From Flavobacterium paronense (GTDB lineage: Bacteria; Bacteroidota; Bacteroidia; Flavobacteriales; Flavobacteriaceae): DNA of 64,000 nt. Below the pieces are notes generated by a model. The model did no database searches, was not told the DNA's origin, and saw only the letters and a program-made list of their open reading frames with translations. A program made the translations under genes and the position numbers. Of the stretch, positions 1-64,000 are shown in pieces. The stretch is from the NCBI RefSeq assembly GCF_030409795.1, contig NZ_JAUFQN010000019.1, forward strand, positions 682,001-746,000, in the 5' to 3' direction. How positions within the stretch are numbered: the first letter of the stretch is position 1; each line of letters opens with the position of its first letter.

Positions 1-1944
1 AGAACTGAAGCATGTTTAACACAAGCAGCAATTAATAGTGATTTCGCTAGTTGGTTAGCAACAGCAACAGCAACAGGCGGATGTAATGGAGTTTTAAGAA
101 ATAACAATACAGGTGCTCCATCAGCTTGTGGTGGTTCAACAACTGTAACATTTACTTATACTAGTTCATGCGCTCCATTGACAACAACTTGTCAAGCTAC
201 ATATACAGTTCCAGCTTCACCAACAGTTGTGTTAACATGTCCAACAAATAAAAGAACTGAAGCATGTTTAACCCAAGCAGCGATTAATAGTGATTACGCT
301 AATTGGTTAGCAACAGCAACAGCAGTAGGCGGATGTAATGGTAATTTAACAAATAACAGTCAAGGCGCTCCATCTAATTGTGGAGGATCAAGTACAGTTA
401 CCTTTACTTATACAAGTACATGTGCTCCATTGACAACAACATGTCAGGCAACATATACAGTTCCAGCTTCACCAACAGTTGTGTTAACATGTCCAACAAA
501 TAAAAGAACTGAAGCATGTTTAACCCAAGCAGCGATTAATAGTGATTACGCTAATTGGTTAGCAACAGCAACAGCAGTAGGCGGATGTAATGGTAATTTA
601 ACAAATAACAGTCAAGGCGCTCCATCTAATTGTGGAGGATCAAGTACAGTTACCTTTACTTATACAAGTACATGTGCTCCATTGACAACAACATGTCAGG
701 CAACATATACAGTTCCAGCTTCACCAACAGTTGTGTTAACATGTCCAACAAATAAAAGAACTGAAGCATGTTTAACCCAAGCAGCGATTAATAGTGATTA
801 CGCTAATTGGTTAGCAACAGCAACAGCAGTAGGCGGATGTAATGGTAATTTAACAAATAACAGTCAAGGCGCTCCATCTAATTGTGGAGGGTCAAGTACA
901 GTTACCTTTACTTATACAAGTACATGTGCTCCATTGACAACAACATGTCAGGCAACATATACAGTTCCAGCTTCACCAGAAGTTGTGTTAACATGTCCAA
1001 CAAATAAAAGAACTGAAGCATGTTTAACCCAAGCAGCGATTAATAGTGATTACGCTAATTGGTTAGCAACAGCAACAGCAGTAGGCGGATGTAATGGTAA
1101 TTTAACAAATAACAGTCAAGGCGCTCCATCTAATTGTGGAGGGTCAAGTACAGTTACCTTTACTTATACAAGTACATGTGCTCCATTGACAACAACATGT
1201 CAGGCAACATATACAGTTCCAGCTTCACCAGAAGTTGTGTTAACATGTCCAACAAATAAAAGAACTGAAGCATGTTTAACACAAGCAGCAATTAATAGTG
1301 ATTTCGCTAGTTGGTTAGCAACAGCAACAGCAACAGGCGGATGTAATGGAGTTTTAAGAAATAACAATACAGGTGCTCCATCAGCTTGTGGTGGTTCAAC
1401 AACTGTAACATTTACTTATACTAGTTCATGCGCTCCATTGACAACAACTTGTCAAGCTACATATACAGTTCCAGCTTCACCAACAGTTGTGTTAACATGT
1501 CCAACAAATAAAAGAACTGAAGCATGTTTAACCCAAGCAGCGATTAATAGTGATTACGCTAATTGGTTAGCAACAGCAACAGCAGTAGGCGGATGTAATG
1601 GTAATTTAACAAATAACAGTCAAGGCGCTCCATCTAATTGTGGAGGATCAAGTACAGTTACCTTTACTTATACAAGTACATGTGCTCCATTGACAACAAC
1701 ATGTCAGGCAACATATACAGTTCCAGCTTCACCAACAGTTGTGTTAACATGTCCAACAAATAAAAGAACTGAAGCATGTTTAACCCAAGCAGCGATTAAT
1801 AGTGATTTCGCTAGTTGGTTAGAAACAGCAACAGCAACAGGTGGATGTAATGGAGTTTTAACAAATAACAATACAGGTGCTCCATCAGCTTGTGGTGGCT
1901 CAACAACTGTAACATTTACTTATACTAGTTTATGCGCTCCATTG
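1..1944 (+). repeat. 252-bp (84-aa) near-identical in-gene tandem repeats, family 1
   Basis: Seven complete 252-bp units begin at 181, 433, 685, 937, 1189, 1441 and 1693, preceded by a partial unit at 1-180. Two sub-types alternate: one with DYANW...NLTNNSQ and one with DFASW...NNNTG. Bases 1-547 equal 1261-1807 exactly, a higher-order duplication of five units (1260 bp). Each unit encodes several cysteines and ends in a TSxCAPL segment. Such identity points to recent unequal recombination or gene conversion, and is also a known site of assembly collapse. Confidence 0.95.
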
Positions 1945-4900
1945 ACAACAACATGTCAGGTTACATATACAGTTCCAGCGCCTGCAACATTAGTTGTAAA
2001 CGCTCCTGTATATAGTTCTAATTCATATACAAATCAAGCTGATGCTGATGCAGCATTCTTGGCTTGGTTAGCAGGATTTAATTTCAATGGTGGATGTAAT
2101 CCATCTGGAAGCTATGGAGAACCAACAGCACCGCCATATTGTGGAGGAACAAGAACAGTTACTTATACGGTAAATGATTATTGCCACGATGGACCAGTTA
2201 TTGTATCTGCAACATTTGTTATAACAGGACCTCCTACTGTAGTTGTAGCAACACCAAATCCAATTAATAGTTCTACTAGTTCTTGTGCTTATCCAACGCA
2301 AGCTGAAGCTGATGCATCATTTACTGCATGGTTAAATCAGTTTGGTGTTAGCGGAGGACTTAATCCTAACGGAAGTTTTATTGGAACACCAGCAGCACCT
2401 TCTTATTGTGGTGGTACAACAACAGTTACTTACATAGTAACTGATAGATGTTACGAAACAACAACACACATAGGAACGTTCACAATTGTGCCTGGAGCAC
2501 CAGTACATGTAACAGGACCAGCTATCAGCTCAACTAGTTCATGTGCTTATGCAAACCAAGATGCTGTAGATGCAGCTTTTGCAGCATGGTTAGCTCAATT
2601 TGCAGTGACTAATGTAGGTTGTAATTCTCCTACTGATAATCAAGGAAGTTTCAGTCTAACTGAATTTCAAGCACCAAGATTGTGCATAGGTGGAAGCATT
2701 GCTTTGACATATTCTTACTCTGATCATTGTACGCAAGATAGTGTAAGATCAACCTTTACAATTACACCATCAACACCAGTTGATGTAACAGGACCAACGA
2801 CTAGTTCAACTAGTTCATGTGCTTATGCAGACCAAGCAGCTGTTGATACAGCGTTTGCAGAATGGTTGGCACAGTTCCAAACAGTTAATGCAGGATGTGA
2901 TGCAACAGCACACTTCAATTTAACTGAATTCCAAGCACCAAGATTGTGTGTTGGAGGAAGTGTTTCATTAATCTATAGTATTTCAGATAATTGTAGTCAA
3001 GATAGCGCAAGTGCTACCTTTACAATTACACCATCAACACCAGTTGATGTAACAGGACCAACAACTAGTTCAACTAGTTCATGTGCTTATGCAGACCAAG
3101 CAGCTGTTGATACAGCGTTTGCAGAATGGTTGGCACAGTTCCAAACAGTTAATGCAGGATGTGATGCAACAGCACACTTCAATTTAACTGAATTCCAAGC
3201 ACCAAGATTGTGTGTTGGAGGAAGTGTTTCATTAATCTATAGTATATCAGACAACTGTAGTCAAGATAGCGCAAGTGCTACCTTTACAATTACACCATCA
3301 ACACCAGTTGATGTAACAGGACCAACGACTAGTTCAACTAGTTCATGTGCTTATGCAGACCAAGCAACTGTTGATACAGCGTTTGCAGAATGGTTGGCAC
3401 AGTTCCAAACAGTTAATGCAGGATGTGATGCAACAGCACACTTCAATTTAACTGAATTCCAAGCACCAAGATTGTGTGTTGGAGGAAGTGTTTCATTAAT
3501 CTATAGTATTTCAGATAATTGTAGTCAAGATAGCGCAAGTGCTACCTTTACAATTACACCATCAACACCAGTTGATGTAACAGGACCAACAACTAGTTCA
3601 ACTAGTTCATGTGCTTATGCAGACCAAGCAGCTGTTGATACAGCGTTTGCAGAATGGTTGGCACAGTTCCAAACAGTTAATGCAGGATGTGATGCAACAG
3701 CACACTTCAATTTAACTGAATTCCAAGCACCAAGATTGTGTGTTGGAGGAAGCGTAGCATTAACATATAGTATTTCAGACAACTGTAGTCAAGATAGTGT
3801 AAGTTCAACCTTTACAATTACACCATCAACACCAGTTAAAGTAACAGGGCCAGCTATTAGTTCAACTAGTTCATGTTATTATGAAAACCAAGCAGCTGTA
3901 GATGCAGCGTTTGATGCATGGGTTGCTCAATTCGTAACTGTAAATGCAGGATGTGATGCAACAGCACACTTCAATTTAACTGAATTCCAAGCACCAAGAT
4001 TGTGTGTTGGAGGAAGTGTAGCATTAACATATAGTATTTCAGACAACTGTAGTCAAGATAGTGTAAGTTCAACCTTTACAATTACACCATCAACACCAGT
4101 TAAAGTAACAGGGCCAGCTATTAGTTCAACTAGTTCATGTTCTTATGAAAACCAAGCAGCTGTAGATGCAGCGTTTGATGCATGGGTTGCTCAATTCGTA
4201 ACTGTAAATGCAGGATGTGATGCAACAGCACACTTCAATTTAACTGAATTCCAAGCACCAAGATTGTGTGTTGGAGGAAGTGTTTCATTAATCTATAGTA
4301 TTTCAGATAATTGTAGTCAAGATAGCGCAAGTGCTACCTTTACAATTACACCATCAACACCAGTTAAAGTAACAGGACCAACAACTAGTTCAACTAGTTC
4401 ATGTGCTTATGCAGACCAAGCAGCTGTTGATACAGCGTTTGCAGAATGGTTGGCACAGTTCCAAACAGTTAATGCAGGATGTGATGCAACAGCACACTTC
4501 AACTTAACTGAATTCCAAGCACCAAGATTGTGTGTTGGAGGAAGTGTTTCATTAATCTATAGTATATCAGACAACTGTAGTCAAGATAGCGCAAGTGCTA
4601 CCTTTACAATTACACCATCAACACCAGTTAAAGTAACAGGACCAACAACTAGTTCAACTAGTTCATGTGCTTATGCAGACCAAGCAGCTGTTGATACAGC
4701 GTTTGCAGAATGGTTGGCACAGTTCCAAACAGTTAATGCAGGATGTGATGCAACAGCACACTTCAACTTAACTGAATTCCAAGCACCAAGATTGTGTGTT
4801 GGAGGAAGTGTTTCATTAATCTATAGTATTTCAGATAATTGTAGTCAAGATAGTGTAAATTCAACTTTTACAATTACACCTACGCCAACAGTAACTTTTA

Positions 4901-7900
4901 CTTGTGGATCTGATAAAACAGTACCAGCATGTAGTACACAAGCTCAAGTAAATGCAGCATGGACTTCATTCTTGAATTCAACTACAGCAAGTGGTGGATG
5001 CGGTAACGGAACATTGACAAACAATGCACCAGCTAATGCACCATCAGCTTGTGGAGGATATGTAGATGTTACTTGGACATACAATGTAACTGGTTGTGGA
5101 CAATCACAAGCATGTACTAAACGATTTACAGTAACGGCTACACCTCAAGTTGTATTCGAATGTGGATCTGACAAAACAGTACCAGCATGTAGTACACAAG
5201 CTCAAGTAAATGCAGCATGGACTTCATTCTTGGCTTCAACTACAGCAAGTGGAGGATGTGGTATTGGAACATTAACAAACAATGCACCAGCTAATGCACC
5301 ATCAGCATGTGGAGGATATGTAGATGTTACTTGGATATATAACGCAAGTAATCCATGTGGACAAACTGAAGGTTGTCAAGGACAATTTAAAACTTTCACT
5401 ATTGGAGGTTGGGGAACAAGTTGTAATGGAGGTAATCCAGGATGTTATAGAGATAGTAATTTTACTGCAGCTTTTCCAAACGGCTTAGCTATCGGATGTG
5501 GAAACAATAAACTTAGTTTTACATCATCATCAGCAATTCAAAATTATTTACCTGCAGGTGGACCAGCAGCAGTTCTTACGACAGGGGCTGTGAATCCAAC
5601 TACTTCTAAAGGTGTGTTATCATCTCAATTGATTGCACTTACATTATCTCTTGGTTTTGATGCTTATGATTCTAACTTCTCAACTAGTAGTTCAAGTTTA
5701 GGTTCATTAACTATCAAGTCTGGTACTTTTGCAGGTATGACAGTATCTAGCTTTTTACAATTAGCAAATAATATTATTGGAGGTTGTTCTTCACAATATT
5801 CAGTGTCAGATATTAATGCAGTTGCTACAGCTATCAATGAAAATTTTGATAATGGAAATACTGATTTACAATTTTTAAACTGTAGTGGTGGACAAACTCC
5901 ACAAGGAAGTACTTATAGTTGTACTAAGCGATTTACAGTTACAGCACCTGCACCAGTAGTGATAACTTGTGGTCCTGATGTAATATTACCTGCATGTAGC
6001 ACACAAGCTCAATTAACTGCAGCATGGAATTCTTTCTTATCTTCTACAACTGCTTCAGGTGGATGTAATGGTGTGTTAACAAGAACTTCTTGTACTGCAC
6101 CATCATTGTGTGGAGGATATGTAGATGTTACATGGACTTATACAGTAAGTGGTTGTGGTCAACAATCAGGATGTGGAAGTACTAATTCAGTACATTGTAC
6201 AAAACGATTTACAGTTGCGGCACCTGCGCCAGTAACTTTAACTTGTGGTTCTAATTTTGTATTGCCAGCATGTAGCACACAAGCTCAATTAACAGCAGCA
6301 TGGAATTCATTCTTATCTTCAACAACTGCAACAGGTGGTTGTGGAGGTGTATTAACAAGAACTCAATGCAGCCCACCATCATTGTGTGGAGGTTATGTTG
6401 ATGTAACTTGGACATACACTGTAGGTTCATGTGGTCAGCAATCAGGTTGTGGAAGTACAAATTCACAATCATGTACAAGACGATTCACAGTAGCAGCACC
6501 ATCACCAGTTTCATTCAGATGTGGAACTGATATAACAGTGCCAGCTTGTAGTACACAAGCCCAAATAACTACAGCATGGAATTCATTCTTAGCATCAACT
6601 ACTGCAAGTGGTGGATGTGGAGGTGTATTAACAAGAACTTCAGCTACTGTTCCACCATCATGTGGAGGATATGTAGATGTTACTTGGACTTATACAGTAG
6701 CTTCATGTGGACAACAATCAGGTTGTGGAACAGGTAATTCATTAACATGTACTAAGCGATTTACTGTAGCTGCAACAGCACCAGTTGTATTCAACTGTGG
6801 TACAGATAAGATTGTACCAGCATGTAGCACACAAGCTCAAGTAACTGCAGCATGGAATTCATTCTTAACATCAACTACAGCAAGTGGTGGATGTAATGGA
6901 GTATTGACAAGAAGTACTTGTACTGCACCATCAGCATGTGGAGGATATGTAGACGTTACTTGGACTTATACAACAACTGCATGTGGTGGACAAGCTTCAA
7001 CACAATCATGTACCAAGCGATTTACAGTTGCTGCGCCATCTCAAGTGGCATTTAACTGCGGAACAGATATAAGAGTTCCGGCTTGTAGCACACAAGCGCA
7101 AGTAACAACAGCATGGAATTCATTCTTATCTTCAACAACTGCCTCAGGTGGATGTAATGGAGTATTAACTAGAACTTCAGCTACTGCTCCTTCAACATGT
7201 GGAGGATATGTAGATGTTACTTGGACTTATACGGTTAGTGTATGCGGACAACAATCAGGTTGTGGAAGCGGAGCTACTAACTCAGTGTCATGTACTAAAC
7301 GATTTACAGTTGAGGCTGCACCAGCTGCAACACTTAATTGTGGAAATAATATGATAGTAGCATCTTGTAGTACTCAAGCGCAAGTAAATGCAGCATGGGC
7401 TTCATTCTTAGCTTCAACTACAGTAAGTGGAGGATGTAGTTCTGGAACATTGACAAATAATGCGCCAACTGCACCACCAGCAACATGTGGAGGATATGTA
7501 GATGTGACATGGACATATAGAACAAATAGTACTTGTGGTCAACCAGTAACTTGTGGAGGTCAAACTTCAACTACTGGAACACAAACTTGTACTAAACGTT
7601 TCACAGTAGAAGCTGCAACACCTGCAACATTAAGCTGTGCAACCGATGTTAGAGTACCATCTTGTAGTTCACAAACACAAATAAATGCGACATGGGCTTC
7701 ATTCCTAGCTTCAACTACAGTAAGTGGAGGATGTAGTACTGGAACATTGACAAATAATGCACCAGCAAATCCACCAACAGCATGTGGAGGATATGTAGAT
7801 GTAACATGGACATACAGAACCAACAGTACTTGTGGTCAACCAGTAACTTGTGGAGGTCAAACTTCAACTACTGGAACACAAACTTGTACTAAACGTTTCA

Positions 7901-9354
7901 CAGTAGAAGCTCCAACACCTGCAACCTTAAATTGTGCAACCGATGTTAGAGTTCCATCTTGTAGTTCACAAGCACAAATAAATGCGACTTGGGCTTCATT
8001 CTTAGCTTCAACTACAGTAAGTGGCGGATGTACTACTGGAACATTGACAAACAATGCACCAGCTAATCCACCAGCAGCATGTGGAGGATATGTAGATGTG
8101 ACATGGACATATAGAACAAATAGTACTTGTGGTCAACCAGTAACTTGTGGAGGTCAAACTTCAACTACTGGAACACAAACTTGTACTAAACGTTTCACAG
8201 TAGAAGCTGCACCAGCAGTAACATTTAGCTGTGGAACCGATAAAACAGTAGCTTCATGTAGTACTCAAGCTCAAGTTAATTGTGCATGGACAGCATTCTT
8301 AGCATCAACTACAGTAAGTGGTGGATGTAGCACAGGGACATTGACAAACAATGCACCATCAACTCCACCATCAACATGTGGTGGATATGTAGATGTAACA
8401 TGGACATACAGAACAAACAGTACTTGTGGTCAACCAGTGACTTGTGGAGGTCAAACTTCAACTACTGGAACACAAACTTGTACTAAACGTTTCACAGTAG
8501 AAGCTGCACCAGCAGTAACGTTTAATTGTGGAAATAATGTATGTTTACCAGCATGTAGCTCTCAAGCTCAAGTTAATTGTGCATGGAATTCATTCTTAGC
8601 TTCAACAACTGTAAGCGGTGGATGTAGTTCAGGAACATTGACCAACAATGCGCCATCAGCTGCACCATCAGCATGTGGAGGATATGTAGATGTTACTTGG
8701 ACATACAGATCAAACAATACTTGTGGTCAAACCATTACATGTGGTGGAACAACATCTCAAGCTAGTGTTTATACTTGTACTAAACGATTTACAGTAACCG
8801 CAGGTGGTGGTGTAGACGTTTCAGGACCAGGAAGTGTAAGTTATCCTGCTACTAACTACTGTAGTCAATATGCAGTTAATTGTGCATTTGCTAATTGGTT
8901 AGCACAATTCACAACAGTGAGTTCAGGATGTGGAGCAACTGCAGTATTTAGTGGGGATTGTAGAGTAGCACCAAGTTGGGCTAATGGAGGAACTGTAAGA
9001 GTAACTTATAGTATCACAGGAAACTGTAATTCTGATAGCGTTTGTGCATCATTCACAATAACTAGAAGCTCATCTTGTAGTAAAATAGCTGAAGGTGGAG
9101 TTAAAACAGCAATGTCTGTAAAAGCTTATCCAAATCCATTTAGTGAAAACTTCAACTTAGATTTAGTAACTTCTACTGAAGATAAAGTAGGTGTAGCTAT
9201 TTATGATATGACTGGAAAATTAATCGAACAACGTGAGGTTAATGCAGAGGAAGTATCAGGATTACAAGTTGGGGATCGCTTTGCTTCTGGAGTTTACAAT
9301 GTAATTGTTACTCAAGGAACTGAAGTGAAAACATTACGAGTAATTAAAAGATAA
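1..9354 (+). CDS. Giant repetitive T9SS-secreted adhesin-like surface protein (5' end outside window)
   Basis: The frame is open from base 1, so the N-terminus lies upstream; 3117 residues are visible. The protein is almost entirely tandem cysteine-containing beta-sandwich-like repeats of three related families: 84-residue units (bases 1-1944), 88-residue units (2767-4878, with three diverged units just before), and units of about 90-105 residues starting with a CGxDxxVPAC-like motif (4879-8802). One last unit of the second type follows. Residues about 1796-1970 form a different domain nested in one repeat. The C-terminus from about residue 3041 is a T9SS type A sorting domain (AYPNPF, then YDMTGK, then LRVIKR at the end), so the protein should cross the outer membrane through T9SS and stay on the surface or be released. 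Repeats of this kind are usual in flavobacterial adhesins, but no ligand can be predicted. A strong terminator follows. The architecture is certain; adhesion is inference. Confidence 0.93.
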   Translation, partial: RTEACLTQAAINSDFASWLATATATGGCNGVLRNNNTGAPSACGGSTTVTFTYTSSCAPLTTTCQATYTVPASPTVVLTCPTNKRTEACLTQAAINSDYANWLATATAVGGCNGNLTNNSQGAPSNCGGSSTVTFTYTSTCAPLTTTCQATYTVPASPTVVLTCPTNKRTEACLTQAAINSDYANWLATATAVGGCNGNLTNNSQGAPSNCGGSSTVTFTYTSTCAPLTTTCQATYTVPASPTVVLTCPTNKRTEACLTQAAINSDYANWLATATAVGGCNGNLTNNSQGAPSNCGGSSTVTFTYTSTCAPLTTTCQATYTVPASPEVVLTCPTNKRTEACLTQAAINSDYANWLATATAVGGCNGNLTNNSQGAPSNCGGSSTVTFTYTSTCAPLTTTCQATYTVPASPEVVLTCPTNKRTEACLTQAAINSDFASWLATATATGGCNGVLRNNNTGAPSACGGSTTVTFTYTSSCAPLTTTCQATYTVPASPTVVLTCPTNKRTEACLTQAAINSDYANWLATATAVGGCNGNLTNNSQGAPSNCGGSSTVTFTYTSTCAPLTTTCQATYTVPASPTVVLTCPTNKRTEACLTQAAINSDFASWLETATATGGCNGVLTNNNTGAPSACGGSTTVTFTYTSLCAPLTTTCQVTYTVPAPATLVVNAPVYSSNSYTNQADADAAFLAWLAGFNFNGGCNPSGSYGEPTAPPYCGGTRTVTYTVNDYCHDGPVIVSATFVITGPPTVVVATPNPINSSTSSCAYPTQAEADASFTAWLNQFGVSGGLNPNGSFIGTPAAPSYCGGTTTVTYIVTDRCYETTTHIGTFTIVPGAPVHVTGPAISSTSSCAYANQDAVDAAFAAWLAQFAVTNVGCNSPTDNQGSFSLTEFQAPRLCIGGSIALTYSYSDHCTQDSVRSTFTITPSTPVDVTGPTTSSTSSCAYADQAAVDTAFAEWLAQFQTVNAGCDATAHFNLTEFQAPRLCVGGSVSLIYSISDNCSQDSASATFTITPSTPVDVTGPTTSSTSSCAYADQAAVDTAFAEWLAQFQTVNAGCDATAHFNLTEFQAPRLCVGGSVSLIYSISDNCSQDSASATFTITPSTPVDVTGPTTSSTSSCAYADQATVDTAFAEWLAQFQTVNAGCDATAHFNLTEFQAPRLCVGGSVSLIYSISDNCSQDSASATFTITPSTPVDVTGPTTSSTSSCAYADQAAVDTAFAEWLAQFQTVNAGCDATAHFNLTEFQAPRLCVGGSVALTYSISDNCSQDSVSSTFTITPSTPVKVTGPAISSTSSCYYENQAAVDAAFDAWVAQFVTVNAGCDATAHFNLTEFQAPRLCVGGSVALTYSISDNCSQDSVSSTFTITPSTPVKVTGPAISSTSSCSYENQAAVDAAFDAWVAQFVTVNAGCDATAHFNLTEFQAPRLCVGGSVSLIYSISDNCSQDSASATFTITPSTPVKVTGPTTSSTSSCAYADQAAVDTAFAEWLAQFQTVNAGCDATAHFNLTEFQAPRLCVGGSVSLIYSISDNCSQDSASATFTITPSTPVKVTGPTTSSTSSCAYADQAAVDTAFAEWLAQFQTVNAGCDATAHFNLTEFQAPRLCVGGSVSLIYSISDNCSQDSVNSTFTITPTPTVTFTCGSDKTVPACSTQAQVNAAWTSFLNSTTASGGCGNGTLTNNAPANAPSACGGYVDVTWTYNVTGCGQSQACTKRFTVTATPQVVFECGSDKTVPACSTQAQVNAAWTSFLASTTASGGCGIGTLTNNAPANAPSACGGYVDVTWIYNASNPCGQTEGCQGQFKTFTIGGWGTSCNGGNPGCYRDSNFTAAFPNGLAIGCGNNKLSFTSSSAIQNYLPAGGPAAVLTTGAVNPTTSKGVLSSQLIALTLSLGFDAYDSNFSTSSSSLGSLTIKSGTFAGMTVSSFLQLANNIIGGCSSQYSVSDINAVATAINENFDNGNTDLQFLNCSGGQTPQGSTYSCTKRFTVTAPAPVVITCGPDVILPACSTQAQLTAAWNSFLSSTTASGGCNGVLTRTSCTAPSLCGGYVDVTWTYTVSGCGQQSGCGSTNSVHCTKRFTVAAPAPVTLTCGSNFVLPACSTQAQLTAAWNSFLSSTTATGGCGGVLTRTQCSPPSLCGGYVDVTWTYTVGSCGQQSGCGSTNSQSCTRRFTVAAPSPVSFRCGTDITVPACSTQAQITTAWNSFLASTTASGGCGGVLTRTSATVPPSCGGYVDVTWTYTVASCGQQSGCGTGNSLTCTKRFTVAATAPVVFNCGTDKIVPACSTQAQVTAAWNSFLTSTTASGGCNGVLTRSTCTAPSACGGYVDVTWTYTTTACGGQASTQSCTKRFTVAAPSQVAFNCGTDIRVPACSTQAQVTTAWNSFLSSTTASGGCNGVLTRTSATAPSTCGGYVDVTWTYTVSVCGQQSGCGSGATNSVSCTKRFTVEAAPAATLNCGNNMIVASCSTQAQVNAAWASFLASTTVSGGCSSGTLTNNAPTAPPATCGGYVDVTWTYRTNSTCGQPVTCGGQTSTTGTQTCTKRFTVEAATPATLSCATDVRVPSCSSQTQINATWASFLASTTVSGGCSTGTLTNNAPANPPTACGGYVDVTWTYRTNSTCGQPVTCGGQTSTTGTQTCTKRFTVEAPTPATLNCATDVRVPSCSSQAQINATWASFLASTTVSGGCTTGTLTNNAPANPPAACGGYVDVTWTYRTNSTCGQPVTCGGQTSTTGTQTCTKRFTVEAAPAVTFSCGTDKTVASCSTQAQVNCAWTAFLASTTVSGGCSTGTLTNNAPSTPPSTCGGYVDVTWTYRTNSTCGQPVTCGGQTSTTGTQTCTKRFTVEAAPAVTFNCGNNVCLPACSSQAQVNCAWNSFLASTTVSGGCSSGTLTNNAPSAAPSACGGYVDVTWTYRSNNTCGQTITCGGTTSQASVYTCTKRFTVTAGGGVDVSGPGSVSYPATNYCSQYAVNCAFANWLAQFTTVSSGCGATAVFSGDCRVAPSWANGGTVRVTYSITGNCNSDSVCASFTITRSSSCSKIAEGGVKTAMSVKAYPNPFSENFNLDLVTSTEDKVGVAIYDMTGKLIEQREVNAEEVSGLQVGDRFASGVYNVIVTQGTEVKTLRVIKR
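2767..4878 (+). repeat. 264-bp (88-aa) in-gene tandem repeats, family 2
   Basis: Eight units start at 2767, 3031, 3295, 3559, 3823, 4087, 4351 and 4615, each 264 bp. The encoded unit begins PSTPV(D/K)VTGP and contains TEFQAPRLC and SDNCSQDS. Units at 3823 and 4087 carry a variant half (YENQ...DAWVAQFV), so the array is a mosaic of two half-unit types. Diverged relatives lie just upstream (about 1960-2766), and one lies after family 3 (8803-9078). Confidence 0.95.
4879..8802 (+). repeat. In-gene repeats, family 3 (CGGYVDVTWTY units)
   Basis: About twelve units share an opening with a Cys-Gly pair, a VPAC or similar motif, W(T/N)SFL, a GGC motif, CGGYVDVTWTY and a closing CTKRFTV strand. They are more diverged from each other than families 1 and 2, except the four at about 7320-8515, which share a nearly identical linker rich in Cys, Gly and Thr. 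The second unit is interrupted by the nested domain at 5386-5910. Confidence 0.92.
5386..5910 (+). other. Domain nested inside one adhesin repeat (about 175 aa)
   Basis: Unit 2 of family 3 starts normally through its WIY strand and CGQ motif, then runs into about 175 residues unlike the repeats, and ends with the usual CTKRFTV strand. The inserted piece contains FTIGGWG, CNGGNPGC, a LxxQLIALTLSLGFD helix-like stretch and INENFDNG. It is more polar and less repetitive than its host. I recall similar GGWG...ALTLSxGFD modules in other bacterial surface proteins but cannot name a family. The boundaries come from aligning host repeats by eye. Confidence 0.75.
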
Positions 9355-9376
9355 TCTTTTAAAATAGTTTTATAAT

Positions 9377-9406
9377 AAAAGCCCTTTCAGCAATGAAAGG
9401 GCTTTT
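9377..9406 (+). terminator. Rho-independent terminator of the adhesin gene
   Basis: A perfect inverted repeat AAAAGCCCTTTCA / TGAAAGGGCTTTT with a 4-nt loop (GCAA) begins 23 bases after the stop codon and ends in a T run. It may also act on leftward transcripts, although the TerC gene ends 223 bp further on. The 220 bp between this hairpin and the TerC stop are AT-rich and hold nothing else recognisable. Confidence 0.92.
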
Positions 9407-9629
9407 GTGTTTTAAATAATTAGTGGTAAAAATAATTGTTTATTAAAAGCTAATAGTTAATAAATTTATATTGCTTAGTAAAATACAAAAGTCAGATTTT
9501 ATTAATCGATTTGAAATAAAGTATATATGCCTTAATGAAATTTTAACCGAAATCAAGATTTATTTTATCAAATAATCACTCAATATATTTACTGATAAAT
9601 AGATTAATCTGTAAATAGAAGAAATAATA

Positions 9630-10571
9630 TCATTCGGTCTTATCTAATTTTAAAGAAACTATTATTCCAATTAAAAGCGACATAGCAATAAAACTCAACG
9701 AAATCCATTCTGGAAATTTATAAAAATGAACCACTAACATTTTAATACCAACAAAAGATAAAATGGCAATCAAGCTATATTCAAGATAACTAAATTTTTC
9801 GATCATATTAGCCAAAAAGAAATACATAGATCGCAATCCGAGAATAGCAAAAATATTCGAACTAAAAACCAAAAACGGATCAGAAGTTATAGCCAAAATA
9901 GCAGGTACACTATCTAAAGCAAAAAGCATGTCCATAACTTCAATTACCAACAATGCAACAAAAAGAGGTGTAGCATAATTGATGTTGTCGATTTTTGTAA
10001 AAAAATGTTCTTTATCAGTATGACTCGTGATAGGGATAACTTTACCTATTATTCTATAAACCAAAGATTTTTTAGGGTCAAATTCTTCTTCCTCTTTTTT
10101 GAATAACATCTTAAAAGCGGTAAAAAGTAAAAAGCCTCCAAACAAATAAGTCATCCAACTGAATTTGTTTATCAATATAACACCAAAGAAAATCATCAAT
10201 CCTCTGAAAATGACAGCGCCTAATATTCCCCAAAATAAAACCCGATGCTGATACTTTTGAGGGATTTTAAATGAAGCAAAAATCACAGCTATGATAAAGA
10301 TATTATCAATGCTTAATGATAGTTCTATAAGATAACCAGTTATGTACTTTATGGTTGCAACAGCAGGTTTAATGCCTGTTGGATTAGCAATATAGTTTGT
10401 GCTGTACAACCAGTTTACAACTCCTGAAAAAGCAAAAGAAAGTGTAACCCAAACACCTGTCCAGATTCCAGCTTCTCTTGAACTAATAATATGTGGAGTT
10501 TTATTAAAAACACCTAAATCTAATGCAAGAAATAATATAATAAGAGCTACAAAAGAAATCCAAACAATCAT
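9630..10571 (-). CDS. TerC/Alx family integral membrane protein
   Basis: The 313-residue polytopic protein has about eight or nine hydrophobic segments. It carries the acidic intramembrane motifs typical of the TerC family: ELSLSIDNIF (residues about 83-92), and an EVMDMLFALDSVPA stretch in the second half. The family is linked to metal-ion export (manganese, possibly calcium) and tellurium resistance. A charged cytoplasmic loop (KKEEEEFD) separates the halves. The length and the opening (VALIILFLALDLGVFNK) match full-length family members. It stands alone, convergent with the adhesin gene; its start is 144 bp from the GSII terminus. The family call is firm; the transported ion is unknown. 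Confidence 0.9.
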   Translation of the reverse strand: MIVWISFVALIILFLALDLGVFNKTPHIISSREAGIWTGVWVTLSFAFSGVVNWLYSTNYIANPTGIKPAVATIKYITGYLIELSLSIDNIFIIAVIFASFKIPQKYQHRVLFWGILGAVIFRGLMIFFGVILINKFSWMTYLFGGFLLFTAFKMLFKKEEEEFDPKKSLVYRIIGKVIPITSHTDKEHFFTKIDNINYATPLFVALLVIEVMDMLFALDSVPAILAITSDPFLVFSSNIFAILGLRSMYFFLANMIEKFSYLEYSLIAILSFVGIKMLVVHFYKFPEWISLSFIAMSLLIGIIVSLKLDKTE

Positions 10572-10665
10572 AGAACAAAAAATTTACAGATTACCAAAGA
10601 TACTTTTTGATTTTTATAATTTGACTGAAATTTAAATAAAGATATTCTTTAGGTTTTAAGCAAAA

Positions 10666-10697
10666 AAAAAGTGCCATCATTTAAGACAACACTTTTT
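10666..10697 (-). terminator. Terminator of the GSII gene
   Basis: Read on the minus strand, AAAAAGTG and CACTTTTT form an 8-bp stem around a 16-nt loop, followed by a run of about nine T. It starts about 19 bases after the GSII stop. The stem is short and AT-rich, but the T tract is long. Confidence 0.6.
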
Positions 10698-10715
10698 ACT
10701 AAACAAACAAAAATT

Positions 10716-11729
10716 TTATAATGCAGATTTTACCGTTTTAATAATTCTTGAAGCAATTTTGTACGGATCTCCGTTAGACGCAGGTCTTCTGTCTTCAAGA
10801 TAGCCTTTCCATCCTCTTTGTACTGTTGCTATAGGAATTCTGATTGAAGCTCCTCTGTCTGAAACACCATAAGAGAAATCATGAATTGAAGCTGTTTCGT
10901 GTTTACCTGTTAATCGTTGGTCATTATACGCTCCATAAACCGCAATATGCTCTTCAACTACTGGTCGGAAAGCTTCACATATTTTATCGTAAACAGCTTT
11001 ATCACCACATGTTCTTAATACTTCATTTGAAAAATTAGCATGCATTCCTGATCCATTCCAATCGGTGTCTCCAAGAGGTTTTGGATGGTATTCAATATAA
11101 TAACCATATTTTTCTGTTAAACGATCTAACATATATCGGGCAACCCAAATTTCATCTCCAGCTTTTTTAGCTCCTTTGGCAAATAATTGGAATTCCCATT
11201 GTCCACAAGCAACTTCCTGATTAATACCTTCAAAGTTTAGCCCAGCTGCAATACATAAATCAGCATGCTCTTCAACTAATTTTCTTCCGTGTGTATTTTT
11301 ACCTCCTACTGAACAATAATACATTCCTTGTGGCGCAGGGTAACCGCCTATTGGGAATCCTAAAGGCAATAAAGTTTTGGTATCCATAATAAAATATTCT
11401 TGTTCAAATCCGAACCAGAAATCACCATCATCATCAATAGTAGCTCTTCCGTTTGATGGATGTGGAGTTCCGTCTGGACTCATTACTTCTGTCATAACCA
11501 ACCATCCATTTAGTCGAGTTGGATCTGGATAAATAGCAACTGGTACTAAAACACAATCAGATGAACCTCCATCAGCTTGTTTGGTAGATGAGCCATCAAA
11601 AGACCAATTTCCAATTTCCGCTAAAGTTCCTTTGAAATTTTCATGTTCTTCAACTTTAGTTTTGCTTCTTAAATTTTGTGTTGGTTCGTAACCATCTAAC
11701 CAAAGGTATTCTAATTTTATCTTAGCCAT
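10716..11729 (-). CDS. glnA: Glutamine synthetase, type II (GSII)
   Basis: ATP-dependent ligation of ammonia to glutamate in the cytoplasm. The 337-residue length and motifs match the short eukaryote-like GSII class: an N-terminal beta-grasp part (WLDGYEPTQNLRSKTK, then WSFDGSSTKQA), metal and substrate ligands in GFEQEYFIMD, NGSGMHANFS, and the glutamate-binding loop GKHETASIHDFSYG near the C-terminus. The adenylylation-site region of GSI enzymes is absent, as expected for this class. It is divergent from a type III synthetase; the 264-bp gap contains a promoter for this gene. GSII occurs in some bacteria besides eukaryotes, including Bacteroidetes. No truncation is seen. Confidence 0.95.
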   Translation of the reverse strand: MAKIKLEYLWLDGYEPTQNLRSKTKVEEHENFKGTLAEIGNWSFDGSSTKQADGGSSDCVLVPVAIYPDPTRLNGWLVMTEVMSPDGTPHPSNGRATIDDDGDFWFGFEQEYFIMDTKTLLPLGFPIGGYPAPQGMYYCSVGGKNTHGRKLVEEHADLCIAAGLNFEGINQEVACGQWEFQLFAKGAKKAGDEIWVARYMLDRLTEKYGYYIEYHPKPLGDTDWNGSGMHANFSNEVLRTCGDKAVYDKICEAFRPVVEEHIAVYGAYNDQRLTGKHETASIHDFSYGVSDRGASIRIPIATVQRGWKGYLEDRRPASNGDPYKIASRIIKTVKSAL

Positions 11730-11764
11730 AATAATATAAATTAATTTGTAATTGTAACTTAAAG

Positions 11765-11794
11765 CAAAAATAGAATAATTTTTTATTCACCAAA
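11765..11794 (-). promoter_or_regulatory. Bacteroidetes-type promoter for GSII
   Basis: On the minus strand a TTTG (11794-11791) is followed after 18 bases by TATTTTTG (11772-11765), which matches the -33/-7 pattern TTTG-N-TAnnTTTG of the primary Bacteroidetes sigma factor. The start codon is 36 bp downstream of the -7 box. No operator is evident. Confidence 0.6.
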
Positions 11795-11939
11795 TATACT
11801 AGGGTATTTATTATCAAAATAGAAAATATTTTTGTCATAAGAGTATTTTTTATAGGGGTGAAATGCTAAAAATGCATTTATTTTTCAAAAAATATATAAT
11901 TTAATAAAATCAAAGATTTAATTTCAACTGTAGTTTTAC

Positions 11940-11947
11940 TACTTTTG
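11940..11947 (+). promoter_or_regulatory. Putative -7 box upstream of GSIII
   Basis: TACTTTTG fits TAnnTTTG and lies 46 bp before the GSIII start. No TTG stands at the expected -33 distance, so it is only a half-supported promoter and may need an activator. Confidence 0.4.
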
Positions 11948-11993
11948 TGTTTTAATTTTAAAATTATATTGAAACTATTTAAAATTTAAATTT

Positions 11994-14183
11994 ATGGCAA
12001 CATTACGTTTTCAAGCATTAAAAGAGTCATCAGGTAGAAAGCCTGTGAAATTTGAAGAAGCTGACAAAAAATCAGTGCTTTTTGGATCAAATGTGTTTAA
12101 TGATAAAGCAATGAAACAGTTCTTAACTGCAGATGCTTATAAAGGGGTAAAGGATGCAGTTCAGTATGGAACTAAAATAGATAGAAAACTCGCTGATTAC
12201 ATTGCAATGGGAATGAAAGAATGGGCCGTTGCCAAAGGTGTGACTCATTACACTCATTGGTTTCAACCATTAACCGGAGCAACTGCAGAAAAGCATGATG
12301 CCTTTTTTGAAACTTCTTATGATGGTTCTGATCCAGTTGAAAAATTTGGTGGCGGACAATTAGTACAACAAGAACCAGATGCTTCTTCTTTCCCAAATGG
12401 CGGAATTAGAAATACTTTCGAAGCTCGTGGTTATACTGCTTGGGATCCAACTTCTCCTGCTTTTATTTTTGGAACAACTTTGTGTATTCCAACAGTTTTT
12501 ATTTCTTATACAGGTGAAGCTTTAGATTATAAAACACCTCTTTTACGTGCACTAAATGCTGTCGATGAAGCAGCTACTGATGTTTGTAAATATTTCGATA
12601 AAAACGTTAAAAAAGTAACAGCCACTTTAGGTTGGGAACAGGAATATTTCTTAGTTGATGCTGCTTTGGCCAATTCTCGTCCAGATATTGTAATGACGGG
12701 TAGAACTTTACTAGGACATACTTCAGCAAAAGGGCAACAATTAGACGATCATTATTTTGGTTCAATTCCGTCACGTGCTTTGAATTATATGAGAGAGTTG
12801 GAAGAAGAATGTATGTTACTTGGAATTCCGGTGAAAACGCGTCATAATGAAGTAGCGCCAAACCAATTTGAGTTGGCGCCAATTTTTGAAGAAACCAATT
12901 TAGCCGTTGACCATAATTCATTGTTGATGGATGTAATGTCGAAAGTAGGCGAGCGTCACGATTTTAAAGTGCTTTTCCACGAAAAACCTTTTCAAGGCGT
13001 AAACGGTTCAGGAAAACACAACAACTGGTCAATGGCAACTGACACAGGTGTAAATCTATTGTCTCCGGGAAAAACGCCAATGAGTAATTTACAATTCTTA
13101 TCATTTTTTATCAATACCATAAAAGCGGTTCAAGAATATGAAGAATTGCTTCGCGCAGCCATTGCAACAGCAAGTAATGATCATAGGTTAGGAGCAAATG
13201 AAGCACCACCAGCTATTATTTCAGTTTTCATCGGACAACAATTAACTAAAGTTTTAGCTGAATTAGAAGGCGTAACTAAAGGGAAATTATCTCCAGAAGA
13301 AAAAACAGATTTGAAACTAAATGTGGTTGGTAAAATTCCAGAAGTAATTTTAGATAATACCGATAGAAACAGAACTTCACCATTTGCTTTCACCGGAAAT
13401 AAATTTGAATTCCGTGCTGTTGGTTCATCTGCTAACTGTGCTAATGCGATGACAACTTTGAATTCTATTGTAGCCAAACAATTAAAAGATTTCAAAAAAG
13501 CAGTGGATGCTTTAATTGATGGAAAAGGATTGAAGAAGGATGAAGCAATTTTTAATGTATTAAGAGAATATATTAAAGAAACAAAAAATATCCTTTTTGA
13601 AGGTGATGGCTATAGTGAAGCATGGGAAAAAGAAGCAAAAAAACGTGGATTGAGCAATCATAAAACAACTCCAACGGCTTTGAAAGCTAAAGTTTCTAAA
13701 AAAGCACTAGACTTATTCAAAGATTTGAATGTGATGAATCACGTTGAAGTTGAAGCGCGTTACGAAATCGAATTAGAGGAATACACAAAGAAAATCCAAA
13801 TTGAAGGAAGAGTTCTTGGAGATATTGCTCGCAATCACGTAATTCCAACAGCAATACGTTACCAAAATACGTTGATTGAAAACGTTCGTGGATTGAAAGA
13901 TATCTTCGGGGCATCTTTTGAAAAAATAGCTAAAGAACAAATTTCAATTATCAAAGAAATCTCAGCTCACATCGAAGGAATTAATTCTAATGTCGAAGCA
14001 ATGACCGAAGCGCGCAAAAAAGCAAACGCTTTAACCGATGCTCAAAAAATGGCAGAATCCTATTGTGATAAAGTAAAACCATACTTTGATGTAATCAGAG
14101 CGCACTGCGACAAACTCGAACTTTTGGTTGATGACGAAGTTTGGACATTAACAAAATACAGAGAGTTACTGTTTACAAGATAA
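11994..14183 (+). CDS. glnN: Glutamine synthetase, type III (GSIII)
   Basis: The 729-residue enzyme makes glutamine from glutamate and ammonia and is the large class typical of Bacteroidetes and cyanobacteria. Visible signatures are GWEQEYFLVD (catalytic glutamates), KTRHNEVAPNQFELAP, GSGKHNNWSM and NRTSPFAFTGNKFEFR; the last two are characteristic of GSIII. The C-terminal third (residues about 520-729) is the GSIII-specific helical extension. The gene is monocistronic: a terminator follows 24 bp after the stop, and a divergent GSII lies upstream. Having both classes side by side suggests differential nitrogen control from the shared intergenic region, which is inference. Confidence 0.97.
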   Translation: MATLRFQALKESSGRKPVKFEEADKKSVLFGSNVFNDKAMKQFLTADAYKGVKDAVQYGTKIDRKLADYIAMGMKEWAVAKGVTHYTHWFQPLTGATAEKHDAFFETSYDGSDPVEKFGGGQLVQQEPDASSFPNGGIRNTFEARGYTAWDPTSPAFIFGTTLCIPTVFISYTGEALDYKTPLLRALNAVDEAATDVCKYFDKNVKKVTATLGWEQEYFLVDAALANSRPDIVMTGRTLLGHTSAKGQQLDDHYFGSIPSRALNYMRELEEECMLLGIPVKTRHNEVAPNQFELAPIFEETNLAVDHNSLLMDVMSKVGERHDFKVLFHEKPFQGVNGSGKHNNWSMATDTGVNLLSPGKTPMSNLQFLSFFINTIKAVQEYEELLRAAIATASNDHRLGANEAPPAIISVFIGQQLTKVLAELEGVTKGKLSPEEKTDLKLNVVGKIPEVILDNTDRNRTSPFAFTGNKFEFRAVGSSANCANAMTTLNSIVAKQLKDFKKAVDALIDGKGLKKDEAIFNVLREYIKETKNILFEGDGYSEAWEKEAKKRGLSNHKTTPTALKAKVSKKALDLFKDLNVMNHVEVEARYEIELEEYTKKIQIEGRVLGDIARNHVIPTAIRYQNTLIENVRGLKDIFGASFEKIAKEQISIIKEISAHIEGINSNVEAMTEARKKANALTDAQKMAESYCDKVKPYFDVIRAHCDKLELLVDDEVWTLTKYRELLFTR

Positions 14184-14206
14184 CTTTAATATTTTGCCTC
14201 AAATAT

Positions 14207-14245
14207 AAAATCTCGTCTAGTTCAAAAACAAGACGGGATTTTTTT
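14207..14245 (+). terminator. Terminator of GSIII
   Basis: AAAATCTCGTCT pairs with AGACGGGATTTT (one G-U) around a 12-nt loop, followed by a T run. It begins 24 bases after the GSIII stop. Confidence 0.85.
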
Positions 14246-14367
14246 ATGACTGTGAAAAATGAGAAAAGCTATATTAGTATAAAATGTATTTTTTTTCTAT
14301 ATATTATTGGCTTTATATTTGATTACTCCAAACAATTTTGCGTAACTTTCGATTGTTTTTTTAACCT

Positions 14368-15255
14368 ATGAAAACATATTTCAGTTTCTTTTTCTTTTTA
14401 GTTTCAATGCTCACTTGCCTGGCGCAAGAACAACTTACAGTCTATTTTGACAGTAATAAGTTTGTATTAGATACCAAAGAAAACACAAAACTAAACACTT
14501 GGATTTCAGAAAATAAAAGCAATAAAATTGTAGCCATTCATGGCTTTACTGATGAAGATGGAACCAATGGCTTCAACGATACTTTAGCTCAAAAACGAGT
14601 AAATTGTATTTTTAATGCTGTCAAAAATCAAATCAAAATCAGAGAAGATTTTAAGACTAGAAGCTTTGGGGAAAGCTTTAATCAATCCAAAAATAAGGCA
14701 GAAAATCGTCGGGTTATCATTTATTATATCTTAGAAAAAGACTTGCCGCGCGAAGATGAAATCCTTGGAATTAAAAAAGAAATCGTAAAAGAAGAACCCA
14801 AACCGGAAATAGTTTATCCCGAAAAATTAGTCTTCGAAAATCCAAACGGAACCAAATCGGAATTCAAACTCGACCGAACTTTTATGAAGAAAGTAGGTGA
14901 TTCTAAAGCCGGAGAAAAACTCAAAATTGAAAACCTAAATTTTGTAATCAACACGTTTGCCGTTGTTAATGAATCTCGTGGAAAGTTATATGAGTTACTT
15001 TTAGTTTTGCAAAAAAAGCCAAGCCTAAAAATTGAAATTCAAGGCCATTTATGTTGTATGCCTATTGATAGAACCGATTTGTCAACACAACGCGCCAAAG
15101 CTATTTATAATTTTTTAGTGAATCATGATATTCAAAAAGATAGATTGTCTTATAAAGGTTTTGGAAGTTCAATGCCTATTTATGCGTTGCCCGAAAAAGA
15201 CGAACAAGAACGTGCAGCTAATCGCAGAGTCGAAATTTTAATTGTAGAGAATTAG
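14368..15255 (+). CDS. Tandem double OmpA-like domain protein, paralogue 1
   Basis: The 295-residue protein has a signal peptide (residues 1-19, ending LTCLAQ). Two OmpA C-terminal-like modules follow: one at about 22-125 (VYFDSNK, GFTDEDG, QKRV, ENRRV) and one at about 185-295 (GHLCCMP, STQRAKAI, RLSYKGFGSS, ANRRVEILIVEN). OmpA modules normally bind peptidoglycan in the periplasm. The first module keeps a TDxxG-like motif; the second has Cys-Cys where HTD is usual. It is the first gene of a three-gene operon of paralogues, one base from the next. No beta-barrel is present, so it is probably periplasmic or envelope-associated. The function is unknown. It may belong to an uncharacterised flavobacterial OmpA subfamily. 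Confidence 0.85.
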   Translation: MKTYFSFFFFLVSMLTCLAQEQLTVYFDSNKFVLDTKENTKLNTWISENKSNKIVAIHGFTDEDGTNGFNDTLAQKRVNCIFNAVKNQIKIREDFKTRSFGESFNQSKNKAENRRVIIYYILEKDLPREDEILGIKKEIVKEEPKPEIVYPEKLVFENPNGTKSEFKLDRTFMKKVGDSKAGEKLKIENLNFVINTFAVVNESRGKLYELLLVLQKKPSLKIEIQGHLCCMPIDRTDLSTQRAKAIYNFLVNHDIQKDRLSYKGFGSSMPIYALPEKDEQERAANRRVEILIVEN

Positions 15256-15256
15256 T

Positions 15257-16159
15257 ATGCAAAAGATACATATACTTTGTGTTTTGCTGATCTCGTTACT
15301 AGGTTTTAGCCAAAATAAGCTTGATGTTTTTTTTGACTTCAATAAAGATATTCCAAATGAAGCATCACAAATTAAAATAGATAAATGGATTTCAGAAAAT
15401 AAAACAGCCGAAATTAGTAAGGTTCTTGGATATTGTGATAGTGTAGATGACAGTAAATACAATAAAGATTTAGCTATGCGAAGAGTTAATTCTATGGTTG
15501 CAATTTTTACTAATAACAATATAAAAATTGTAGACAAAGTCGAGTTGAAATCATTTGGTAAAGACTTTAAATCTTCCAAAAATCAAAGCGAGAATAGGAA
15601 AGTAGAAGTTTTCTATAATCTGATTGCAGTTAAAAATGAGGATATAAGAAATGTTCAAACAATACCTAATGGTCCTTTCGGGAAAAGGCAAGTTAAAGAA
15701 GCAATAGCAGAAGATAAAGTAGAAAATGACCTGTTTGAGGTTGCCGATATGGACGCAATTGTAGAAGAAGAAAGGGGAACTTTAGAATCTAAATTTTATA
15801 AAGCAAAAAAAGGTGATTTAATCAGAATAAATAATATCAATTTTTATTTTAATTCAGAAAGGGTAATGGATCAATCGATGCCACTTTTAGATGAATTGCT
15901 TGATATTATGATGAATAATCCAAAACTTGTAATTGAAATACACGGACATATTTGCTGCAATCCGAATCCGAACGACACTAAATTATCCTATAGAAGAGCC
16001 TTGGTCATTCTTAAATATTTGACTAAAAACGGAGTTGACTTATATAGATTGGCTTTCAAAGGATACGGAAGTAATGATCCAATTTATAAAGTGCCTGAAA
16101 GAAATGAAAAGGAAAGAGCTGCCAATCGTAGAGTAGAAATCTTAATTGTAGATAAATAA
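15257..16159 (+). CDS. Tandem double OmpA-like domain protein, paralogue 2
   Basis: 300 residues with a short signal peptide (ending LLGFSQ). Module one, at about 20-125, contains VFFDFNKDI, GYCDSVD, AMRRVNS, SENRKVEVFY. Module two, at about 185-300, contains NNINFYFNSERV, HGHICCNPNPND, SYRRALVIL, LAFKGYGSNDP, ANRRVEILIVDK. A charged linker (about 130-185) separates them. The start lies one base after the preceding stop, and the stop overlaps the next start (TAATG), so translation is likely coupled. It resembles paralogue 3 more than paralogue 1 in module one (both have GYCDS). The molecular role is unknown. Confidence 0.85.
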   Translation: MQKIHILCVLLISLLGFSQNKLDVFFDFNKDIPNEASQIKIDKWISENKTAEISKVLGYCDSVDDSKYNKDLAMRRVNSMVAIFTNNNIKIVDKVELKSFGKDFKSSKNQSENRKVEVFYNLIAVKNEDIRNVQTIPNGPFGKRQVKEAIAEDKVENDLFEVADMDAIVEEERGTLESKFYKAKKGDLIRINNINFYFNSERVMDQSMPLLDELLDIMMNNPKLVIEIHGHICCNPNPNDTKLSYRRALVILKYLTKNGVDLYRLAFKGYGSNDPIYKVPERNEKERAANRRVEILIVDK

Positions 16160-16929
16160 TGAAATTAAAAATTATCATATTGTTTTTTTTGGTTTGCTTT
16201 AAATCCTTAGGACAAAAACAAGTGGAAGTCTTTTTCGATTTCAATAAAGATTTTCCGAATCCAACTTCAATTTTAGAAATAAACGAATGGATTGCCAACA
16301 ATAAAAATGTTGAAATCACTAAGTTATTAGGCTATTGCGATAGTATTGATACCAAAGATTACAATAAAAAACTTGCGATAAGACGTATTGATAATGTTCA
16401 GATTTTGTTAGATAAAAGTGGATTAAAGTTCGATAAAAATTTAGAAAAAACAGCATTTGGGAAGGATTTCAAACAATCAAAAGTTCAAGCAGAGAATAGA
16501 AAAGTAACGATTTTTTATAACGAACCTATAAGTTTACCCGTTGAAAGTGAACTGACAAAAAAAATAAAAAGCTCTAAAATAGGTGAACTCATCACATTGC
16601 CCAATATTTATTTCTTTAATAATTCGGCACGTATAGTCCCTAAATCCAATCCTACACTTATCGATCTGCGTTGTGCTATGGAAGAAAATCTAAAATTGAA
16701 AATTGAAATACAAGGGCATATTTGTTGTCAAACCATCGGTGACCTTGCCGATGTTTCGACATCGCGAGCACGGGCTATCTATAGTTATCTGTTGCGAAAC
16801 AAAATAGATAGAAAGCGTATGACTTTCAAAGGATTCGGCAACACTAAACCTATTCATCCAATCCCAGAAAAAAATGCGCAGGAAGAAGACGAAAATCGCC
16901 GTGTAGAAATTCTGATTGTTGAGAAATAA
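16159..16929 (+). CDS. Tandem double OmpA-like domain protein, paralogue 3
   Basis: 256 residues with a signal peptide (ending KSLGQ). It is the shortest of the three because the linker between modules is nearly absent. Module one runs about 20-122 (VFFDFNKDFP, GYCDSID, AIRRIDN, AENRKVTIFY), and module two about 135-256 (NIYFFNNSARIV, QGHICCQT, STSRARAIYSYL, MTFKGFGNTKP, ENRRVEILIVEK). The ATG overlaps the previous stop by one base. It is the last gene of the operon; 79 bp separate it from purM, which has its own -7 box. No hairpin terminator is seen. Confidence 0.85.
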   Translation: MKLKIIILFFLVCFKSLGQKQVEVFFDFNKDFPNPTSILEINEWIANNKNVEITKLLGYCDSIDTKDYNKKLAIRRIDNVQILLDKSGLKFDKNLEKTAFGKDFKQSKVQAENRKVTIFYNEPISLPVESELTKKIKSSKIGELITLPNIYFFNNSARIVPKSNPTLIDLRCAMEENLKLKIEIQGHICCQTIGDLADVSTSRARAIYSYLLRNKIDRKRMTFKGFGNTKPIHPIPEKNAQEEDENRRVEILIVEK

Positions 16930-16977
16930 TTTCCCGAAATACGTAATTCGTAATTCCAAATTCATAATTCAAATTAC

Positions 16978-16985
16978 TATCTTTG
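16978..16985 (+). promoter_or_regulatory. Putative -7 box of purM
   Basis: TATCTTTG fits TAnnTTTG and lies 23 bp before the purM ATG. No matching -33 TTG is seen. Confidence 0.45.
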
Positions 16986-17008
16986 CGGCACACAACTAAC
17001 TACAACAC

Positions 17009-18187
17009 ATGAGTTCCGATAACAGTCAACGTTATAATCTTCGTGGAGTTTCGGCTTCCAAGGAAGATGTTCACAACGCTATTAAAAACATCGACAAAGG
17101 ATTATTTCCAAAAGCTTTCTGTAAAATTGTTCCCGATTATTTGACTAATGATGATAATTATTGTCTGATTATGCATGCTGATGGCGCCGGAACAAAATCG
17201 TCTTTAGCCTATTTATATTGGAAAGAAACTGGCGATATTTCTGTTTGGAAAGGCATTGCGCAAGACGCATTGATTATGAATATTGACGATTTACTTTGCG
17301 TTGGCGCGACAGATAATATAATGCTTTCATCAACTATCGGAAGAAACAAAAATCTAATTCCTGGTGAAGTTATTTCTGCCATTATCAACGGAACCGAAGA
17401 ATTGATTGCCGAGCTAAAAACTTTTGGCGTAACGATTTATTCTACTGGTGGCGAAACTGCCGATGTTGGCGATTTAGTGCGAACAATAATCGTAGATTCA
17501 ACCGTAACAGCCCGAATGAAACGCAGCGATGTTGTCGATAATGCCAATATCAAAGCTGGAGATGTGATTGTTGGTTTGGCTTCTTTCGGTCAGACCAAAT
17601 ATGAAAAAAGTTATAATGGTGGAATGGGAAGCAACGGATTGACATCAGCACGTCATGATGTTTTTGCCAAATATCTAGCAGATAAATATCCGGAAAGTTT
17701 TGACAGTTCAGTACCAACTGATTTGGTTTATTCAGGAAATACAAAACTGACAGACAAAGTAGAAAATTCTCCAATAGATGCCGGAAAGTTAGTGTTATCT
17801 CCAACAAGAACTTATGCACCAATCATCAAAACTATTTTAAATAAATACACTCCAAAAGACATTCACGGAATGGTACATTGTTCGGGTGGAGCACAAACTA
17901 AAGTTTTACACTTCGTAGATAATGTTCATGTAATAAAGGATAATCTATTTTCGGTTCCACCATTATTTAAATTGATCCAAGAACAATCTAAAACCGATTG
18001 GAAGGAAATGTATCAAGTATTCAATTGTGGTCACAGAATGGAATTATATGTTCCAAATGAAATTGCTCAAGACATCATCGAAATCTCAAAATCATTCGGT
18101 GTTGAGGCTCAAATTGTGGGTAGAGTAGAAGCTGCTGAAACTAAAAAACTTACAATTGAAAGTGAGTTTGGTAAGTTTGAGTATTAG
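17009..18187 (+). CDS. purM: Phosphoribosylformylglycinamidine cyclo-ligase (AIR synthetase)
   Basis: Purine biosynthesis step five, ATP-dependent closure of FGAM to AIR, in the cytoplasm. The 392-residue protein shows AIRS-family motifs: HADGAGTKSSLAY near residue 55, the DDLLCVGA segment, YSTGGETADVGDLVRT around 145, GLASFGQTKYEKSYNGGMGSN, and HCSGGAQTK in the C-terminal domain. It is longer than E. coli PurM (about 345 aa), as is usual in the Bacteroidetes form. It follows the OmpA operon but has its own promoter element, so it is probably separate. The neighbouring minus-strand gene converges 5 bp beyond the stop. Confidence 0.93.
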   Translation: MSSDNSQRYNLRGVSASKEDVHNAIKNIDKGLFPKAFCKIVPDYLTNDDNYCLIMHADGAGTKSSLAYLYWKETGDISVWKGIAQDALIMNIDDLLCVGATDNIMLSSTIGRNKNLIPGEVISAIINGTEELIAELKTFGVTIYSTGGETADVGDLVRTIIVDSTVTARMKRSDVVDNANIKAGDVIVGLASFGQTKYEKSYNGGMGSNGLTSARHDVFAKYLADKYPESFDSSVPTDLVYSGNTKLTDKVENSPIDAGKLVLSPTRTYAPIIKTILNKYTPKDIHGMVHCSGGAQTKVLHFVDNVHVIKDNLFSVPPLFKLIQEQSKTDWKEMYQVFNCGHRMELYVPNEIAQDIIEISKSFGVEAQIVGRVEAAETKKLTIESEFGKFEY

Positions 18188-18192
18188 TCATA

Positions 18193-18414
18193 CTAACTTT
18201 TCGATTTTAAAGTATAGATTCCGCCCGCAAAAAGCAGAATCGCAGCACCAATATACATATAACCTTGTTGTTTACCGGATTCATTCGAGGCATCTATTTT
18301 CAGTCCAAGGAAATTAATCTGTTTAGTGTTGTCAGCAATTTTATTAAGCCCAATATAACCAATAGATATACTGACTATAATCAATAATGCTCCGATAAGT
18401 TTTGATGTGTTCAT
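18193..18414 (-). CDS. Small two-TM membrane protein
   Basis: 73 residues with two hydrophobic segments (about 5-25 and 51-68) joined by a polar loop (DNTKQINFLGLKIDASNESGKQ). The layout resembles small DUF3185-type proteins, but the match is by eye only. It lies directly downstream of a ~20-bp-period repeat array and converges with purM. Function unknown. Confidence 0.65.
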   Translation of the reverse strand: MNTSKLIGALLIIVSISIGYIGLNKIADNTKQINFLGLKIDASNESGKQQGYMYIGAAILLFAGGIYTLKSKS

Positions 18415-18424
18415 AATGTAGTTG

Positions 18425-18613
18425 TTTAGTTTCTCTAAATTTAAGGGATTAAATTTGTTTAAACGTTACAGAGTTTTGTTCAAACGTTATAGAATTTTGT
18501 TTACTCCTAATTTAGTTTTGCTTACTATTTATTTAGTTTAGAGAACTCTTAATTTAGTTTTGTTTACTACTTATTTAGTTTAGAGTTCTCCTCATTTAGT
18601 TTAGAGTACTATT
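18425..18613 (+). repeat. Intergenic array A, ~20-bp period (42-bp dimer), TTTAGTTT core
   Basis: About nine degenerate units of 18-22 bp carry a core ATTTAGTTT(T/A)G. A 42-bp composite unit (ATTTAGTTTTG(C/T)TTACTA, then ATTTAGTTTAGAG) occurs twice in succession, from about 18510 and 18551. Two units contain exact TAnnTTTG matches (18513-18520, 18555-18562). The array fills the gap between the 3' end of the DODA gene and the start of a small membrane-protein gene. It matches array B at 35071-35280. It has no spacers of CRISPR kind and no coding potential. Confidence 0.75.
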
Positions 18614-18615
18614 TC

Positions 18616-19446
18616 TTAACCAATCTTTACTGAAGTCATACTCAAACTACCAGCCAATAGCTTATCATTAAACAATGATAGTTCTTCATTTTTTTGTTTT
18701 AAGCCCAAAGTATAAATTAGGGGCAAATAATGATCAGGAGTAGGAATGGCTAACTGTATTGCTTTAGATTGTTTTTCATAGTCAATCAACGATTGAAAAT
18801 CACCATCCAAAAGGTGATGGTTGAATTTACTTCGGGCTTCAATTGCCCAATCAAAACCGTAATCGTCTTTGTGGAAATTATGAAAATCAACAAGGCCTAA
18901 ATTGTGAACAATGTTTCCACTTCCAATAATCAAAATGCCTTTGTCACGTAACTTACTTAGTTTTTGTGCTAGTTCAAAATGATATTGTGCTGGTTTGGTA
19001 TAGTCAATGCTCAACTGAATTACAGGAATGTCAGCTTTAGGATATAAATGCTTCAACACCGACCAAGCTCCATGATCTAAACCCCATTTTTCATCGAGTG
19101 CTACTAAAGTTGGTTCTAATAATAATTTGGTTGCTTCAGCCAATTCAGGATTTCCTTTTGCAGGATATTGAACTTCATAAAGTGCTTTTGGAAATCCACC
19201 AAAGTCGTGAATCGTTTGTGGCATTTCCATAGCCGTAACTTTGGTTCCATTAGTAAACCAATGCGCCGAAATACAGATAATAGCTGTTGGCTTTGGTAGT
19301 GTTTTGGCAACGTTTCTAAAACCAATTACAAATTCATTTTCTTCAATAGCGTTCATCGGACTTCCATGCCCAAGAAATAATATGGGCATGCGCTCCGTAT
19401 TTGATAAACTTTCTGAAAACTGACTTAAAGTATTGAGGTTTTGCAT
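18616..19446 (-). CDS. ygiD: DODA-type extradiol ring-cleavage dioxygenase (YgiD-like)
   Basis: The 276-residue cytoplasmic metalloenzyme belongs to the class III (LigB-like) extradiol family related to 4,5-DOPA dioxygenase. Likely metal ligands are seen in LFLGHGSPM (His about 27), CISAHWFT (His about 62) and DHGAWSVLKHLYP (His about 124), with GSGNIVHNLG near residue 176. The natural substrate in bacteria is uncertain; YgiD acts on L-DOPA in vitro. It is a single gene with no catabolic neighbours, so a pathway role cannot be assigned. Array A lies immediately after its stop. Confidence 0.88.
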   Translation of the reverse strand: MQNLNTLSQFSESLSNTERMPILFLGHGSPMNAIEENEFVIGFRNVAKTLPKPTAIICISAHWFTNGTKVTAMEMPQTIHDFGGFPKALYEVQYPAKGNPELAEATKLLLEPTLVALDEKWGLDHGAWSVLKHLYPKADIPVIQLSIDYTKPAQYHFELAQKLSKLRDKGILIIGSGNIVHNLGLVDFHNFHKDDYGFDWAIEARSKFNHHLLDGDFQSLIDYEKQSKAIQLAIPTPDHYLPLIYTLGLKQKNEELSLFNDKLLAGSLSMTSVKIG

Positions 19447-19511
19447 AATGTAAAAATAAGGAATCTATATCCAACTTTGATTAAAACTTTGCGACCTTTG
19501 CGTCTAAATAA

Positions 19512-19940
19512 ATGACTATGATTATCAATTTAAAAAATGGTGTTGACAAATTGCTTTTTGGTATGAAACAAAAAGATGTAGAATCATTCTATGGCAAAGC
19601 AGACAAACAATTTAATGACGAAGACGGAAATATTATTTGTCTTTATAACACTCAGAAATGTAGTTTAACTTTTTATGAGGATGAAGATTTTCGTTTGGGT
19701 TATATCATTTGTTCCCATCCCGAGGCAACGATTTTGGATAAAAAAGTTATTGGTAAAAATGTTGAAAATATTAAATCAGAGTTACCTTTTAAATCATGGA
19801 CAAAAGAAGATTTTGACACCACCGAAAATCACTTCAACGAAAGCAATTGGCTAATTCTGCAATCAGAATACAACGATATTATCCGGGTTGAAATTGGCGC
19901 TATTATAAATGACAAAGATGAATTTGATTGGAAGTTTTAA
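19512..19940 (+). CDS. Hypothetical cytoplasmic protein
   Basis: 142 residues, acidic, no signal peptide and no membrane segment. It has an N-terminal stretch NLKNGVDKLLFGMKQKDVESFYGKAD, of the kind seen in small proteins with a SmpA-like 'threshold' helix, and is otherwise unrecognised. The start could be the first ATG (MTMII) or the second, two codons on. It is divergent from the DODA gene (65 bp) and convergent with clpS. Codon use looks native. Confidence 0.7.
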   Translation: MTMIINLKNGVDKLLFGMKQKDVESFYGKADKQFNDEDGNIICLYNTQKCSLTFYEDEDFRLGYIICSHPEATILDKKVIGKNVENIKSELPFKSWTKEDFDTTENHFNESNWLILQSEYNDIIRVEIGAIINDKDEFDWKF

Positions 19941-19972
19941 TATCACTTCAACAAACTATAAAATAACAACTA

Positions 19973-20254
19973 TTAAATAATTTCCGCGCTTAAGCCAGCT
20001 TCTAAAAGTTGTGTACATTGTGGTTTCAATTCATCAAACGAGCCTGTTTTTACAGTGCATTTTCCTTTATAGTGTACTAAAATAGCACATTGTTCCGCTT
20101 GTTCAGAAGTGTGATTACAAACACGGATTAGTGTTTCAATGACATGGTCAAAAGTATTGACATCGTCATTATACAATACGATTTCATTATTGATTCCAAC
20201 TTGTTCTTCAACTAAAACGTCTCCCTGAACTTTTTCAATAGTACTCATTTTCAT
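19973..20254 (-). CDS. clpS: ATP-dependent Clp protease adaptor ClpS
   Basis: 93 residues. ClpS brings N-degron substrates to the ClpA/ClpC unfoldase. The core begins at about residue 25 with VLYNDDVNTFDHVIETL, the conserved N-degron pocket loop. EQCAILVHYKGKCTVKTG then corresponds to the EA...H..G.A.V segment. The N-terminal 20 residues are a variable extension. A second ATG two codons downstream is an alternative start. It lies 31 bp downstream of prmA on the same strand, so the two are probably co-transcribed, an arrangement I recall in flavobacteria. Confidence 0.92.
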   Translation of the reverse strand: MKMSTIEKVQGDVLVEEQVGINNEIVLYNDDVNTFDHVIETLIRVCNHTSEQAEQCAILVHYKGKCTVKTGSFDELKPQCTQLLEAGLSAEII

Positions 20255-20285
20255 TTGGTTTTACGAGGTGTAAAATTTCCAGCTG

Positions 20286-21119
20286 CTAATTTACATATTT
20301 AAGAGAAGTCCAATTATTTCTTTCGAATTTTTTAACATAAGTCAATCCTTTTTCAGTGCATGAAGCATCAATAAATGGAATGTCTTCTGTATAAAAACCG
20401 CTTAGTAATAGGATTCCGTTTTTGTTTAAGCAATCAACATATCGCTGCATATCGTTCAACAAAATGTTACGGTTAATATTAGCGATAATTAAGTCGTATT
20501 TTTTATCTTTTAGTAAAGAAGCATCGCCTTCAAAAACAGTAATTTCATGACAATTATTACGTTCTGCATTTTCAATTGAATTAAGATAACACCAATTGTC
20601 TATATCAATAGCGTCAATAGGTTTTGCGCCTTTCATTTCGGCAAGTATAGCCAAAATAGCTGTTCCGCATCCCATATCAAGTGTTTTCAAATTGGTAACA
20701 TCCGTTTCTAAAAGATGTTGAATCATCATATGTGTAGTTTCATGATGACCAGTGCCAAAGCTCATTTTTGGCTCGATAATTATATCAAATTCAGCGTTGG
20801 TTTTTGGATGAAAAGGAGCACGGACGTGACATTTTCCGTCTACATCTATTGGCTCAAAGTTTTTCTCCCATTCCTCGTTCCAATTGACTTGCTCAATTTC
20901 TTCGATTGTGTGGGAAATAGTAAATTCAGGAGAATGTAACAAATAAATATCATCTAATACGTTTTTAGTCCAAAGGTCTTTTTGAATATAGGCACTAAAT
21001 CCAGTTTCTGTTTCAATGAAACTTTCAAAGGGTTTTTCACCAAGTTCGGCTATTAAAATTTCGGAACCAAGTTCTTTAGGCTCGACCGAGAAATGGTATG
21101 CTAAATAGATATTTGACAT
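20286..21119 (-). CDS. prmA: Ribosomal protein L11 methyltransferase
   Basis: SAM-dependent trimethylation of ribosomal protein L11. The 277-residue protein has an N-terminal substrate-recognition domain, then KMSFGTGHHETTHMM (the PrmA FGTGxHxTT motif), the SAM-binding LDMGCGTAILAI near residue 145, DIDNW, and the catalytic-loop IIANINRNIL (NPPY-like). Length is close to the family norm (about 290). It lies upstream of clpS; the upstream neighbour is a secreted hypothetical protein on the far side of a 60-bp gap. Confidence 0.93.
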   Translation of the reverse strand: MSNIYLAYHFSVEPKELGSEILIAELGEKPFESFIETETGFSAYIQKDLWTKNVLDDIYLLHSPEFTISHTIEEIEQVNWNEEWEKNFEPIDVDGKCHVRAPFHPKTNAEFDIIIEPKMSFGTGHHETTHMMIQHLLETDVTNLKTLDMGCGTAILAILAEMKGAKPIDAIDIDNWCYLNSIENAERNNCHEITVFEGDASLLKDKKYDLIIANINRNILLNDMQRYVDCLNKNGILLLSGFYTEDIPFIDASCTEKGLTYVKKFERNNWTSLKYVN

Positions 21120-21178
21120 TCTTTTTTTTGCAAAGATAACAATCGATATCCTTACTATGAAGCCATTTCAGCAAAAAA

Positions 21179-21649
21179 TTAATCATCTGTTTTGGCAACA
21201 GTTTTTAAACTAGCACTTGGAATTTCATCAGGAGTAACACTGAAAACCATCAATTTACTGTAACGTTTTCCTTCAACGTCATATAGATAGGTTATAGTGT
21301 TTTCTTTTGGATTGTATGTTAATTTCGCTCTCATAAATTTGGAACGCAATAGCCATGTTCCTTCTGTTTCGCTGGTTTGTGTAAACTCAACAATAGAGCC
21401 ATGATGCATTCGCACCTGACCATTATCAATCATACTGATTACTATATAACCATTGGTTTTTGAACCGATTTCACGAATGTCAATAACAGTGTTCTCATAT
21501 TCTGTTTCTTTCAATTCGTATTTTTCAAACTCATTATTCCAAACATAATATTTCCTTGAATCGGATTGGAATCGTTTTTGACTATCAATTTGCGAGTAGC
21601 TGTGCAATGAAAATAGCATCACAAGAAGTAAGGTAAGTTTTGTTTTCAT
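21179..21649 (-). CDS. Hypothetical secreted protein
   Basis: 156 residues with a clear signal peptide (residues 1-19, KLTLLLVMLFSLHSYSQ). The mature part looks beta-rich (ENTVIDIREIGSKTNGYIVISM; GTWLLRSKFMRAKLTYN) and ends in a disordered tail. It is probably periplasmic. It lies between the tpiA terminator and prmA on the same strand. No family recognised. Confidence 0.75.
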   Translation of the reverse strand: MKTKLTLLLVMLFSLHSYSQIDSQKRFQSDSRKYYVWNNEFEKYELKETEYENTVIDIREIGSKTNGYIVISMIDNGQVRMHHGSIVEFTQTSETEGTWLLRSKFMRAKLTYNPKENTITYLYDVEGKRYSKLMVFSVTPDEIPSASLKTVAKTDD

Positions 21650-21747
21650 TTTATTTTTGACATTAATTATGGAGTAAACCTAAAATTATATTCGATTAAA
21701 ATCAAAAATAATCGATGAAATACACTTTTTTATTTAAAATATAAAAA

Positions 21748-21773
21748 AAACCTTTCAATTTAATGAAAGGTTT
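21748..21773 (-). terminator. Terminator downstream of tpiA
   Basis: On the minus strand AAACCTTTCA and TGAAAGGTTT form a perfect 10-bp stem with a 6-nt loop, followed by a T tract. It is 23 bp after the tpiA stop and closes the leftward tlpA-tpiA unit. Confidence 0.88.
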
Positions 21774-21796
21774 ATCATATAGATTAAGTGTTTTTA

Positions 21797-22549
21797 TTAT
21801 AGCGAACTTACAATTGCTGCAAAGTCGGATGCTTTTAGTGCAGCACCACCAATTAGTCCGCCATCAACATCGGGTTTAGTGAAAATTTCTTTAGCGTTTT
21901 CAGGTTTTACACTACCGCCATAAAGTATGGAAACGTCTTCAGCAATATTGCTCCCAAAACGTTGTCTAACAGTTTCTCTAATGAACTTATGCATTTCTTG
22001 AGCTTGTTCTGGCGAAGCTGTTTCTCCAGTTCCAATTGCCCAAACAGGTTCATAAGCTAAAACAATTTGTTCCCAATCTTTATCTTTAATATGAAACAAA
22101 CCGTCACGGAGTTGGTTTTCGACTACATTAAAATGTTGGTTATTTTGTCTGTCTTTTAGTTCTTCTCCAAAGCAGAAAATGACCGTCATATTATGTGATA
22201 AAGCCGTAGTTACTTTGTCGGCCAGAATAAAATCGGTTTCATGAAAATAAGCACGGCGTTCAGAATGACCAAGGATAACAATATTTACCCCAACACTTTT
22301 AAGCATATCTGCCGAAATTTCTCCGGTATAAGCGCCACTTTCAAACTGACTCATATTTTGTGCGGCTACAGCAATATTGGTAAATTCTAAATGATCTACA
22401 GCTGAAGCAAGATTAATGAATGTTGGTGCAACAATAACTTGTGCTTCTACATCATTAGGTAATTTAGCTATTAATTCATTTAATAAATCTTCTGTTTCTT
22501 CAGCATTTTTGTGCATTTTCCAATTGCCTGCAACAATTTTTTGTCTCAT
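21797..22549 (-). CDS. tpiA: Triosephosphate isomerase
   Basis: Glycolytic interconversion of dihydroxyacetone phosphate and glyceraldehyde 3-phosphate. At 250 residues it is full length, with all hallmarks: AGNWKMH (catalytic Lys), LGHSERR (catalytic His), VLAYEPVWAIGTG (catalytic Glu), and the phosphate-binding ILYGGSVKPENA and GLIGGAAL. Its ATG overlaps the stop of the TlpA-like gene by one base (TAATG), so the two are translationally coupled. A terminator follows. Confidence 0.98.
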   Translation of the reverse strand: MRQKIVAGNWKMHKNAEETEDLLNELIAKLPNDVEAQVIVAPTFINLASAVDHLEFTNIAVAAQNMSQFESGAYTGEISADMLKSVGVNIVILGHSERRAYFHETDFILADKVTTALSHNMTVIFCFGEELKDRQNNQHFNVVENQLRDGLFHIKDKDWEQIVLAYEPVWAIGTGETASPEQAQEMHKFIRETVRQRFGSNIAEDVSILYGGSVKPENAKEIFTKPDVDGGLIGGAALKASDFAAIVSSL

Positions 22550-23046
22550 TATTCTAGTTTTTTTAATTGCTCGTTAATTTTATCAAAATCGGTTTCAATA
22601 GCGCGATAAATTATAATTTTACCTTTTTTATCAATAACTATATATCTCGGAATCCAATCTAAATCTATTGATTTTCCATATTCACCTTTCATGCCATCAG
22701 TTACCCAATAGTGATCTCCTTTTAATTCGTGTTTTTCAATTCCAGCTTGCCATTTGTCAAATGCCTTGTCCATTGAAATAAATACATAATCAACATTTGG
22801 ATTTTTTGATTGCATTTCTTTTACTTTTGGCATTGCTTTGACACAATCACCACACCAAGATGCCCAAACTTCAATCACAGTAACTTTACCCAAATGCTTT
22901 TTTAAAACATCACTAAAAGCAATTTCTTTATTTTCGGGTGATATTAATTTTTTTGATAAACTCTCTTTGGAAAACTCCTTGTTTTGAGCTTTGCTACAAG
23001 ATAAAGCAGATATTGTTACCATTAGACATAGCACTATTTTTTTCAT
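22549..23046 (-). CDS. TlpA-like thioredoxin-fold lipoprotein
   Basis: 165 residues. The N-terminus has a lipoprotein signal peptide with lipobox SALSC, so the mature protein should be membrane-anchored in the periplasm. A thioredoxin-fold domain follows with the redox motif WASWCGDCVKAMP at about residues 60-72 and a cis-proline-like WIPRYIVIDKKGKI. Such proteins reduce or shuffle disulfides or act in cytochrome c maturation; the specific partner is unknown. It is co-transcribed with tpiA and close to another thioredoxin-like membrane protein at 23432-24538. Confidence 0.88.
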   Translation of the reverse strand: MKKIVLCLMVTISALSCSKAQNKEFSKESLSKKLISPENKEIAFSDVLKKHLGKVTVIEVWASWCGDCVKAMPKVKEMQSKNPNVDYVFISMDKAFDKWQAGIEKHELKGDHYWVTDGMKGEYGKSIDLDWIPRYIVIDKKGKIIIYRAIETDFDKINEQLKKLE

Positions 23047-23073
23047 ATTTTTTTGAATTTGGGACTTAAATGA

Positions 23074-23382
23074 TTAATCAAGTTTTTTTTCTTTATCGAT
23101 ATCTTTTAAATAAAATATTTTATGTTTCTTTCTTCTACGTTCGCGTCTTTCTTTTTTCTTCTTGTAATCATAGAGATATTTTAAAATTAAAACAACTCCT
23201 AATCCAGAAGAAAAGACCAAAGCACTACCAATAAGAATATAAACAGTGTTTCCCAATGGTGGATCTTCCATTGTAGAGATATGATTTAAAACGAAATAGC
23301 CTAAAATAAATATTAAAAAACAAAAACCAATGCCTATTAATACACGAGTATATAATTTTTGGGACATTATATATTTAATCAT
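23074..23382 (-). CDS. Small two-TM membrane protein with basic tail
   Basis: 102 residues with two membrane segments (about 12-33 and 45-66) and a very basic C-terminal tail (KKKERRERRRKKHK). A second ATG five codons in (MSQKLY) is an equally good start. It lies between the MauE/thioredoxin gene and the TlpA-like gene on the same strand, with short gaps (49 and 27 bp), so it is probably in the same operon. Function unknown. Confidence 0.7.
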   Translation of the reverse strand: MIKYIMSQKLYTRVLIGIGFCFLIFILGYFVLNHISTMEDPPLGNTVYILIGSALVFSSGLGVVLILKYLYDYKKKKERRERRRKKHKIFYLKDIDKEKKLD

Positions 23383-23431
23383 AATCTAAAGTTTAATATC
23401 TAAATGTAGTGAAAAAGATAAATAAAATTAA

Positions 23432-24538
23432 TTATTTTTCTAGTTCTGTGAATGGTTTATTAATCAATTTTCGATAATCTTCGGGGTCAAATTTATTATC
23501 AGTTATCCCCCAATAATATTTATATTCGTTTCCATTCCACAAATATTTCACGCCTGGTGTATCTTTTCCAGAACCTAAAACTTTCCAAAAAGGTATAACT
23601 TCAATAATCTTATATGGATATTCTGCTCCGGCTTCTTTAAAAAAATCTGGAATCAAATCGGCTTCTTCATTCATAAAGATAATCGAAATTTCCGGAAAAT
23701 TTTTATCTTTTTGCTTCAACGCTGTCAATTCTTTTGCAGCTACACGACAATGATCACATCCAGGAACAAAGAAACAAAGTGTTTTTCTTCCTATATCAAT
23801 TTTAGAAAAATAGGATGCATAGCCCGATTTGTGTTTTTCAGGTTCATTGATTTCTTTTTTTACATCCGTTTTTATGGTTTCAACTTTCTTTATAGTATCT
23901 TTTGAAAATATAGCTGCTATTGTATCAACAGATTTTTCTTGTAAAGAATCATTAGTTGTTTCTTGGGGCGTTGAAATCTGAAAATTACTTGCTGGTGGCT
24001 GTATAGGAGCTAGCATATATATAGCCAAAATAGTGGCAAAAAGGACTGTGGTCAAAATCCAAAAGTTTCCATCTTTAGCTTCTTTTGGTAACAAAACAAA
24101 TAGATAAGCCAAGAGCCCAACAGCTACTATATTTTTGATGATAGCTTCAATTGGAGTCATAGGTAAAAGTTCTCCAAAACAGCCGCAGTTTCCAGTATTT
24201 CCACCACTTAAAAAAGTCACATAACTCAAATGTCCGATGAAAACTAGTAATAAAAGTGTAGTCACTGGCACGATAAATTTACGCAACCAATTGTTTTGTA
24301 AAAGCAATAATCCCAATGCCAACTCAATTCCGATAAGTGTTCTCGAAAAATAGGGAGCAAATCCTTCTGAAAATCCTAATGTATACAATTGCTTCACTTC
24401 AAAAGTTGAAATCGCAAAATAGGGTGAATCTAACAGATTCCCTTTAGATAGTTTTGCTAAAGCAGAAAGTATAAAAAGAACCGCTACAATAATTCTAAGT
24501 GTCCAAGCGATATATGATTTTTGAGTTTCTTTTGTCAT
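23432..24538 (-). CDS. BT_3928-like MauE/DoxX membrane protein fused to a thioredoxin-like domain
   Basis: About 368 residues from the chosen ATG. An upstream TTG (24565) in the same frame would add nine polar residues and overlap the DUF1599 stop, so I prefer the ATG. The first half is a MauE/DoxX-like four-helix membrane domain (residues about 10-140), with GNTGNCGCFGELLPMTP carrying a conserved Cys-x-Cys. After a fifth membrane segment and a Ser/Thr/Lys linker comes a periplasmic thioredoxin-like domain with CFFVPGCDHCRVAAKEL near residue 265. MauE-like domains relay reducing power or support disulfide formation. The order DUF1599, this protein, tpiA and nearby folP is, from memory, conserved in Bacteroidetes. 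Confidence 0.85.
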   Translation of the reverse strand: MTKETQKSYIAWTLRIIVAVLFILSALAKLSKGNLLDSPYFAISTFEVKQLYTLGFSEGFAPYFSRTLIGIELALGLLLLQNNWLRKFIVPVTTLLLLVFIGHLSYVTFLSGGNTGNCGCFGELLPMTPIEAIIKNIVAVGLLAYLFVLLPKEAKDGNFWILTTVLFATILAIYMLAPIQPPASNFQISTPQETTNDSLQEKSVDTIAAIFSKDTIKKVETIKTDVKKEINEPEKHKSGYASYFSKIDIGRKTLCFFVPGCDHCRVAAKELTALKQKDKNFPEISIIFMNEEADLIPDFFKEAGAEYPYKIIEVIPFWKVLGSGKDTPGVKYLWNGNEYKYYWGITDNKFDPEDYRKLINKPFTELEK

Positions 24539-24554
24539 ATTGGGATCGGTTTGT

Positions 24555-25097
24555 TTATTGTCCAAATTTCATTAAAATCAAAGCAAAAACAGCGTAATTT
24601 ATCATGTCCTGATAATTGGCATCGATACCTTCAGAAACCAAAGTTTTACCTTTATTGTCTTCGATTTGTTTTACGCGAAGTAATTTTTGCAGAATCAAAT
24701 CCGTTAAGGAACTAACCCTCATTTCGCGCCATGCTTCACCATAATCGTGATTTTTGTCTTCCATTAGCGATTTTGTAGCTGCGATTTTTTCATCATAAAG
24801 TTGAATTGCTTTTGCTGCATCTAAATCGGGTTGTTCAACAACGCCCAAATCCAATTGGATTAATGCCATGATAGAATAATTGATAATGCCAATGAATTCA
24901 CCAGTTTCATCTTCGTCAACTTTACGAATTTCATTTTGTTGCAAACTTCTTATACGTTGGGCTTTGATAAATATTTGGTCTGTTAATGATGGTAATCTCA
25001 AGATTCTCCAGGCACTTCCATAATCGGTCATTTTGTTAACGTAAAGTTGTCGGCAAATTGCGATAACCTTATCATATTCTTGAGAAGTTTTACTCAT
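24555..25097 (-). CDS. DUF1599 domain protein
   Basis: About 180 residues from ATG (MSKTSQ). An in-frame TTG seven codons upstream is the alternative and is less likely. The protein is two copies of the same motif: DYGSAWRILRLPSLTDQIFIKAQRIRSL near residue 28 and DYGEAWREMRVSSLTDLILQKLLRVKQI near residue 120. It is therefore an internal duplication of a DUF1599 unit, probably cytoplasmic and helical. Some members resemble nucleotide (all-alpha NTP pyrophosphohydrolase-like) folds, but I cannot show that here. It is divergent from folP and 16 bp upstream of the MauE/thioredoxin gene. Confidence 0.85.
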   Translation of the reverse strand: MSKTSQEYDKVIAICRQLYVNKMTDYGSAWRILRLPSLTDQIFIKAQRIRSLQQNEIRKVDEDETGEFIGIINYSIMALIQLDLGVVEQPDLDAAKAIQLYDEKIAATKSLMEDKNHDYGEAWREMRVSSLTDLILQKLLRVKQIEDNKGKTLVSEGIDANYQDMINYAVFALILMKFGQ

Positions 25098-25112
25098 TTC
25101 AATGTATCTTTG
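25080..25112 (+). promoter_or_regulatory. Bacteroidetes-type promoter for folP
   Basis: TTG (25080-25082), a 22-bp spacer, then TATCTTTG (25105-25112). The spacing is at the long end of the accepted range. folP begins 76 bp beyond, leaving a leader of about 70 nt. It overlaps the start of DUF1599 on the other strand. Confidence 0.45.
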
Positions 25113-25188
25113 TGTCAAATTTCACCAAAAGTAAAGAATAAAGATTGAAGTACAAAGTACTAAATCTTATAACTATCTTAAAAAGCCA

Positions 25189-26007
25189 ATGACTATTAAT
25201 TGCTTCGGAAAACTAATCGATTTAACAACTCCCAAAGTGATGGGAATATTGAATGTTACTCCAAATTCGTTTTACGATGGAGGGAAATATTCGGATGAAA
25301 AAAGTGTGCTTTCTCAAGTTGAAAAAATGCTTATAGAAGGTGCGACTTTTATCGATATTGGAGCCTATTCAAGCAAACCAAATGCAGCATTTGTCTCGGA
25401 AATAGAAGAAATAGAACGATTAAATCCAATTATACACTTAGTTTTAAATCACTTTCCGGAAACCCTAATTTCTGTTGATACTTTTCGATCCAAAGTAGCT
25501 AAAGTCGGAATTGAAAATGGCGCTTGTATCATTAATGATATATCGGCAGGAAGTCTGGATGCTGCAATGATGGAAACCATTGCCAAACTGCAAGTTCCTT
25601 ATATAATGATGCACATGAAAGGTAATCCGCAAACAATGCAAAGTTTAGCAAATTATGAAAACATTACCAAAGAAATGCTTTTTTACTTTTCAGAAAAAGT
25701 TGCGTTGGCAAGAAGATTTGGAATCAGCGATTTGCTCATCGATCCAGGTTTTGGATTTGCGAAAACAAAAGAACAAAATTTTGAAGTTATGAATAATTTA
25801 GAGTTGTTTCAAATGCTCGAATTACCCATTTTAGTTGGTGTTTCACGAAAATCAATGATATACAAAACCATAGGAACTTCCGCCGAAGATGCGCTAAACG
25901 GAACAACGGTTATGAATACAATAGCGTTGCAAAAAGGAGCAAAAATACTCAGAGTGCATGATGTGAAAGAAGCTATGGAAACTATAAAATTAGTTAGTCA
26001 ATTATGA
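25189..26007 (+). CDS. folP: Dihydropteroate synthase
   Basis: Condenses p-aminobenzoate with hydroxymethyl-dihydropterin diphosphate in folate synthesis; target of sulfonamides. The 272-residue TIM-barrel protein has the two family signatures: MGILNVTPNSFYDGGKY at about 18-34 and FIDIGAYSSKPNA at about 56-68. It also has NDISAG, MMHMKGNPQTMQ, IDPGFGFAKT and GVSRKSM in order. The stop overlaps the ATG of the lipoprotein gene downstream (ATGA). Confidence 0.97.
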   Translation: MTINCFGKLIDLTTPKVMGILNVTPNSFYDGGKYSDEKSVLSQVEKMLIEGATFIDIGAYSSKPNAAFVSEIEEIERLNPIIHLVLNHFPETLISVDTFRSKVAKVGIENGACIINDISAGSLDAAMMETIAKLQVPYIMMHMKGNPQTMQSLANYENITKEMLFYFSEKVALARRFGISDLLIDPGFGFAKTKEQNFEVMNNLELFQMLELPILVGVSRKSMIYKTIGTSAEDALNGTTVMNTIALQKGAKILRVHDVKEAMETIKLVSQL

Positions 26008-26633
26008 AAAGAATAGTTATTGTAGGTTTTTTATTTTTATTGTCTTCGTGCCAAAACAAAGAAGTCGTTTTACCACAAGCGAATGAAACGGTTGTTGCTG
26101 ATGTGAAAGATCATTCTCCGATTTATTTCTTTTTCAAAGCGGAAGAGAAAGACACTTTAATTGATGTAAATAGAAACAATTCAATTAGTTCAACCAATTG
26201 GCTTTTTAATATTGACAAGCGTTTGCCGTTGCGAAAGGTGATTTTAGAAATTAAAAAACTTCAAGCAAAAAAAGAGGGAAGTATGCATAAAAGTGAAACA
26301 TCCGAGAATTATTTTACTTATACAGATACGGTAAAAAAAACGATGGCTTTTTTGCCTTTTACTAAAGTCAAATACAAGTTAGAAAAACCCGATTTTAATG
26401 TTGTTTTTTTCTATTTAGACCGAAATGATTTGGTTCATTTTAGGGATGAAGTTTTTTCAAAAAATGAGTTGCAGCCTTTTTTAGATAAACAATTAATTTC
26501 GGCTTCAAGCATTGTCTTTGCATATGATAAAGGAATGTCGTTTGGAAAGTATATTCAATATCAATTTTTTGTAAAGCATTTGATTGCTCCAAAAGGAATG
26601 GCTATCAATAGTAAAAAAGAATACATTTACTAA
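26004..26633 (+). CDS. Hypothetical lipoprotein
   Basis: 209 residues with a lipoprotein signal peptide (FLFLLSSC, lipobox Cys at about 16). No recognised domain follows; the mature part is polar, with TNWLFNIDKRLPLRKVILEIKK and KYIQYQFFVKHLIAPK. It is coupled to folP by a 4-bp overlap and ends convergently with rlmH 33 bp away. Location should be the periplasm or outer membrane. Confidence 0.78.
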   Translation: MKRIVIVGFLFLLSSCQNKEVVLPQANETVVADVKDHSPIYFFFKAEEKDTLIDVNRNNSISSTNWLFNIDKRLPLRKVILEIKKLQAKKEGSMHKSETSENYFTYTDTVKKTMAFLPFTKVKYKLEKPDFNVVFFYLDRNDLVHFRDEVFSKNELQPFLDKQLISASSIVFAYDKGMSFGKYIQYQFFVKHLIAPKGMAINSKKEYIY

Positions 26634-26666
26634 AGTTCGTAAATAGTAATCTACAAATCGTACTTT

Positions 26667-27140
26667 TTACTGATGGTGATAAGGTTCATTTCTAAGAATT
26701 GTAAATCCACGATATAGCTGTTCAATAAAGAATAAGCGCACCATTTGATGTGAAAATGTCATTAGCGAAAGTGAAATTTTGCCTTGAGCTTTTTGGTAGA
26801 CTTCTTCGCTAAAACCATAAGGTCCGCCAATAACAAATACTAAAGTTTTTACACCAGAATTCATTTTCTTCTGCAAAAAATCTGAAAAATCAATACTGGA
26901 AAAAGCTGTTCCGTTTTCGTCTAATAGTATCAGTTGGTCAGTTGATGTAAGTTTGGACAAAATCAATTCACCTTCTTTTTCTTTTTGCTGATTTTCCGAA
27001 AGGTTTTTGACGTTTTTAATATCCTGAATAACTTCCAAATCAAACTTGATGTAAAAGGATAAGCGTTTTGTGTAATCATCAATTAATGATTGCAATGCTT
27101 TGTTATCGGTTTTGCCTATGGCTAAAAGTTTGATGTTCAT
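26667..27140 (-). CDS. rlmH: 23S rRNA (pseudouridine1915-N3)-methyltransferase RlmH
   Basis: SPOUT-class SAM-dependent methyltransferase acting on helix 69 of 23S rRNA. 157 residues, normal for the family. The C-terminal knot is clear: VFVIGGPYGFSEEV near residue 101 and SLSLMTFSHQMVRLFFIEQLYR, ending with the invariant EPYHH. It stands seven bp downstream of a small membrane-protein gene on the same strand. Confidence 0.96.
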   Translation of the reverse strand: MNIKLLAIGKTDNKALQSLIDDYTKRLSFYIKFDLEVIQDIKNVKNLSENQQKEKEGELILSKLTSTDQLILLDENGTAFSSIDFSDFLQKKMNSGVKTLVFVIGGPYGFSEEVYQKAQGKISLSLMTFSHQMVRLFFIEQLYRGFTILRNEPYHHQ

Positions 27141-27146
27141 AAAGTG

Positions 27147-27332
27147 TTATTGCGGCTTATTGCGAATTCTTTCAATAATTTCTTTAACCAACAATCCGAA
27201 TAAAATTCCCATTGCAAAAATTGCTAAAAACTGTATAGTTCTAATATTTTCATTTCCCTGAATTCTGCTAAAATTTCCAACTGAAAGTATAAATAATACT
27301 GCTAAAATAATTCTTCTTCTGTTTTGTTTCAT
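27147..27332 (-). CDS. Small membrane protein
   Basis: 61 residues with a basic N-terminus (KQNRRR) and two hydrophobic stretches (about 7-20 and 33-48). It sits between aroE and rlmH, 16 and 6 bp from them, on the same strand. The tight packing supports it as a real gene. No family recognised. Confidence 0.6.
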   Translation of the reverse strand: MKQNRRRIILAVLFILSVGNFSRIQGNENIRTIQFLAIFAMGILFGLLVKEIIERIRNKPQ

Positions 27333-27348
27333 GGTTTTATAGTTTTGA

Positions 27349-28089
27349 TTATTTATTCCAAATCTTCCAAGCTTTTTCTGCTTGAAGGACTAACATTTCA
27401 TGACCATTTTTGGTAATTGCGCCTTTTTTTTTAGCTTTTTTCAGAAACTGTGTTTCTTCTGGATTGTATATCAAATCGAAAGCAATATGCTTTTCAGTAA
27501 AGAAATTATATGGAATTGGAGGGAATCCTTTGGTGTTTGGAGCAGTGCCAACAGGCGTGCAATTAATTACAATTTGATAATTATCAAAAGTCGTCGCATT
27601 GATTCGGTTATAATCAATCATGCCTTCTTTTTCTTCACGAGTAACAAAAGTGTAAAGAATTCCGAGTTTGTCCAGCGCAAAAGAAATTGCTTTCGCTGCG
27701 CCTCCTGTACCGAGAATTAATGCTTTTTTATGATGTGGTTTTAGTAATGGTTTTAGTGATTTCATAAAACCATAATAATCGGAATTGTACCCTTTTAAAT
27801 TTCCTTTTTTGGTTACCCGAATAACATTTACAGCTCCAATTTGAGCTGCGTTTTTAGAAAGTTTATGTAGATATGGGATTACACTTTCTTTATATGGAAT
27901 GGTAACATTTAATCCTTTTAAATCTGGATTATTGGCTATAATATCTGGGAATTCTTCAATGGTTTGAATATCGAAATTCTCATAAGAGCAATCTACTAAG
28001 TTTCCTAAAGCGAATTTATCGGTAAAGTATTTCTTTGAAAAAGAATAGCTTATGTTTTTGCCGAGTAAACCAAATTGTCTTCTCGACAT
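27349..28089 (-). CDS. aroE: Shikimate dehydrogenase
   Basis: NADP-dependent reduction of 3-dehydroshikimate in aromatic amino acid synthesis. 246 residues, somewhat shorter than E. coli AroE (272). Seen: the substrate motif SYSFSKKYF near residue 15, NVTIPYKESV with the catalytic Lys near 66, the nucleotide loop LGTGGAAKAI near 125, and NCTPVGTAPN near 176. Its ATG overlaps the preceding TPR gene's stop by one base (TAATG), so the two are coupled. Confidence 0.95.
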   Translation of the reverse strand: MSRRQFGLLGKNISYSFSKKYFTDKFALGNLVDCSYENFDIQTIEEFPDIIANNPDLKGLNVTIPYKESVIPYLHKLSKNAAQIGAVNVIRVTKKGNLKGYNSDYYGFMKSLKPLLKPHHKKALILGTGGAAKAISFALDKLGILYTFVTREEKEGMIDYNRINATTFDNYQIVINCTPVGTAPNTKGFPPIPYNFFTEKHIAFDLIYNPEETQFLKKAKKKGAITKNGHEMLVLQAEKAWKIWNK

Positions 28090-29489
28090 TATTCTGGTTT
28101 TATATGTTTTGCAATATATTGTTGAACAGATTCTCTATCCCAAACTGTTGGAAACATTTCTTTCAAAATAGTTTGGTGTTTCGAATTGATTCGTAAACCG
28201 TTGCTCAAATGATAGTTTCCTTTTTCTTCTTCATTTAAAAGCATATGAAAACCTGCCATGCGATATTCTATCTCGTAATCATCCGGGAAGTATTCAGCCG
28301 CTTGAATTAAAGTTAAAATAGCATTATTGTATTCGCCCATTATTAACATGATGTCAACCCAAAATAACCAAGTATCTAACTGATAATCCCCAAATTCAAT
28401 GGATTTTCGATAACCAAATTCAGCTTCTTCAAATTGATCCATTGCTTTGTTAATCGTAGCAAAACGTTTCCAGTATAAACGATTTTGGTCATCAATAGCC
28501 AATGCTTTATTGACAAAATACAATGCTTTTTGATAATTTTTTTGACGAACATAAAAATCAGTAATCGCAATCCAGCCTTTATCTAATAATGGATCTTCGT
28601 GTACAGTTTTGTTGAAATATTTTAATGCTTGTACTTTATTACCCAGTTTTTCATAGCATTTACCTATGCGTAGCAAAGCATAAGATGTTGGATCATCTAA
28701 TTCAATAGTTTTGTTATAACTTTCGATAGCATCTTCATAGCGTTTCAATCGCTCTAAAGCTTTACCTTTTTCCATATAGGCGCCAACAAATTCTTCGTCT
28801 ACATAAGTAGCAAATTCAAAAGAACGCACTGCATTTTCATAATCTTTTACTCCATAATATAATCGCCCTGATTGATGCCAGGCAATTTCGCTGTATGGAT
28901 TTCTATCAATATACGTTTTAAGATATTCAATTGCTTCCAAGTTCTGATCTAAAAACTCGAAGCAATAAACTACGTTATAAAGAGCCGATTGATCTTCTAA
29001 ATCTTCTTCTAAACATTTGATGAAATTTTCTTTTGCCAATTCAAGATTATCCATAAAAAGATATTCCATACCAATTAAGTTATAAACATCAGCAAAATCT
29101 TCGGTATATTTCAATGCAGTTTTTAGGAATTCAACTGCTTTTTCATGGTCATCTCGTTTGGAATAAATATTGGCTTTTTGGATAAAAATTTCTTCGTTAG
29201 TTGGTTCAATGGCGTACAGTTCGTTTAGTAACTTTTCTGCTTGATCAAGTTTATCGTCATACACCAGCATTTCTACTTGAACGAGCTTTAAACCTGTAGA
29301 TTTTGGGTGTTGTTCCAGTCCTAATTTTAATGCTTTCTTCGCTAAAGTGGCTTTTCCCATATCGAGGTAATGTAGAATGATTTCCTCGAATTCCTCTGAG
29401 TCGAAAAATAGAACTTTGTTGGTTTTCAACATCGATTCAAATTTCGATAAGGATAAGTTGTAATCTTCTTCGTCGTGATCTAGGTGCAT
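28089..29489 (-). CDS. Tetratricopeptide repeat protein
   Basis: 466 residues, no signal peptide, so cytoplasmic. It consists of about ten TPR-like helix pairs, for example in the segments around 95-130, 145-180 and 200-265 (SGRLYYGVKDYENAVRSFEF; MEKGKALERLKRYEDAIESY). TPR arrays mediate protein contacts. It is coupled to aroE, an association I recall from other flavobacteria, but its partner is unknown. Confidence 0.9.
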   Translation of the reverse strand: MHLDHDEEDYNLSLSKFESMLKTNKVLFFDSEEFEEIILHYLDMGKATLAKKALKLGLEQHPKSTGLKLVQVEMLVYDDKLDQAEKLLNELYAIEPTNEEIFIQKANIYSKRDDHEKAVEFLKTALKYTEDFADVYNLIGMEYLFMDNLELAKENFIKCLEEDLEDQSALYNVVYCFEFLDQNLEAIEYLKTYIDRNPYSEIAWHQSGRLYYGVKDYENAVRSFEFATYVDEEFVGAYMEKGKALERLKRYEDAIESYNKTIELDDPTSYALLRIGKCYEKLGNKVQALKYFNKTVHEDPLLDKGWIAITDFYVRQKNYQKALYFVNKALAIDDQNRLYWKRFATINKAMDQFEEAEFGYRKSIEFGDYQLDTWLFWVDIMLIMGEYNNAILTLIQAAEYFPDDYEIEYRMAGFHMLLNEEEKGNYHLSNGLRINSKHQTILKEMFPTVWDRESVQQYIAKHIKPE

Positions 29490-29619
29490 AACAGTAGGTG
29501 TTAAAATTATCCTTAATAAAATTAGGGAAACAGCTTGCTTTTTTGGTGAGTTGCGATTATTGTTGTAAACAATTTAATTAACAATTTGATAATGACAATA
29601 TCAATTTCAAAATTCAATA

Positions 29620-30807
29620 TCAATTTTCATTTTGAATCTCATTCATAGCTTCAATAATGATGGCGCAACCTTCTCTAATTTCATCTTCAGATATTGTTAA
29701 TGGAGGCGTAATTCTGATGGCGCAACCTTCGAAAAGCAACCAAAATAATATTAATCCTTTTTCTTGACATTTGAAAATTATCTGGTTTGTTATCTCAGCC
29801 TCTTTTGTCATTGCTGCAAGCATCAATCCTTTTCCGCGTACCTCTTCTATCAAAGGATGTACCAAAAGTTCCCGAAACAACTTTTCTTTAGTTATTGATT
29901 GACTTGTGTAGTCTTTTTCGAGTATTTCTTCCAATGTTGCCAAACACGCTGCCGCTATGACAGGATGACCGCCAAATGTTGTAATGTGTCCTAACTTAGG
30001 ATCATGACTTAATAGATCCATGTATTTTGAGTTAGCAACAAAACCACCAACAGGCATACCGCCAGCCATTCCTTTTCCTATTATAATTACGTCAGGAACT
30101 ACATTGTAGTTTTCAAAACCGAACAATTTTCCGGTGCGACCAAATCCAGGTTGGATTTCGTCGAGAATTAATAAAGCACCGACTTCATCACAACGCTTTT
30201 TGATTTTGGCAAGAAAATCATTTTGTGGTTCAATAAAACCAGCACCGCCCTGAATGCTTTCGAGAATGATTCCGGCAGTTTTAGTTGTTATTTTTTGAAT
30301 GTCATCTTCGTTATTGAAAGTGATGAAATCAACATCTGGAATTAATGGTCGAAAGATTTGTTTGCGTTCTTCAAAACCCATCACACTCATAGAACCCATT
30401 GTGTTACCATGATAGGCATTGTGGCAAGATATCAATTGGCTTCTTCCGGTAACTCTGCGAACTAATTTTAATGCGCCTTCACAAGCTTCAGTTCCAGAAT
30501 TTACTAAATAGACTTTGTTTAAACTCGGAGGTAAATTTTTCACCAATAATTTGCAATAGGCAACCGCAGGATGTTGTGCATATTCTCCATAAACCATTAC
30601 GTGTGAATATTTATCCAATTGGTCTTTGATGGCCTGATTAACTCTTGGATGCTGATGCCCCAAACTTGCAGCGGAAACTCCGGCCACAAAATCTAAATAT
30701 TTTTTGTTATTTGTGTCGTAAATATAAGAGCCTATAGCATGTGAAACTTCCATGCCCAAAGCATAAGGTGAAGTTTGCGCCTGGTATTTAAGGAAATCCT
30801 CTTTCAT
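29620..30807 (-). CDS. Class III (PLP-dependent) aminotransferase
   Basis: 395 residues, fold type I, ornithine/acetylornithine aminotransferase-like family. Visible: NSGTEACEGALKLVRR near residue 103, the PLP Asp in LLILDEIQPGFGRTGKLF near 215, and the Schiff-base Lys in VIIIGKGMAGGMPVGG near 245. THFGGHPVIAAACLAT, typical of the family, also occurs (here written TTFGGHP). The substrate cannot be told from sequence. It is an isolated gene between the TPR gene and the OstA-like gene; no arginine or lysine genes adjoin. Confidence 0.87.
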   Translation of the reverse strand: MKEDFLKYQAQTSPYALGMEVSHAIGSYIYDTNNKKYLDFVAGVSAASLGHQHPRVNQAIKDQLDKYSHVMVYGEYAQHPAVAYCKLLVKNLPPSLNKVYLVNSGTEACEGALKLVRRVTGRSQLISCHNAYHGNTMGSMSVMGFEERKQIFRPLIPDVDFITFNNEDDIQKITTKTAGIILESIQGGAGFIEPQNDFLAKIKKRCDEVGALLILDEIQPGFGRTGKLFGFENYNVVPDVIIIGKGMAGGMPVGGFVANSKYMDLLSHDPKLGHITTFGGHPVIAAACLATLEEILEKDYTSQSITKEKLFRELLVHPLIEEVRGKGLMLAAMTKEAEITNQIIFKCQEKGLILFWLLFEGCAIRITPPLTISEDEIREGCAIIIEAMNEIQNEN

Positions 30808-30867
30808 GTCATTGCGAACTTGTAAAGCAATCTATTTGTTTTTTAATCTGAAAATTGCGACTGAATA

Positions 30868-32547
30868 CTACTTTACCATTGGTTTATCAACACTCTGTGC
30901 AGCCTTAGGCTTTGGGTTGGGGTTATTTTTGTCGTAGTCTAATGTTTCTTTGCTTGGTTCTATTGGCACATTTTCTTTTGCCATTTCAACCTTTTTATCT
31001 GCTTGGATTTTGGCATCGAGTTCGTTTTCTTCGGGTGGAAAAATATCGTCTTTCGATTTTATTCGTTCATCGGCACGCCAAATGAAACCCCTTAATTTCC
31101 TCGCGTTTTCGGGCAAATCCTTTTCTGGATAAATATCACCATCCGGATTTTTATATACAGTTATAGTCTCAATAGTGTTTTTGTCTAAAATCAAATTGAT
31201 TTTGCTTCCCAAACTTTTGTTGATGCCAATGAGTTCATGCTGGTCATTTCGAAGGTAATAAATGATTTCGGTATTTTTGATAATATCGACTTCGTTTAAT
31301 TTATTGTCTTTGAATTTACCGTAAAGGTTTTGGCCTTTCACTTGATTATAACCAATCCCAAGTGAATCTTTAGAAATAATAAAAGCATTATTCAGTACTT
31401 TAAGCGAATCAAGTTTTTCAGTATTATTATTCCCAATTAGATGCATGATGTCACCAGTCATTTGGTTTTCGTAATTCCAAAGTATCGGTCTGCCAATGAG
31501 TTTTGTTAAAGCTTTTTTCTGATCAGAATGTATCGAATCACATTTACCGCTCATATCGGTTTTATAAAAACGAACATTATTGAAAGCACGAATGATGCGT
31601 TCACCCGTTTTTCCTGTAATCAACATTTTTTTGCCGTGGATGTACATCGAATCTTTTTCTACTAAAGATATGGCAACAGCTCTTTTGGTAATCATCATCG
31701 AATCTTTTTCTGTTTTAAGATTGCGATAAATTTCTGCATAATGCCCTTTTATAATTCCTTTGTTAATTGAATCGGTAATTTTAACATTATTAGTTGCCGA
31801 AGCATATTCTCGGTTTCGGTCATAATACAAACTGTCACCTTCAATTCTGCGGTCTTTGTATTTGATGTAGGATTTTCGAAGAAAATAGGCAAAGTTTTTT
31901 TTGGTATCGTAAAAACCTTTTTCAGTATAAATAAAATTCTCTTTACTTGTTATAGTTGACGGTCCAAATAAATAGGAGTGCCCCGAGTTGGTATAATAAT
32001 CTAAATGATCAGACTTGATAACATACTTAGGATTGGTAATAGTTACCGTAGTCAAAAATCGAAATTTCTTTTCGTTAGCAAAATACCTTCCTGATTTACT
32101 TTTTAGAGTGTTTTCTTTGTTCTTAATTATGCCGTAAGAGTTGTAAAAAGCCTCCTGTGTGTTTCGATCAAAGTTGATAGTATCAGTTACCAAAGTCGAT
32201 TCTGGTGAACGCATTATTACGCTTCCTGTGGCAAATGCTTTTTTAACTTCTCCGTTGTATTCGGCGTATTTACTGTTTAGAAAAAGCGTGTCACCTTGCA
32301 CCATTTGGACTTCGCCAAACGCTTTGATATAATTTTCTTTTTGGAAAAAATAGGCTTTGTTGCAAGTGAAAATTACACCTTCGTGATTTACCCTAACATT
32401 TCCTGTAAGCAAAGCTGCATCTGGAAACAGCGCTTCATCTACATCAAAATGATCAGCATGTTCAACGACTATTTTGGATGATTTTTGCGCATTTATATTG
32501 GTCAATGTAAAAAGCAATAATCCAATGTAAAAAAGGAACTTTTTCAA
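30868..32547 (-). CDS. OstA/LptA-like outer-membrane assembly protein
   Basis: 559 residues with signal peptide (KKFLFYIGLLLFTLTNINAQ). The start codon is TTG; a stop lies shortly upstream and no ATG occurs before the mature domain. The N-terminal half repeats OstA-type beta strands (ALLTGNVRVNHEGVIFTCNKAYFF; AFGEVQMVQGDTLFLNSKYAEY), the jellyroll that in LptA and LptD carries lipopolysaccharide. The C-terminus is Lys/Pro-rich and likely disordered. A role in LPS transport is inferred from the fold only. It is 60 bp from the aminotransferase gene. Confidence 0.82.
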   Translation of the reverse strand: MKKFLFYIGLLLFTLTNINAQKSSKIVVEHADHFDVDEALFPDAALLTGNVRVNHEGVIFTCNKAYFFQKENYIKAFGEVQMVQGDTLFLNSKYAEYNGEVKKAFATGSVIMRSPESTLVTDTINFDRNTQEAFYNSYGIIKNKENTLKSKSGRYFANEKKFRFLTTVTITNPKYVIKSDHLDYYTNSGHSYLFGPSTITSKENFIYTEKGFYDTKKNFAYFLRKSYIKYKDRRIEGDSLYYDRNREYASATNNVKITDSINKGIIKGHYAEIYRNLKTEKDSMMITKRAVAISLVEKDSMYIHGKKMLITGKTGERIIRAFNNVRFYKTDMSGKCDSIHSDQKKALTKLIGRPILWNYENQMTGDIMHLIGNNNTEKLDSLKVLNNAFIISKDSLGIGYNQVKGQNLYGKFKDNKLNEVDIIKNTEIIYYLRNDQHELIGINKSLGSKINLILDKNTIETITVYKNPDGDIYPEKDLPENARKLRGFIWRADERIKSKDDIFPPEENELDAKIQADKKVEMAKENVPIEPSKETLDYDKNNPNPKPKAAQSVDKPMVK

Positions 32548-32676
32548 GAGTTTGAATTTTTGCCAAATTTATGAAATTAGAAACAATGAAAACGGTTATT
32601 AAGAATTATTTATGTTACATATATTTCTATATTTGTAGCTATGACTTATTGAACCTATTTTAAGTCTGAAGTAAGT

Positions 32677-34548
32677 ATGAAAACAAGTTTAACATTTGCC
32701 TTAATCCTTAGTTGTGTTATTGCTAATACAACTGTTGCCCAAAAGAAAAACACTATGAGTGCCAAACCCAAAGTAATAAATACGCCAAAGAAAGATGTAG
32801 TCTATCAAGTTTTTACCCGTTTGTTCGGAAATAAAAATACTACCAATAAGCCATGGGGAACCATTGAAGAAAACGGAGTAGGTAAGTTTAATGATTTTAC
32901 AGATAAAGCACTACAGGAAATAAAAAAACTTGGTGTGACTTATATTTGGTATACCGGAGTTCCGCATCATGATGTGATTCGAGATTATACCAAATACGGA
33001 ATTTCCAACGATGATCCCGATGTGGTGAAAGGTAGAGCAGGTTCACCTTATGCTGTCAAAGATTATTATAATGTCAATCCTGATTTAGCAGTTAATCCAG
33101 CCAAGAGATTAGAAGAATTTGAAGCCTTAATTGCCCGAACGCATAAGAATGGTTTGAAAGTGATTATTGATATAGTACCAAATCACATTGCCAGAAATTA
33201 TCATAGTTTGAGTAATCCGAAAGGCGTTACCGATTTTGGTGCCGAAGACAATACTTCGGTTGAATATGACCGAAATAATAACTTCTATTACATACCAGGA
33301 AAAGCTTTTGAAGTGCCAACTTCCGATACATACAAACCTTTAAACGGAGAAAGCAATCCGCAGATTGATGGCAAGTTTACTGAATTCCCGGCAAAATGGA
33401 CAGGCAACGGTTCTCGTCAGGCAAAACCAGATATCAATGATTGGTATGAAACCGTAAAAGTAAATTATGGTATCAAACCTGATGGTTCAAAAGATTTTCC
33501 AGAATTACCTGAAGGTTTTGATAAAAAAGACTGCAAAGCACATTATGTCTTTTGGAAAGATAAAGATGTACCAAGTTCCTGGAAAAAGTTCCGCGATATT
33601 GCATTGTACTGGACAGCAAAAGGTGTGGATGGTTTCCGTTATGATATGGCCGAAATGGTACCTTATGAGTTTTGGAGCTACATGAATTCTGCCATCAAGA
33701 TGAAGAATCCAAAAGCATTTTTATTGGCCGAAGTATATAATCCGAAAGAATACAGAAACTATATTAATCTCGGAAAAATGGATTATCTGTATGACAAAGT
33801 AGAAACCTATGACCATTTAAAAGCTGTAATACAAGGCAAAACGATGCCTGATGGATTGTCAGATATTCAAAAAAATATGACGGACATAGAACATCATATG
33901 TTACACTTTTTAGATAACCACGACGAACAGCGTTTGGCAAGTCCAGAATTTGCTGGAACTCCCGAAAAAGGAAAACCAATGATGGTCGTATCAGCAACGA
34001 TAAGTTCTTCGCCAACGATGATTTATTTCGGACAAGAAGTAGGCGAGGACGGAAAAGAAAACGGAGGTTTTGGAACCCATTCACGTACTTCCATTTTTGA
34101 TTATGTTGGAGTACCACATCACCAGCGATGGATGAATGAAGGTAAGTTTGACGGCGGACAATTATCAAAAAGTGAAGCCGATTTACGCGATTTCTACAAA
34201 CGCTTACTAAACTTCACTTTAAAAAGTGATGCTTTGATGGGGAAATTCAAAGAAATCCAAACTATTAATCGAAACGAAACCAAAATATATGGTCCAGGAA
34301 TCTATTCCTATGTTCGTTGGACAGCCAAAGAAAAACTGATTGTAGTAGCAAATTTTTCGTGGGTAACTACCAGCGATTTTGAATTAAAAGTACCCGAAGA
34401 TGTTATAAAAACTTGGGATCTTATTGACGGATTGTATACTGTCAAAGACCAACTTTACGGCAGTACCGCACAGTTAAAAGTAACCAATGGTAAAGGAACC
34501 ATACAGTTGAGTGTAAAACCAAGTGAGAGTTTTATTTTTAGCTTGTAG
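32677..34548 (+). CDS. Secreted GH13 family alpha-amylase-like enzyme
   Basis: 623 residues with a signal peptide (ending TTVAQ). The GH13 conserved regions are in order: IIDIVPNHIARN (region I, about 167), GVDGFRYDMAEM with the nucleophile Asp (region II, about 316), LLAEVYNPKE with the acid Glu (region III, about 348), and FLDNHDEQR (region IV, about 412). A C-terminal beta domain ends the protein. It acts on alpha-glucans, probably in the periplasm, since no T9SS tail is present. No SusC/SusD partners adjoin, so it is not in a typical utilisation locus. A terminator follows; TATATTTG at 32628-32635 may be its -7 box. Confidence 0.93.
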   Translation: MKTSLTFALILSCVIANTTVAQKKNTMSAKPKVINTPKKDVVYQVFTRLFGNKNTTNKPWGTIEENGVGKFNDFTDKALQEIKKLGVTYIWYTGVPHHDVIRDYTKYGISNDDPDVVKGRAGSPYAVKDYYNVNPDLAVNPAKRLEEFEALIARTHKNGLKVIIDIVPNHIARNYHSLSNPKGVTDFGAEDNTSVEYDRNNNFYYIPGKAFEVPTSDTYKPLNGESNPQIDGKFTEFPAKWTGNGSRQAKPDINDWYETVKVNYGIKPDGSKDFPELPEGFDKKDCKAHYVFWKDKDVPSSWKKFRDIALYWTAKGVDGFRYDMAEMVPYEFWSYMNSAIKMKNPKAFLLAEVYNPKEYRNYINLGKMDYLYDKVETYDHLKAVIQGKTMPDGLSDIQKNMTDIEHHMLHFLDNHDEQRLASPEFAGTPEKGKPMMVVSATISSSPTMIYFGQEVGEDGKENGGFGTHSRTSIFDYVGVPHHQRWMNEGKFDGGQLSKSEADLRDFYKRLLNFTLKSDALMGKFKEIQTINRNETKIYGPGIYSYVRWTAKEKLIVVANFSWVTTSDFELKVPEDVIKTWDLIDGLYTVKDQLYGSTAQLKVTNGKGTIQLSVKPSESFIFSL

Positions 34549-34553
34549 CATCT

Positions 34554-34570
34554 GGCACCTGTCAGGTGTC
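34554..34570. repeat. Short dyad CACCTG-T-CAGGTG
   Basis: A 13-bp palindrome CACCTGTCAGGTG, extended by two weaker pairs, starts six bases after the amylase stop. The same CCTGTCAGG core forms a far longer hairpin at 61876-61916, so this is probably a truncated copy of a dispersed element. Confidence 0.6.
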
Positions 34571-34571
34571 G

Positions 34572-34613
34572 AAAAAAACCTTTTTCGCGAATTTTCGTAA
34601 GAAAGGTTTTTTT
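34572..34613 (+). terminator. Terminator of the amylase gene
   Basis: AAAAAAACCTTT pairs with AAAGGTTTTTTT around an 18-nt loop that can itself pair (TTCG/CGTAA region), ending in a T run. It can work in either direction but lies just after the amylase stop. Confidence 0.75.
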
Positions 34614-34711
34614 GTTTGAAAATATACCAAAGAAAATTTTGAAAAGCACAGATTAGAAATTTCACTATAGACAGTTATCAATAGTATTTTTTGCTCTTAA
34701 TTTTTTCAACT

Positions 34712-34909
34712 TTATTCTTTTTGATTAAAATAAGCAACACCCATCCAGATTAAGCCCAGACCAATTCCTAAAGTAGCTGCAAGCTGAAGAGTGTCAAATA
34801 TAAATCCTAAAACCAACGAGATAATTACACAGCAAAAAAATACACTAAGTGCCTTTAAAAAACCACTTTTCTTAATTTCCTTTAAAAACTTACTTTTTAA
34901 TGTTTCCAT
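34712..34909 (-). CDS. Small membrane protein
   Basis: 65 residues: a basic amphipathic N-terminus (KSKFLKEIKKSG), then two hydrophobic segments (about 19-38 and 43-60). It lies downstream of array B and a terminator, reading away from purA. The arrangement of array, then small membrane protein, mirrors that at 18193-18613, though the proteins are not clearly related. Function unknown. Confidence 0.6.
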   Translation of the reverse strand: METLKSKFLKEIKKSGFLKALSVFFCCVIISLVLGFIFDTLQLAATLGIGLGLIWMGVAYFNQKE

Positions 34910-35024
34910 ATTTTCTATGATTATATATTTAAATTAGCCTTTAACTAGTCAATAAACATAACTTAAGTCATTCTTATTCAGACTTATTTCTGTAGCTAAT
35001 ATAGGAAAAAAACATTCTCAAAAT

Positions 35025-35057
35025 AAAAAACCCTAACATTAACTGAAAGGGTTTTTT
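35025..35057 (-). terminator. Hairpin terminator between purA/array B and the small gene
   Basis: AAAAAACCCT pairs with AGGGTTTTTT (10 bp, 13-nt loop), with T-rich flanks in both directions. Leftward transcripts from purA would pass through array B and stop here. Confidence 0.8.
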
Positions 35058-35070
35058 ATTTGTGAACTCA

Positions 35071-35280
35071 CAATTTAGTTTTGCTTACTAGTTTCTTTGT
35101 TTTGCTTGAACCCAATTAAGTTTGGTTTAAGTGTTATTTAGTTTTGCTTGAACCTAATTAAGTTTGGTTTAAACTGAATTTAGTTTAGTTCGAACCCAAT
35201 AAAGTTTTGTTTGAACCCAATTAAGTTTGGTTTAAACTGAATTTAGTTTTGCTTAAGCCTAATTAAGTTTGGTTTAAACG
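35071..35280 (+). repeat. Intergenic array B, exact 21-bp period
   Basis: This fills most of the 399-bp gap at 34910-35308, the only gap over 300 bp in the window. About ten units occur. Five from 35156 to 35260 are exactly 21 bp, alternating AATTAAGTTTGGTTTAAAC and AATTTAGTTT(T/A)G types. Units at 35156 and 35219 are identical. Seven exact TAnnTTTG matches fall on the plus strand (for example 35159-35166, 35222-35229, 35244-35251). The rest of the gap holds the terminator at 35025-35057. No open frame or known RNA is seen. Confidence 0.85.
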
Positions 35281-35308
35281 TTTATGATTTATTAGTCTAG
35301 GGAAGTGA

Positions 35309-36580
35309 TTATCTCGTTATTGTCTGCTTTCTATCCGGTCCAACAGAAACAATCTTAATCGGAACTTCAACTTCTTTTTCGATGAACTCGATATAGTCTT
35401 TTAGCTCCTTAGGCAAACTTTCAAAAGTGGTTAAACCGGTCAAATCCTGTTTCCAGCCTTTGAATTCGGTGTAAATAGGAGTAACGTTTTCTTCTTCTAT
35501 ATTATAAGGCAAATGCTGAATTACTGCACCTTTGTAGTTGTATGCTGTAGCTACTTTTAGCGTATCAAATCCAGAAAGTACGTCGCCTTTCATCATCATT
35601 AGTTGGGTCACGCCATTAATTTGGATAGCATATTTCAAAGCCACTAAATCAAGCCAGCCACAACGTCTTTTTCTTCCGGTAACCGAACCAAATTCGTTAC
35701 CTACTCTTGCCATTACATCGCCAGCATCGCCAAAATCCTCAGTTGGAAATGGTCCGGAACCTACACGTGTAGTATACGCTTTGAAAATTCCATAAACTTC
35801 TTTGATTTTATTTGGAGCGATCCCTAAACCAGTGCAAGCGCCAGCAGCTGTGGTGTTTGATGAGGTTACAAACGGATAAGTTCCAAAGTCAACATCCAAT
35901 AACGAACCTTGTGCGCCTTCACAAAGAATAGATTTTCCAGCTTTTTGAGCTTGTGTTAAATATTCTTCGCTGTCAATAAAATCTAATTTTTTTAAGTCTT
36001 CAATGGCATCAAAGAATTCTTTTTCCAATTCGGGTAAGTTGTATTGAATATCGACATTATAAAATGCAATCATTGCTTCATGCTTGTCTGCCAAAGCGCG
36101 ATATCTTTCTTTGAAATCTTCTAATTCAATATCGCCTACGCGGATTCCGTTTCTTCCGGTCTTGTCCATATAAGTTGGTCCAATACCTTTTAGGGTTGAA
36201 CCAATTTTAGCCTTGCCTTTGGCTGCTTCAGAAGCTGCATCTAATAATCTATGCGTTGGTAGAATCAAATGCGCTTTTCTTGAAATAAACAATTTCGATT
36301 TTAAATCGAGATTGAATTTTGCCAAACCATCAATTTCACTTTTGAAAACGACTGGGTCAATCACCACACCATTTCCAATGAGGTTGATATTGTTCCCATG
36401 AAAAATCCCCGAAGGAATGGTTCTTAAAACGTGTTTGATGCCATCAAATTCTAAAGTATGTCCGGCATTTGGTCCGCCTTGAAAGCGAGCGATGATGTCG
36501 TAATTTGATGTAAGAACGTCAACAATTTTTCCTTTGCCTTCGTCGCCCCATTGTAATCCGAGTAGTAAATCTACGGTCAT
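35309..36580 (-). CDS. purA: Adenylosuccinate synthase
   Basis: GTP-dependent first step from IMP to AMP. 423 residues, full length. GLQWGDEGKGKIVD at residues 7-20 is the N-terminal GTP/IMP loop with the catalytic Asp. GGPNAGHT, IGSTLKGIGPTYMDKTGR, GAQGSLLDVDFGTYPFVTSS and TGRKRRCGWLD follow in order. It is co-directional with a small membrane protein, a Fur-family gene and the RelA/SpoT gene upstream. Its transcript runs into array B. Confidence 0.98.
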   Translation of the reverse strand: MTVDLLLGLQWGDEGKGKIVDVLTSNYDIIARFQGGPNAGHTLEFDGIKHVLRTIPSGIFHGNNINLIGNGVVIDPVVFKSEIDGLAKFNLDLKSKLFISRKAHLILPTHRLLDAASEAAKGKAKIGSTLKGIGPTYMDKTGRNGIRVGDIELEDFKERYRALADKHEAMIAFYNVDIQYNLPELEKEFFDAIEDLKKLDFIDSEEYLTQAQKAGKSILCEGAQGSLLDVDFGTYPFVTSSNTTAAGACTGLGIAPNKIKEVYGIFKAYTTRVGSGPFPTEDFGDAGDVMARVGNEFGSVTGRKRRCGWLDLVALKYAIQINGVTQLMMMKGDVLSGFDTLKVATAYNYKGAVIQHLPYNIEEENVTPIYTEFKGWKQDLTGLTTFESLPKELKDYIEFIEKEVEVPIKIVSVGPDRKQTITR

Positions 36581-36597
36581 TGTTTTGTGTTATGTAG

Positions 36598-36828
36598 TTA
36601 GTTGTCTTTTGGTTTTTGTTCACCTTTTTTTGTGAAAAAATCCACTTTTGCAAAATAATTAATTATGCCAAGAATTAATGCAGTTACCAATGCGGCTAAT
36701 ACTGTTTTTAAAACATACACTAAGTTAAATTCCTCAAACTTGTTCATTACAAGTCCGACAGCTTTAAAAACAATGTAAAAAGCAAAAACAAAAACAAAGG
36801 TTTTTTTAAAAAAGTCAATAGGCTCCAT
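36598..36828 (-). CDS. Small two-TM membrane protein
   Basis: 76 residues with hydrophobic segments at about 9-27 and 37-57 and a polar tail (TKKGEQKPKDN). It is three bp downstream of the Fur-family gene and 17 bp upstream of purA, so the three probably form one operon. No family recognised. Confidence 0.7.
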   Translation of the reverse strand: MEPIDFFKKTFVFVFAFYIVFKAVGLVMNKFEEFNLVYVLKTVLAALVTALILGIINYFAKVDFFTKKGEQKPKDN

Positions 36829-36831
36829 GTA

Positions 36832-37284
36832 TTATTCTTTTTTATTGGCGTAAAAGTAAAGCGAATGGTTGTGTATTTCAATACCAAATATTTCTTCAAT
36901 GGTTTGTTTTATGGTTTGAATTCGTGGGTCGCAAAACTCGATAACTTCTCCTGTATCTGTCATGATGATATGGTCGTGTTGTTTATCGAAATAAGACTTT
37001 TCATAATGTGCCTGATTTTGTCCAAACTGGTGTTTTCGAACCAAACCACAATCTAATAAAAGTTCGATAGTATTGTATAAGGTAGCACGTGATACTCGAT
37101 AGTTTTTGTTTTTCATTTTGATATACAAATTCTCGATGTCAAAATGCTCTTCGCTTTCATAAATCTCCTGAAGGATAGCATAGCGTTCAGGTGTTTTTCG
37201 GTGTCCTTTGTTTTCAAGATAAAGCGTAAAAACATTTTTTACGGTCTCTTGATTTTTAGTATTATCGGATGCAATTAGTGTCAT
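36832..37284 (-). CDS. Fur-family transcriptional regulator
   Basis: 150 residues. The N-terminal winged helix is clear ([42 protein letters not shown], the recognition helix). The C-terminal dimer domain has [22 protein letters not shown] at about 98-119, carrying the regulatory-metal histidines. The usual CxxC structural zinc site (DCG..) is TDTG here, and no C-terminal CxxC exists; only two cysteines are present. It may sense iron, zinc or peroxide, which cannot be decided from sequence. It is the first gene of a probable fur-orf-purA unit. Confidence 0.92.
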
Positions 37285-37365
37285 GGGTCAAAGATAGTTT
37301 TTAGTTTAAAAGTTTAAAAGTTTATGGGTTTAAAGTTTTAAACGAATTGTTGATAAGCACAAATT

Positions 37366-39585
37366 TTAATTAGTATAAACTCTCGTGACCTTATCTATTC
37401 CGTCAATTTTTTTAATGTTATCGATGAGTTTTTTCAAAATAGCATTATTCTGAACAATTACGGCCACTTGACCATAGAAAATTCCGGCTTCACCACTGAG
37501 GGAAATACTTTGAATATTTACATGCATATTATTGGATATTACTTTGGTCAATTCATTGGTCAATCCTAAACTATCCATACCCGTAATTTTAAGTATAGCT
37601 TTGAACTCTTGTTGTGAAGAGTCAATCCATTTGGCTTGCATAATTCGATAGGCATAATTGGACTGAAGCGCAATAGCATTTGGGCAATCTTTTTTGTGCA
37701 CTTTTATTCCTTCGTTGATGGTTATAAAACCAAAAACATCATCGCCTGGAATTGGGTTGCAACAAGACGATAATTTATAATCTAGTTTGTCACTTTCTGC
37801 ACCAAAAACAAGCATATCATAATTGTTACTCAATACAGGCTTATTAATTTCTTCCTGATTTGTACTGGGAGAACGCTTAATCTTGTTCTTGAAGAAATTC
37901 ATCAACGTATTGCTTTTTTGAGCAGCAAAATCTTTTAGCTGTTGGTTTTCTATAGAGCCAATTCCGGCCCGATAAAATAAATCCAAACTTGTTTTTAACT
38001 TAAAGAAATTGACCAATTCATTGACCACATTCTCGTTGATAGTGATTTTTAAATGTTTTAATTTTCGGGTCAATAATTCTTTTCCGTCTTCAGCAATTTT
38101 CTTGGTGTTCTCGTTAAGTACGTTTCTGATTTTATTTTTGGCTCTCGAAGTTGTTACATAATCAAGCCAGTTTACAGTAGGTTTTTGATGAACAGAAGTG
38201 ATGATTTCAATTTGATCACCGCTTTTTAATTCATGATTGAGCGGAACTAATTTTCCGTTAACACGAGTTCCACGGGTTTTGATTCCAATTTCAGAGTGAA
38301 TACTAAAAGCAAAGTCGAGAGATGTTGCTCCTTTAGGCAAAGATTTTATTTCTCCCTTTGGAGTAAAAACAAAGATTTCTTTAGCATACAAATTCATTTT
38401 GAAATCTTCAACGAAATCAACTGCATTGGTTTCAGAACTTTCTAAGGCTTCTTTCAAAAGATTAAGCCAAGTGTCTAAACCACTTTCTTCGGTGGCGCCA
38501 TTTTTATATTTGTAATGTGCAGCATATCCTTTTTCAGCAATTTCATCCATGCGTTCACTTCGCACCTGAATTTCTACCCAACGCCCTTTTGGTCCCATAA
38601 CGGTAATATGCAAGGCTTCGTAGCCAGTTGATTTTGGCGAAGAAATCCAATCACGCAAACGACTCGGACTTGGACGATAATGGTCAGTAACAATCGAATA
38701 TATTTTCCAAGCCAGGAATTTTTCATCGTGAAGATTTGATTTGTAGATAATTCGTAGCGCAAATTTGTCATAAACTTCATCAAAAGTTACGTTTTGCGCC
38801 GCCATTTTTCTTCGGATAGAATAAATAGATTTTGGCCTACCTTTTATGGTATATTCAACACCTTCACTGTCTAATGATTTTTTTAAAACTTCAGAAATGG
38901 TTTTGATATACTCGTCTTGCTCTTCTTTGGTTTCTTTTATTTTGCTGACAATATCCTTGAAAATTTCGGGCTCGGTATATTTTAATCCTAAATCTTCCAG
39001 TTTGGTTTTGATGTTGTAAAGTCCCAATCGATGGGCGAGTGGTGCATAAATATATAAAGTTTCGGAGGCAATCTTTATTTGTTTATCATTAGCCATAGAA
39101 TCCATGGTTTGCATATTGTGCAACCGGTCGGCTATTTTGATTAAAATCACACGAACATCATCATTCAAAGTCAAGAGCATCTTACGAAAGTTCTCCGCTT
39201 GCATTGAAATATTCATATCTTTTTTGACCTGAGAAATTTTGGTCAAACCCTCAACTAATTGTGCAATTTTTGGATTGAATTTCTTTTCGATATCTTCAAT
39301 GGTGACATCAGTATCTTCTACTACATCGTGCATTAAGGCGGCAGCAATACTTGTGGCGCCAAGTCCAATTTCGGATGCTACAATTTTGGCAACACCAATG
39401 GGATGAAAAATATAGGCTTCCCCTGATTTTCGACGCTGATTTTTATGTGCTTCAACAGCAACATCAAAGGCTTTTCGAATGAGTTTTTTATCAGAATCGG
39501 TAAGTGTTTGATAACTTATGCGAAGTAATTCTTTGTATTCTCGGGCAATGGCTTTTTTTTCTTCTTCTAAATCTATTTCAATCAT
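37366..39585 (-). CDS. rsh: Bifunctional (p)ppGpp synthetase/hydrolase (RelA/SpoT, Rsh)
   Basis: About 739 residues from ATG 39585 (MIEIDLEEE). A TTG four codons upstream is possible but less likely. The order is: HD hydrolase domain with HPIGVAK and ALMHDVVEDTD (intact HD and ED motifs, so hydrolase-competent); synthetase domain with GRPKSIYSIRRKM and GYEALHITVMGPKGRWVEIQ (intact substrate loop); TGS domain at about 400-460 (IFVFTPKGEIKSLPKGATSLDFA); zinc-finger-like and C-terminal ACT domains. The stringent-response alarmone is controlled in both directions. It is isolated by 81 bp from fur. Confidence 0.96.
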   Translation of the reverse strand: MIEIDLEEEKKAIAREYKELLRISYQTLTDSDKKLIRKAFDVAVEAHKNQRRKSGEAYIFHPIGVAKIVASEIGLGATSIAAALMHDVVEDTDVTIEDIEKKFNPKIAQLVEGLTKISQVKKDMNISMQAENFRKMLLTLNDDVRVILIKIADRLHNMQTMDSMANDKQIKIASETLYIYAPLAHRLGLYNIKTKLEDLGLKYTEPEIFKDIVSKIKETKEEQDEYIKTISEVLKKSLDSEGVEYTIKGRPKSIYSIRRKMAAQNVTFDEVYDKFALRIIYKSNLHDEKFLAWKIYSIVTDHYRPSPSRLRDWISSPKSTGYEALHITVMGPKGRWVEIQVRSERMDEIAEKGYAAHYKYKNGATEESGLDTWLNLLKEALESSETNAVDFVEDFKMNLYAKEIFVFTPKGEIKSLPKGATSLDFAFSIHSEIGIKTRGTRVNGKLVPLNHELKSGDQIEIITSVHQKPTVNWLDYVTTSRAKNKIRNVLNENTKKIAEDGKELLTRKLKHLKITINENVVNELVNFFKLKTSLDLFYRAGIGSIENQQLKDFAAQKSNTLMNFFKNKIKRSPSTNQEEINKPVLSNNYDMLVFGAESDKLDYKLSSCCNPIPGDDVFGFITINEGIKVHKKDCPNAIALQSNYAYRIMQAKWIDSSQQEFKAILKITGMDSLGLTNELTKVISNNMHVNIQSISLSGEAGIFYGQVAVIVQNNAILKKLIDNIKKIDGIDKVTRVYTN

Positions 39586-39684
39586 AGCATGTTTCAATCA
39601 ATTCCTAAAATTAGATATAACTAATTTAATAACCAAATCAAAATCCCCAAATTGTAGAACCATTGTGAACTTCGTGTTTAAGAA

Positions 39685-40473
39685 TCAAAATCCACGTTGT
39701 CTTTTAGCCTCAAAAATTAATATCGCAGCTGCAACAGAAACGTTCATGCTGTCAATTTCGCCTTGCATCGGAATGATGATGTTATGCGTTGCTTTTTCAC
39801 GCCAAAGTTCCGATAATCCAGTCGCTTCAGTACCAACAACTAAAGCGGTTGGAGTTTTGTAATCTTGAGTATAGTATGAAGTAGAATTTTGCAATGTAGC
39901 ACTATAGAAATTGATATTGTTTTGGATTAAAAAATCAATCACTTCTTCTGTTGTACCTGTTGCGATTTGATTGGTAAACAAACAGCCTACACTGGAACGA
40001 ACAATATTCGGATTGTATAAATCGGTTTTTGGATTAGCAATAATAACAGCGTCTACTTTTGCGGCATCACAAGTGCGAAGAACCGCTCCAATATTACCAG
40101 GTTTTTCAATGGCTTCCATTATTAAGAGTAATGGATTTTTAGGAAGTTTTAAATCAGACAATTGGAGTGATTTTGTTTTGGCTACAGCCAGAATTCCTTC
40201 GGTTGTGTCGCGATAAGCTAGCTTTTGGTAGATTTCTTTTGAGATTTCAATTATTTGACTATTAGATTTTTGGATTTTTGGATTATTAGAAAAATCGTTT
40301 ACTTCGTTACAAATTAGGAAGGACTCAATTTCGTAATTTCCTTTTAATGCTAATTCTATTTCGCGCATGCCTTCAATCAAAAATGTACCAGACTGTTTTC
40401 GAGCTTTTGCTTTTTCCTGAAGTTGAAGCAATGACTTTATATACGGATTTTGAGCGGAGGTAATTTGTTTCAT
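39685..40473 (-). CDS. TrmH/SpoU-family RNA methyltransferase
   Basis: 262 residues from ATG 40473 (KQITSAQNPYIKSL, a standard family opening). A longer reading starting GTG at 40578 adds a basic, non-conserved leader and is rejected. The SPOUT knot is in the C-terminal half: LLLIMEAIEKPGNIGAVLRT, ANPKTDLYNPNIVRSSVG, ALVVGTEATGLSE and IIPMQGEIDSMNVSVAAAIL are motifs 1-3. It methylates a 2'-O ribose in rRNA or tRNA; the site is unknown. Residues around 77-88 (NNPKIQKSNSQ) are low-complexity and coincide with a dispersed DNA repeat. Confidence 0.93.
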   Translation of the reverse strand: MKQITSAQNPYIKSLLQLQEKAKARKQSGTFLIEGMREIELALKGNYEIESFLICNEVNDFSNNPKIQKSNSQIIEISKEIYQKLAYRDTTEGILAVAKTKSLQLSDLKLPKNPLLLIMEAIEKPGNIGAVLRTCDAAKVDAVIIANPKTDLYNPNIVRSSVGCLFTNQIATGTTEEVIDFLIQNNINFYSATLQNSTSYYTQDYKTPTALVVGTEATGLSELWREKATHNIIIPMQGEIDSMNVSVAAAILIFEAKRQRGF

Positions 40474-40563
40474 AGTGTTAATTGACAAGTCAAATATACA
40501 GCGTTTTTTTAATGATTTTAATACATTATTATCTAATAAAATTAATGCTATTTGAGTTTTTTT

Positions 40564-40653
40564 GCCACAGATTTTCACAGATTAAACGGATTTTATTCAT
40601 TACTCCAAACAAAATCTGTGTAAATCCATCGCAATCTGTTTTATCCGTGTGCC
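40564..40653. repeat. Intergenic inverted repeat with AATCTGTG/CACAGATT arms
   Basis: GCCACAGATTTTCACAGATT on the left pairs imperfectly with AATCTGTTTTATCCGTGTGCC on the right, and AAATCTGTGTAAATCC lies between. The arms consist of the short unit CACAGATTnn repeated. I recall very similar CACAGATT/AATCTGTG elements scattered between genes in flavobacterial genomes, so this is probably a REP-like element, not a gene-specific site. Confidence 0.6.
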
Positions 40654-40743
40654 ATTTATAAACTTGGTGTTGAATGTTATTTTTCTACGAACATCAATAA
40701 AAATAACTGCTTAGAACTTCTGTCATAATTGTTTTATTGGACA

Positions 40744-42534
40744 TCAATGATTTAAATATAAAAAACCTTGCAAAGGTTCAGGATAATCAATATCGTTTAA
40801 AAACAACAAATAAAAATAGGTACCATCGGGTGCGTTTTTACTGCCAACACCTTCTTTAACATTACCATCCCAATCTTCGGTGTTTTGATTTCCGGTCCAA
40901 AGTAATCTTCCCCAACGGCTGTAGATTTCAAGTTTAAAATTCAGAAAGATATCACGCAAACCACCAATAAAAAAAGTGTCATTATAGCTATCATTATTAG
41001 CCGAAACATAATTATATACTGTTGGAGGACAATTTCGTGTAGTCAGTAAAAACGAAGTAATGCTAAAACAATGTTGATTGGAAACACGAACAAAAATTTC
41101 TTTCGGAGTAGCTGTTGTAATATAACTTGATGTATTCAAAATTGTATTTACATCAGCGTCAGCATTGTCAAGTGTTTCATAAAAATGCACAGTGTCTTCT
41201 GGATTTGTTTTTACCAAATCTTTATAAGCAGAAAAATCAAAAGTCCCACGCGTAAAACCTTCATTGCAAACTAATAAATTTTCTAAAGAATTAAAAGTTG
41301 GAGTAAACCATAACGAATCATTTATAATAGAAGTATTGTTGTTTTCATTTAATTCGGCCACGATTCCTGTTCCGTTTCCGGTATCATCAACAACAAATTT
41401 TAGTTCGAAATTAGAGACAACATTGTCGGGCAAAACAATCGTAATTTGGCTTACAATTGAGCCACCAATTGGAATATCAGCTGGTGTTGTTATGGTCTGA
41501 AATAGTTGTCCATCGATGTAAATCGAAACTGAAGTTCCAGCTGGCAAAGGATTAGTGCAATTTAAATTGGAAACAGTATAATTTACCACGATAGTTTTCG
41601 AATCACATTGTTTTTCAACCGAATCTATCGAAATAGTTGCGTCGGGTAATTGACTGTTTAATTTGGTCACAACCGTATTTATCATCACAAAATCCTGGAA
41701 AGAAGTTAGTGAAATCTCTGCACTCGTATCGCCAATAGCTATATTGTTTTGAATATCATAAATATCCAAATCCATGTTGTACAAAGTTGAACTACCGGTT
41801 ACCGAATTTGTACCATTGAAAACATTATTTGGAGGATTTAAAGTATTGCTTAACAAGGTTCCGTTCATTCTGAATTGTTCTGTTGCCAAGCCAGAATCGC
41901 CTTCCCAAGCAACAAAGCCTACTTTAGAATTATTGTCATCAATGACATTTAAACTATTTAAAGTAATCGATAATTCATCGGGAACACCTTGCAAACCATC
42001 ATAAACGTTCACTTGATTTAATGGAAGCATGTCATTTTTATAAATAATTACAATGGCCCATCCGGCAAAATTGGTTCTTCGTTGAAAATGCAACTCTTCA
42101 AATGCCGAAATATCTAAATTGGAGAGTGTGTAATCGCCATTTCCGGCAGCTTGAATAAGAGAAGTAATATCTTTAAAAGCACTGAAATAGGTAAATGGAA
42201 TATCATTAAATACTCTAACAAATGAAAAGGTTCTATCAGGAGTTATAGTATCTGAATTCAAATTTACTTCAAAATCACCATCGCCACTTCCGGCCCAATA
42301 CAGATAGGCTTTTTCGATTACATCTGTTGAATTTAAAGAAAGTGTTGCTGTAGATGAAGTGGTTGTAACCAATTCAAAAGTCGTGTTGTTTTCTGCAGTA
42401 TTCATGGTGTTGCCTATGAATGTAAAATCATAACGGCCATTGAATTGGTTGTACAACGATACATTTTGTCCATTAGTTTTAAAAATGAAACAAACAAGTA
42501 CAATAAAAAAGAAAAAATGTCGTTTTAATTTCAA
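40744..42534 (-). CDS. Surface protein with T9SS type B (gliding motility-associated) C-terminal domain
   Basis: 596 residues; signal peptide ending FKTNGQ. The start is TTG: a stop lies a few codons upstream and no ATG precedes residue 44. Residues about 25-290 form a beta-rich domain (EKAYLYWAGSGDGDFEVNL; GWAIVIIYKNDMLPLNQVNVYDGL). A CARDB-like segment follows at about 296-400 (IDSVEKQCDSKTIVVNYTVSNLN). The tail from about 505 (NYVSANNDSYNDTFFIGGL, LEIYSRWGRLLW, DGTYFYLL) is the CHU_C/type B sorting domain, which directs T9SS export and attachment. The role is unknown. It is divergent from the glycan cluster. Confidence 0.88.
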   Translation of the reverse strand: MKLKRHFFFFIVLVCFIFKTNGQNVSLYNQFNGRYDFTFIGNTMNTAENNTTFELVTTTSSTATLSLNSTDVIEKAYLYWAGSGDGDFEVNLNSDTITPDRTFSFVRVFNDIPFTYFSAFKDITSLIQAAGNGDYTLSNLDISAFEELHFQRRTNFAGWAIVIIYKNDMLPLNQVNVYDGLQGVPDELSITLNSLNVIDDNNSKVGFVAWEGDSGLATEQFRMNGTLLSNTLNPPNNVFNGTNSVTGSSTLYNMDLDIYDIQNNIAIGDTSAEISLTSFQDFVMINTVVTKLNSQLPDATISIDSVEKQCDSKTIVVNYTVSNLNCTNPLPAGTSVSIYIDGQLFQTITTPADIPIGGSIVSQITIVLPDNVVSNFELKFVVDDTGNGTGIVAELNENNNTSIINDSLWFTPTFNSLENLLVCNEGFTRGTFDFSAYKDLVKTNPEDTVHFYETLDNADADVNTILNTSSYITTATPKEIFVRVSNQHCFSITSFLLTTRNCPPTVYNYVSANNDSYNDTFFIGGLRDIFLNFKLEIYSRWGRLLWTGNQNTEDWDGNVKEGVGSKNAPDGTYFYLLFLNDIDYPEPLQGFLYLNH

Positions 42535-42645
42535 AGTAAAAACGTTAAGAAGATAAAATTAAACAATATTTTTGAAAATTGAATTTTTAATAGGAACGAC
42601 TTTTTTAAAATAAATGTTTAATTTTCCGACGTTTAAAAGCTACTT

Positions 42646-43623
42646 GTGAAAAACTATTCTGTTCGACGATATACTTTAGATGATTATGCTATTTGGAACG
42701 ACTTTGTGAGTAGTGCCAAAAATGCTACATTTCTTTTTCATCGCGATTTTATGGAATACCATTCCGATAGGTTTCAGGATTTTTCTTTGTTGGTTTTTGA
42801 AGGTGAAGAATTGGTTTCAGTTCTTCCAGCTAATAGAGTAGGAGATACTGTTTTTTCTCATCAAGGACTGACTTATGGTGGCGTTGTTTTACAGCCAAAA
42901 TCTAAATTATACGATACTATTTTTGTGTTTAGAGCCATTTTAAAATTTCTATGCGACACTAAAATTTCTAAACTCTTTTTAAAACAAATTCCAACTATAT
43001 ATTGTGATTATTCTTCTGATGAAATCAACTATTTAGCACACATTTGTAAAGGGAATGTAGTAATGAAGCATAATGTCTCCGTTATAACTCTTAATCAAAA
43101 GAGGTTGATTTCAAAATCAAGAAGAGAATGTGTAAATAGAGGGAGAAAACTGGAATTAGATATAAGAGAAGATAATAAAATTGAGTTGTTCTGGAACGAT
43201 TTATTAATTCCGAATTTAAGAGATAAATACCATTCAAAACCAGTTCATTCTGCAGAAGAAATTATAGCATTAAAAAATAAATTTCCAGATAACATAAGAC
43301 ATTTTAATGTTTATAAAGATGATAAATTAGTATGTGGCACTACGCTTTTCATCACAAAAAAAGTAGTTAAACCACAATACATTGCAGGAAGTGAAAGCAA
43401 TAATGAATTAGGAAGTATTGATTTTTTGTATGATTTCTTAATCAATGAAATTGCAAATGGAAAAGATTATTTTGATTTTGGTCCATCTCATGAAAATAAC
43501 GGCTTGCAGATAGTAAAGAGTATAAATTTTTGGAAGGAAAGTTTTGGGGCAAATTCATTAATTCAGGATTTTTACGAAATCGAAACTTCTAATTTTGGAC
43601 TATTAGATACTATATTAATTTAA
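42646..43623 (+). CDS. FemAB/GNAT-like acyl- or aminoacyl-transferase
   Basis: 325 residues with a GTG start; no ATG is available before conserved sequence (ATFLFHRDFMEYHSDRFQDF). The double-GNAT fold of FemAB-like proteins is suggested by LVSVLPANRVGDTVFSHQG in the N-half. The C-half has KDDKLVCGTTLFITKKVVKPQY and DYFDFGPSHENNGLQIVKSI. Relatives modify peptidoglycan bridges or transfer amino acids or acyl groups to surface glycans. Placement at the head of a glycan cluster favours decoration of a surface polymer, which is inference. The next gene starts 10 bp after its stop. Confidence 0.8.
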   Translation: MKNYSVRRYTLDDYAIWNDFVSSAKNATFLFHRDFMEYHSDRFQDFSLLVFEGEELVSVLPANRVGDTVFSHQGLTYGGVVLQPKSKLYDTIFVFRAILKFLCDTKISKLFLKQIPTIYCDYSSDEINYLAHICKGNVVMKHNVSVITLNQKRLISKSRRECVNRGRKLELDIREDNKIELFWNDLLIPNLRDKYHSKPVHSAEEIIALKNKFPDNIRHFNVYKDDKLVCGTTLFITKKVVKPQYIAGSESNNELGSIDFLYDFLINEIANGKDYFDFGPSHENNGLQIVKSINFWKESFGANSLIQDFYEIETSNFGLLDTILI

Positions 43624-43633
43624 AAATCATATT

Positions 43634-44203
43634 GTGAATATTACTTACAGAATAAAATTTTTCCTCTTTGTTACGTTGCGAATTTGGAAATATAAATTCC
43701 TCTCTGATTGCAAACGCGTATCGGGAAAACCTAACTTATACTTGCCACTTTTATTAAATGGAAGAGGTAAAATTCAGTTTGGTAAAAATTTTCAAAACGG
43801 AGTTAGTGCTGCTCATTTTACTTATTCGACTTATAATTATATTCTCTCTCTAGAAGAAGATAGCGAAGTAGTTATTGGTGATAATGTAGTGATGGCAAAT
43901 GGTGCATCCATTCAAGCGGTTTCTAAAATCATTTTAGAAGACAACGTTATGATTGGTATAAATTGTTTCCTGGTTGATACAGACGGACATGATTTAGATC
44001 CAGAAAAACGAATGACCGGAATTGCAAAATCTGCTCCGATTACCATTAAAAAAAATGTTGTTGTTTATTATAATTCCGTTGTTTTTAAAGGCGTAACCAT
44101 TGGTGAAAATTCAGTAATTGGGGCTTGTTCTGTAGTTACTAAAGATATACCGCCTAATGTTTTTGCAGCAGGAAATCCGGCACGCGTAATCAGAAATCTT
44201 TAA
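43634..44203 (+). CDS. Hexapeptide-repeat (LbetaH) acyltransferase
   Basis: 189 residues with a GTG start, since no earlier ATG exists. Left-handed beta-helix hexads begin at about residue 70 (EVVIGDNVVMANGASIQAVS; IILEDNVMIGINCFLVDTDGHD). The tail (VVFKGVTIGENSVIGACSVV, TKDIPPNVFAAGNPARVI) is typical of sugar O-acetyltransferases (WcaF/NodL-like). The N-terminal 30 residues are basic and hydrophobic. It probably O-acylates a sugar of the surface glycan. The flippase gene begins one base after its stop. Confidence 0.88.
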   Translation: MNITYRIKFFLFVTLRIWKYKFLSDCKRVSGKPNLYLPLLLNGRGKIQFGKNFQNGVSAAHFTYSTYNYILSLEEDSEVVIGDNVVMANGASIQAVSKIILEDNVMIGINCFLVDTDGHDLDPEKRMTGIAKSAPITIKKNVVVYYNSVVFKGVTIGENSVIGACSVVTKDIPPNVFAAGNPARVIRNL

Positions 44204-44204
44204 T

Positions 44205-45473
44205 TTGAAATTCCTTAAACAAAATACACTTTTAAAAGTTTTGTCGCTGAATTCTATTTCAGTAGCGGTGAGTTTTGTTTTGGGCATTTTTTCTTCTAAA
44301 ATTATTTCCGTTTTTCTAGGAACATCTGGTATGGCTTTGATGGGAAGCTTTAGAAATTTTGCATTGATGATAAAATCGGTTGCAACGCTTGGCATCAGCA
44401 ATTCTATTGTAAAATTGTTTGTAGAAAACAAAGAAGACAAACGCGAGCTTTCGGTTATTTATTCCACCTTTTTTTGGATATTTTTATTCATTTCTACCAC
44501 ATTAGCATTGCTTATTTTGATATTTGCTTCGCCAATTTCTAGCTTTTTATTTTACACAACTAATTATGCCATTTCAATTCGCTTTTTTGGATTATTGTTA
44601 CCATTTATGGTTATCAATACGTTTTGGCTGGCCATTTATAATGGTTTAGAAAGGTATAAAAGCATTGTCATCATTCAAATAATCTCTAATGTTTTAGTTT
44701 TTGGATTAACTGCTCTTTTGATATGGAAGCACAATATTTCAGGCGGACTTTTTTCTATTGCCATTGGTGAGTTTTTAATGATTGTCGTTACCTTTTTCTT
44801 TGTTAGAAATGACAGCGATTATTTCAAATTTGATTTGCATAAAATCATGAGTAAAAAGTACATCAATGTCATCAAGAAATTTTCTGTTATGGCATTATTG
44901 AGCGCTGTAATTGTGCCTTTGACGTTGTTGTTTATCCGAAATCAAATCGTTCAAAATTATTCTATTCACGATGCCGGAATTTGGGATGCAGTCAATAGAT
45001 TGTCTAGCTTTTACATGATGTTTTTCAGTTCAGGATTATCATTGTATTATATGCCAAAGCTGGCGTCAATTCATACGGAAAGTGAGTTCAAAACAGAATT
45101 GAAATCTTATTTTAAAATCTTTGTCCCTTTATTTTTATTGATGCTAATCGTAATTTATTTTGCAAAAAGTATAATCCTAAAAGTTGCTTTTACACAAGAA
45201 TTTTCAAGTATAAATGAATTGTTGATTTGGCAATTGGCAGGCGATTTTATCAAGATAATTACGTTGGCTTTTGGTTTCCAAATTGTGGTAAAAACAATGA
45301 TGAAGCGTTATTTTATTGGCGAAATAGCTTTTAATTTATCGTATTTTTTACTCTCTGTTTATTTGATGAAAAAGTTTTCGGTTGAAGGCGTTTTACAAGC
45401 TTATTTTTATGCCAATCTAGTTTGTTTGGTGTTGGTTTTATTCATGTTCAGAAAGCTTTTTTTTAAGCGTTAG
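44205..45473 (+). CDS. Polysaccharide flippase (Wzx-like, MATE/MOP superfamily)
   Basis: 422 residues, TTG start directly after the previous stop; no ATG is available before the first helix. Around twelve membrane segments are visible (VLSLNSISVAVSFVLGIFSSK at the N-terminus with the typical GTSGMALMGSFRNF; MALLSAVIVPLTLLF in the middle). Such proteins move undecaprenyl-linked oligosaccharide across the inner membrane. The last 11 bp overlap the convergent glycosyltransferase gene. It is the third gene of a run with non-ATG starts. Confidence 0.88.
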   Translation: MKFLKQNTLLKVLSLNSISVAVSFVLGIFSSKIISVFLGTSGMALMGSFRNFALMIKSVATLGISNSIVKLFVENKEDKRELSVIYSTFFWIFLFISTTLALLILIFASPISSFLFYTTNYAISIRFFGLLLPFMVINTFWLAIYNGLERYKSIVIIQIISNVLVFGLTALLIWKHNISGGLFSIAIGEFLMIVVTFFFVRNDSDYFKFDLHKIMSKKYINVIKKFSVMALLSAVIVPLTLLFIRNQIVQNYSIHDAGIWDAVNRLSSFYMMFFSSGLSLYYMPKLASIHTESEFKTELKSYFKIFVPLFLLMLIVIYFAKSIILKVAFTQEFSSINELLIWQLAGDFIKIITLAFGFQIVVKTMMKRYFIGEIAFNLSYFLLSVYLMKKFSVEGVLQAYFYANLVCLVLVLFMFRKLFFKR

Positions 45474-46605
45474 TTTTCTGCCAAATAGCAACAAATTTTT
45501 CTGCAATTTTGATGTAATCGTGTTCTTTTTCTATGAAAGCTCGGGCACGTTTTCCAATCGCTATTATTTCAGCTGGATTATCAATTAAAAGAGATAATTC
45601 GTTTACCAGATAATCCACATCGGGCAATCCATTTATAGCTACTTTTTCAGACAGATTATAATGTTTTTCAAAAAGTTTGCTGGCATTGGTAAAAACTACT
45701 TTCCCTTTAGCCATACCTTCTAATCCATTGCTTCCTTGGTCATGACCATACAATTGATCGAGTAAAATATGCGCTCTGTCGTATAGATTTATGAATTTGT
45801 CATAAGGCAAATTTTCAGAAGTTAAAATCTCAACTTTTGCACCATACTTTTGTTTGATAATTTCTAATGCTTTTTTAAAATAGTCATTCCCTTTTTTGAA
45901 ATAACTTTCCCGATTAATGCCGTGGAAAATCACAATTTTATCTATTATTTCTAATTCGCTTTTAGGAAATTTATCAAGGTTCATTGGACTTGGGATTAAA
46001 CCCAAATACTTCAAATGATTTTGCATTGTTATGTGATAATCCAAATCGGTTGCAATCACGCCTTGGATATTTTCATAAATATAGTGATGCAGTTTTTCAA
46101 AAGGTTTGGTTCTGAATTTTAAAACATTGGAAAAGTCTTTATCAGCTATTTTTCCAGCTAAATAAGGTTGTATAATAGATGGGTTTTCCGGATGCTCAAA
46201 GTTGTATTTTACATAGGGATAATCATCGCCAGCCGATAGCAAAAACACTTTTTTGTTGTGTTTGAAAAGGAAATCCAAAATCTTTTTCTCATGGGTGTAA
46301 TCACAAAAAAAGCTATTCTCATTGATCAATTGAACGATATCAAAATGGTTGAAATGGTTTTTGTTTTTCCAGAATTGACGGTACGTTAAATTGGAAGTAA
46401 TATCGAAGCCAGTAAAGACTAGAAGTGCCAGTTTAATTTTTTTTAGAAAGCCAGAATCCCATTTTTTCTCCAAAGGAAAATCTACCGGATAATTTTTGAA
46501 ACCATCTTTAAATCCCAAAATGGTAACATCATGTCCGAGCTTTTGCAAACCTTCTTTTAAGGAATTATGCAATCTGCTGTATTCTCCAATGAGTAAAATC
46601 TTCAT
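45463..46605 (-). CDS. Glycosyltransferase, GT-B fold
   Basis: 380 residues, cytoplasmic. The N-terminus MKILLIGEYSRLHNSLKEG and the C-terminal nucleotide-sugar part (KVEILTSENLPYDKFINLYD; LLDQLYGHDQGSNGLEGMAKGK, with the GLEGMA motif resembling GT4 EGxP/EAMA loops) support a GT-B enzyme. It diverges from the more canonical GT4 next door. Donor and acceptor are unknown. Its start is 44 bp from the divergent GT4 gene, and its 3' end overlaps the flippase gene. Confidence 0.8.
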   Translation of the reverse strand: MKILLIGEYSRLHNSLKEGLQKLGHDVTILGFKDGFKNYPVDFPLEKKWDSGFLKKIKLALLVFTGFDITSNLTYRQFWKNKNHFNHFDIVQLINENSFFCDYTHEKKILDFLFKHNKKVFLLSAGDDYPYVKYNFEHPENPSIIQPYLAGKIADKDFSNVLKFRTKPFEKLHHYIYENIQGVIATDLDYHITMQNHLKYLGLIPSPMNLDKFPKSELEIIDKIVIFHGINRESYFKKGNDYFKKALEIIKQKYGAKVEILTSENLPYDKFINLYDRAHILLDQLYGHDQGSNGLEGMAKGKVVFTNASKLFEKHYNLSEKVAINGLPDVDYLVNELSLLIDNPAEIIAIGKRARAFIEKEHDYIKIAEKFVAIWQKTNA

Positions 46606-46649
46606 TATCTTGTTATCTTTGGCAAATAGAACTGCAATATAAGTAAGAA

Positions 46650-47732
46650 ATGAAAAACAACAACAAAATTGCTATAGTTTCCGCTTCACTTGGTGTTGGC
46701 GGTGCTGAGCGTTTTGCTGGATTGCTGAGTTTTATGTTGGACGACTTGGGTTACGAGGTGCATCATATCATTATTTTAGATCATGTTGCTTATGATTTCA
46801 AAGGAAAGTTGGTCAACTTAGGTAAATTATTTCCTGACGAGAAAGGTATTTTTAGAGCTGTAAAAAAAGGAAAATACATTGCCAAATATCTTGCTGAAAA
46901 TGATATTCAATTGATCGTCGACAATCGTTCCAGACCAACAATCGCAAGAGAATTATTCACAAAATGGATTTATGGAAATCGAAAAATATATTATTTCTTT
47001 CACAGTTCTAATCTGGAAATGTATTTGACGAGTTCTGTTTTTTGGGCAAAATATATTTTTGGAAAAGCGACTAAATTAGTTTGTGTGTCTAATGAAATTG
47101 AAGAAAAACTTAAAAGTAAATATCAGTTCACCAATACAAAAACCATATACAATCCAATTGTTTTACCGGAAAAAATTGCAGAAAAACCGGCAGCCATTCC
47201 AGAAAAATATATCTTATTCTTTGGCAGATTGGAAGAAAAAATTAAAAATTTCAGTTTGCTTTTAAATGCATTTTCCAAATCAAAGGTTTATGAAAATGGA
47301 ACTAAATTGCTCATTATAGGAGACGGTTCAAGTAAGAATTCAATTTTAGCTAAAATCGCAACATTGCAATTGGAAAATCAGGTTCAGATTTTAGCTTTTC
47401 AAAAAAATATTACGCCTTATATTCAGCATGCAAAATGTACCATTTTAACCAGTTATTTTGAAGGATTTCCGATGTCGATAATCGAATCATTAGCAGCCGG
47501 AACTCCAGTTATTTCTGTTGATTGTGAAACCGGTCCAAAAGAAATCATTCAAAATAATTTTAATGGATTATTAGTTGAAAATCATAACGATAATGCTTTG
47601 GCGCAAGCGATAAAAAGCATGATTGATGATGATAAATTATACCAAACTTGTAAAAATAATGCGCAAAAAAGCGTAGAACATTTGTCTTTGACAACCATTA
47701 CACATCAGTGGAAACAATTATTAGATTTATAA
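46650..47732 (+). CDS. Glycosyltransferase family 4
   Basis: 360 residues, GT-B fold. The N-terminal Rossmann motif SLGVGGAERFAGLLS is at about 11-25. YILFFGRLEEKIKNFSLLLNA opens the C-domain, and SYFEGFPMSIIESLAAGTPV is the GT4 E-x7-E donor loop. Its likely role is adding a sugar to the glycan made by this cluster. It is convergent with the GT2 pair (14 bp). Confidence 0.93.
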   Translation: MKNNNKIAIVSASLGVGGAERFAGLLSFMLDDLGYEVHHIIILDHVAYDFKGKLVNLGKLFPDEKGIFRAVKKGKYIAKYLAENDIQLIVDNRSRPTIARELFTKWIYGNRKIYYFFHSSNLEMYLTSSVFWAKYIFGKATKLVCVSNEIEEKLKSKYQFTNTKTIYNPIVLPEKIAEKPAAIPEKYILFFGRLEEKIKNFSLLLNAFSKSKVYENGTKLLIIGDGSSKNSILAKIATLQLENQVQILAFQKNITPYIQHAKCTILTSYFEGFPMSIIESLAAGTPVISVDCETGPKEIIQNNFNGLLVENHNDNALAQAIKSMIDDDKLYQTCKNNAQKSVEHLSLTTITHQWKQLLDL

Positions 47733-47746
47733 AATCGTATTTCAAA

Positions 47747-48658
47747 TTATCTAAAAACAGAATTTCCTATAAGCCGTTGCAAACTGATTAGCGGTTTTAA
47801 CATAATCGATGGCAATTGAAGTAATAGTCTCTTTTTCCATCTTAAGTTTTTCAAATCTATTTCTGCATAAATTTCTTGTGAAGTTTTCCAATCGCCATTT
47901 AGATTGCATTTGATTACTGCCGAAAACCGATTTAAATCCATGTATTTTTTTAGTTTTAGATTCTGCTTTTCTTCCAAAGCATATTTTTCAAAAGTATACG
48001 ATTCAAAAAAATAATTTGAATTTCGAGAAACACTTTTTTCATCATAAACATAGCAAGCCAATATTTTACGTATAAATACTATTGGGAATTGCAACCCGAT
48101 TCTAATCCACAACTCAGTGTCTTCACCATGCTTTATTTTGGTGTCAAAGGCGCCAATATTTTCAAATACATTTCGGTGAATACAAGCACTAGATGTCCAC
48201 AGTACACATTCTTTTTGGCTGGCATCAAAGAAATTCACAATTTCAAATTTAGATTTTGAAGAAATAGAATAAAGTGCCGGAATGCATTTGTTTTTGGTTT
48301 CAATTTCTATTGCAGCAGCAAAGACTTTTTGCTCCGGAAGCTCTGACGTAAAGCGATGCATCGTTTCTAAAAAATTAGGATGCCAAAAATCATCAGCATC
48401 AAGAAAGCAAATATAATCGGCAGTTGCTTTTTCAATTCCGAAGTTTCTGGTAATGGCAACACCTTCATTTTTTTTGGAATAATATTGAATTCGGTTGTCT
48501 TTAAATGTTGAAATTTTGGCTTCGCTTTGGTCAGTTGAGCCATCATTGACAATTATTATTTCATAGTCAGTAAATGTCTGGCTCAAAGCACTTTCTATTG
48601 TTTTGGCAACAAACTTTTCTTTGTTATAAACAGGTATGACTATGGAAAAATAGGGCAT
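47747..48658 (-). CDS. Glycosyltransferase family 2
   Basis: 303 residues from ATG 48658 (PYFSIVIPVYNKEKF). A TTG seven codons upstream is rejected because the ATG makes a TGATG overlap with the preceding GT2 gene and begins at the conserved strand. GT-A motifs: IIVNDGSTDQS, DYICFLDADDFWHP (DxD), and the acceptor loop KHGEDTELWIRIG. It likely works with the upstream GT2. Confidence 0.93.
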   Translation of the reverse strand: MPYFSIVIPVYNKEKFVAKTIESALSQTFTDYEIIIVNDGSTDQSEAKISTFKDNRIQYYSKKNEGVAITRNFGIEKATADYICFLDADDFWHPNFLETMHRFTSELPEQKVFAAAIEIETKNKCIPALYSISSKSKFEIVNFFDASQKECVLWTSSACIHRNVFENIGAFDTKIKHGEDTELWIRIGLQFPIVFIRKILACYVYDEKSVSRNSNYFFESYTFEKYALEEKQNLKLKKYMDLNRFSAVIKCNLNGDWKTSQEIYAEIDLKNLRWKKRLLLQLPSIMLKPLISLQRLIGNSVFR

Positions 48659-49554
48659 CAGCGTGAATTTATTTGACAAAAATAACCCAATCGATACACA
48701 TCAAATATAAAAAGCGACGGATTTTTTGAGAGTAAATTTTTGGTATAACTATTTCTAAAAATTCTGAAGCCAAAAGCAGCAATTTTAACCAAATGCAGTT
48801 GTTTTAATTTGATGAATATTTTGGTCAAAGCAGTATCATTCGGATCAATAATTTTTCTATTAATGACCGTTTTTAAATTCTGCAACGAGCTGTGGAATTT
48901 CTCCAGGAAAATTGCTGATTTCTCCAAATTCAAATGATAAGCCGGATTGTCAATATGACCAATGGAAATTTGTTCTCTTTTTAAACCCAATATAAAAACA
49001 ATGTCTTCATAGCCATAGTTAAAAATTTCGCTGTCAAAAGGATGTGAAAGCAAGACCTCTTTTTGAAGCAAAATATTTGAAATTAAAGCATAATGATAAG
49101 GATTGGAAAGTCTTTTAGTTAAAGGAATCTCTTCTCTGCTTTTGCCAAAAACCCATCGGAGCATTTCATCATCTTTTGGTCTTTCGTTATAATAAATAAT
49201 GCCACCAAAAACGGCTTTTTCTTTTCCCTTTTTTAAGCTATCAATATAAGTTTTGATAAAGTTTTTTTCTTTTGGAAAAGTATCACAATCCATTAATAAA
49301 ATCCAATCATATTTAGCTTTTTGAACTAAAGAATTTCTGTTTTGGCCACGACCGAGATTAACGGTATTACGCTCAAATAGGCAATTGGAAAGCTGATTTA
49401 TTTTGGAATTGATTTCAGTAATTTCGTTAATGGGCGAAGCGTCATCTGCCACAATAATTTCAAATTCAATATTTTCCGAAACTGCCTGACGATGCAATTC
49501 TTCAACCAAAGGCAAAGTGTTGTAATTGTAGGTCGGAATTAGAATTGAAATCAT
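48658..49554 (-). CDS. Glycosyltransferase family 2
   Basis: 298 residues, GT-A fold. ISILIPTYNYNTLPLVEEL opens the protein, IIVADDASPINE follows, WILLMDCDTFPKE carries a DxD-like motif, and FNYGYEDIVFILGLKREQI is the ED-containing acceptor region. It overlaps the downstream GT2 by one base (TGATG). It diverges from the 2OG oxygenase gene with a 63-bp gap. Confidence 0.92.
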   Translation of the reverse strand: MISILIPTYNYNTLPLVEELHRQAVSENIEFEIIVADDASPINEITEINSKINQLSNCLFERNTVNLGRGQNRNSLVQKAKYDWILLMDCDTFPKEKNFIKTYIDSLKKGKEKAVFGGIIYYNERPKDDEMLRWVFGKSREEIPLTKRLSNPYHYALISNILLQKEVLLSHPFDSEIFNYGYEDIVFILGLKREQISIGHIDNPAYHLNLEKSAIFLEKFHSSLQNLKTVINRKIIDPNDTALTKIFIKLKQLHLVKIAAFGFRIFRNSYTKNLLSKNPSLFIFDVYRLGYFCQINSR

Positions 49555-49617
49555 TTAGAAAAACAGAATTAAATAATATATTTACAAAGAAAATGTTTTT
49601 TTCACAATTCTGACCTT

Positions 49618-50439
49618 ATGAACCGAATAGAATTAGCAACGCTGATTTTTAACCGACTTGTTTCCGAAAAGGAAAAGCTAAAGAATGAATTCCAAAATTC
49701 AGATTCGAATATTGGTCATTTCTTTCTGGATGACTTGCTCCCAAATGATATTGCGTTACAAATACGGGCTGTTTTTCCAAAAGCCGAACAAATGGTTTTG
49801 AAAAAAAGTCTGCGGGAAGACAAGTATGTTGCAGCTCAAATGAATCTCTATCCTACCTTGTTAGAGGAAATTATTTATGCTTTTCAGGACGAAAGAGTAG
49901 TAAAGGTTATCAGTGAAATATGTGGTGTTAAAAATCCAATTCCGGATGAAAACCTTTATGCAGGCGGAATTTCAATGATGGGAAAAAATCAGTTTCTAAA
50001 TCCGCATTTAGACAATTCGCATGACAAAGACCGCAACTTATGGCGTGTATTGAATTTGTTGTATTATGTCACTCCAGATTGGAAAGAAGAAAATGGCGGA
50101 AATCTAGAACTTTGGCCAGATGGTTTGAAGAATAAGCAAATTACCATTCATAGTAAATTTAACAGATTGGCTGTAATGGAAACACATAATGACTCCTTGC
50201 ATTCAGTTTCACCCATTGTTTTTGATGGTTATCGTCGTTGTGTTTCAAATTATTATTTTGCCGATTCGCCTTTGAAGGAATCAGATAAATTTCACGTCAC
50301 TTCTTTTCGTGGTCGGCCGGAAAATAAATTCGCAGATATGGTTTTGCAATTAGACACTTTTCTGCGGATGAGCTTGCAAAAAATCTTCAAAAAAGGCATC
50401 AAAGAAAATCCACATGTTTATAAAAAAGACAGCAAGTAA
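49618..50439 (+). CDS. 2-oxoglutarate/Fe(II)-dependent oxygenase
   Basis: 273 residues. The iron facial triad can be read as HLDNSHD (His-x-Asp near residue 123) and a distal HSVSPIV (His near residue 196), followed by the 2OG-binding Arg in YRRCVSNYYF. Family: prolyl-4-hydroxylase-like 2OG-Fe(II) oxygenases, which hydroxylate peptides or small molecules. In a glycan cluster it might modify a sugar or lipid, which is inference. Coupled to the next gene by a one-base overlap (TAATG). Confidence 0.87.
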   Translation: MNRIELATLIFNRLVSEKEKLKNEFQNSDSNIGHFFLDDLLPNDIALQIRAVFPKAEQMVLKKSLREDKYVAAQMNLYPTLLEEIIYAFQDERVVKVISEICGVKNPIPDENLYAGGISMMGKNQFLNPHLDNSHDKDRNLWRVLNLLYYVTPDWKEENGGNLELWPDGLKNKQITIHSKFNRLAVMETHNDSLHSVSPIVFDGYRRCVSNYYFADSPLKESDKFHVTSFRGRPENKFADMVLQLDTFLRMSLQKIFKKGIKENPHVYKKDSK

Positions 50440-51698
50440 TGAAATCTTTTTTTGGCAAATATAAATACCATATTCTTATATTAGTAATCGGAATAATTTG
50501 GATTTCAGTATTTGATTTCCTAACACAAATGAGTAGTCAAGGCGTCATGCATTCGGATTCTTATAACTACCAAGAATCGGCTAAAAATTTGTATGTTTTC
50601 TTTACAGGTCATATTTACCGACCCATTTTAATGGCAGCTATTACTGGAATTCCTTATCTTTTTGGAGGTTCTGATGAGAGTATTTTTGCGTTTAGTTTTT
50701 ATGTTAATCTGAGCTGTTGGTTTGCTTCATTTTTACTTTTATTTGAAATTTTAAAAGAATTTAGTAAACCAAAAACAGCTTTTGTTTTCACTCTTTTTGC
50801 CATTTTTATTGTTGGAAATACGGTTCATGTTTTTCATTTGCTAACAGAGACTATATTTCAATTCTTTATCATATTAGCTTTTTATTTAATGCTGAAATAC
50901 TATAAAACCAAAGAGTTTTGGTATTTGTCTTTATCGTTGTCTTTGCTTTTGTCAAGTATGTTGATAAAGCCTGGTTCAAAGTTTTTAGCGATTGTCGTAA
51001 CACTTTATTTTATCAAAGAAATTTTAAGAAATTACAAATCAAAAAGTATTATCTTTTTGTACGGAAGTCTTTTGATGATTGGAATCCAGTGCGTGGGAAT
51101 GAAATACCAGTTTGGAAATTTCACTATAACTTACATCGATTCGGTTACGTATTATGCCTATGTTGGAAGCAAAGCAATGTGTATAAAATACGGAAAAGAA
51201 TACAGTCAAAAAGATAATCCACGAGCAGATTATTTATTCAGTTACGATGCCATTAATCAGAAAAAAATTGCCGGTGAAGATTTTAAAAATCAACTGCAGT
51301 TTAACACTTTAAATTTGACAAAAGCCTACTTTTTAGATATAATTGAAAATACAAAAAGCGGCAATAGTTGTATTGAAGAATGCAAAAACTGGAAGAAAAG
51401 AAGCCATTTTGAATTTTGGAGAAAGTTGCTTTTTGATGTCAGCAAATGGCAGAATCGTATTTTTACATTGCTAGCTTTTATTTTGGCTTTGTATTATTTT
51501 CTCAAAACATACAAGAAGCCAAGTGCATTAATATTTGCTAGTTTTTTTATCTTATATATTATTATTTTATCCGGAATTTCCTGTGGTCAAGGCGATAGAT
51601 TTCACCTAGTGACTTTCTCTTTTATGTTAGTTCTTTTGGCAAAATACTTATCAGATACAAAATATTTTAAACCGTTTTTTGAACTACCTCAAAGATAG
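50439..51698 (+). CDS. Polytopic membrane protein, GT-C-like
   Basis: 419 residues with about ten membrane segments. An early periplasmic loop has MHSDSYNYQESAKNLYVFFTG, which resembles the acidic loop of GT-C sugar transferases (an Asp after TM1), and HIYRPILMAA follows. A soluble insertion at about 235-325 is Cys/Lys-rich. I cannot name a family with certainty; a lipid-linked-sugar transferase fits the neighbours. It overlaps the convergent ftsE by 32 bp. Confidence 0.7.
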   Translation: MKSFFGKYKYHILILVIGIIWISVFDFLTQMSSQGVMHSDSYNYQESAKNLYVFFTGHIYRPILMAAITGIPYLFGGSDESIFAFSFYVNLSCWFASFLLLFEILKEFSKPKTAFVFTLFAIFIVGNTVHVFHLLTETIFQFFIILAFYLMLKYYKTKEFWYLSLSLSLLLSSMLIKPGSKFLAIVVTLYFIKEILRNYKSKSIIFLYGSLLMIGIQCVGMKYQFGNFTITYIDSVTYYAYVGSKAMCIKYGKEYSQKDNPRADYLFSYDAINQKKIAGEDFKNQLQFNTLNLTKAYFLDIIENTKSGNSCIEECKNWKKRSHFEFWRKLLFDVSKWQNRIFTLLAFILALYYFLKTYKKPSALIFASFFILYIIILSGISCGQGDRFHLVTFSFMLVLLAKYLSDTKYFKPFFELPQR

Positions 51699-52350
51699 TG
51701 TTGTCTTCGCATTTCAACGTTTTGGATGGGAATTTCATCAGCAAAGCATAATCGTGTGTTGCCATAATAACGGTTTTCCCATTATCATTGATTTTTTTCA
51801 AAACACTCAATACTTCCACACTAGTTTGTGGGTCAAGATTTCCTGTTGGTTCGTCCGCTAAGATTAATTCGGGATCGTTTAATAAAGCTCTGGCAATAGC
51901 CACTCTTTGTTGTTCTCCTCCAGAAAGTTGATGCGGCATTTTGTTAGTCAAACCTTTCATGCCAACACTACTCAAAACGTCATCAATCTTAACTTGCATT
52001 TCTGTTTTATCTGTCCAGCCGGTAGCTTTTAAAACAAACAGCATGTTCTCATTAACGCTTCGGTCTGGTAATAGTTGAAAATCTTGAAAAACAATACCTA
52101 ATTTTCTTCTCAAAAACGGAATATCATCTTCTTTTAAATTGACTAAATCATAGCCTACAATACTTCCGGTGCCAGTTGTTAACTGCAAATCGCCATAAAG
52201 TGTTTTCATAAAACTACTTTTTCCGGTTCCGGTTTTACCAATGATGTATAGGAATTCACCTTTTTTAACGTCAAGATTTATTTGTGATAAAATCACTTTA
52301 TTTTCTTGATAAATAGTAACATTTTTTAAAGATAAAACAGTTTCTGACAT
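51667..52350 (-). CDS. ftsE: Cell-division ABC transporter ATP-binding protein FtsE
   Basis: 227 residues. Walker A GKTGTGKSSFMK near residue 38, Q-loop QDFQLLPDRSV, signature LSGGEQQRVAIARAL and Walker B LILADEPTGNLDPQTS are all intact. FtsE with FtsX activates cell-wall hydrolases at the septum. The opening motif and DFQLLPDRSV are FtsE-like; LolD is the main alternative. No ftsX is adjacent here. Its last 11 codons lie inside the 3' end of the neighbouring + strand gene. Confidence 0.9.
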   Translation of the reverse strand: MSETVLSLKNVTIYQENKVILSQINLDVKKGEFLYIIGKTGTGKSSFMKTLYGDLQLTTGTGSIVGYDLVNLKEDDIPFLRRKLGIVFQDFQLLPDRSVNENMLFVLKATGWTDKTEMQVKIDDVLSSVGMKGLTNKMPHQLSGGEQQRVAIARALLNDPELILADEPTGNLDPQTSVEVLSVLKKINDNGKTVIMATHDYALLMKFPSKTLKCEDNTIFEVVQKTV

Positions 52351-52425
52351 GGGTAATTTGTTTATTGGGTAAATGTAATAAGATAAGGTTTGTATTCAAA
52401 ATATATTTTTAAAATAACTTTTTGT

Positions 52426-52447
52426 CACCCTGAGCGCAGTCGAAGGG
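52426..52447. repeat. Dispersed TGAGCGCAGTCGAAGG element
   Basis: The sequence CACCCTGAGCGCAGTCG followed by AAGGG is, from memory, one of the most frequent intergenic words in flavobacterial and other Bacteroidetes genomes. It can form a small imperfect stem (CCCT/AGGG). A short direct repeat, AAATCCT twice, follows at about 52450. It lies between ftsE and the TPR gene. Confidence 0.6.
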
Positions 52448-52559
52448 CCAAATCCTAAATCCTAAATCAAATTGTTTAAAAGAATGTTTATAATAAAAGG
52501 CATAGTTTCTACGTTATAGGATATAGGATACTATTTTTGGATAAATTAAAATAAAAACT

Positions 52560-55500
52560 ATGCGCAAGATTTTAATGTTATTTTCTCTGTTTTTTCTAGT
52601 CGGAATTCCAATGATTTCGGCGCAACAATCAGCTATTTATACCAATAATTTATCGGAATTTGATAATGCGATTTTGTTGTTTAAAGACAAACAATACCAA
52701 TCGGCTCAAATCTTATTCGAAAAAGTAAAACAAGATAACACAGCTCAAGATGTTCAGGCTGAATGTGCTTATTATATTGGTATTTGTGCAATTCATCTTA
52801 ACCAAAATAATGCAGATGAATTGATGGAAAAATTTGTTGCCGATTACCCAACGAGTTCCAAACAAAACCAAGCCTATATTGAAGTAGCGCAATATTATTT
52901 TGAACAAGGAAAGTTTCCACAGGCATTGCAATATTTTGACAAAGTCGATGAAAATGCATTGACTTACGAACAAACAGAAAAATTTACTTTTCAAAAAGGC
53001 TATGCCTATTTCACTGCAGGCGATAAAAAAGCGGCAGCTGATTATTTTAATAAAGTTGTTAATTCTAAAGAATATGGTACACAAGCCAATTATTATTTAG
53101 GGTTCATGCAATATGAAGGGAACAATTATCAAGAAGCAAATAAGTATTTCCAAAAAGTAGAAGGCGAAGAAAAATATTCTGATAAATTGTCTTACTTCAA
53201 AGCGGATATGAATTTCAAATCGGGTGATTTTCAAAAAGCAATTGATGCCGGAATTGCTGCAATGCCCAAATCGAATGCTTCAGAAAAATCAGAATTGAAT
53301 AAAATCATTGGTGAAAGCTACTTCAATCTACAACAATATGACAAAGCGTTGCCTTATCTAAAGGAATACAAAGGCAAAAAAGGCAAATGGAGTAACACCG
53401 ATTTTTACCAGTTGGGTTATACGTATTACATGCAAAAAGATTATGAAAATGCGATTTCGCAATTCAATAAAATCATTGACGGAAATGATTCGGTAGCGCA
53501 AAATGCCTATTATCATTTAGGTGAATGCTATTTCAAAACCGATAAAAAGCAACAAGCTTTAAATGCTTTCAAGAGTGCATCGGAAATGGATTTTGATAAA
53601 AAAATTCAAGAAGATGCCAATTTGAATTATGCCAAATTAAGCTACGAAATTGGAAATTCCTATCAATCTGTGCCTGATGTTTTGTCTTCATTTTTGACTA
53701 AATATCCAAATTCGACAAGCAAAACAGAAATCGAAACCTTATTGATTAACTCTTATATTACGTCTAAGAATTACAAAGATGCCTTGACATTATTGGAAAA
53801 AAACAATTCTCAGGCAAATAAAGAGGCTTACCAAAAAGTATTGTTTTACAGAGGAATTGAATTATATACCGACGGAAGTTACCAAGAGGCTTTTAGTATG
53901 TTTAAAAAATCAATCGCCAATCAGAAAAATGAAAAAATAACCGCTCGTGCTACTTTTTGGAAAGGTGAAACAGAATATGTTTTGGATAATTTCAGCGATG
54001 CTTTGCAGAGTTTTAAACAGTTTGAAGGTTCTACCGAAGCCAAAGCAACACCGGAAAACAAGAACATTAATTATAACATTGCTTATGCCAATTTCAAACT
54101 AAAAGATTACGATCAAGCAGGGAATTATTTCCAAAAATTTGTTGATGGAAGCAAAGAGGACAAAGTGCGTTTGAATGATGCTTATTTAAGATTGGGCGAT
54201 TCAAGATTCGTAACTTCTAAATATTGGCCAGCGATGGATGCCTATAACAAAGCCATCGATATGAAAGGTATTGATGCTGATTATGCGGCTTTCCAAAAAG
54301 CATTAAGCTACGGATTTGTGGGTAAAAACGATAAGAAAATAGAAGATTTCAATTCATTTCTGGCAAAATTCAAAACTTCACAATATCGCGATGACGCTTT
54401 GTTCGAATTAGGAAATACTTACGTTACAGAAAATAAAACTGATTTGGCAATTAAAACTTACGACCAATTGTTGAGTGAATTTAAAAATGGTTCGTTTGCT
54501 TCGAAAGCGATTTTGCGTCAGGGATTAATTTATTATAATGCTCAAAAAGACGATCAGGCAATAGCAAAATTCAAAGAAGTTGCGGCTAAATATCCAAGAA
54601 CTCCGGAAGCTTTAGAAGCAGTTTCGACAGCGAGATTGGTTTATATGGATAACGGAAAAGTAAATGAATACGCGGCTTGGGTAAAAACACTAGACTTTGT
54701 TGAAGTTTCTGATGCCGATTTGGATAACGACACTTATGAATCAGCTGAAAAACAATTTTTACAAAACAATACGAAGCAGGCTATCACGAGTTTAAGTGGC
54801 TATGTTTCTCAATTTCCAAACGGAATTCACGCTTTGAAAGCCAATTTCTATTTAGCACAAGCACTTTACACCGACGGAAAAGAAGCCAATGCTGTCCCGA
54901 ATTATGAGTTTGTAATCAGCAAACCTAGAAACGAATTTACCGAGCAATCGTTAGCACGTTTGGCTGAAATTCATTTGAAAAAAGACGATTATACTAAAGC
55001 GGTTCCAGTGTTGCAACGATTAGAAACTGAAGCTGATTTTCCGCAAAACGTAACTTTCGCACAAGCTAATTTGATGCGTGCGTATTACGACCAAAAAGAT
55101 TATGCCAATGCAGTTGTTTATGCTGATAAAGTATTAGCAAACCCAAAAACAGACAATAAGATAAAAAGTGATGCGCAGATTATTGTTGCGCGTGCTGCGA
55201 TAAAAGTAAATGATGAGCAAAAAGCGAGAGTGGCTTACGCGAAATTGCTAACCATCGCCAAAGGAGAATTAGCTGCCGAAGCCTTGTATTATGATGCGTA
55301 TTTCAAAAATAAAGATGGCAAGTATGAAGATTCCAATAAAACCGTTCAAAAATTAGCCAGAGATTATTCGGGTTATAAATATTTTGGTGCCAAAGGGTTG
55401 ATTGTTATGGCAAGAAACTATTACCAATTGAAAGATAATTTTAGCGCAACTTCTATTTTAGACAGCGTTATCAAAAATTTCAAAGAATTCGATGACGTTG

Positions 55501-55574
55501 TTGCCGAAGCACAAACCGAATTGAATATGATTAAAGGCGAAATTTCTAAAACGAATTCTTCTATCCAAAATTAA
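52560..55574 (+). CDS. Large exported tetratricopeptide repeat protein
   Basis: 1004 residues with a signal peptide (ending PMISAQ). It is built from some twenty TPR/Sel1-like helix pairs across its whole length, many with a YYFEQGKFPQALQYFDKV style consensus. It is likely periplasmic. It lies five bp before a TonB-receptor-like barrel gene, so the two should be co-expressed. TPR partners of outer-membrane barrels can be assembly or scaffold factors; the specific role is unknown. TATTTTTG at 52532-52539 may be its -7 box (20 bp before the start). Confidence 0.9.
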   Translation: MRKILMLFSLFFLVGIPMISAQQSAIYTNNLSEFDNAILLFKDKQYQSAQILFEKVKQDNTAQDVQAECAYYIGICAIHLNQNNADELMEKFVADYPTSSKQNQAYIEVAQYYFEQGKFPQALQYFDKVDENALTYEQTEKFTFQKGYAYFTAGDKKAAADYFNKVVNSKEYGTQANYYLGFMQYEGNNYQEANKYFQKVEGEEKYSDKLSYFKADMNFKSGDFQKAIDAGIAAMPKSNASEKSELNKIIGESYFNLQQYDKALPYLKEYKGKKGKWSNTDFYQLGYTYYMQKDYENAISQFNKIIDGNDSVAQNAYYHLGECYFKTDKKQQALNAFKSASEMDFDKKIQEDANLNYAKLSYEIGNSYQSVPDVLSSFLTKYPNSTSKTEIETLLINSYITSKNYKDALTLLEKNNSQANKEAYQKVLFYRGIELYTDGSYQEAFSMFKKSIANQKNEKITARATFWKGETEYVLDNFSDALQSFKQFEGSTEAKATPENKNINYNIAYANFKLKDYDQAGNYFQKFVDGSKEDKVRLNDAYLRLGDSRFVTSKYWPAMDAYNKAIDMKGIDADYAAFQKALSYGFVGKNDKKIEDFNSFLAKFKTSQYRDDALFELGNTYVTENKTDLAIKTYDQLLSEFKNGSFASKAILRQGLIYYNAQKDDQAIAKFKEVAAKYPRTPEALEAVSTARLVYMDNGKVNEYAAWVKTLDFVEVSDADLDNDTYESAEKQFLQNNTKQAITSLSGYVSQFPNGIHALKANFYLAQALYTDGKEANAVPNYEFVISKPRNEFTEQSLARLAEIHLKKDDYTKAVPVLQRLETEADFPQNVTFAQANLMRAYYDQKDYANAVVYADKVLANPKTDNKIKSDAQIIVARAAIKVNDEQKARVAYAKLLTIAKGELAAEALYYDAYFKNKDGKYEDSNKTVQKLARDYSGYKYFGAKGLIVMARNYYQLKDNFSATSILDSVIKNFKEFDDVVAEAQTELNMIKGEISKTNSSIQN

Positions 55575-55579
55575 ATCAA

Positions 55580-57319
55580 ATGAAAAAGACATTTCAATAT
55601 ACTATAGCAGCCGTTTTATTTTTGGGAAGTTTCCAAAAGACAACCGCACAAAAGAAAGACGACAACATTGGAACCGAAGTAGTAAACGTGGTCAAACCAT
55701 ATACACCAACAATTTCCGATGCATTCAAAGTAAAAGAAACCCCAACTTTGGAAGACGATGATACTTCGAAAAAAGAGAACATTCAATACAATATTTTCTC
55801 GTTTCCGGTAGCCTCAACTTTTGCTCCAGCCAAAGGAAAAGCAGCTAATGTGGATAAAAGTCCGGATGAAAAAATATTCAGCAACTATATGACGCTCGCT
55901 GCAGGAAATTATGGTGCCATCAACGCCGAACTTTTTGTTACCGAAAACATCAGCAACACCGATTATTTTGGTGGAATGTTACGTCATAGTTCGTCTCAAG
56001 GCGGAATAAAAGATGTGGTTTTGGATGACAAATTCTTTAATACCGCTTTGGATTTAACCTATGGAAGTAGAACAAAAGCAATGTCATGGAATGCGGATTT
56101 GGGCTATAAAAATCAAGTGTATAATTGGTACGGAATTTATCCAGGATTTTTACCAGATGCAACGATTGCAACCATTGATGAACAGCAAACGTATCAAACT
56201 TTATATGTTGGCGGAAGATTAGGTTTGGACAATATTTTAAAAGAAAGCACATTAAAATTCAGTCGATTTTGGGATGCTTTTGGTTCGGCCGAAAATCGTT
56301 TTGTAGCCAAACCATCTTTGGAATTTGATATTGTTGAGCAAAAAATAAAAGCCGATTTTGTGGTAGATTATATCAGTGGTTCGTTTGATCAGAATTTTGA
56401 TAAAACAGCATCGATAAAATATGGTTTTACTAATGTTGGATTCCAGCCAAGCATCAAAATTCATAAAGACGATTTGACCGTGAATGTTGGAGTTGGTTTC
56501 TTCTACAGTGCGGCTCAGGAAGCTGGCGAAAGTAAATTCTTTATTTATCCGCAAGTAACAGGTTCGTACAAAGTGGTTGGCGATCTGATGATTTTCTACG
56601 CTGGTTTGGAAGGAACCTTACAGCAGAATTCCTATCATGATTTTGTACAGGAAAATTTCTTTGTTTCGCCAACGCTTCTTGGGGTTGCACCAACTGACCA
56701 AAAGTTTGATATTTATGCTGGATTAAAAGGAAAATTGGCAAGTAGTGTTAGCTACAACATACGTGGTTCATATAAAAATGAAGAAGGCAAAGCATTATTT
56801 AAAAGCAATATCTATAACAACTTTAATGCTAATACTGATGGTTATACTTACGCCAATTCCTTTGACGTAGTTTATGATAAAGTAAAAACGCTTAGTTTCT
56901 TTGGTGAATTAAAAGCTGATTTTTCTAAAAACGTATCTTTTGGTATCAACGGAACATTTAGTAGTTATTCTGCCGATGCTGAAAAAGAAGCATGGAATTT
57001 ACCGGCTATAAAACTGGCAACAACACTTGAGGTAAACATTACACCAAAATGGTATGCCGGAACAAGTTTGTTCTTTGTAGGGGAAAGAAAAGATGTTTTC
57101 AGACAGTCTACGGTAACGCTTCCTTTTCCAGAGGATCAAAACATTACGCTAAAAAGCTATTTTGATTTGAATGCGCATGTTGGATATAAATTTAGCGAGC
57201 GTATGACTTTCTTCTTAAAAGGAAATAATTTGGCTAATCAGAACTACGAAAGATGGTTTAATTATCCTGTTCAGGGTTTGCAGGTTTTGGGCGGCGCGAG
57301 TTATAAATTTGATTTCTAG
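55580..57319 (+). CDS. TonB-dependent-receptor-like outer-membrane beta-barrel without plug domain
   Basis: 579 residues; signal peptide ending TTAQ. After a short periplasmic segment (VVNVVKPYTPTISDAFKVKET) come about 20 amphipathic strands. The C-terminus is GGASYKFDF, an aromatic-terminated last strand typical of BAM substrates. The plug (TonB box plus 120-150 residues) of true TonB-dependent receptors is absent, so TonB energising is doubtful. It shares an operon with the TPR protein. Ligand unknown. Confidence 0.83.
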   Translation: MKKTFQYTIAAVLFLGSFQKTTAQKKDDNIGTEVVNVVKPYTPTISDAFKVKETPTLEDDDTSKKENIQYNIFSFPVASTFAPAKGKAANVDKSPDEKIFSNYMTLAAGNYGAINAELFVTENISNTDYFGGMLRHSSSQGGIKDVVLDDKFFNTALDLTYGSRTKAMSWNADLGYKNQVYNWYGIYPGFLPDATIATIDEQQTYQTLYVGGRLGLDNILKESTLKFSRFWDAFGSAENRFVAKPSLEFDIVEQKIKADFVVDYISGSFDQNFDKTASIKYGFTNVGFQPSIKIHKDDLTVNVGVGFFYSAAQEAGESKFFIYPQVTGSYKVVGDLMIFYAGLEGTLQQNSYHDFVQENFFVSPTLLGVAPTDQKFDIYAGLKGKLASSVSYNIRGSYKNEEGKALFKSNIYNNFNANTDGYTYANSFDVVYDKVKTLSFFGELKADFSKNVSFGINGTFSSYSADAEKEAWNLPAIKLATTLEVNITPKWYAGTSLFFVGERKDVFRQSTVTLPFPEDQNITLKSYFDLNAHVGYKFSERMTFFLKGNNLANQNYERWFNYPVQGLQVLGGASYKFDF

Positions 57320-57336
57320 TTCAGATTGTTAGAGCA

Positions 57337-57395
57337 TTGGATTTTTAGATCGTTAGAAAAGGCCAATCTAAAAATCCAATAATCTAAAAATCCAA
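57337..57395. repeat. Inverted repeat of the AATCTAAAAATCC dispersed element
   Basis: TTGGATTTTTAGAT at 57337-57350 pairs exactly with ATCTAAAAATCCAA at 57366-57379, and a second copy of the right arm follows at 57382-57395. It can act as a terminator-like hairpin between the barrel and the GreA-like gene, but the extra copy and the match at 40257-40296 suggest a dispersed repeat. Confidence 0.75.
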
Positions 57396-57404
57396 CAATC
57401 CATT

Positions 57405-57848
57405 ATGAAACAACAAATACTCCAACGCTACAAAGAAATGCTCCAAGACCGAATCGATGTTTTCCAAGACATGATTTCGGGTTTGACTGTTGATGCACAA
57501 AACGATGCGAAAGGCTCAGCAGGAGATAAACATGAAACGGCACTTTCGATGATGCATTTAGAGCAGGAAAAACTCAATCAAAAACTCAAAGAAATCCTCG
57601 AACAAAAAGCGATTCTCGACAAAATTGATGCTTCTCAAACACACATAAAAGTAGCTTTAGGAAGTTTGGTTATGGCAAACGGAATGCAACTTTTTATAAG
57701 CACGGCTTTACCGAAATTAATTCTTGAAGACAAAAGCATTTTTGCGCTATCTCCACAATCGCCTTTAGGAAGCAAATTGATGGGGAATGAAGTAGGTTTT
57801 GAATTTGATATGAATGGTAAGCCTTTTATCATTCAAAACGTTTCATAA
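57405..57848 (+). CDS. GreA/GreB-like C-terminal-domain protein with coiled-coil
   Basis: 147 residues. The N-terminal half is a probable coiled-coil (residues about 1-75, rich in Gln, Lys and Glu), and the C-terminal half (about 80-147) resembles the Gre-factor FKBP-like fold, with SPLGSKLMGNEVGFEF near the end. Gre factors bind the RNA polymerase secondary channel. The acidic tip typical of GreA coiled-coils is less clear here, so cleavage-stimulating activity is uncertain. I believe such proteins are sometimes annotated as 3-oxoacyl-ACP synthases, which this sequence does not support. Confidence 0.65.
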   Translation: MKQQILQRYKEMLQDRIDVFQDMISGLTVDAQNDAKGSAGDKHETALSMMHLEQEKLNQKLKEILEQKAILDKIDASQTHIKVALGSLVMANGMQLFISTALPKLILEDKSIFALSPQSPLGSKLMGNEVGFEFDMNGKPFIIQNVS

Positions 57849-58004
57849 CACTTTCTAACTAAAAACTACCTTTTTTGATTTTTTAACTTTCATAAGTTAA
57901 TAGTATTGTATTTTTTAGTTATAATTTATAATTAAATAGTTAATTATGTTTTTCATTTATAACTATTATTCCATCTTTGCCCCACAAAATTAAAATAAAA
58001 GAAT

Positions 58005-59678
58005 ATGTGTGGAATTGTATGTGCTTTTGATTTAAAACAAAAAGCAGAAGTCTTAAGACCAAAAGTGTTGGAAATGTCGAAAATAATTCGTCACCGTGGT
58101 CCGGATTGGAGTGGAATATACAGTGATGATAAAGCAATATTAGCTCACGAACGTTTGGCAATTGTTGATCCGGCTTCGGGGAAACAGCCTTTATTTAGCC
58201 AGGATAAAAAATTGGTTTTAGCAGCCAATGGCGAAATATACAACCATAGAGAATTACGCAAACAATTTGAAGGAAAATATACTTTTCAAACCGAAAGTGA
58301 TTGTGAAGTTATCTTAGCCTTATACCAGGAAAAAGGGGTTCATTTTATTGATGAGATGAATGGTATTTTCGGATTTGCAATCTATGATGTTGAGAAAGAC
58401 GAATATTTTATTGCCCGTGATCATATGGGAATCATTCCGTTGTATATTGGTTGGGACGAAAATGGAACCTTCTACGTAGCTTCAGAATTAAAAGCTTTAG
58501 AAGGCTATTGTACCAAAATTCAATTGTTTCCTCCAGGTCATTACATGTCAAGTAAAGACGGCGAATTTGTACAATGGTACAAAAGAGAATGGACAGAATT
58601 TGATGCTGTAAAAGATAATGCAACTAGTATAGAAGAAATAAAAACAGCGCTAGAAGCAGCCGTTCACCGTCAATTGATGAGCGATGTGCCTTATGGAGTA
58701 TTACTTTCGGGTGGATTAGATTCTTCTATCACTTCGGCTGTAGCCAAAAAATACGCGCAGAAACGCATTGAATCCGGAGATACTGTAGATGCCTGGTATC
58801 CACAATTGCACTCGTTTGCTGTTGGTTTAGAAGGTTCTCCCGATTTGGCGGCAGCCCAAAAAGTAGCCGATCATTTGGGAACTATTCACCATGAAATAAA
58901 ATTCACCATTCAAGAAGGATTAGATGCTGTTCGCGATGTAATCTATAACATAGAAACTTACGATGTTACAACAATTAGAGCATCGACTCCAATGTATTTG
59001 ATGGCAAGAGTTATCAAATCAATGGGAATCAAAATGGTCTTGTCAGGTGAAGGTTCAGACGAATTGTTTGGGGGCTATTTATACTTTCATAAAGCTCCAA
59101 ATGCTAGAGAGTTTCATGAAGAAACGGTTCGTAAATTAAGCAAATTACACATGTACGATTGTTTACGAGCGAACAAAAGTTTAGCTGCATGGGGAATAGA
59201 AGGTCGTGTGCCATTTTTAGATAAAGAATTTATGGATGTTGCGATGCGAATCAACCCGCAAGACAAAATGATTAATGGCGAACGAATGGAAAAATGGGTG
59301 CTTAGAAAAGCTTTTGAAGACATGTTGCCTGCAAGTGTAGCATGGAGACAAAAAGAACAATTTAGTGATGGCGTTGGGTATAGTTGGATTGACACTTTGA
59401 AAGAAGTGGTGGCAGAGGCAGTTTCTGACGAACAGTTAGCCAATGCTAAATTTAAGTTCCCAATACAAACGCCAACATCAAAAGAAGAATATTATTATCG
59501 TTCTATTTTTACCGAGCATTTTCCAAGCGATGCAGCCGCTTTAAGCGTTCCTCAGGAAGCAAGTGTTGCTTGTAGTACCAAAATTGCTTTAGAGTGGGAT
59601 GAAGCGTTTAAAAACATGAATGATCCATCGGGAAGAGCGGTTGCCAGTGTTCATGATGACGCCTATGTGAAATCATAA
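58005..59678 (+). CDS. asnB: Asparagine synthase (glutamine-hydrolysing), AsnB
   Basis: 557 residues. Cys2 after Met (MCGIVCAF) is the class II glutaminase nucleophile. The RHRGPDWSG segment and NGEIYNH bind glutamine. The synthetase domain has the pyrophosphate loop VLLSGGLDSSI near residue 230 and LSGEGSDELFGGYLYFHKAP near 345. The C-terminal part ends in a lysine-containing tail. It makes asparagine from aspartate with ATP. A terminator lies 75 bp after the stop. Confidence 0.97.
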   Translation: MCGIVCAFDLKQKAEVLRPKVLEMSKIIRHRGPDWSGIYSDDKAILAHERLAIVDPASGKQPLFSQDKKLVLAANGEIYNHRELRKQFEGKYTFQTESDCEVILALYQEKGVHFIDEMNGIFGFAIYDVEKDEYFIARDHMGIIPLYIGWDENGTFYVASELKALEGYCTKIQLFPPGHYMSSKDGEFVQWYKREWTEFDAVKDNATSIEEIKTALEAAVHRQLMSDVPYGVLLSGGLDSSITSAVAKKYAQKRIESGDTVDAWYPQLHSFAVGLEGSPDLAAAQKVADHLGTIHHEIKFTIQEGLDAVRDVIYNIETYDVTTIRASTPMYLMARVIKSMGIKMVLSGEGSDELFGGYLYFHKAPNAREFHEETVRKLSKLHMYDCLRANKSLAAWGIEGRVPFLDKEFMDVAMRINPQDKMINGERMEKWVLRKAFEDMLPASVAWRQKEQFSDGVGYSWIDTLKEVVAEAVSDEQLANAKFKFPIQTPTSKEEYYYRSIFTEHFPSDAAALSVPQEASVACSTKIALEWDEAFKNMNDPSGRAVASVHDDAYVKS

Positions 59679-59752
59679 AAAGTAAAAAATTTTTGCTTAA
59701 AAATTAAGCTCATGCTAAAGCCATGAGTTAAGATTGAAGTTTAGTTGTTTGT

Positions 59753-59787
59753 AAAAAACGCTCGTCATTTTTGATGAGCGTTTTTTT
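59753..59787 (+). terminator. Terminator of asnB
   Basis: AAAAAACGCTCGTCA pairs with TGATGAGCGTTTTTT (one G-U) around a five-base loop of T, ending in a seven-T run. Confidence 0.92.
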
Positions 59788-59904
59788 GTTGAAATCATGC
59801 CAAAAATGTTAATAACTTAAAGGTTTTAAACCCAATTTTCAATAGGAAATCCTATACGTTTTTATATATTTGCTCGTTAGACAAAAATAGAATTTTTACG
59901 ATAA

Positions 59905-61851
<1,947 letters not shown>

Positions 61852-61875
61852 CTAGCCCCGATTGCAACGGTATCC

Positions 61876-61916
61876 TTTTACACCTGACAGGTTTTTGAAA
61901 CCTGTCAGGTGTAAAA
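61876..61916. repeat. Perfect 19-bp stem palindrome (ACACCTGACAGG...CCTGTCAGGTGT)
   Basis: TTTTACACCTGACAGGTTT pairs perfectly with its complement after a 3-nt loop (TTG). It lies 25 bp after gyrB and 63 bp before mdh and could terminate gyrB transcripts, though no real T run follows. Its core also appears after the amylase gene (34554-34570), which suggests a dispersed element. Confidence 0.85.
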
Positions 61917-61978
61917 AATAAAGTGAAAAGCGGGAAACAGCTTCAAAAAAATAAAACAAACAACAAAATAATAAAAGA

Positions 61979-62914
61979 ATGAAAGTTACAATCGTAGGAG
62001 CAGGTAATGTTGGCGCAACATGCGCAGACGCTATTGCTTACAGAAGAATTGCCAGCGAAATTGTGTTGGTAGATATTAGAGAAGGATTTGCTGAAGGAAA
62101 AGCGTTAGACATTATGCAAACGCAAACTACTTTAGGTTTTAATACCAAAATGGTTGGAAGCACCAATGATTATGCTAAAACAGCCAATAGTGATGTAGTA
62201 GTTATTACGTCTGGAATTCCAAGAAAACCGGGAATGACACGTGAAGAATTGATTGGGATTAATGCCGGAATTGTAAAATCGGTTGCAGAAAGTTTATTGC
62301 AACATTCTCCTGAAGCGATTTTTGTAATTGTTTCAAATCCAATGGATACGATGACTTATTTAACTTTCAAGTCGTTAGGTTTGCCAAAAAACAGAATCAT
62401 CGGAATGGGCGGAACGCTTGATAGTTCCCGTTTCAAAACCTATTTGTCATTGGCTTTAGATAAACCGGCAAATGATATTCAGGGTATGGTAATTGGTGGT
62501 CACGGAGATACAACTATGATTCCGTTGACAAGATTGGCTTCTTATAATGGTGTTCCGGTTTCTGAATTTTTATCGGCAGCTGAATTAGAAAAAGTTTCAG
62601 CCGATACTATGGTTGGTGGAGCTACTTTGACCGGATTATTAGGAACATCTGCTTGGTATGCGCCAGGTGCATCGGTTTCTTTTTTGGTAGATAGCATTTT
62701 GAATGATCAAAAGAAAATGATTCCATGTTCTGTTTACCTTGAAGGTGAATATGGACAAAGCGATATTTGTATCGGAGTGCCTTGTATCATTGGTAAAAAC
62801 GGAGTAGAAAAAATAGTTGATATCACTTTAAATGCTGATGAAAAAGCAAAATTTGCTAAGAGTGCGGATGCCGTTAGAGCTATGAATGGTGACTTGAAAT
62901 CGATATTAGGATAA
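61979..62914 (+). CDS. mdh: Malate dehydrogenase (LDH-like type)
   Basis: 311 residues. The NAD loop VGAGNVGATCADAIAYR is at the start, NPMDTMTYL and DSSRFKTYL carry substrate residues, and GGHGDTTMIPL has the catalytic His. The Arg at REELIGIN in the mobile loop region fits malate over lactate. Interconverts malate and oxaloacetate in the TCA cycle. It is a single gene bounded by a terminator. Confidence 0.96.
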   Translation: MKVTIVGAGNVGATCADAIAYRRIASEIVLVDIREGFAEGKALDIMQTQTTLGFNTKMVGSTNDYAKTANSDVVVITSGIPRKPGMTREELIGINAGIVKSVAESLLQHSPEAIFVIVSNPMDTMTYLTFKSLGLPKNRIIGMGGTLDSSRFKTYLSLALDKPANDIQGMVIGGHGDTTMIPLTRLASYNGVPVSEFLSAAELEKVSADTMVGGATLTGLLGTSAWYAPGASVSFLVDSILNDQKKMIPCSVYLEGEYGQSDICIGVPCIIGKNGVEKIVDITLNADEKAKFAKSADAVRAMNGDLKSILG

Positions 62915-62933
62915 TAATTATATAGTTATTCAT

Positions 62934-62962
62934 AAAAGACTGCTTATATGCAGTCTTTTTTT
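62934..62962 (+). terminator. Terminator of mdh
   Basis: AAAAGACTGC pairs with GCAGTCTTTT around a 6-nt loop, followed by a T run, 20 bp after the mdh stop. Confidence 0.9.
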
Positions 62963-62982
62963 TGATATTAATCAGTAAAATA

Positions 62983-63013
62983 TTGGTTAATCTTATCTAT
63001 AATTATATATTTG
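62983..63013 (+). promoter_or_regulatory. Bacteroidetes-type promoter of secDF
   Basis: TTG (62983-62985), 20-bp spacer, then TATATTTG (63006-63013). Both boxes and spacing match the primary sigma factor consensus. The gene starts 115 bp after the -7 box, leaving a long leader of about 108 nt. Confidence 0.65.
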
Positions 63014-63128
63014 CACGTTTCAAAAAAAATGAAAGTATTGTAAATTCGAACCTTTAGCTTCTAATGTTTTGAATTTCAGTATATTTTTATAAAAATAACA
63101 ACAAAAAAATTAATTAATTTTAGTAATA

Positions 63129-64000
63129 ATGCAGAATAAAGGACTAGTTAAATTTTTCGCAATACTATTTGCATTGGTAAGTATCTATTCGCTTTCGTTC
63201 ACTTTTGTGGCCAATAAAGTAAAAGAGGATGCCAAAAACTTCGCAGGAGGAAATCCGGCAAAAGAAATTAAATATCTTGACTCTATTGGAAAAGAAAAAG
63301 TCTTCCTTGATTTTTTTACTTACAATGAAGTAAAGGACAAACAAATCAATAAAGGTCTTGACCTTGAAGGAGGAATTAACGTAATTCTTCAAATATCTGT
63401 AAAAGATGTTTTGAAACAATTATCTAATAATTCTAAAAACCCTGTTTTCAACAAAGCATTAGAAGATGCAAAATTGAATCAAAAAGGAAATCAGTCTTAT
63501 CTTGATGCGTTTTTCGAAGCATTTGATGCGAATAAAGGAACTACAAAATTAGCTTCACCTGATATTTTTGCCAACAGAAATCTTCAAGGACAAATCGATT
63601 TTAATATGACGGATGACCAAGTGAAAAAAGTCTTGGTTAAAAAAATTGACGAATCAGTTGAATCGGCTTTTGGTGTATTAAGAAGTCGTATTGATAAATT
63701 TGGGGTAACCCAACCAAACATCGTTAAACTTGGACAAACAGGAAGAATCCTTATCGAATTACCAGGTGCAAAAGATGTTGACCGTATTAAGAAATTAGTT
63801 TCAAGCAAAGCTGAATTAGAGTTTTGGGAAACCTACAAAGCAGAAGAAATGATGGGCTTTTTGCAACAAGCAAACGAAGCTTTGAAAGCAACTGTTAAAA
63901 GTGATGAGAAAGTTGCCGCTGCTAAACCAACAGATACGTTGACTAAATTATTAACGGATAAGAAAACAGATTCGGCTTCGACTAAAAAAGGAAACAATCC
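63129..64000 (+). CDS. secDF: SecDF protein translocase component (3' end outside window)
   Basis: About 290 residues are visible, open to the window end. An N-terminal membrane segment (VKFFAILFALVSIYSLSFTFVA) is followed by the SecD signature GLDLEGGINVILQI near residue 80 and the P1-domain region FGVLRSRIDKFGVTQPN near residue 185. In Bacteroidetes SecD and SecF are fused; the full protein should be about 950-1000 residues, so two thirds lies beyond the window. It uses the proton gradient to help preproteins leave the SecYEG channel. Confidence 0.93.
   Translation, partial: MQNKGLVKFFAILFALVSIYSLSFTFVANKVKEDAKNFAGGNPAKEIKYLDSIGKEKVFLDFFTYNEVKDKQINKGLDLEGGINVILQISVKDVLKQLSNNSKNPVFNKALEDAKLNQKGNQSYLDAFFEAFDANKGTTKLASPDIFANRNLQGQIDFNMTDDQVKKVLVKKIDESVESAFGVLRSRIDKFGVTQPNIVKLGQTGRILIELPGAKDVDRIKKLVSSKAELEFWETYKAEEMMGFLQQANEALKATVKSDEKVAAAKPTDTLTKLLTDKKTDSASTKKGNN

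Follow-up and report, generated by a model that had tools for sequence, protein, structure and literature searches.

The best description of array B, a run of 21-bp units beside purA in Flavobacterium paronense, is as part of an apparently undescribed two-turn satellite family that is elsewhere tied to a small protein. What is conserved in these arrays is the period and not the sequence of the unit, and in the genus they recur upstream of a gene for a small basic protein, MARRKL, named from its first residues. The reading that we prefer, with a probability of roughly two in five, is that the array is a cooperative protein-binding array and that MARRKL is the candidate binder, regulating its own gene; the binding and its effect on expression are what comparison of sequences suggests.

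Two periodic arrays in Flavobacterium paronense

The window, that is the whole stretch of 64,000 nucleotides that was analysed, holds two arrays, A and B (Table 1). Where the first-pass annotation had noted five consecutive units of exactly 21 bp in B, at a spacing of two DNA turns, there are ten, and TRF gives periods of 21 and 63 with 0% indels. The 21-bp units are partly grouped into a 42/63-bp higher order, and the two identical copies that had been seen 63 bp apart are AATTAAGTTTGGTTTAAACTG, starting at 35156 and 35219. A and B do belong to one family, as was also claimed. The word ATTTAGTTTTGCTTACTA occurs once in each, and in a search of the genome by a two-unit pattern with up to three mismatches 11 of 13 sites fall inside A and B (a reversed control pattern has 3). 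Array A is the sole relative of B recovered by this pattern, which could miss arrays built of other units. In the sequence model, seven units of array A were scored (18467-18613).

Table 1. Features in and around arrays A and B, with positions in the window
Feature	Position	Strand	Remarks
73-aa ORF	18193..18414	-	DUF5963 below cut-off; 52 bp from its start to 18467 (31 bp to 18446)
Array A	18446..18613	+	eight 21-bp units, array B family; first unit degenerate
LigB-type dioxygenase gene	18616..19446	-	Pfam PF02900, E 5.4e-21; 3′ end 2 bp from array A
65-aa ORF	34712..34909	-	no match in Pfam; starts 162 bp from array B
Terminator-like hairpin with T runs	35022..35060 (about)		between array B and 65-aa ORF; read in the sequence, formed in minus-strand fold
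Array B	35072..35281	+	ten 21-bp units, unbroken register; core AATTWAGTTTNG + 9-bp linker
purA, adenylosuccinate synthetase	35309..36580	-	Pfam PF00709 (Adenylsucc_synt), E 3.2e-171

Arrays A and B are non-chance periodic arrays. Their self-match at 21 bp is 0.72 and 0.66, against maxima of 0.58 and 0.52, respectively, among 3000 first-order Markov sequences of matched make-up scored at every period from 8 to 63, none of which reached the array concerned; the earlier argument against chance low complexity holds. When the 150-bp stretches of the window are ranked by period 21, B scores 107/150 and A 106, with the third-best stretch at 66. Coding repeats were rejected because both arrays have stops in all six frames, and no reading frame is open across all 38 arrays looked at in this way, though single arrays do have open frames. 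The unique spacers of CRISPR are absent, the 21-bp units being contiguous. A Bacteroidetes promoter array was also considered by eye. The Bacteroidetes -7 box is TAnnTTTG, and a TTTAGTTTTG variant of the unit resembles it, but this reading was dropped as most units are without the box and 21 bp is the wrong spacing to the -33 box.

An Rfam scan of the window gave no match at the arrays, the only match being a Flavo-1 RNA elsewhere (61850-61941, RF01705, E 3e-12). The window further includes, in 1-9354, a very long ORF (3058 aa from 178) with tandem repeats of 252, 264, 276 and 297 bp, which resembles a repetitive surface protein, and, at 37296-37342, a small AGTTTAAA / 23-bp tandem repeat immediately upstream of a fur-like gene.

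From the purA stop codon to array B there are 27 bp, and as the terminator-like hairpin lies beyond the array on the purA strand, B is probably within the 3′ untranslated part of the purA transcript. Array A is located between the LigB-type gene and the 73-aa ORF. The first-pass annotation had placed both arrays between the 3′ end of a minus-strand gene and a small membrane-protein gene; the 3′ end and the small ORF stand, while the membrane nature of the ORFs was judged by eye only. The purA gene is present in 58 of 60 relatives. None of 29 related loci (the best 30 of the 58 were taken, own genome among them) has a periodic stretch beside purA at periods of 15 to 31 and a self-match of 0.6 over 84 bp, and so the array is not a general part of the purA locus.

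The array family in other genomes

The pattern AATTWAGTTTNG-N9-AATTWAGTTTNG, scanned over 84,980 species genomes, matched 10 DNA stretches. Five are clear Flavobacteriales arrays, from F. macrobrachii, sp. J27, sp. NRK F7, F. profundi and MAG AC_MB403. Four are 21-bp arrays of doubtful kinship with a common core, two from Bacteroidetes GWF2_29_10 (L063, L072) and two from one Clostridiales MAG (L068, L069); these may be unrelated 21-bp repeats and are not counted as members. The tenth stretch is a chance match of two units. Arcobacter L065, viral contig L073 and Flavobacterium L062 were set aside as two-unit chance matches.

Within the genus, the sequence-only, three-unit model R1 was run against 398 genomes and matched 34 at E 1e-3 or better. 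Real arrays by a period test are present in 14 of the 398, own genome included, and the further copies in related genomes for which the first-pass annotation had proposed a search therefore exist. The remaining 20 matched genomes were taken as chance: 16 failed the period test, and four (G307, G187, G263 and G299) have single matches of E 6.9e-4 or worse and no locus. As the R1 search scored 13 candidates per genome, array numbers are lower bounds; there are at least two to four arrays per genome in nine of the 11 genomes examined, own genome counted, and the 26 arrays fetched from ten array genomes have 6 to 17 units each, weak units included. One array of G371 (L100, about 1456-1686) has 21-bp units that by eye are about CCTTATGCCAAANTANATAAG, in a genome listed as 100% complete and without a MARRKL gene. 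Several like arrays keep the period and not the letters, for which the consensus first offered, AATTwAGTTTkGyTTrAAC, is too narrow. No account of the family was found in literature searches that mostly excluded subscription journals, in keeping with the earlier suggestion of an undescribed element, and A and B are apparently members of a dispersed, non-coding two-turn satellite family that has not been described.

The constancy of the period is apparent from 41 arrays that had been excised in 21-bp steps. In all 41 the best period is 21 within the range 15-30 and 42 within the range 30-55, and mean self-match is 0.67 at 21 and 0.78 at 42 but 0.36 at both 20 and 22. Rounded self-match is higher at 42 than at 21 in 33 arrays, equal in 2 and lower in 6. 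Two and four helical turns repeat contacts on one face of the DNA, which points to cooperative protein binding.

The same array sites recur between species, with the orientation of the core constant at each locus. Apart from arrays before the MARRKL gene (L115, L118, L121, L127, L130, L138), there are arrays before an outer membrane efflux protein gene (Pfam OEP; L119, L122, L067 and, with 584 bp between, L129), before an rlmD-like gene of the tRNA_U5-meth_tr family (L123, L126, L128, L131; Pfam for three) and between kdpC and a porin gene (L114, L064). Two arrays (L120, L124) overlap the stop codon of a gene called coaD by 2-3 bp, with a sulphate permease gene 25 bp on, and another (L132) is 123 bp after a gene called coaD, without the permease gene. 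A preceding stop codon is at most 30 bp away, or overlapped by 2-3 bp, at arrays A and B, the kdpC arrays and the coaD arrays in two of three genomes, a placement that does not look like that of a classical operator. The small membrane-protein gene that had seemed part of the design was rejected as a partner: elsewhere the genes next to arrays are of many sorts, and the one that recurs is the small basic protein gene.

Arrays of one genome are also more alike than arrays of one locus. Mean array similarity is 0.797 between different loci of one genome (27 pairs), 0.749 for one locus across different genomes (31 pairs) and 0.737 for unrelated pairs (384 pairs), with 23 close-relative pairs and 7 arrays without R1-type units left out. 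Likeness within a genome exceeds likeness at a locus (Mann-Whitney p 5.5e-4), and the latter is no better than that of unrelated pairs (p 0.27), the pairs being non-independent. Genomes G388 and G411 show this likeness strongly; in G255 and G303 it is weak or absent, as it is between A and B, whose similarity is 0.75. Nothing like the shared ends of an insertion element or MITE was found when flanks of 250 bp were compared for 28 arrays: between different loci the longest match is 38 bp, and long matches occur only where one locus is compared across genomes or an array's left flank with its right. The arrays of L129 (the efflux-gene locus of G255) and L125 (G411) are flanked by direct repeats of 96%/113 bp and 86%/157 bp.

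A small basic protein gene downstream of arrays

The ORF downstream of six fetched arrays, MARRKL, has 115-124 aa. Searches of Pfam, PHROGs, NCBIfam, PADLOC and PDB sequences gave no accepted match for its product. The protein is basic (19-25 K+R vs 13-17 D+E in 13 sequences) and in a single-sequence fold model is all-helical at low confidence (pLDDT 76.6, pTM 0.40); no DNA-binding domain was recognised in it. A phage or plasmid gene and a defence system were rejected as readings of it, there being no match in 50,697 phage records and none in PADLOC. Scanning viral contigs by two short peptide patterns gave no MARRKL match, and one of 72,556 plasmid records matched.

Among the 398 genus genomes 22 match a MARRKL profile at E 0.01 or better, and 16 have an intact gene, 17 genes in total; the copy of G338 is broken by two stops, G175 and G376 have remnants and three genomes have weak partial matches only. 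With two intact genes at contig ends omitted (G087 and the second copy of G364), a 21/42-bp array is present upstream at 16 of 16 testable loci (15 intact, 1 broken), self-match being 0.68-1.00 and the best period 42 or 21. For the broken copy, whose start was placed too far downstream by script, only the presence of the array counts. By comparison, no period gives a self-match above 0.62 in 218 background windows (700 bp each, largely coding), and the 700 bp downstream of 15 measured MARRKL loci give 0.44-0.59. The distance from array end to MARRKL start codon is about 80 to 310 bp. In G082, G324, G373, G364, G393, G184 and partly G209 the unit before the gene is of a non-R1 type, with the period kept. 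A 39-bp repeat with self-match 0.79 is found downstream of the MARRKL gene of G087 (L143), the upstream side of which is cut by the contig end.

An R1-type array and an intact MARRKL gene occur together in 8 of the 398 genomes (arrays in 14, gene in 16; Fisher p 2.4e-9, uncorrected for kinship). Across 13 species MARRKL identity correlates with array similarity (Mantel r 0.46, 0 of 5000 permutations as high), a correlation that could be explicable by kinship alone. Six of the 14 array genomes are without the gene: that of F. paronense, in which two profile searches gave none, G385, G172 (76% complete), G351 (83% complete), G262 and G371. Arrays A and B are either orphans or served by another protein.

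The gene is solitary, with neighbours that differ between loci; the next downstream gene is convergent in 10 of 14 listed loci, by eye. Twenty neighbour proteins, taken from 11 loci and run against Pfam, include no partition NTPase; 7 have no match, one is an ABC ATPase and one a histidine-kinase-type ATPase. At L127 (G411) and L130 (G255) a SPASM-domain protein with small ORFs lies beside the MARRKL gene, like a peptide-maturation cluster.

Homologs beyond the genus

Seven MARRKL homologs outside the genus, one of them at a contig end, were recovered when 395 Bacteroidota genomes were searched with a profile. Clear arrays are present at two of the six testable homologs in other families, L168 with 14 units of 21 bp and L170 with about eight (by eye; 4.7 copies by TRF), the TRF check of distant homologs having covered L167, L170, L171 and L173. 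The L173 homolog has a weak 2.2-copy repeat only, and L167, L171 and L172 have no array upstream. At L167 (the G503 homolog) there is a 240-245 bp repeat of 2.2-2.3 copies on each side (1-531, 2692-3242) and no 21-bp array.

Further afield, both MARRKL homologs on plasmid pA of the cyanobacterium Kovacikia minuta have upstream arrays, 4.1 copies of 42 bp for the first and 10.2 copies of 21 bp with 0% indels for the second. The first also has a 41-bp tandem array downstream (L166 4976-5088), and for that reason this case alone would be weak. The cyanobacterial scope of the association is one plasmid with two homologs.

Alternative explanations

The arrays could be a neutral satellite without function: slippage or unequal crossing-over would have duplicated a 21-bp word, which spread occasionally, and the unit length would persist because copying preserves it. 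This we consider rather unlikely, despite the absence of a partner gene from the genome that has A and B, the purA locus of 29 relatives that is without the array, and a unit number that varies at one locus between very close genomes (12 in NRK F7, 10 in F. profundi). What counts against it is a 21/42 period that is kept in two phyla, and at all 16 testable MARRKL genes of the genus in spite of unrelated units, since the unit length of a neutral array would be expected to change; array loci and orientation common to several species count against it too. It is improbable, in our view, that array and MARRKL form a minimal selfish unit, the protein aiding array expansion, conversion or spread and A and B being traces. 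Patchiness of the gene (16 of 398 genus genomes have it intact, G338 has a broken copy, and G175 and G376 have remnants), its varied neighbourhoods, array likeness within genomes and arrays without the gene would suit such a unit, but flanks at different array loci match only briefly (longest 38 bp), the protein has no recombinase or transposase match and the two MARRKL genomes searched by BLAST show just one detectable array.

We regard as quite improbable a role at the RNA level, in which the transcribed array (for B, part of the purA 3′ UTR) would form successive hairpins or offer an RNA-binding protein a series of sites. The plus strand of array B does fold far better than shuffles (z -6.4), its minus strand has z -2.8 with the terminator hairpin included, several arrays lie between co-directional genes, and 8 of 38 arrays, B included, are self-complementary at the 5% level. 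The F. macrobrachii array, however, has z -0.4 on the plus strand and -3.3 on the minus strand, 30 of the 38 arrays, A included, are below the 5% level, Rfam has no match for the array and an exact two-turn phase is without evident meaning in single-stranded RNA. Palindromic units as a rule were rejected on the same count of 8 in 38, to which B belongs and A does not. Least of all do we expect the units to be activator sites of a sigma-54 enhancer. At 8 of 15 genus MARRKL genes a site like the -24/-12 promoter (TTGGCAC-N5-TTG), 55-66 bp ahead of the start codon, scores at least 12.2; the 99% quantile of background is 12.5, and the near-identical NRK F7 and F. profundi are both among the 8. Against this, scores are low in G082, G373, G324, G364, G393 and G122 and at distant homologs, and no consistent site is present beside other arrays, A and B included, for which reason a general enhancer role was rejected for the non-MARRKL arrays. 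Cyanobacteria are not known to have sigma-54, which also counts against it.

Comparison with known systems

In plasmid partition loci such as parC/ParR, tubC/TubR and parS/omega of pSM19035, a small binder is encoded near an upstream run of direct repeats, and in pSM19035, as treated in the same account, several of the arrays overlap promoters and the binder acts as a repressor too (PMC5016525). The direct repeats upstream of the candidate binder gene MARRKL are like those of parMRC and tubZRC as that account presents them (PMC5016525). Unlike type II/III partition loci, there is no ParM/TubZ-type NTPase among the scanned MARRKL neighbours, and unlike partition binders MARRKL is without a ribbon-helix-helix (RHH) or winged-helix match in Pfam, NCBIfam or PDB sequences, its low-confidence model being all-helical. 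The MARRKL arrays, unlike partition arrays, are mostly chromosomal and do not conserve the unit sequence. Known partition iterons are shorter than the 21/42-bp units of the MARRKL arrays.

Dispersed related non-coding tandem arrays within one genome are described for Leptospira interrogans and Methanocella conradii (PMC6749651), and the Flavobacterium arrays are similarly related, non-coding and at several places in the genome. The units listed for those satellites are 37-69 nt, and the sections on them do not name a partner gene (PMC6749651). Table 2 of that survey, for units over 30 nt only, has one F. psychrophilum family, of 69 nt, and a 21-nt family elsewhere in the survey is possible (PMC6749651). 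Heptameric TAACTGA repeats are likewise intergenic direct repeats found in both Cyanobacteria and Bacteroidetes, as well as in Beggiatoaceae, and are often upstream of genes according to the part of that work that concerns them (PMC4679880); their unit is 7 nt, however, and the Flavobacterium-type arrays lack a period of 7 or 14 bp (mean self-match 0.31), and TAACTGA occurs once in their 9774 bp. The VNTR loci described for F. psychrophilum, of the same genus, are intergenic tandem repeats as the arrays are, with units of 4-9 bp instead of 21 bp (PMC4501049).

Proposed role and its meaning

If the preferred reading of a cooperative protein-binding array is right, every 21-bp unit (2 x 10.5 bp) would turn an identical protein-binding surface to one side of the helix, and a small protein would bind ten or more times in series, cooperatively, to give a filament, wrap or loop. 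The arrays would belong primarily upstream of the MARRKL gene, encoding a basic helical protein of roughly 115 aa, and the MARRKL protein, as candidate binder, would regulate its own gene via the array. Extra arrays elsewhere would be secondary regulatory or architectural sites, with a potential effect on expression or chromosome structure. A wider proposal, which we put forward tentatively and as less likely than not, is of an undescribed two-part system of Bacteroidota and Cyanobacteria, composed of a solitary small basic helical protein and some ten sites at exactly two turns. In such a system the signal that is conserved would be the phase, and within a genome the letters could change in all arrays together, as if arrays and binder co-evolve.

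Functional DNA is usually known by its conserved letters, and here it is the spacing that is conserved across two phyla, with the letters free and a tie to one gene. Such a system would escape ordinary motif searches. The MARRKL protein family gains a testable role, and the pairing would parallel, in bacteria, fast-evolving satellites with their binding proteins.
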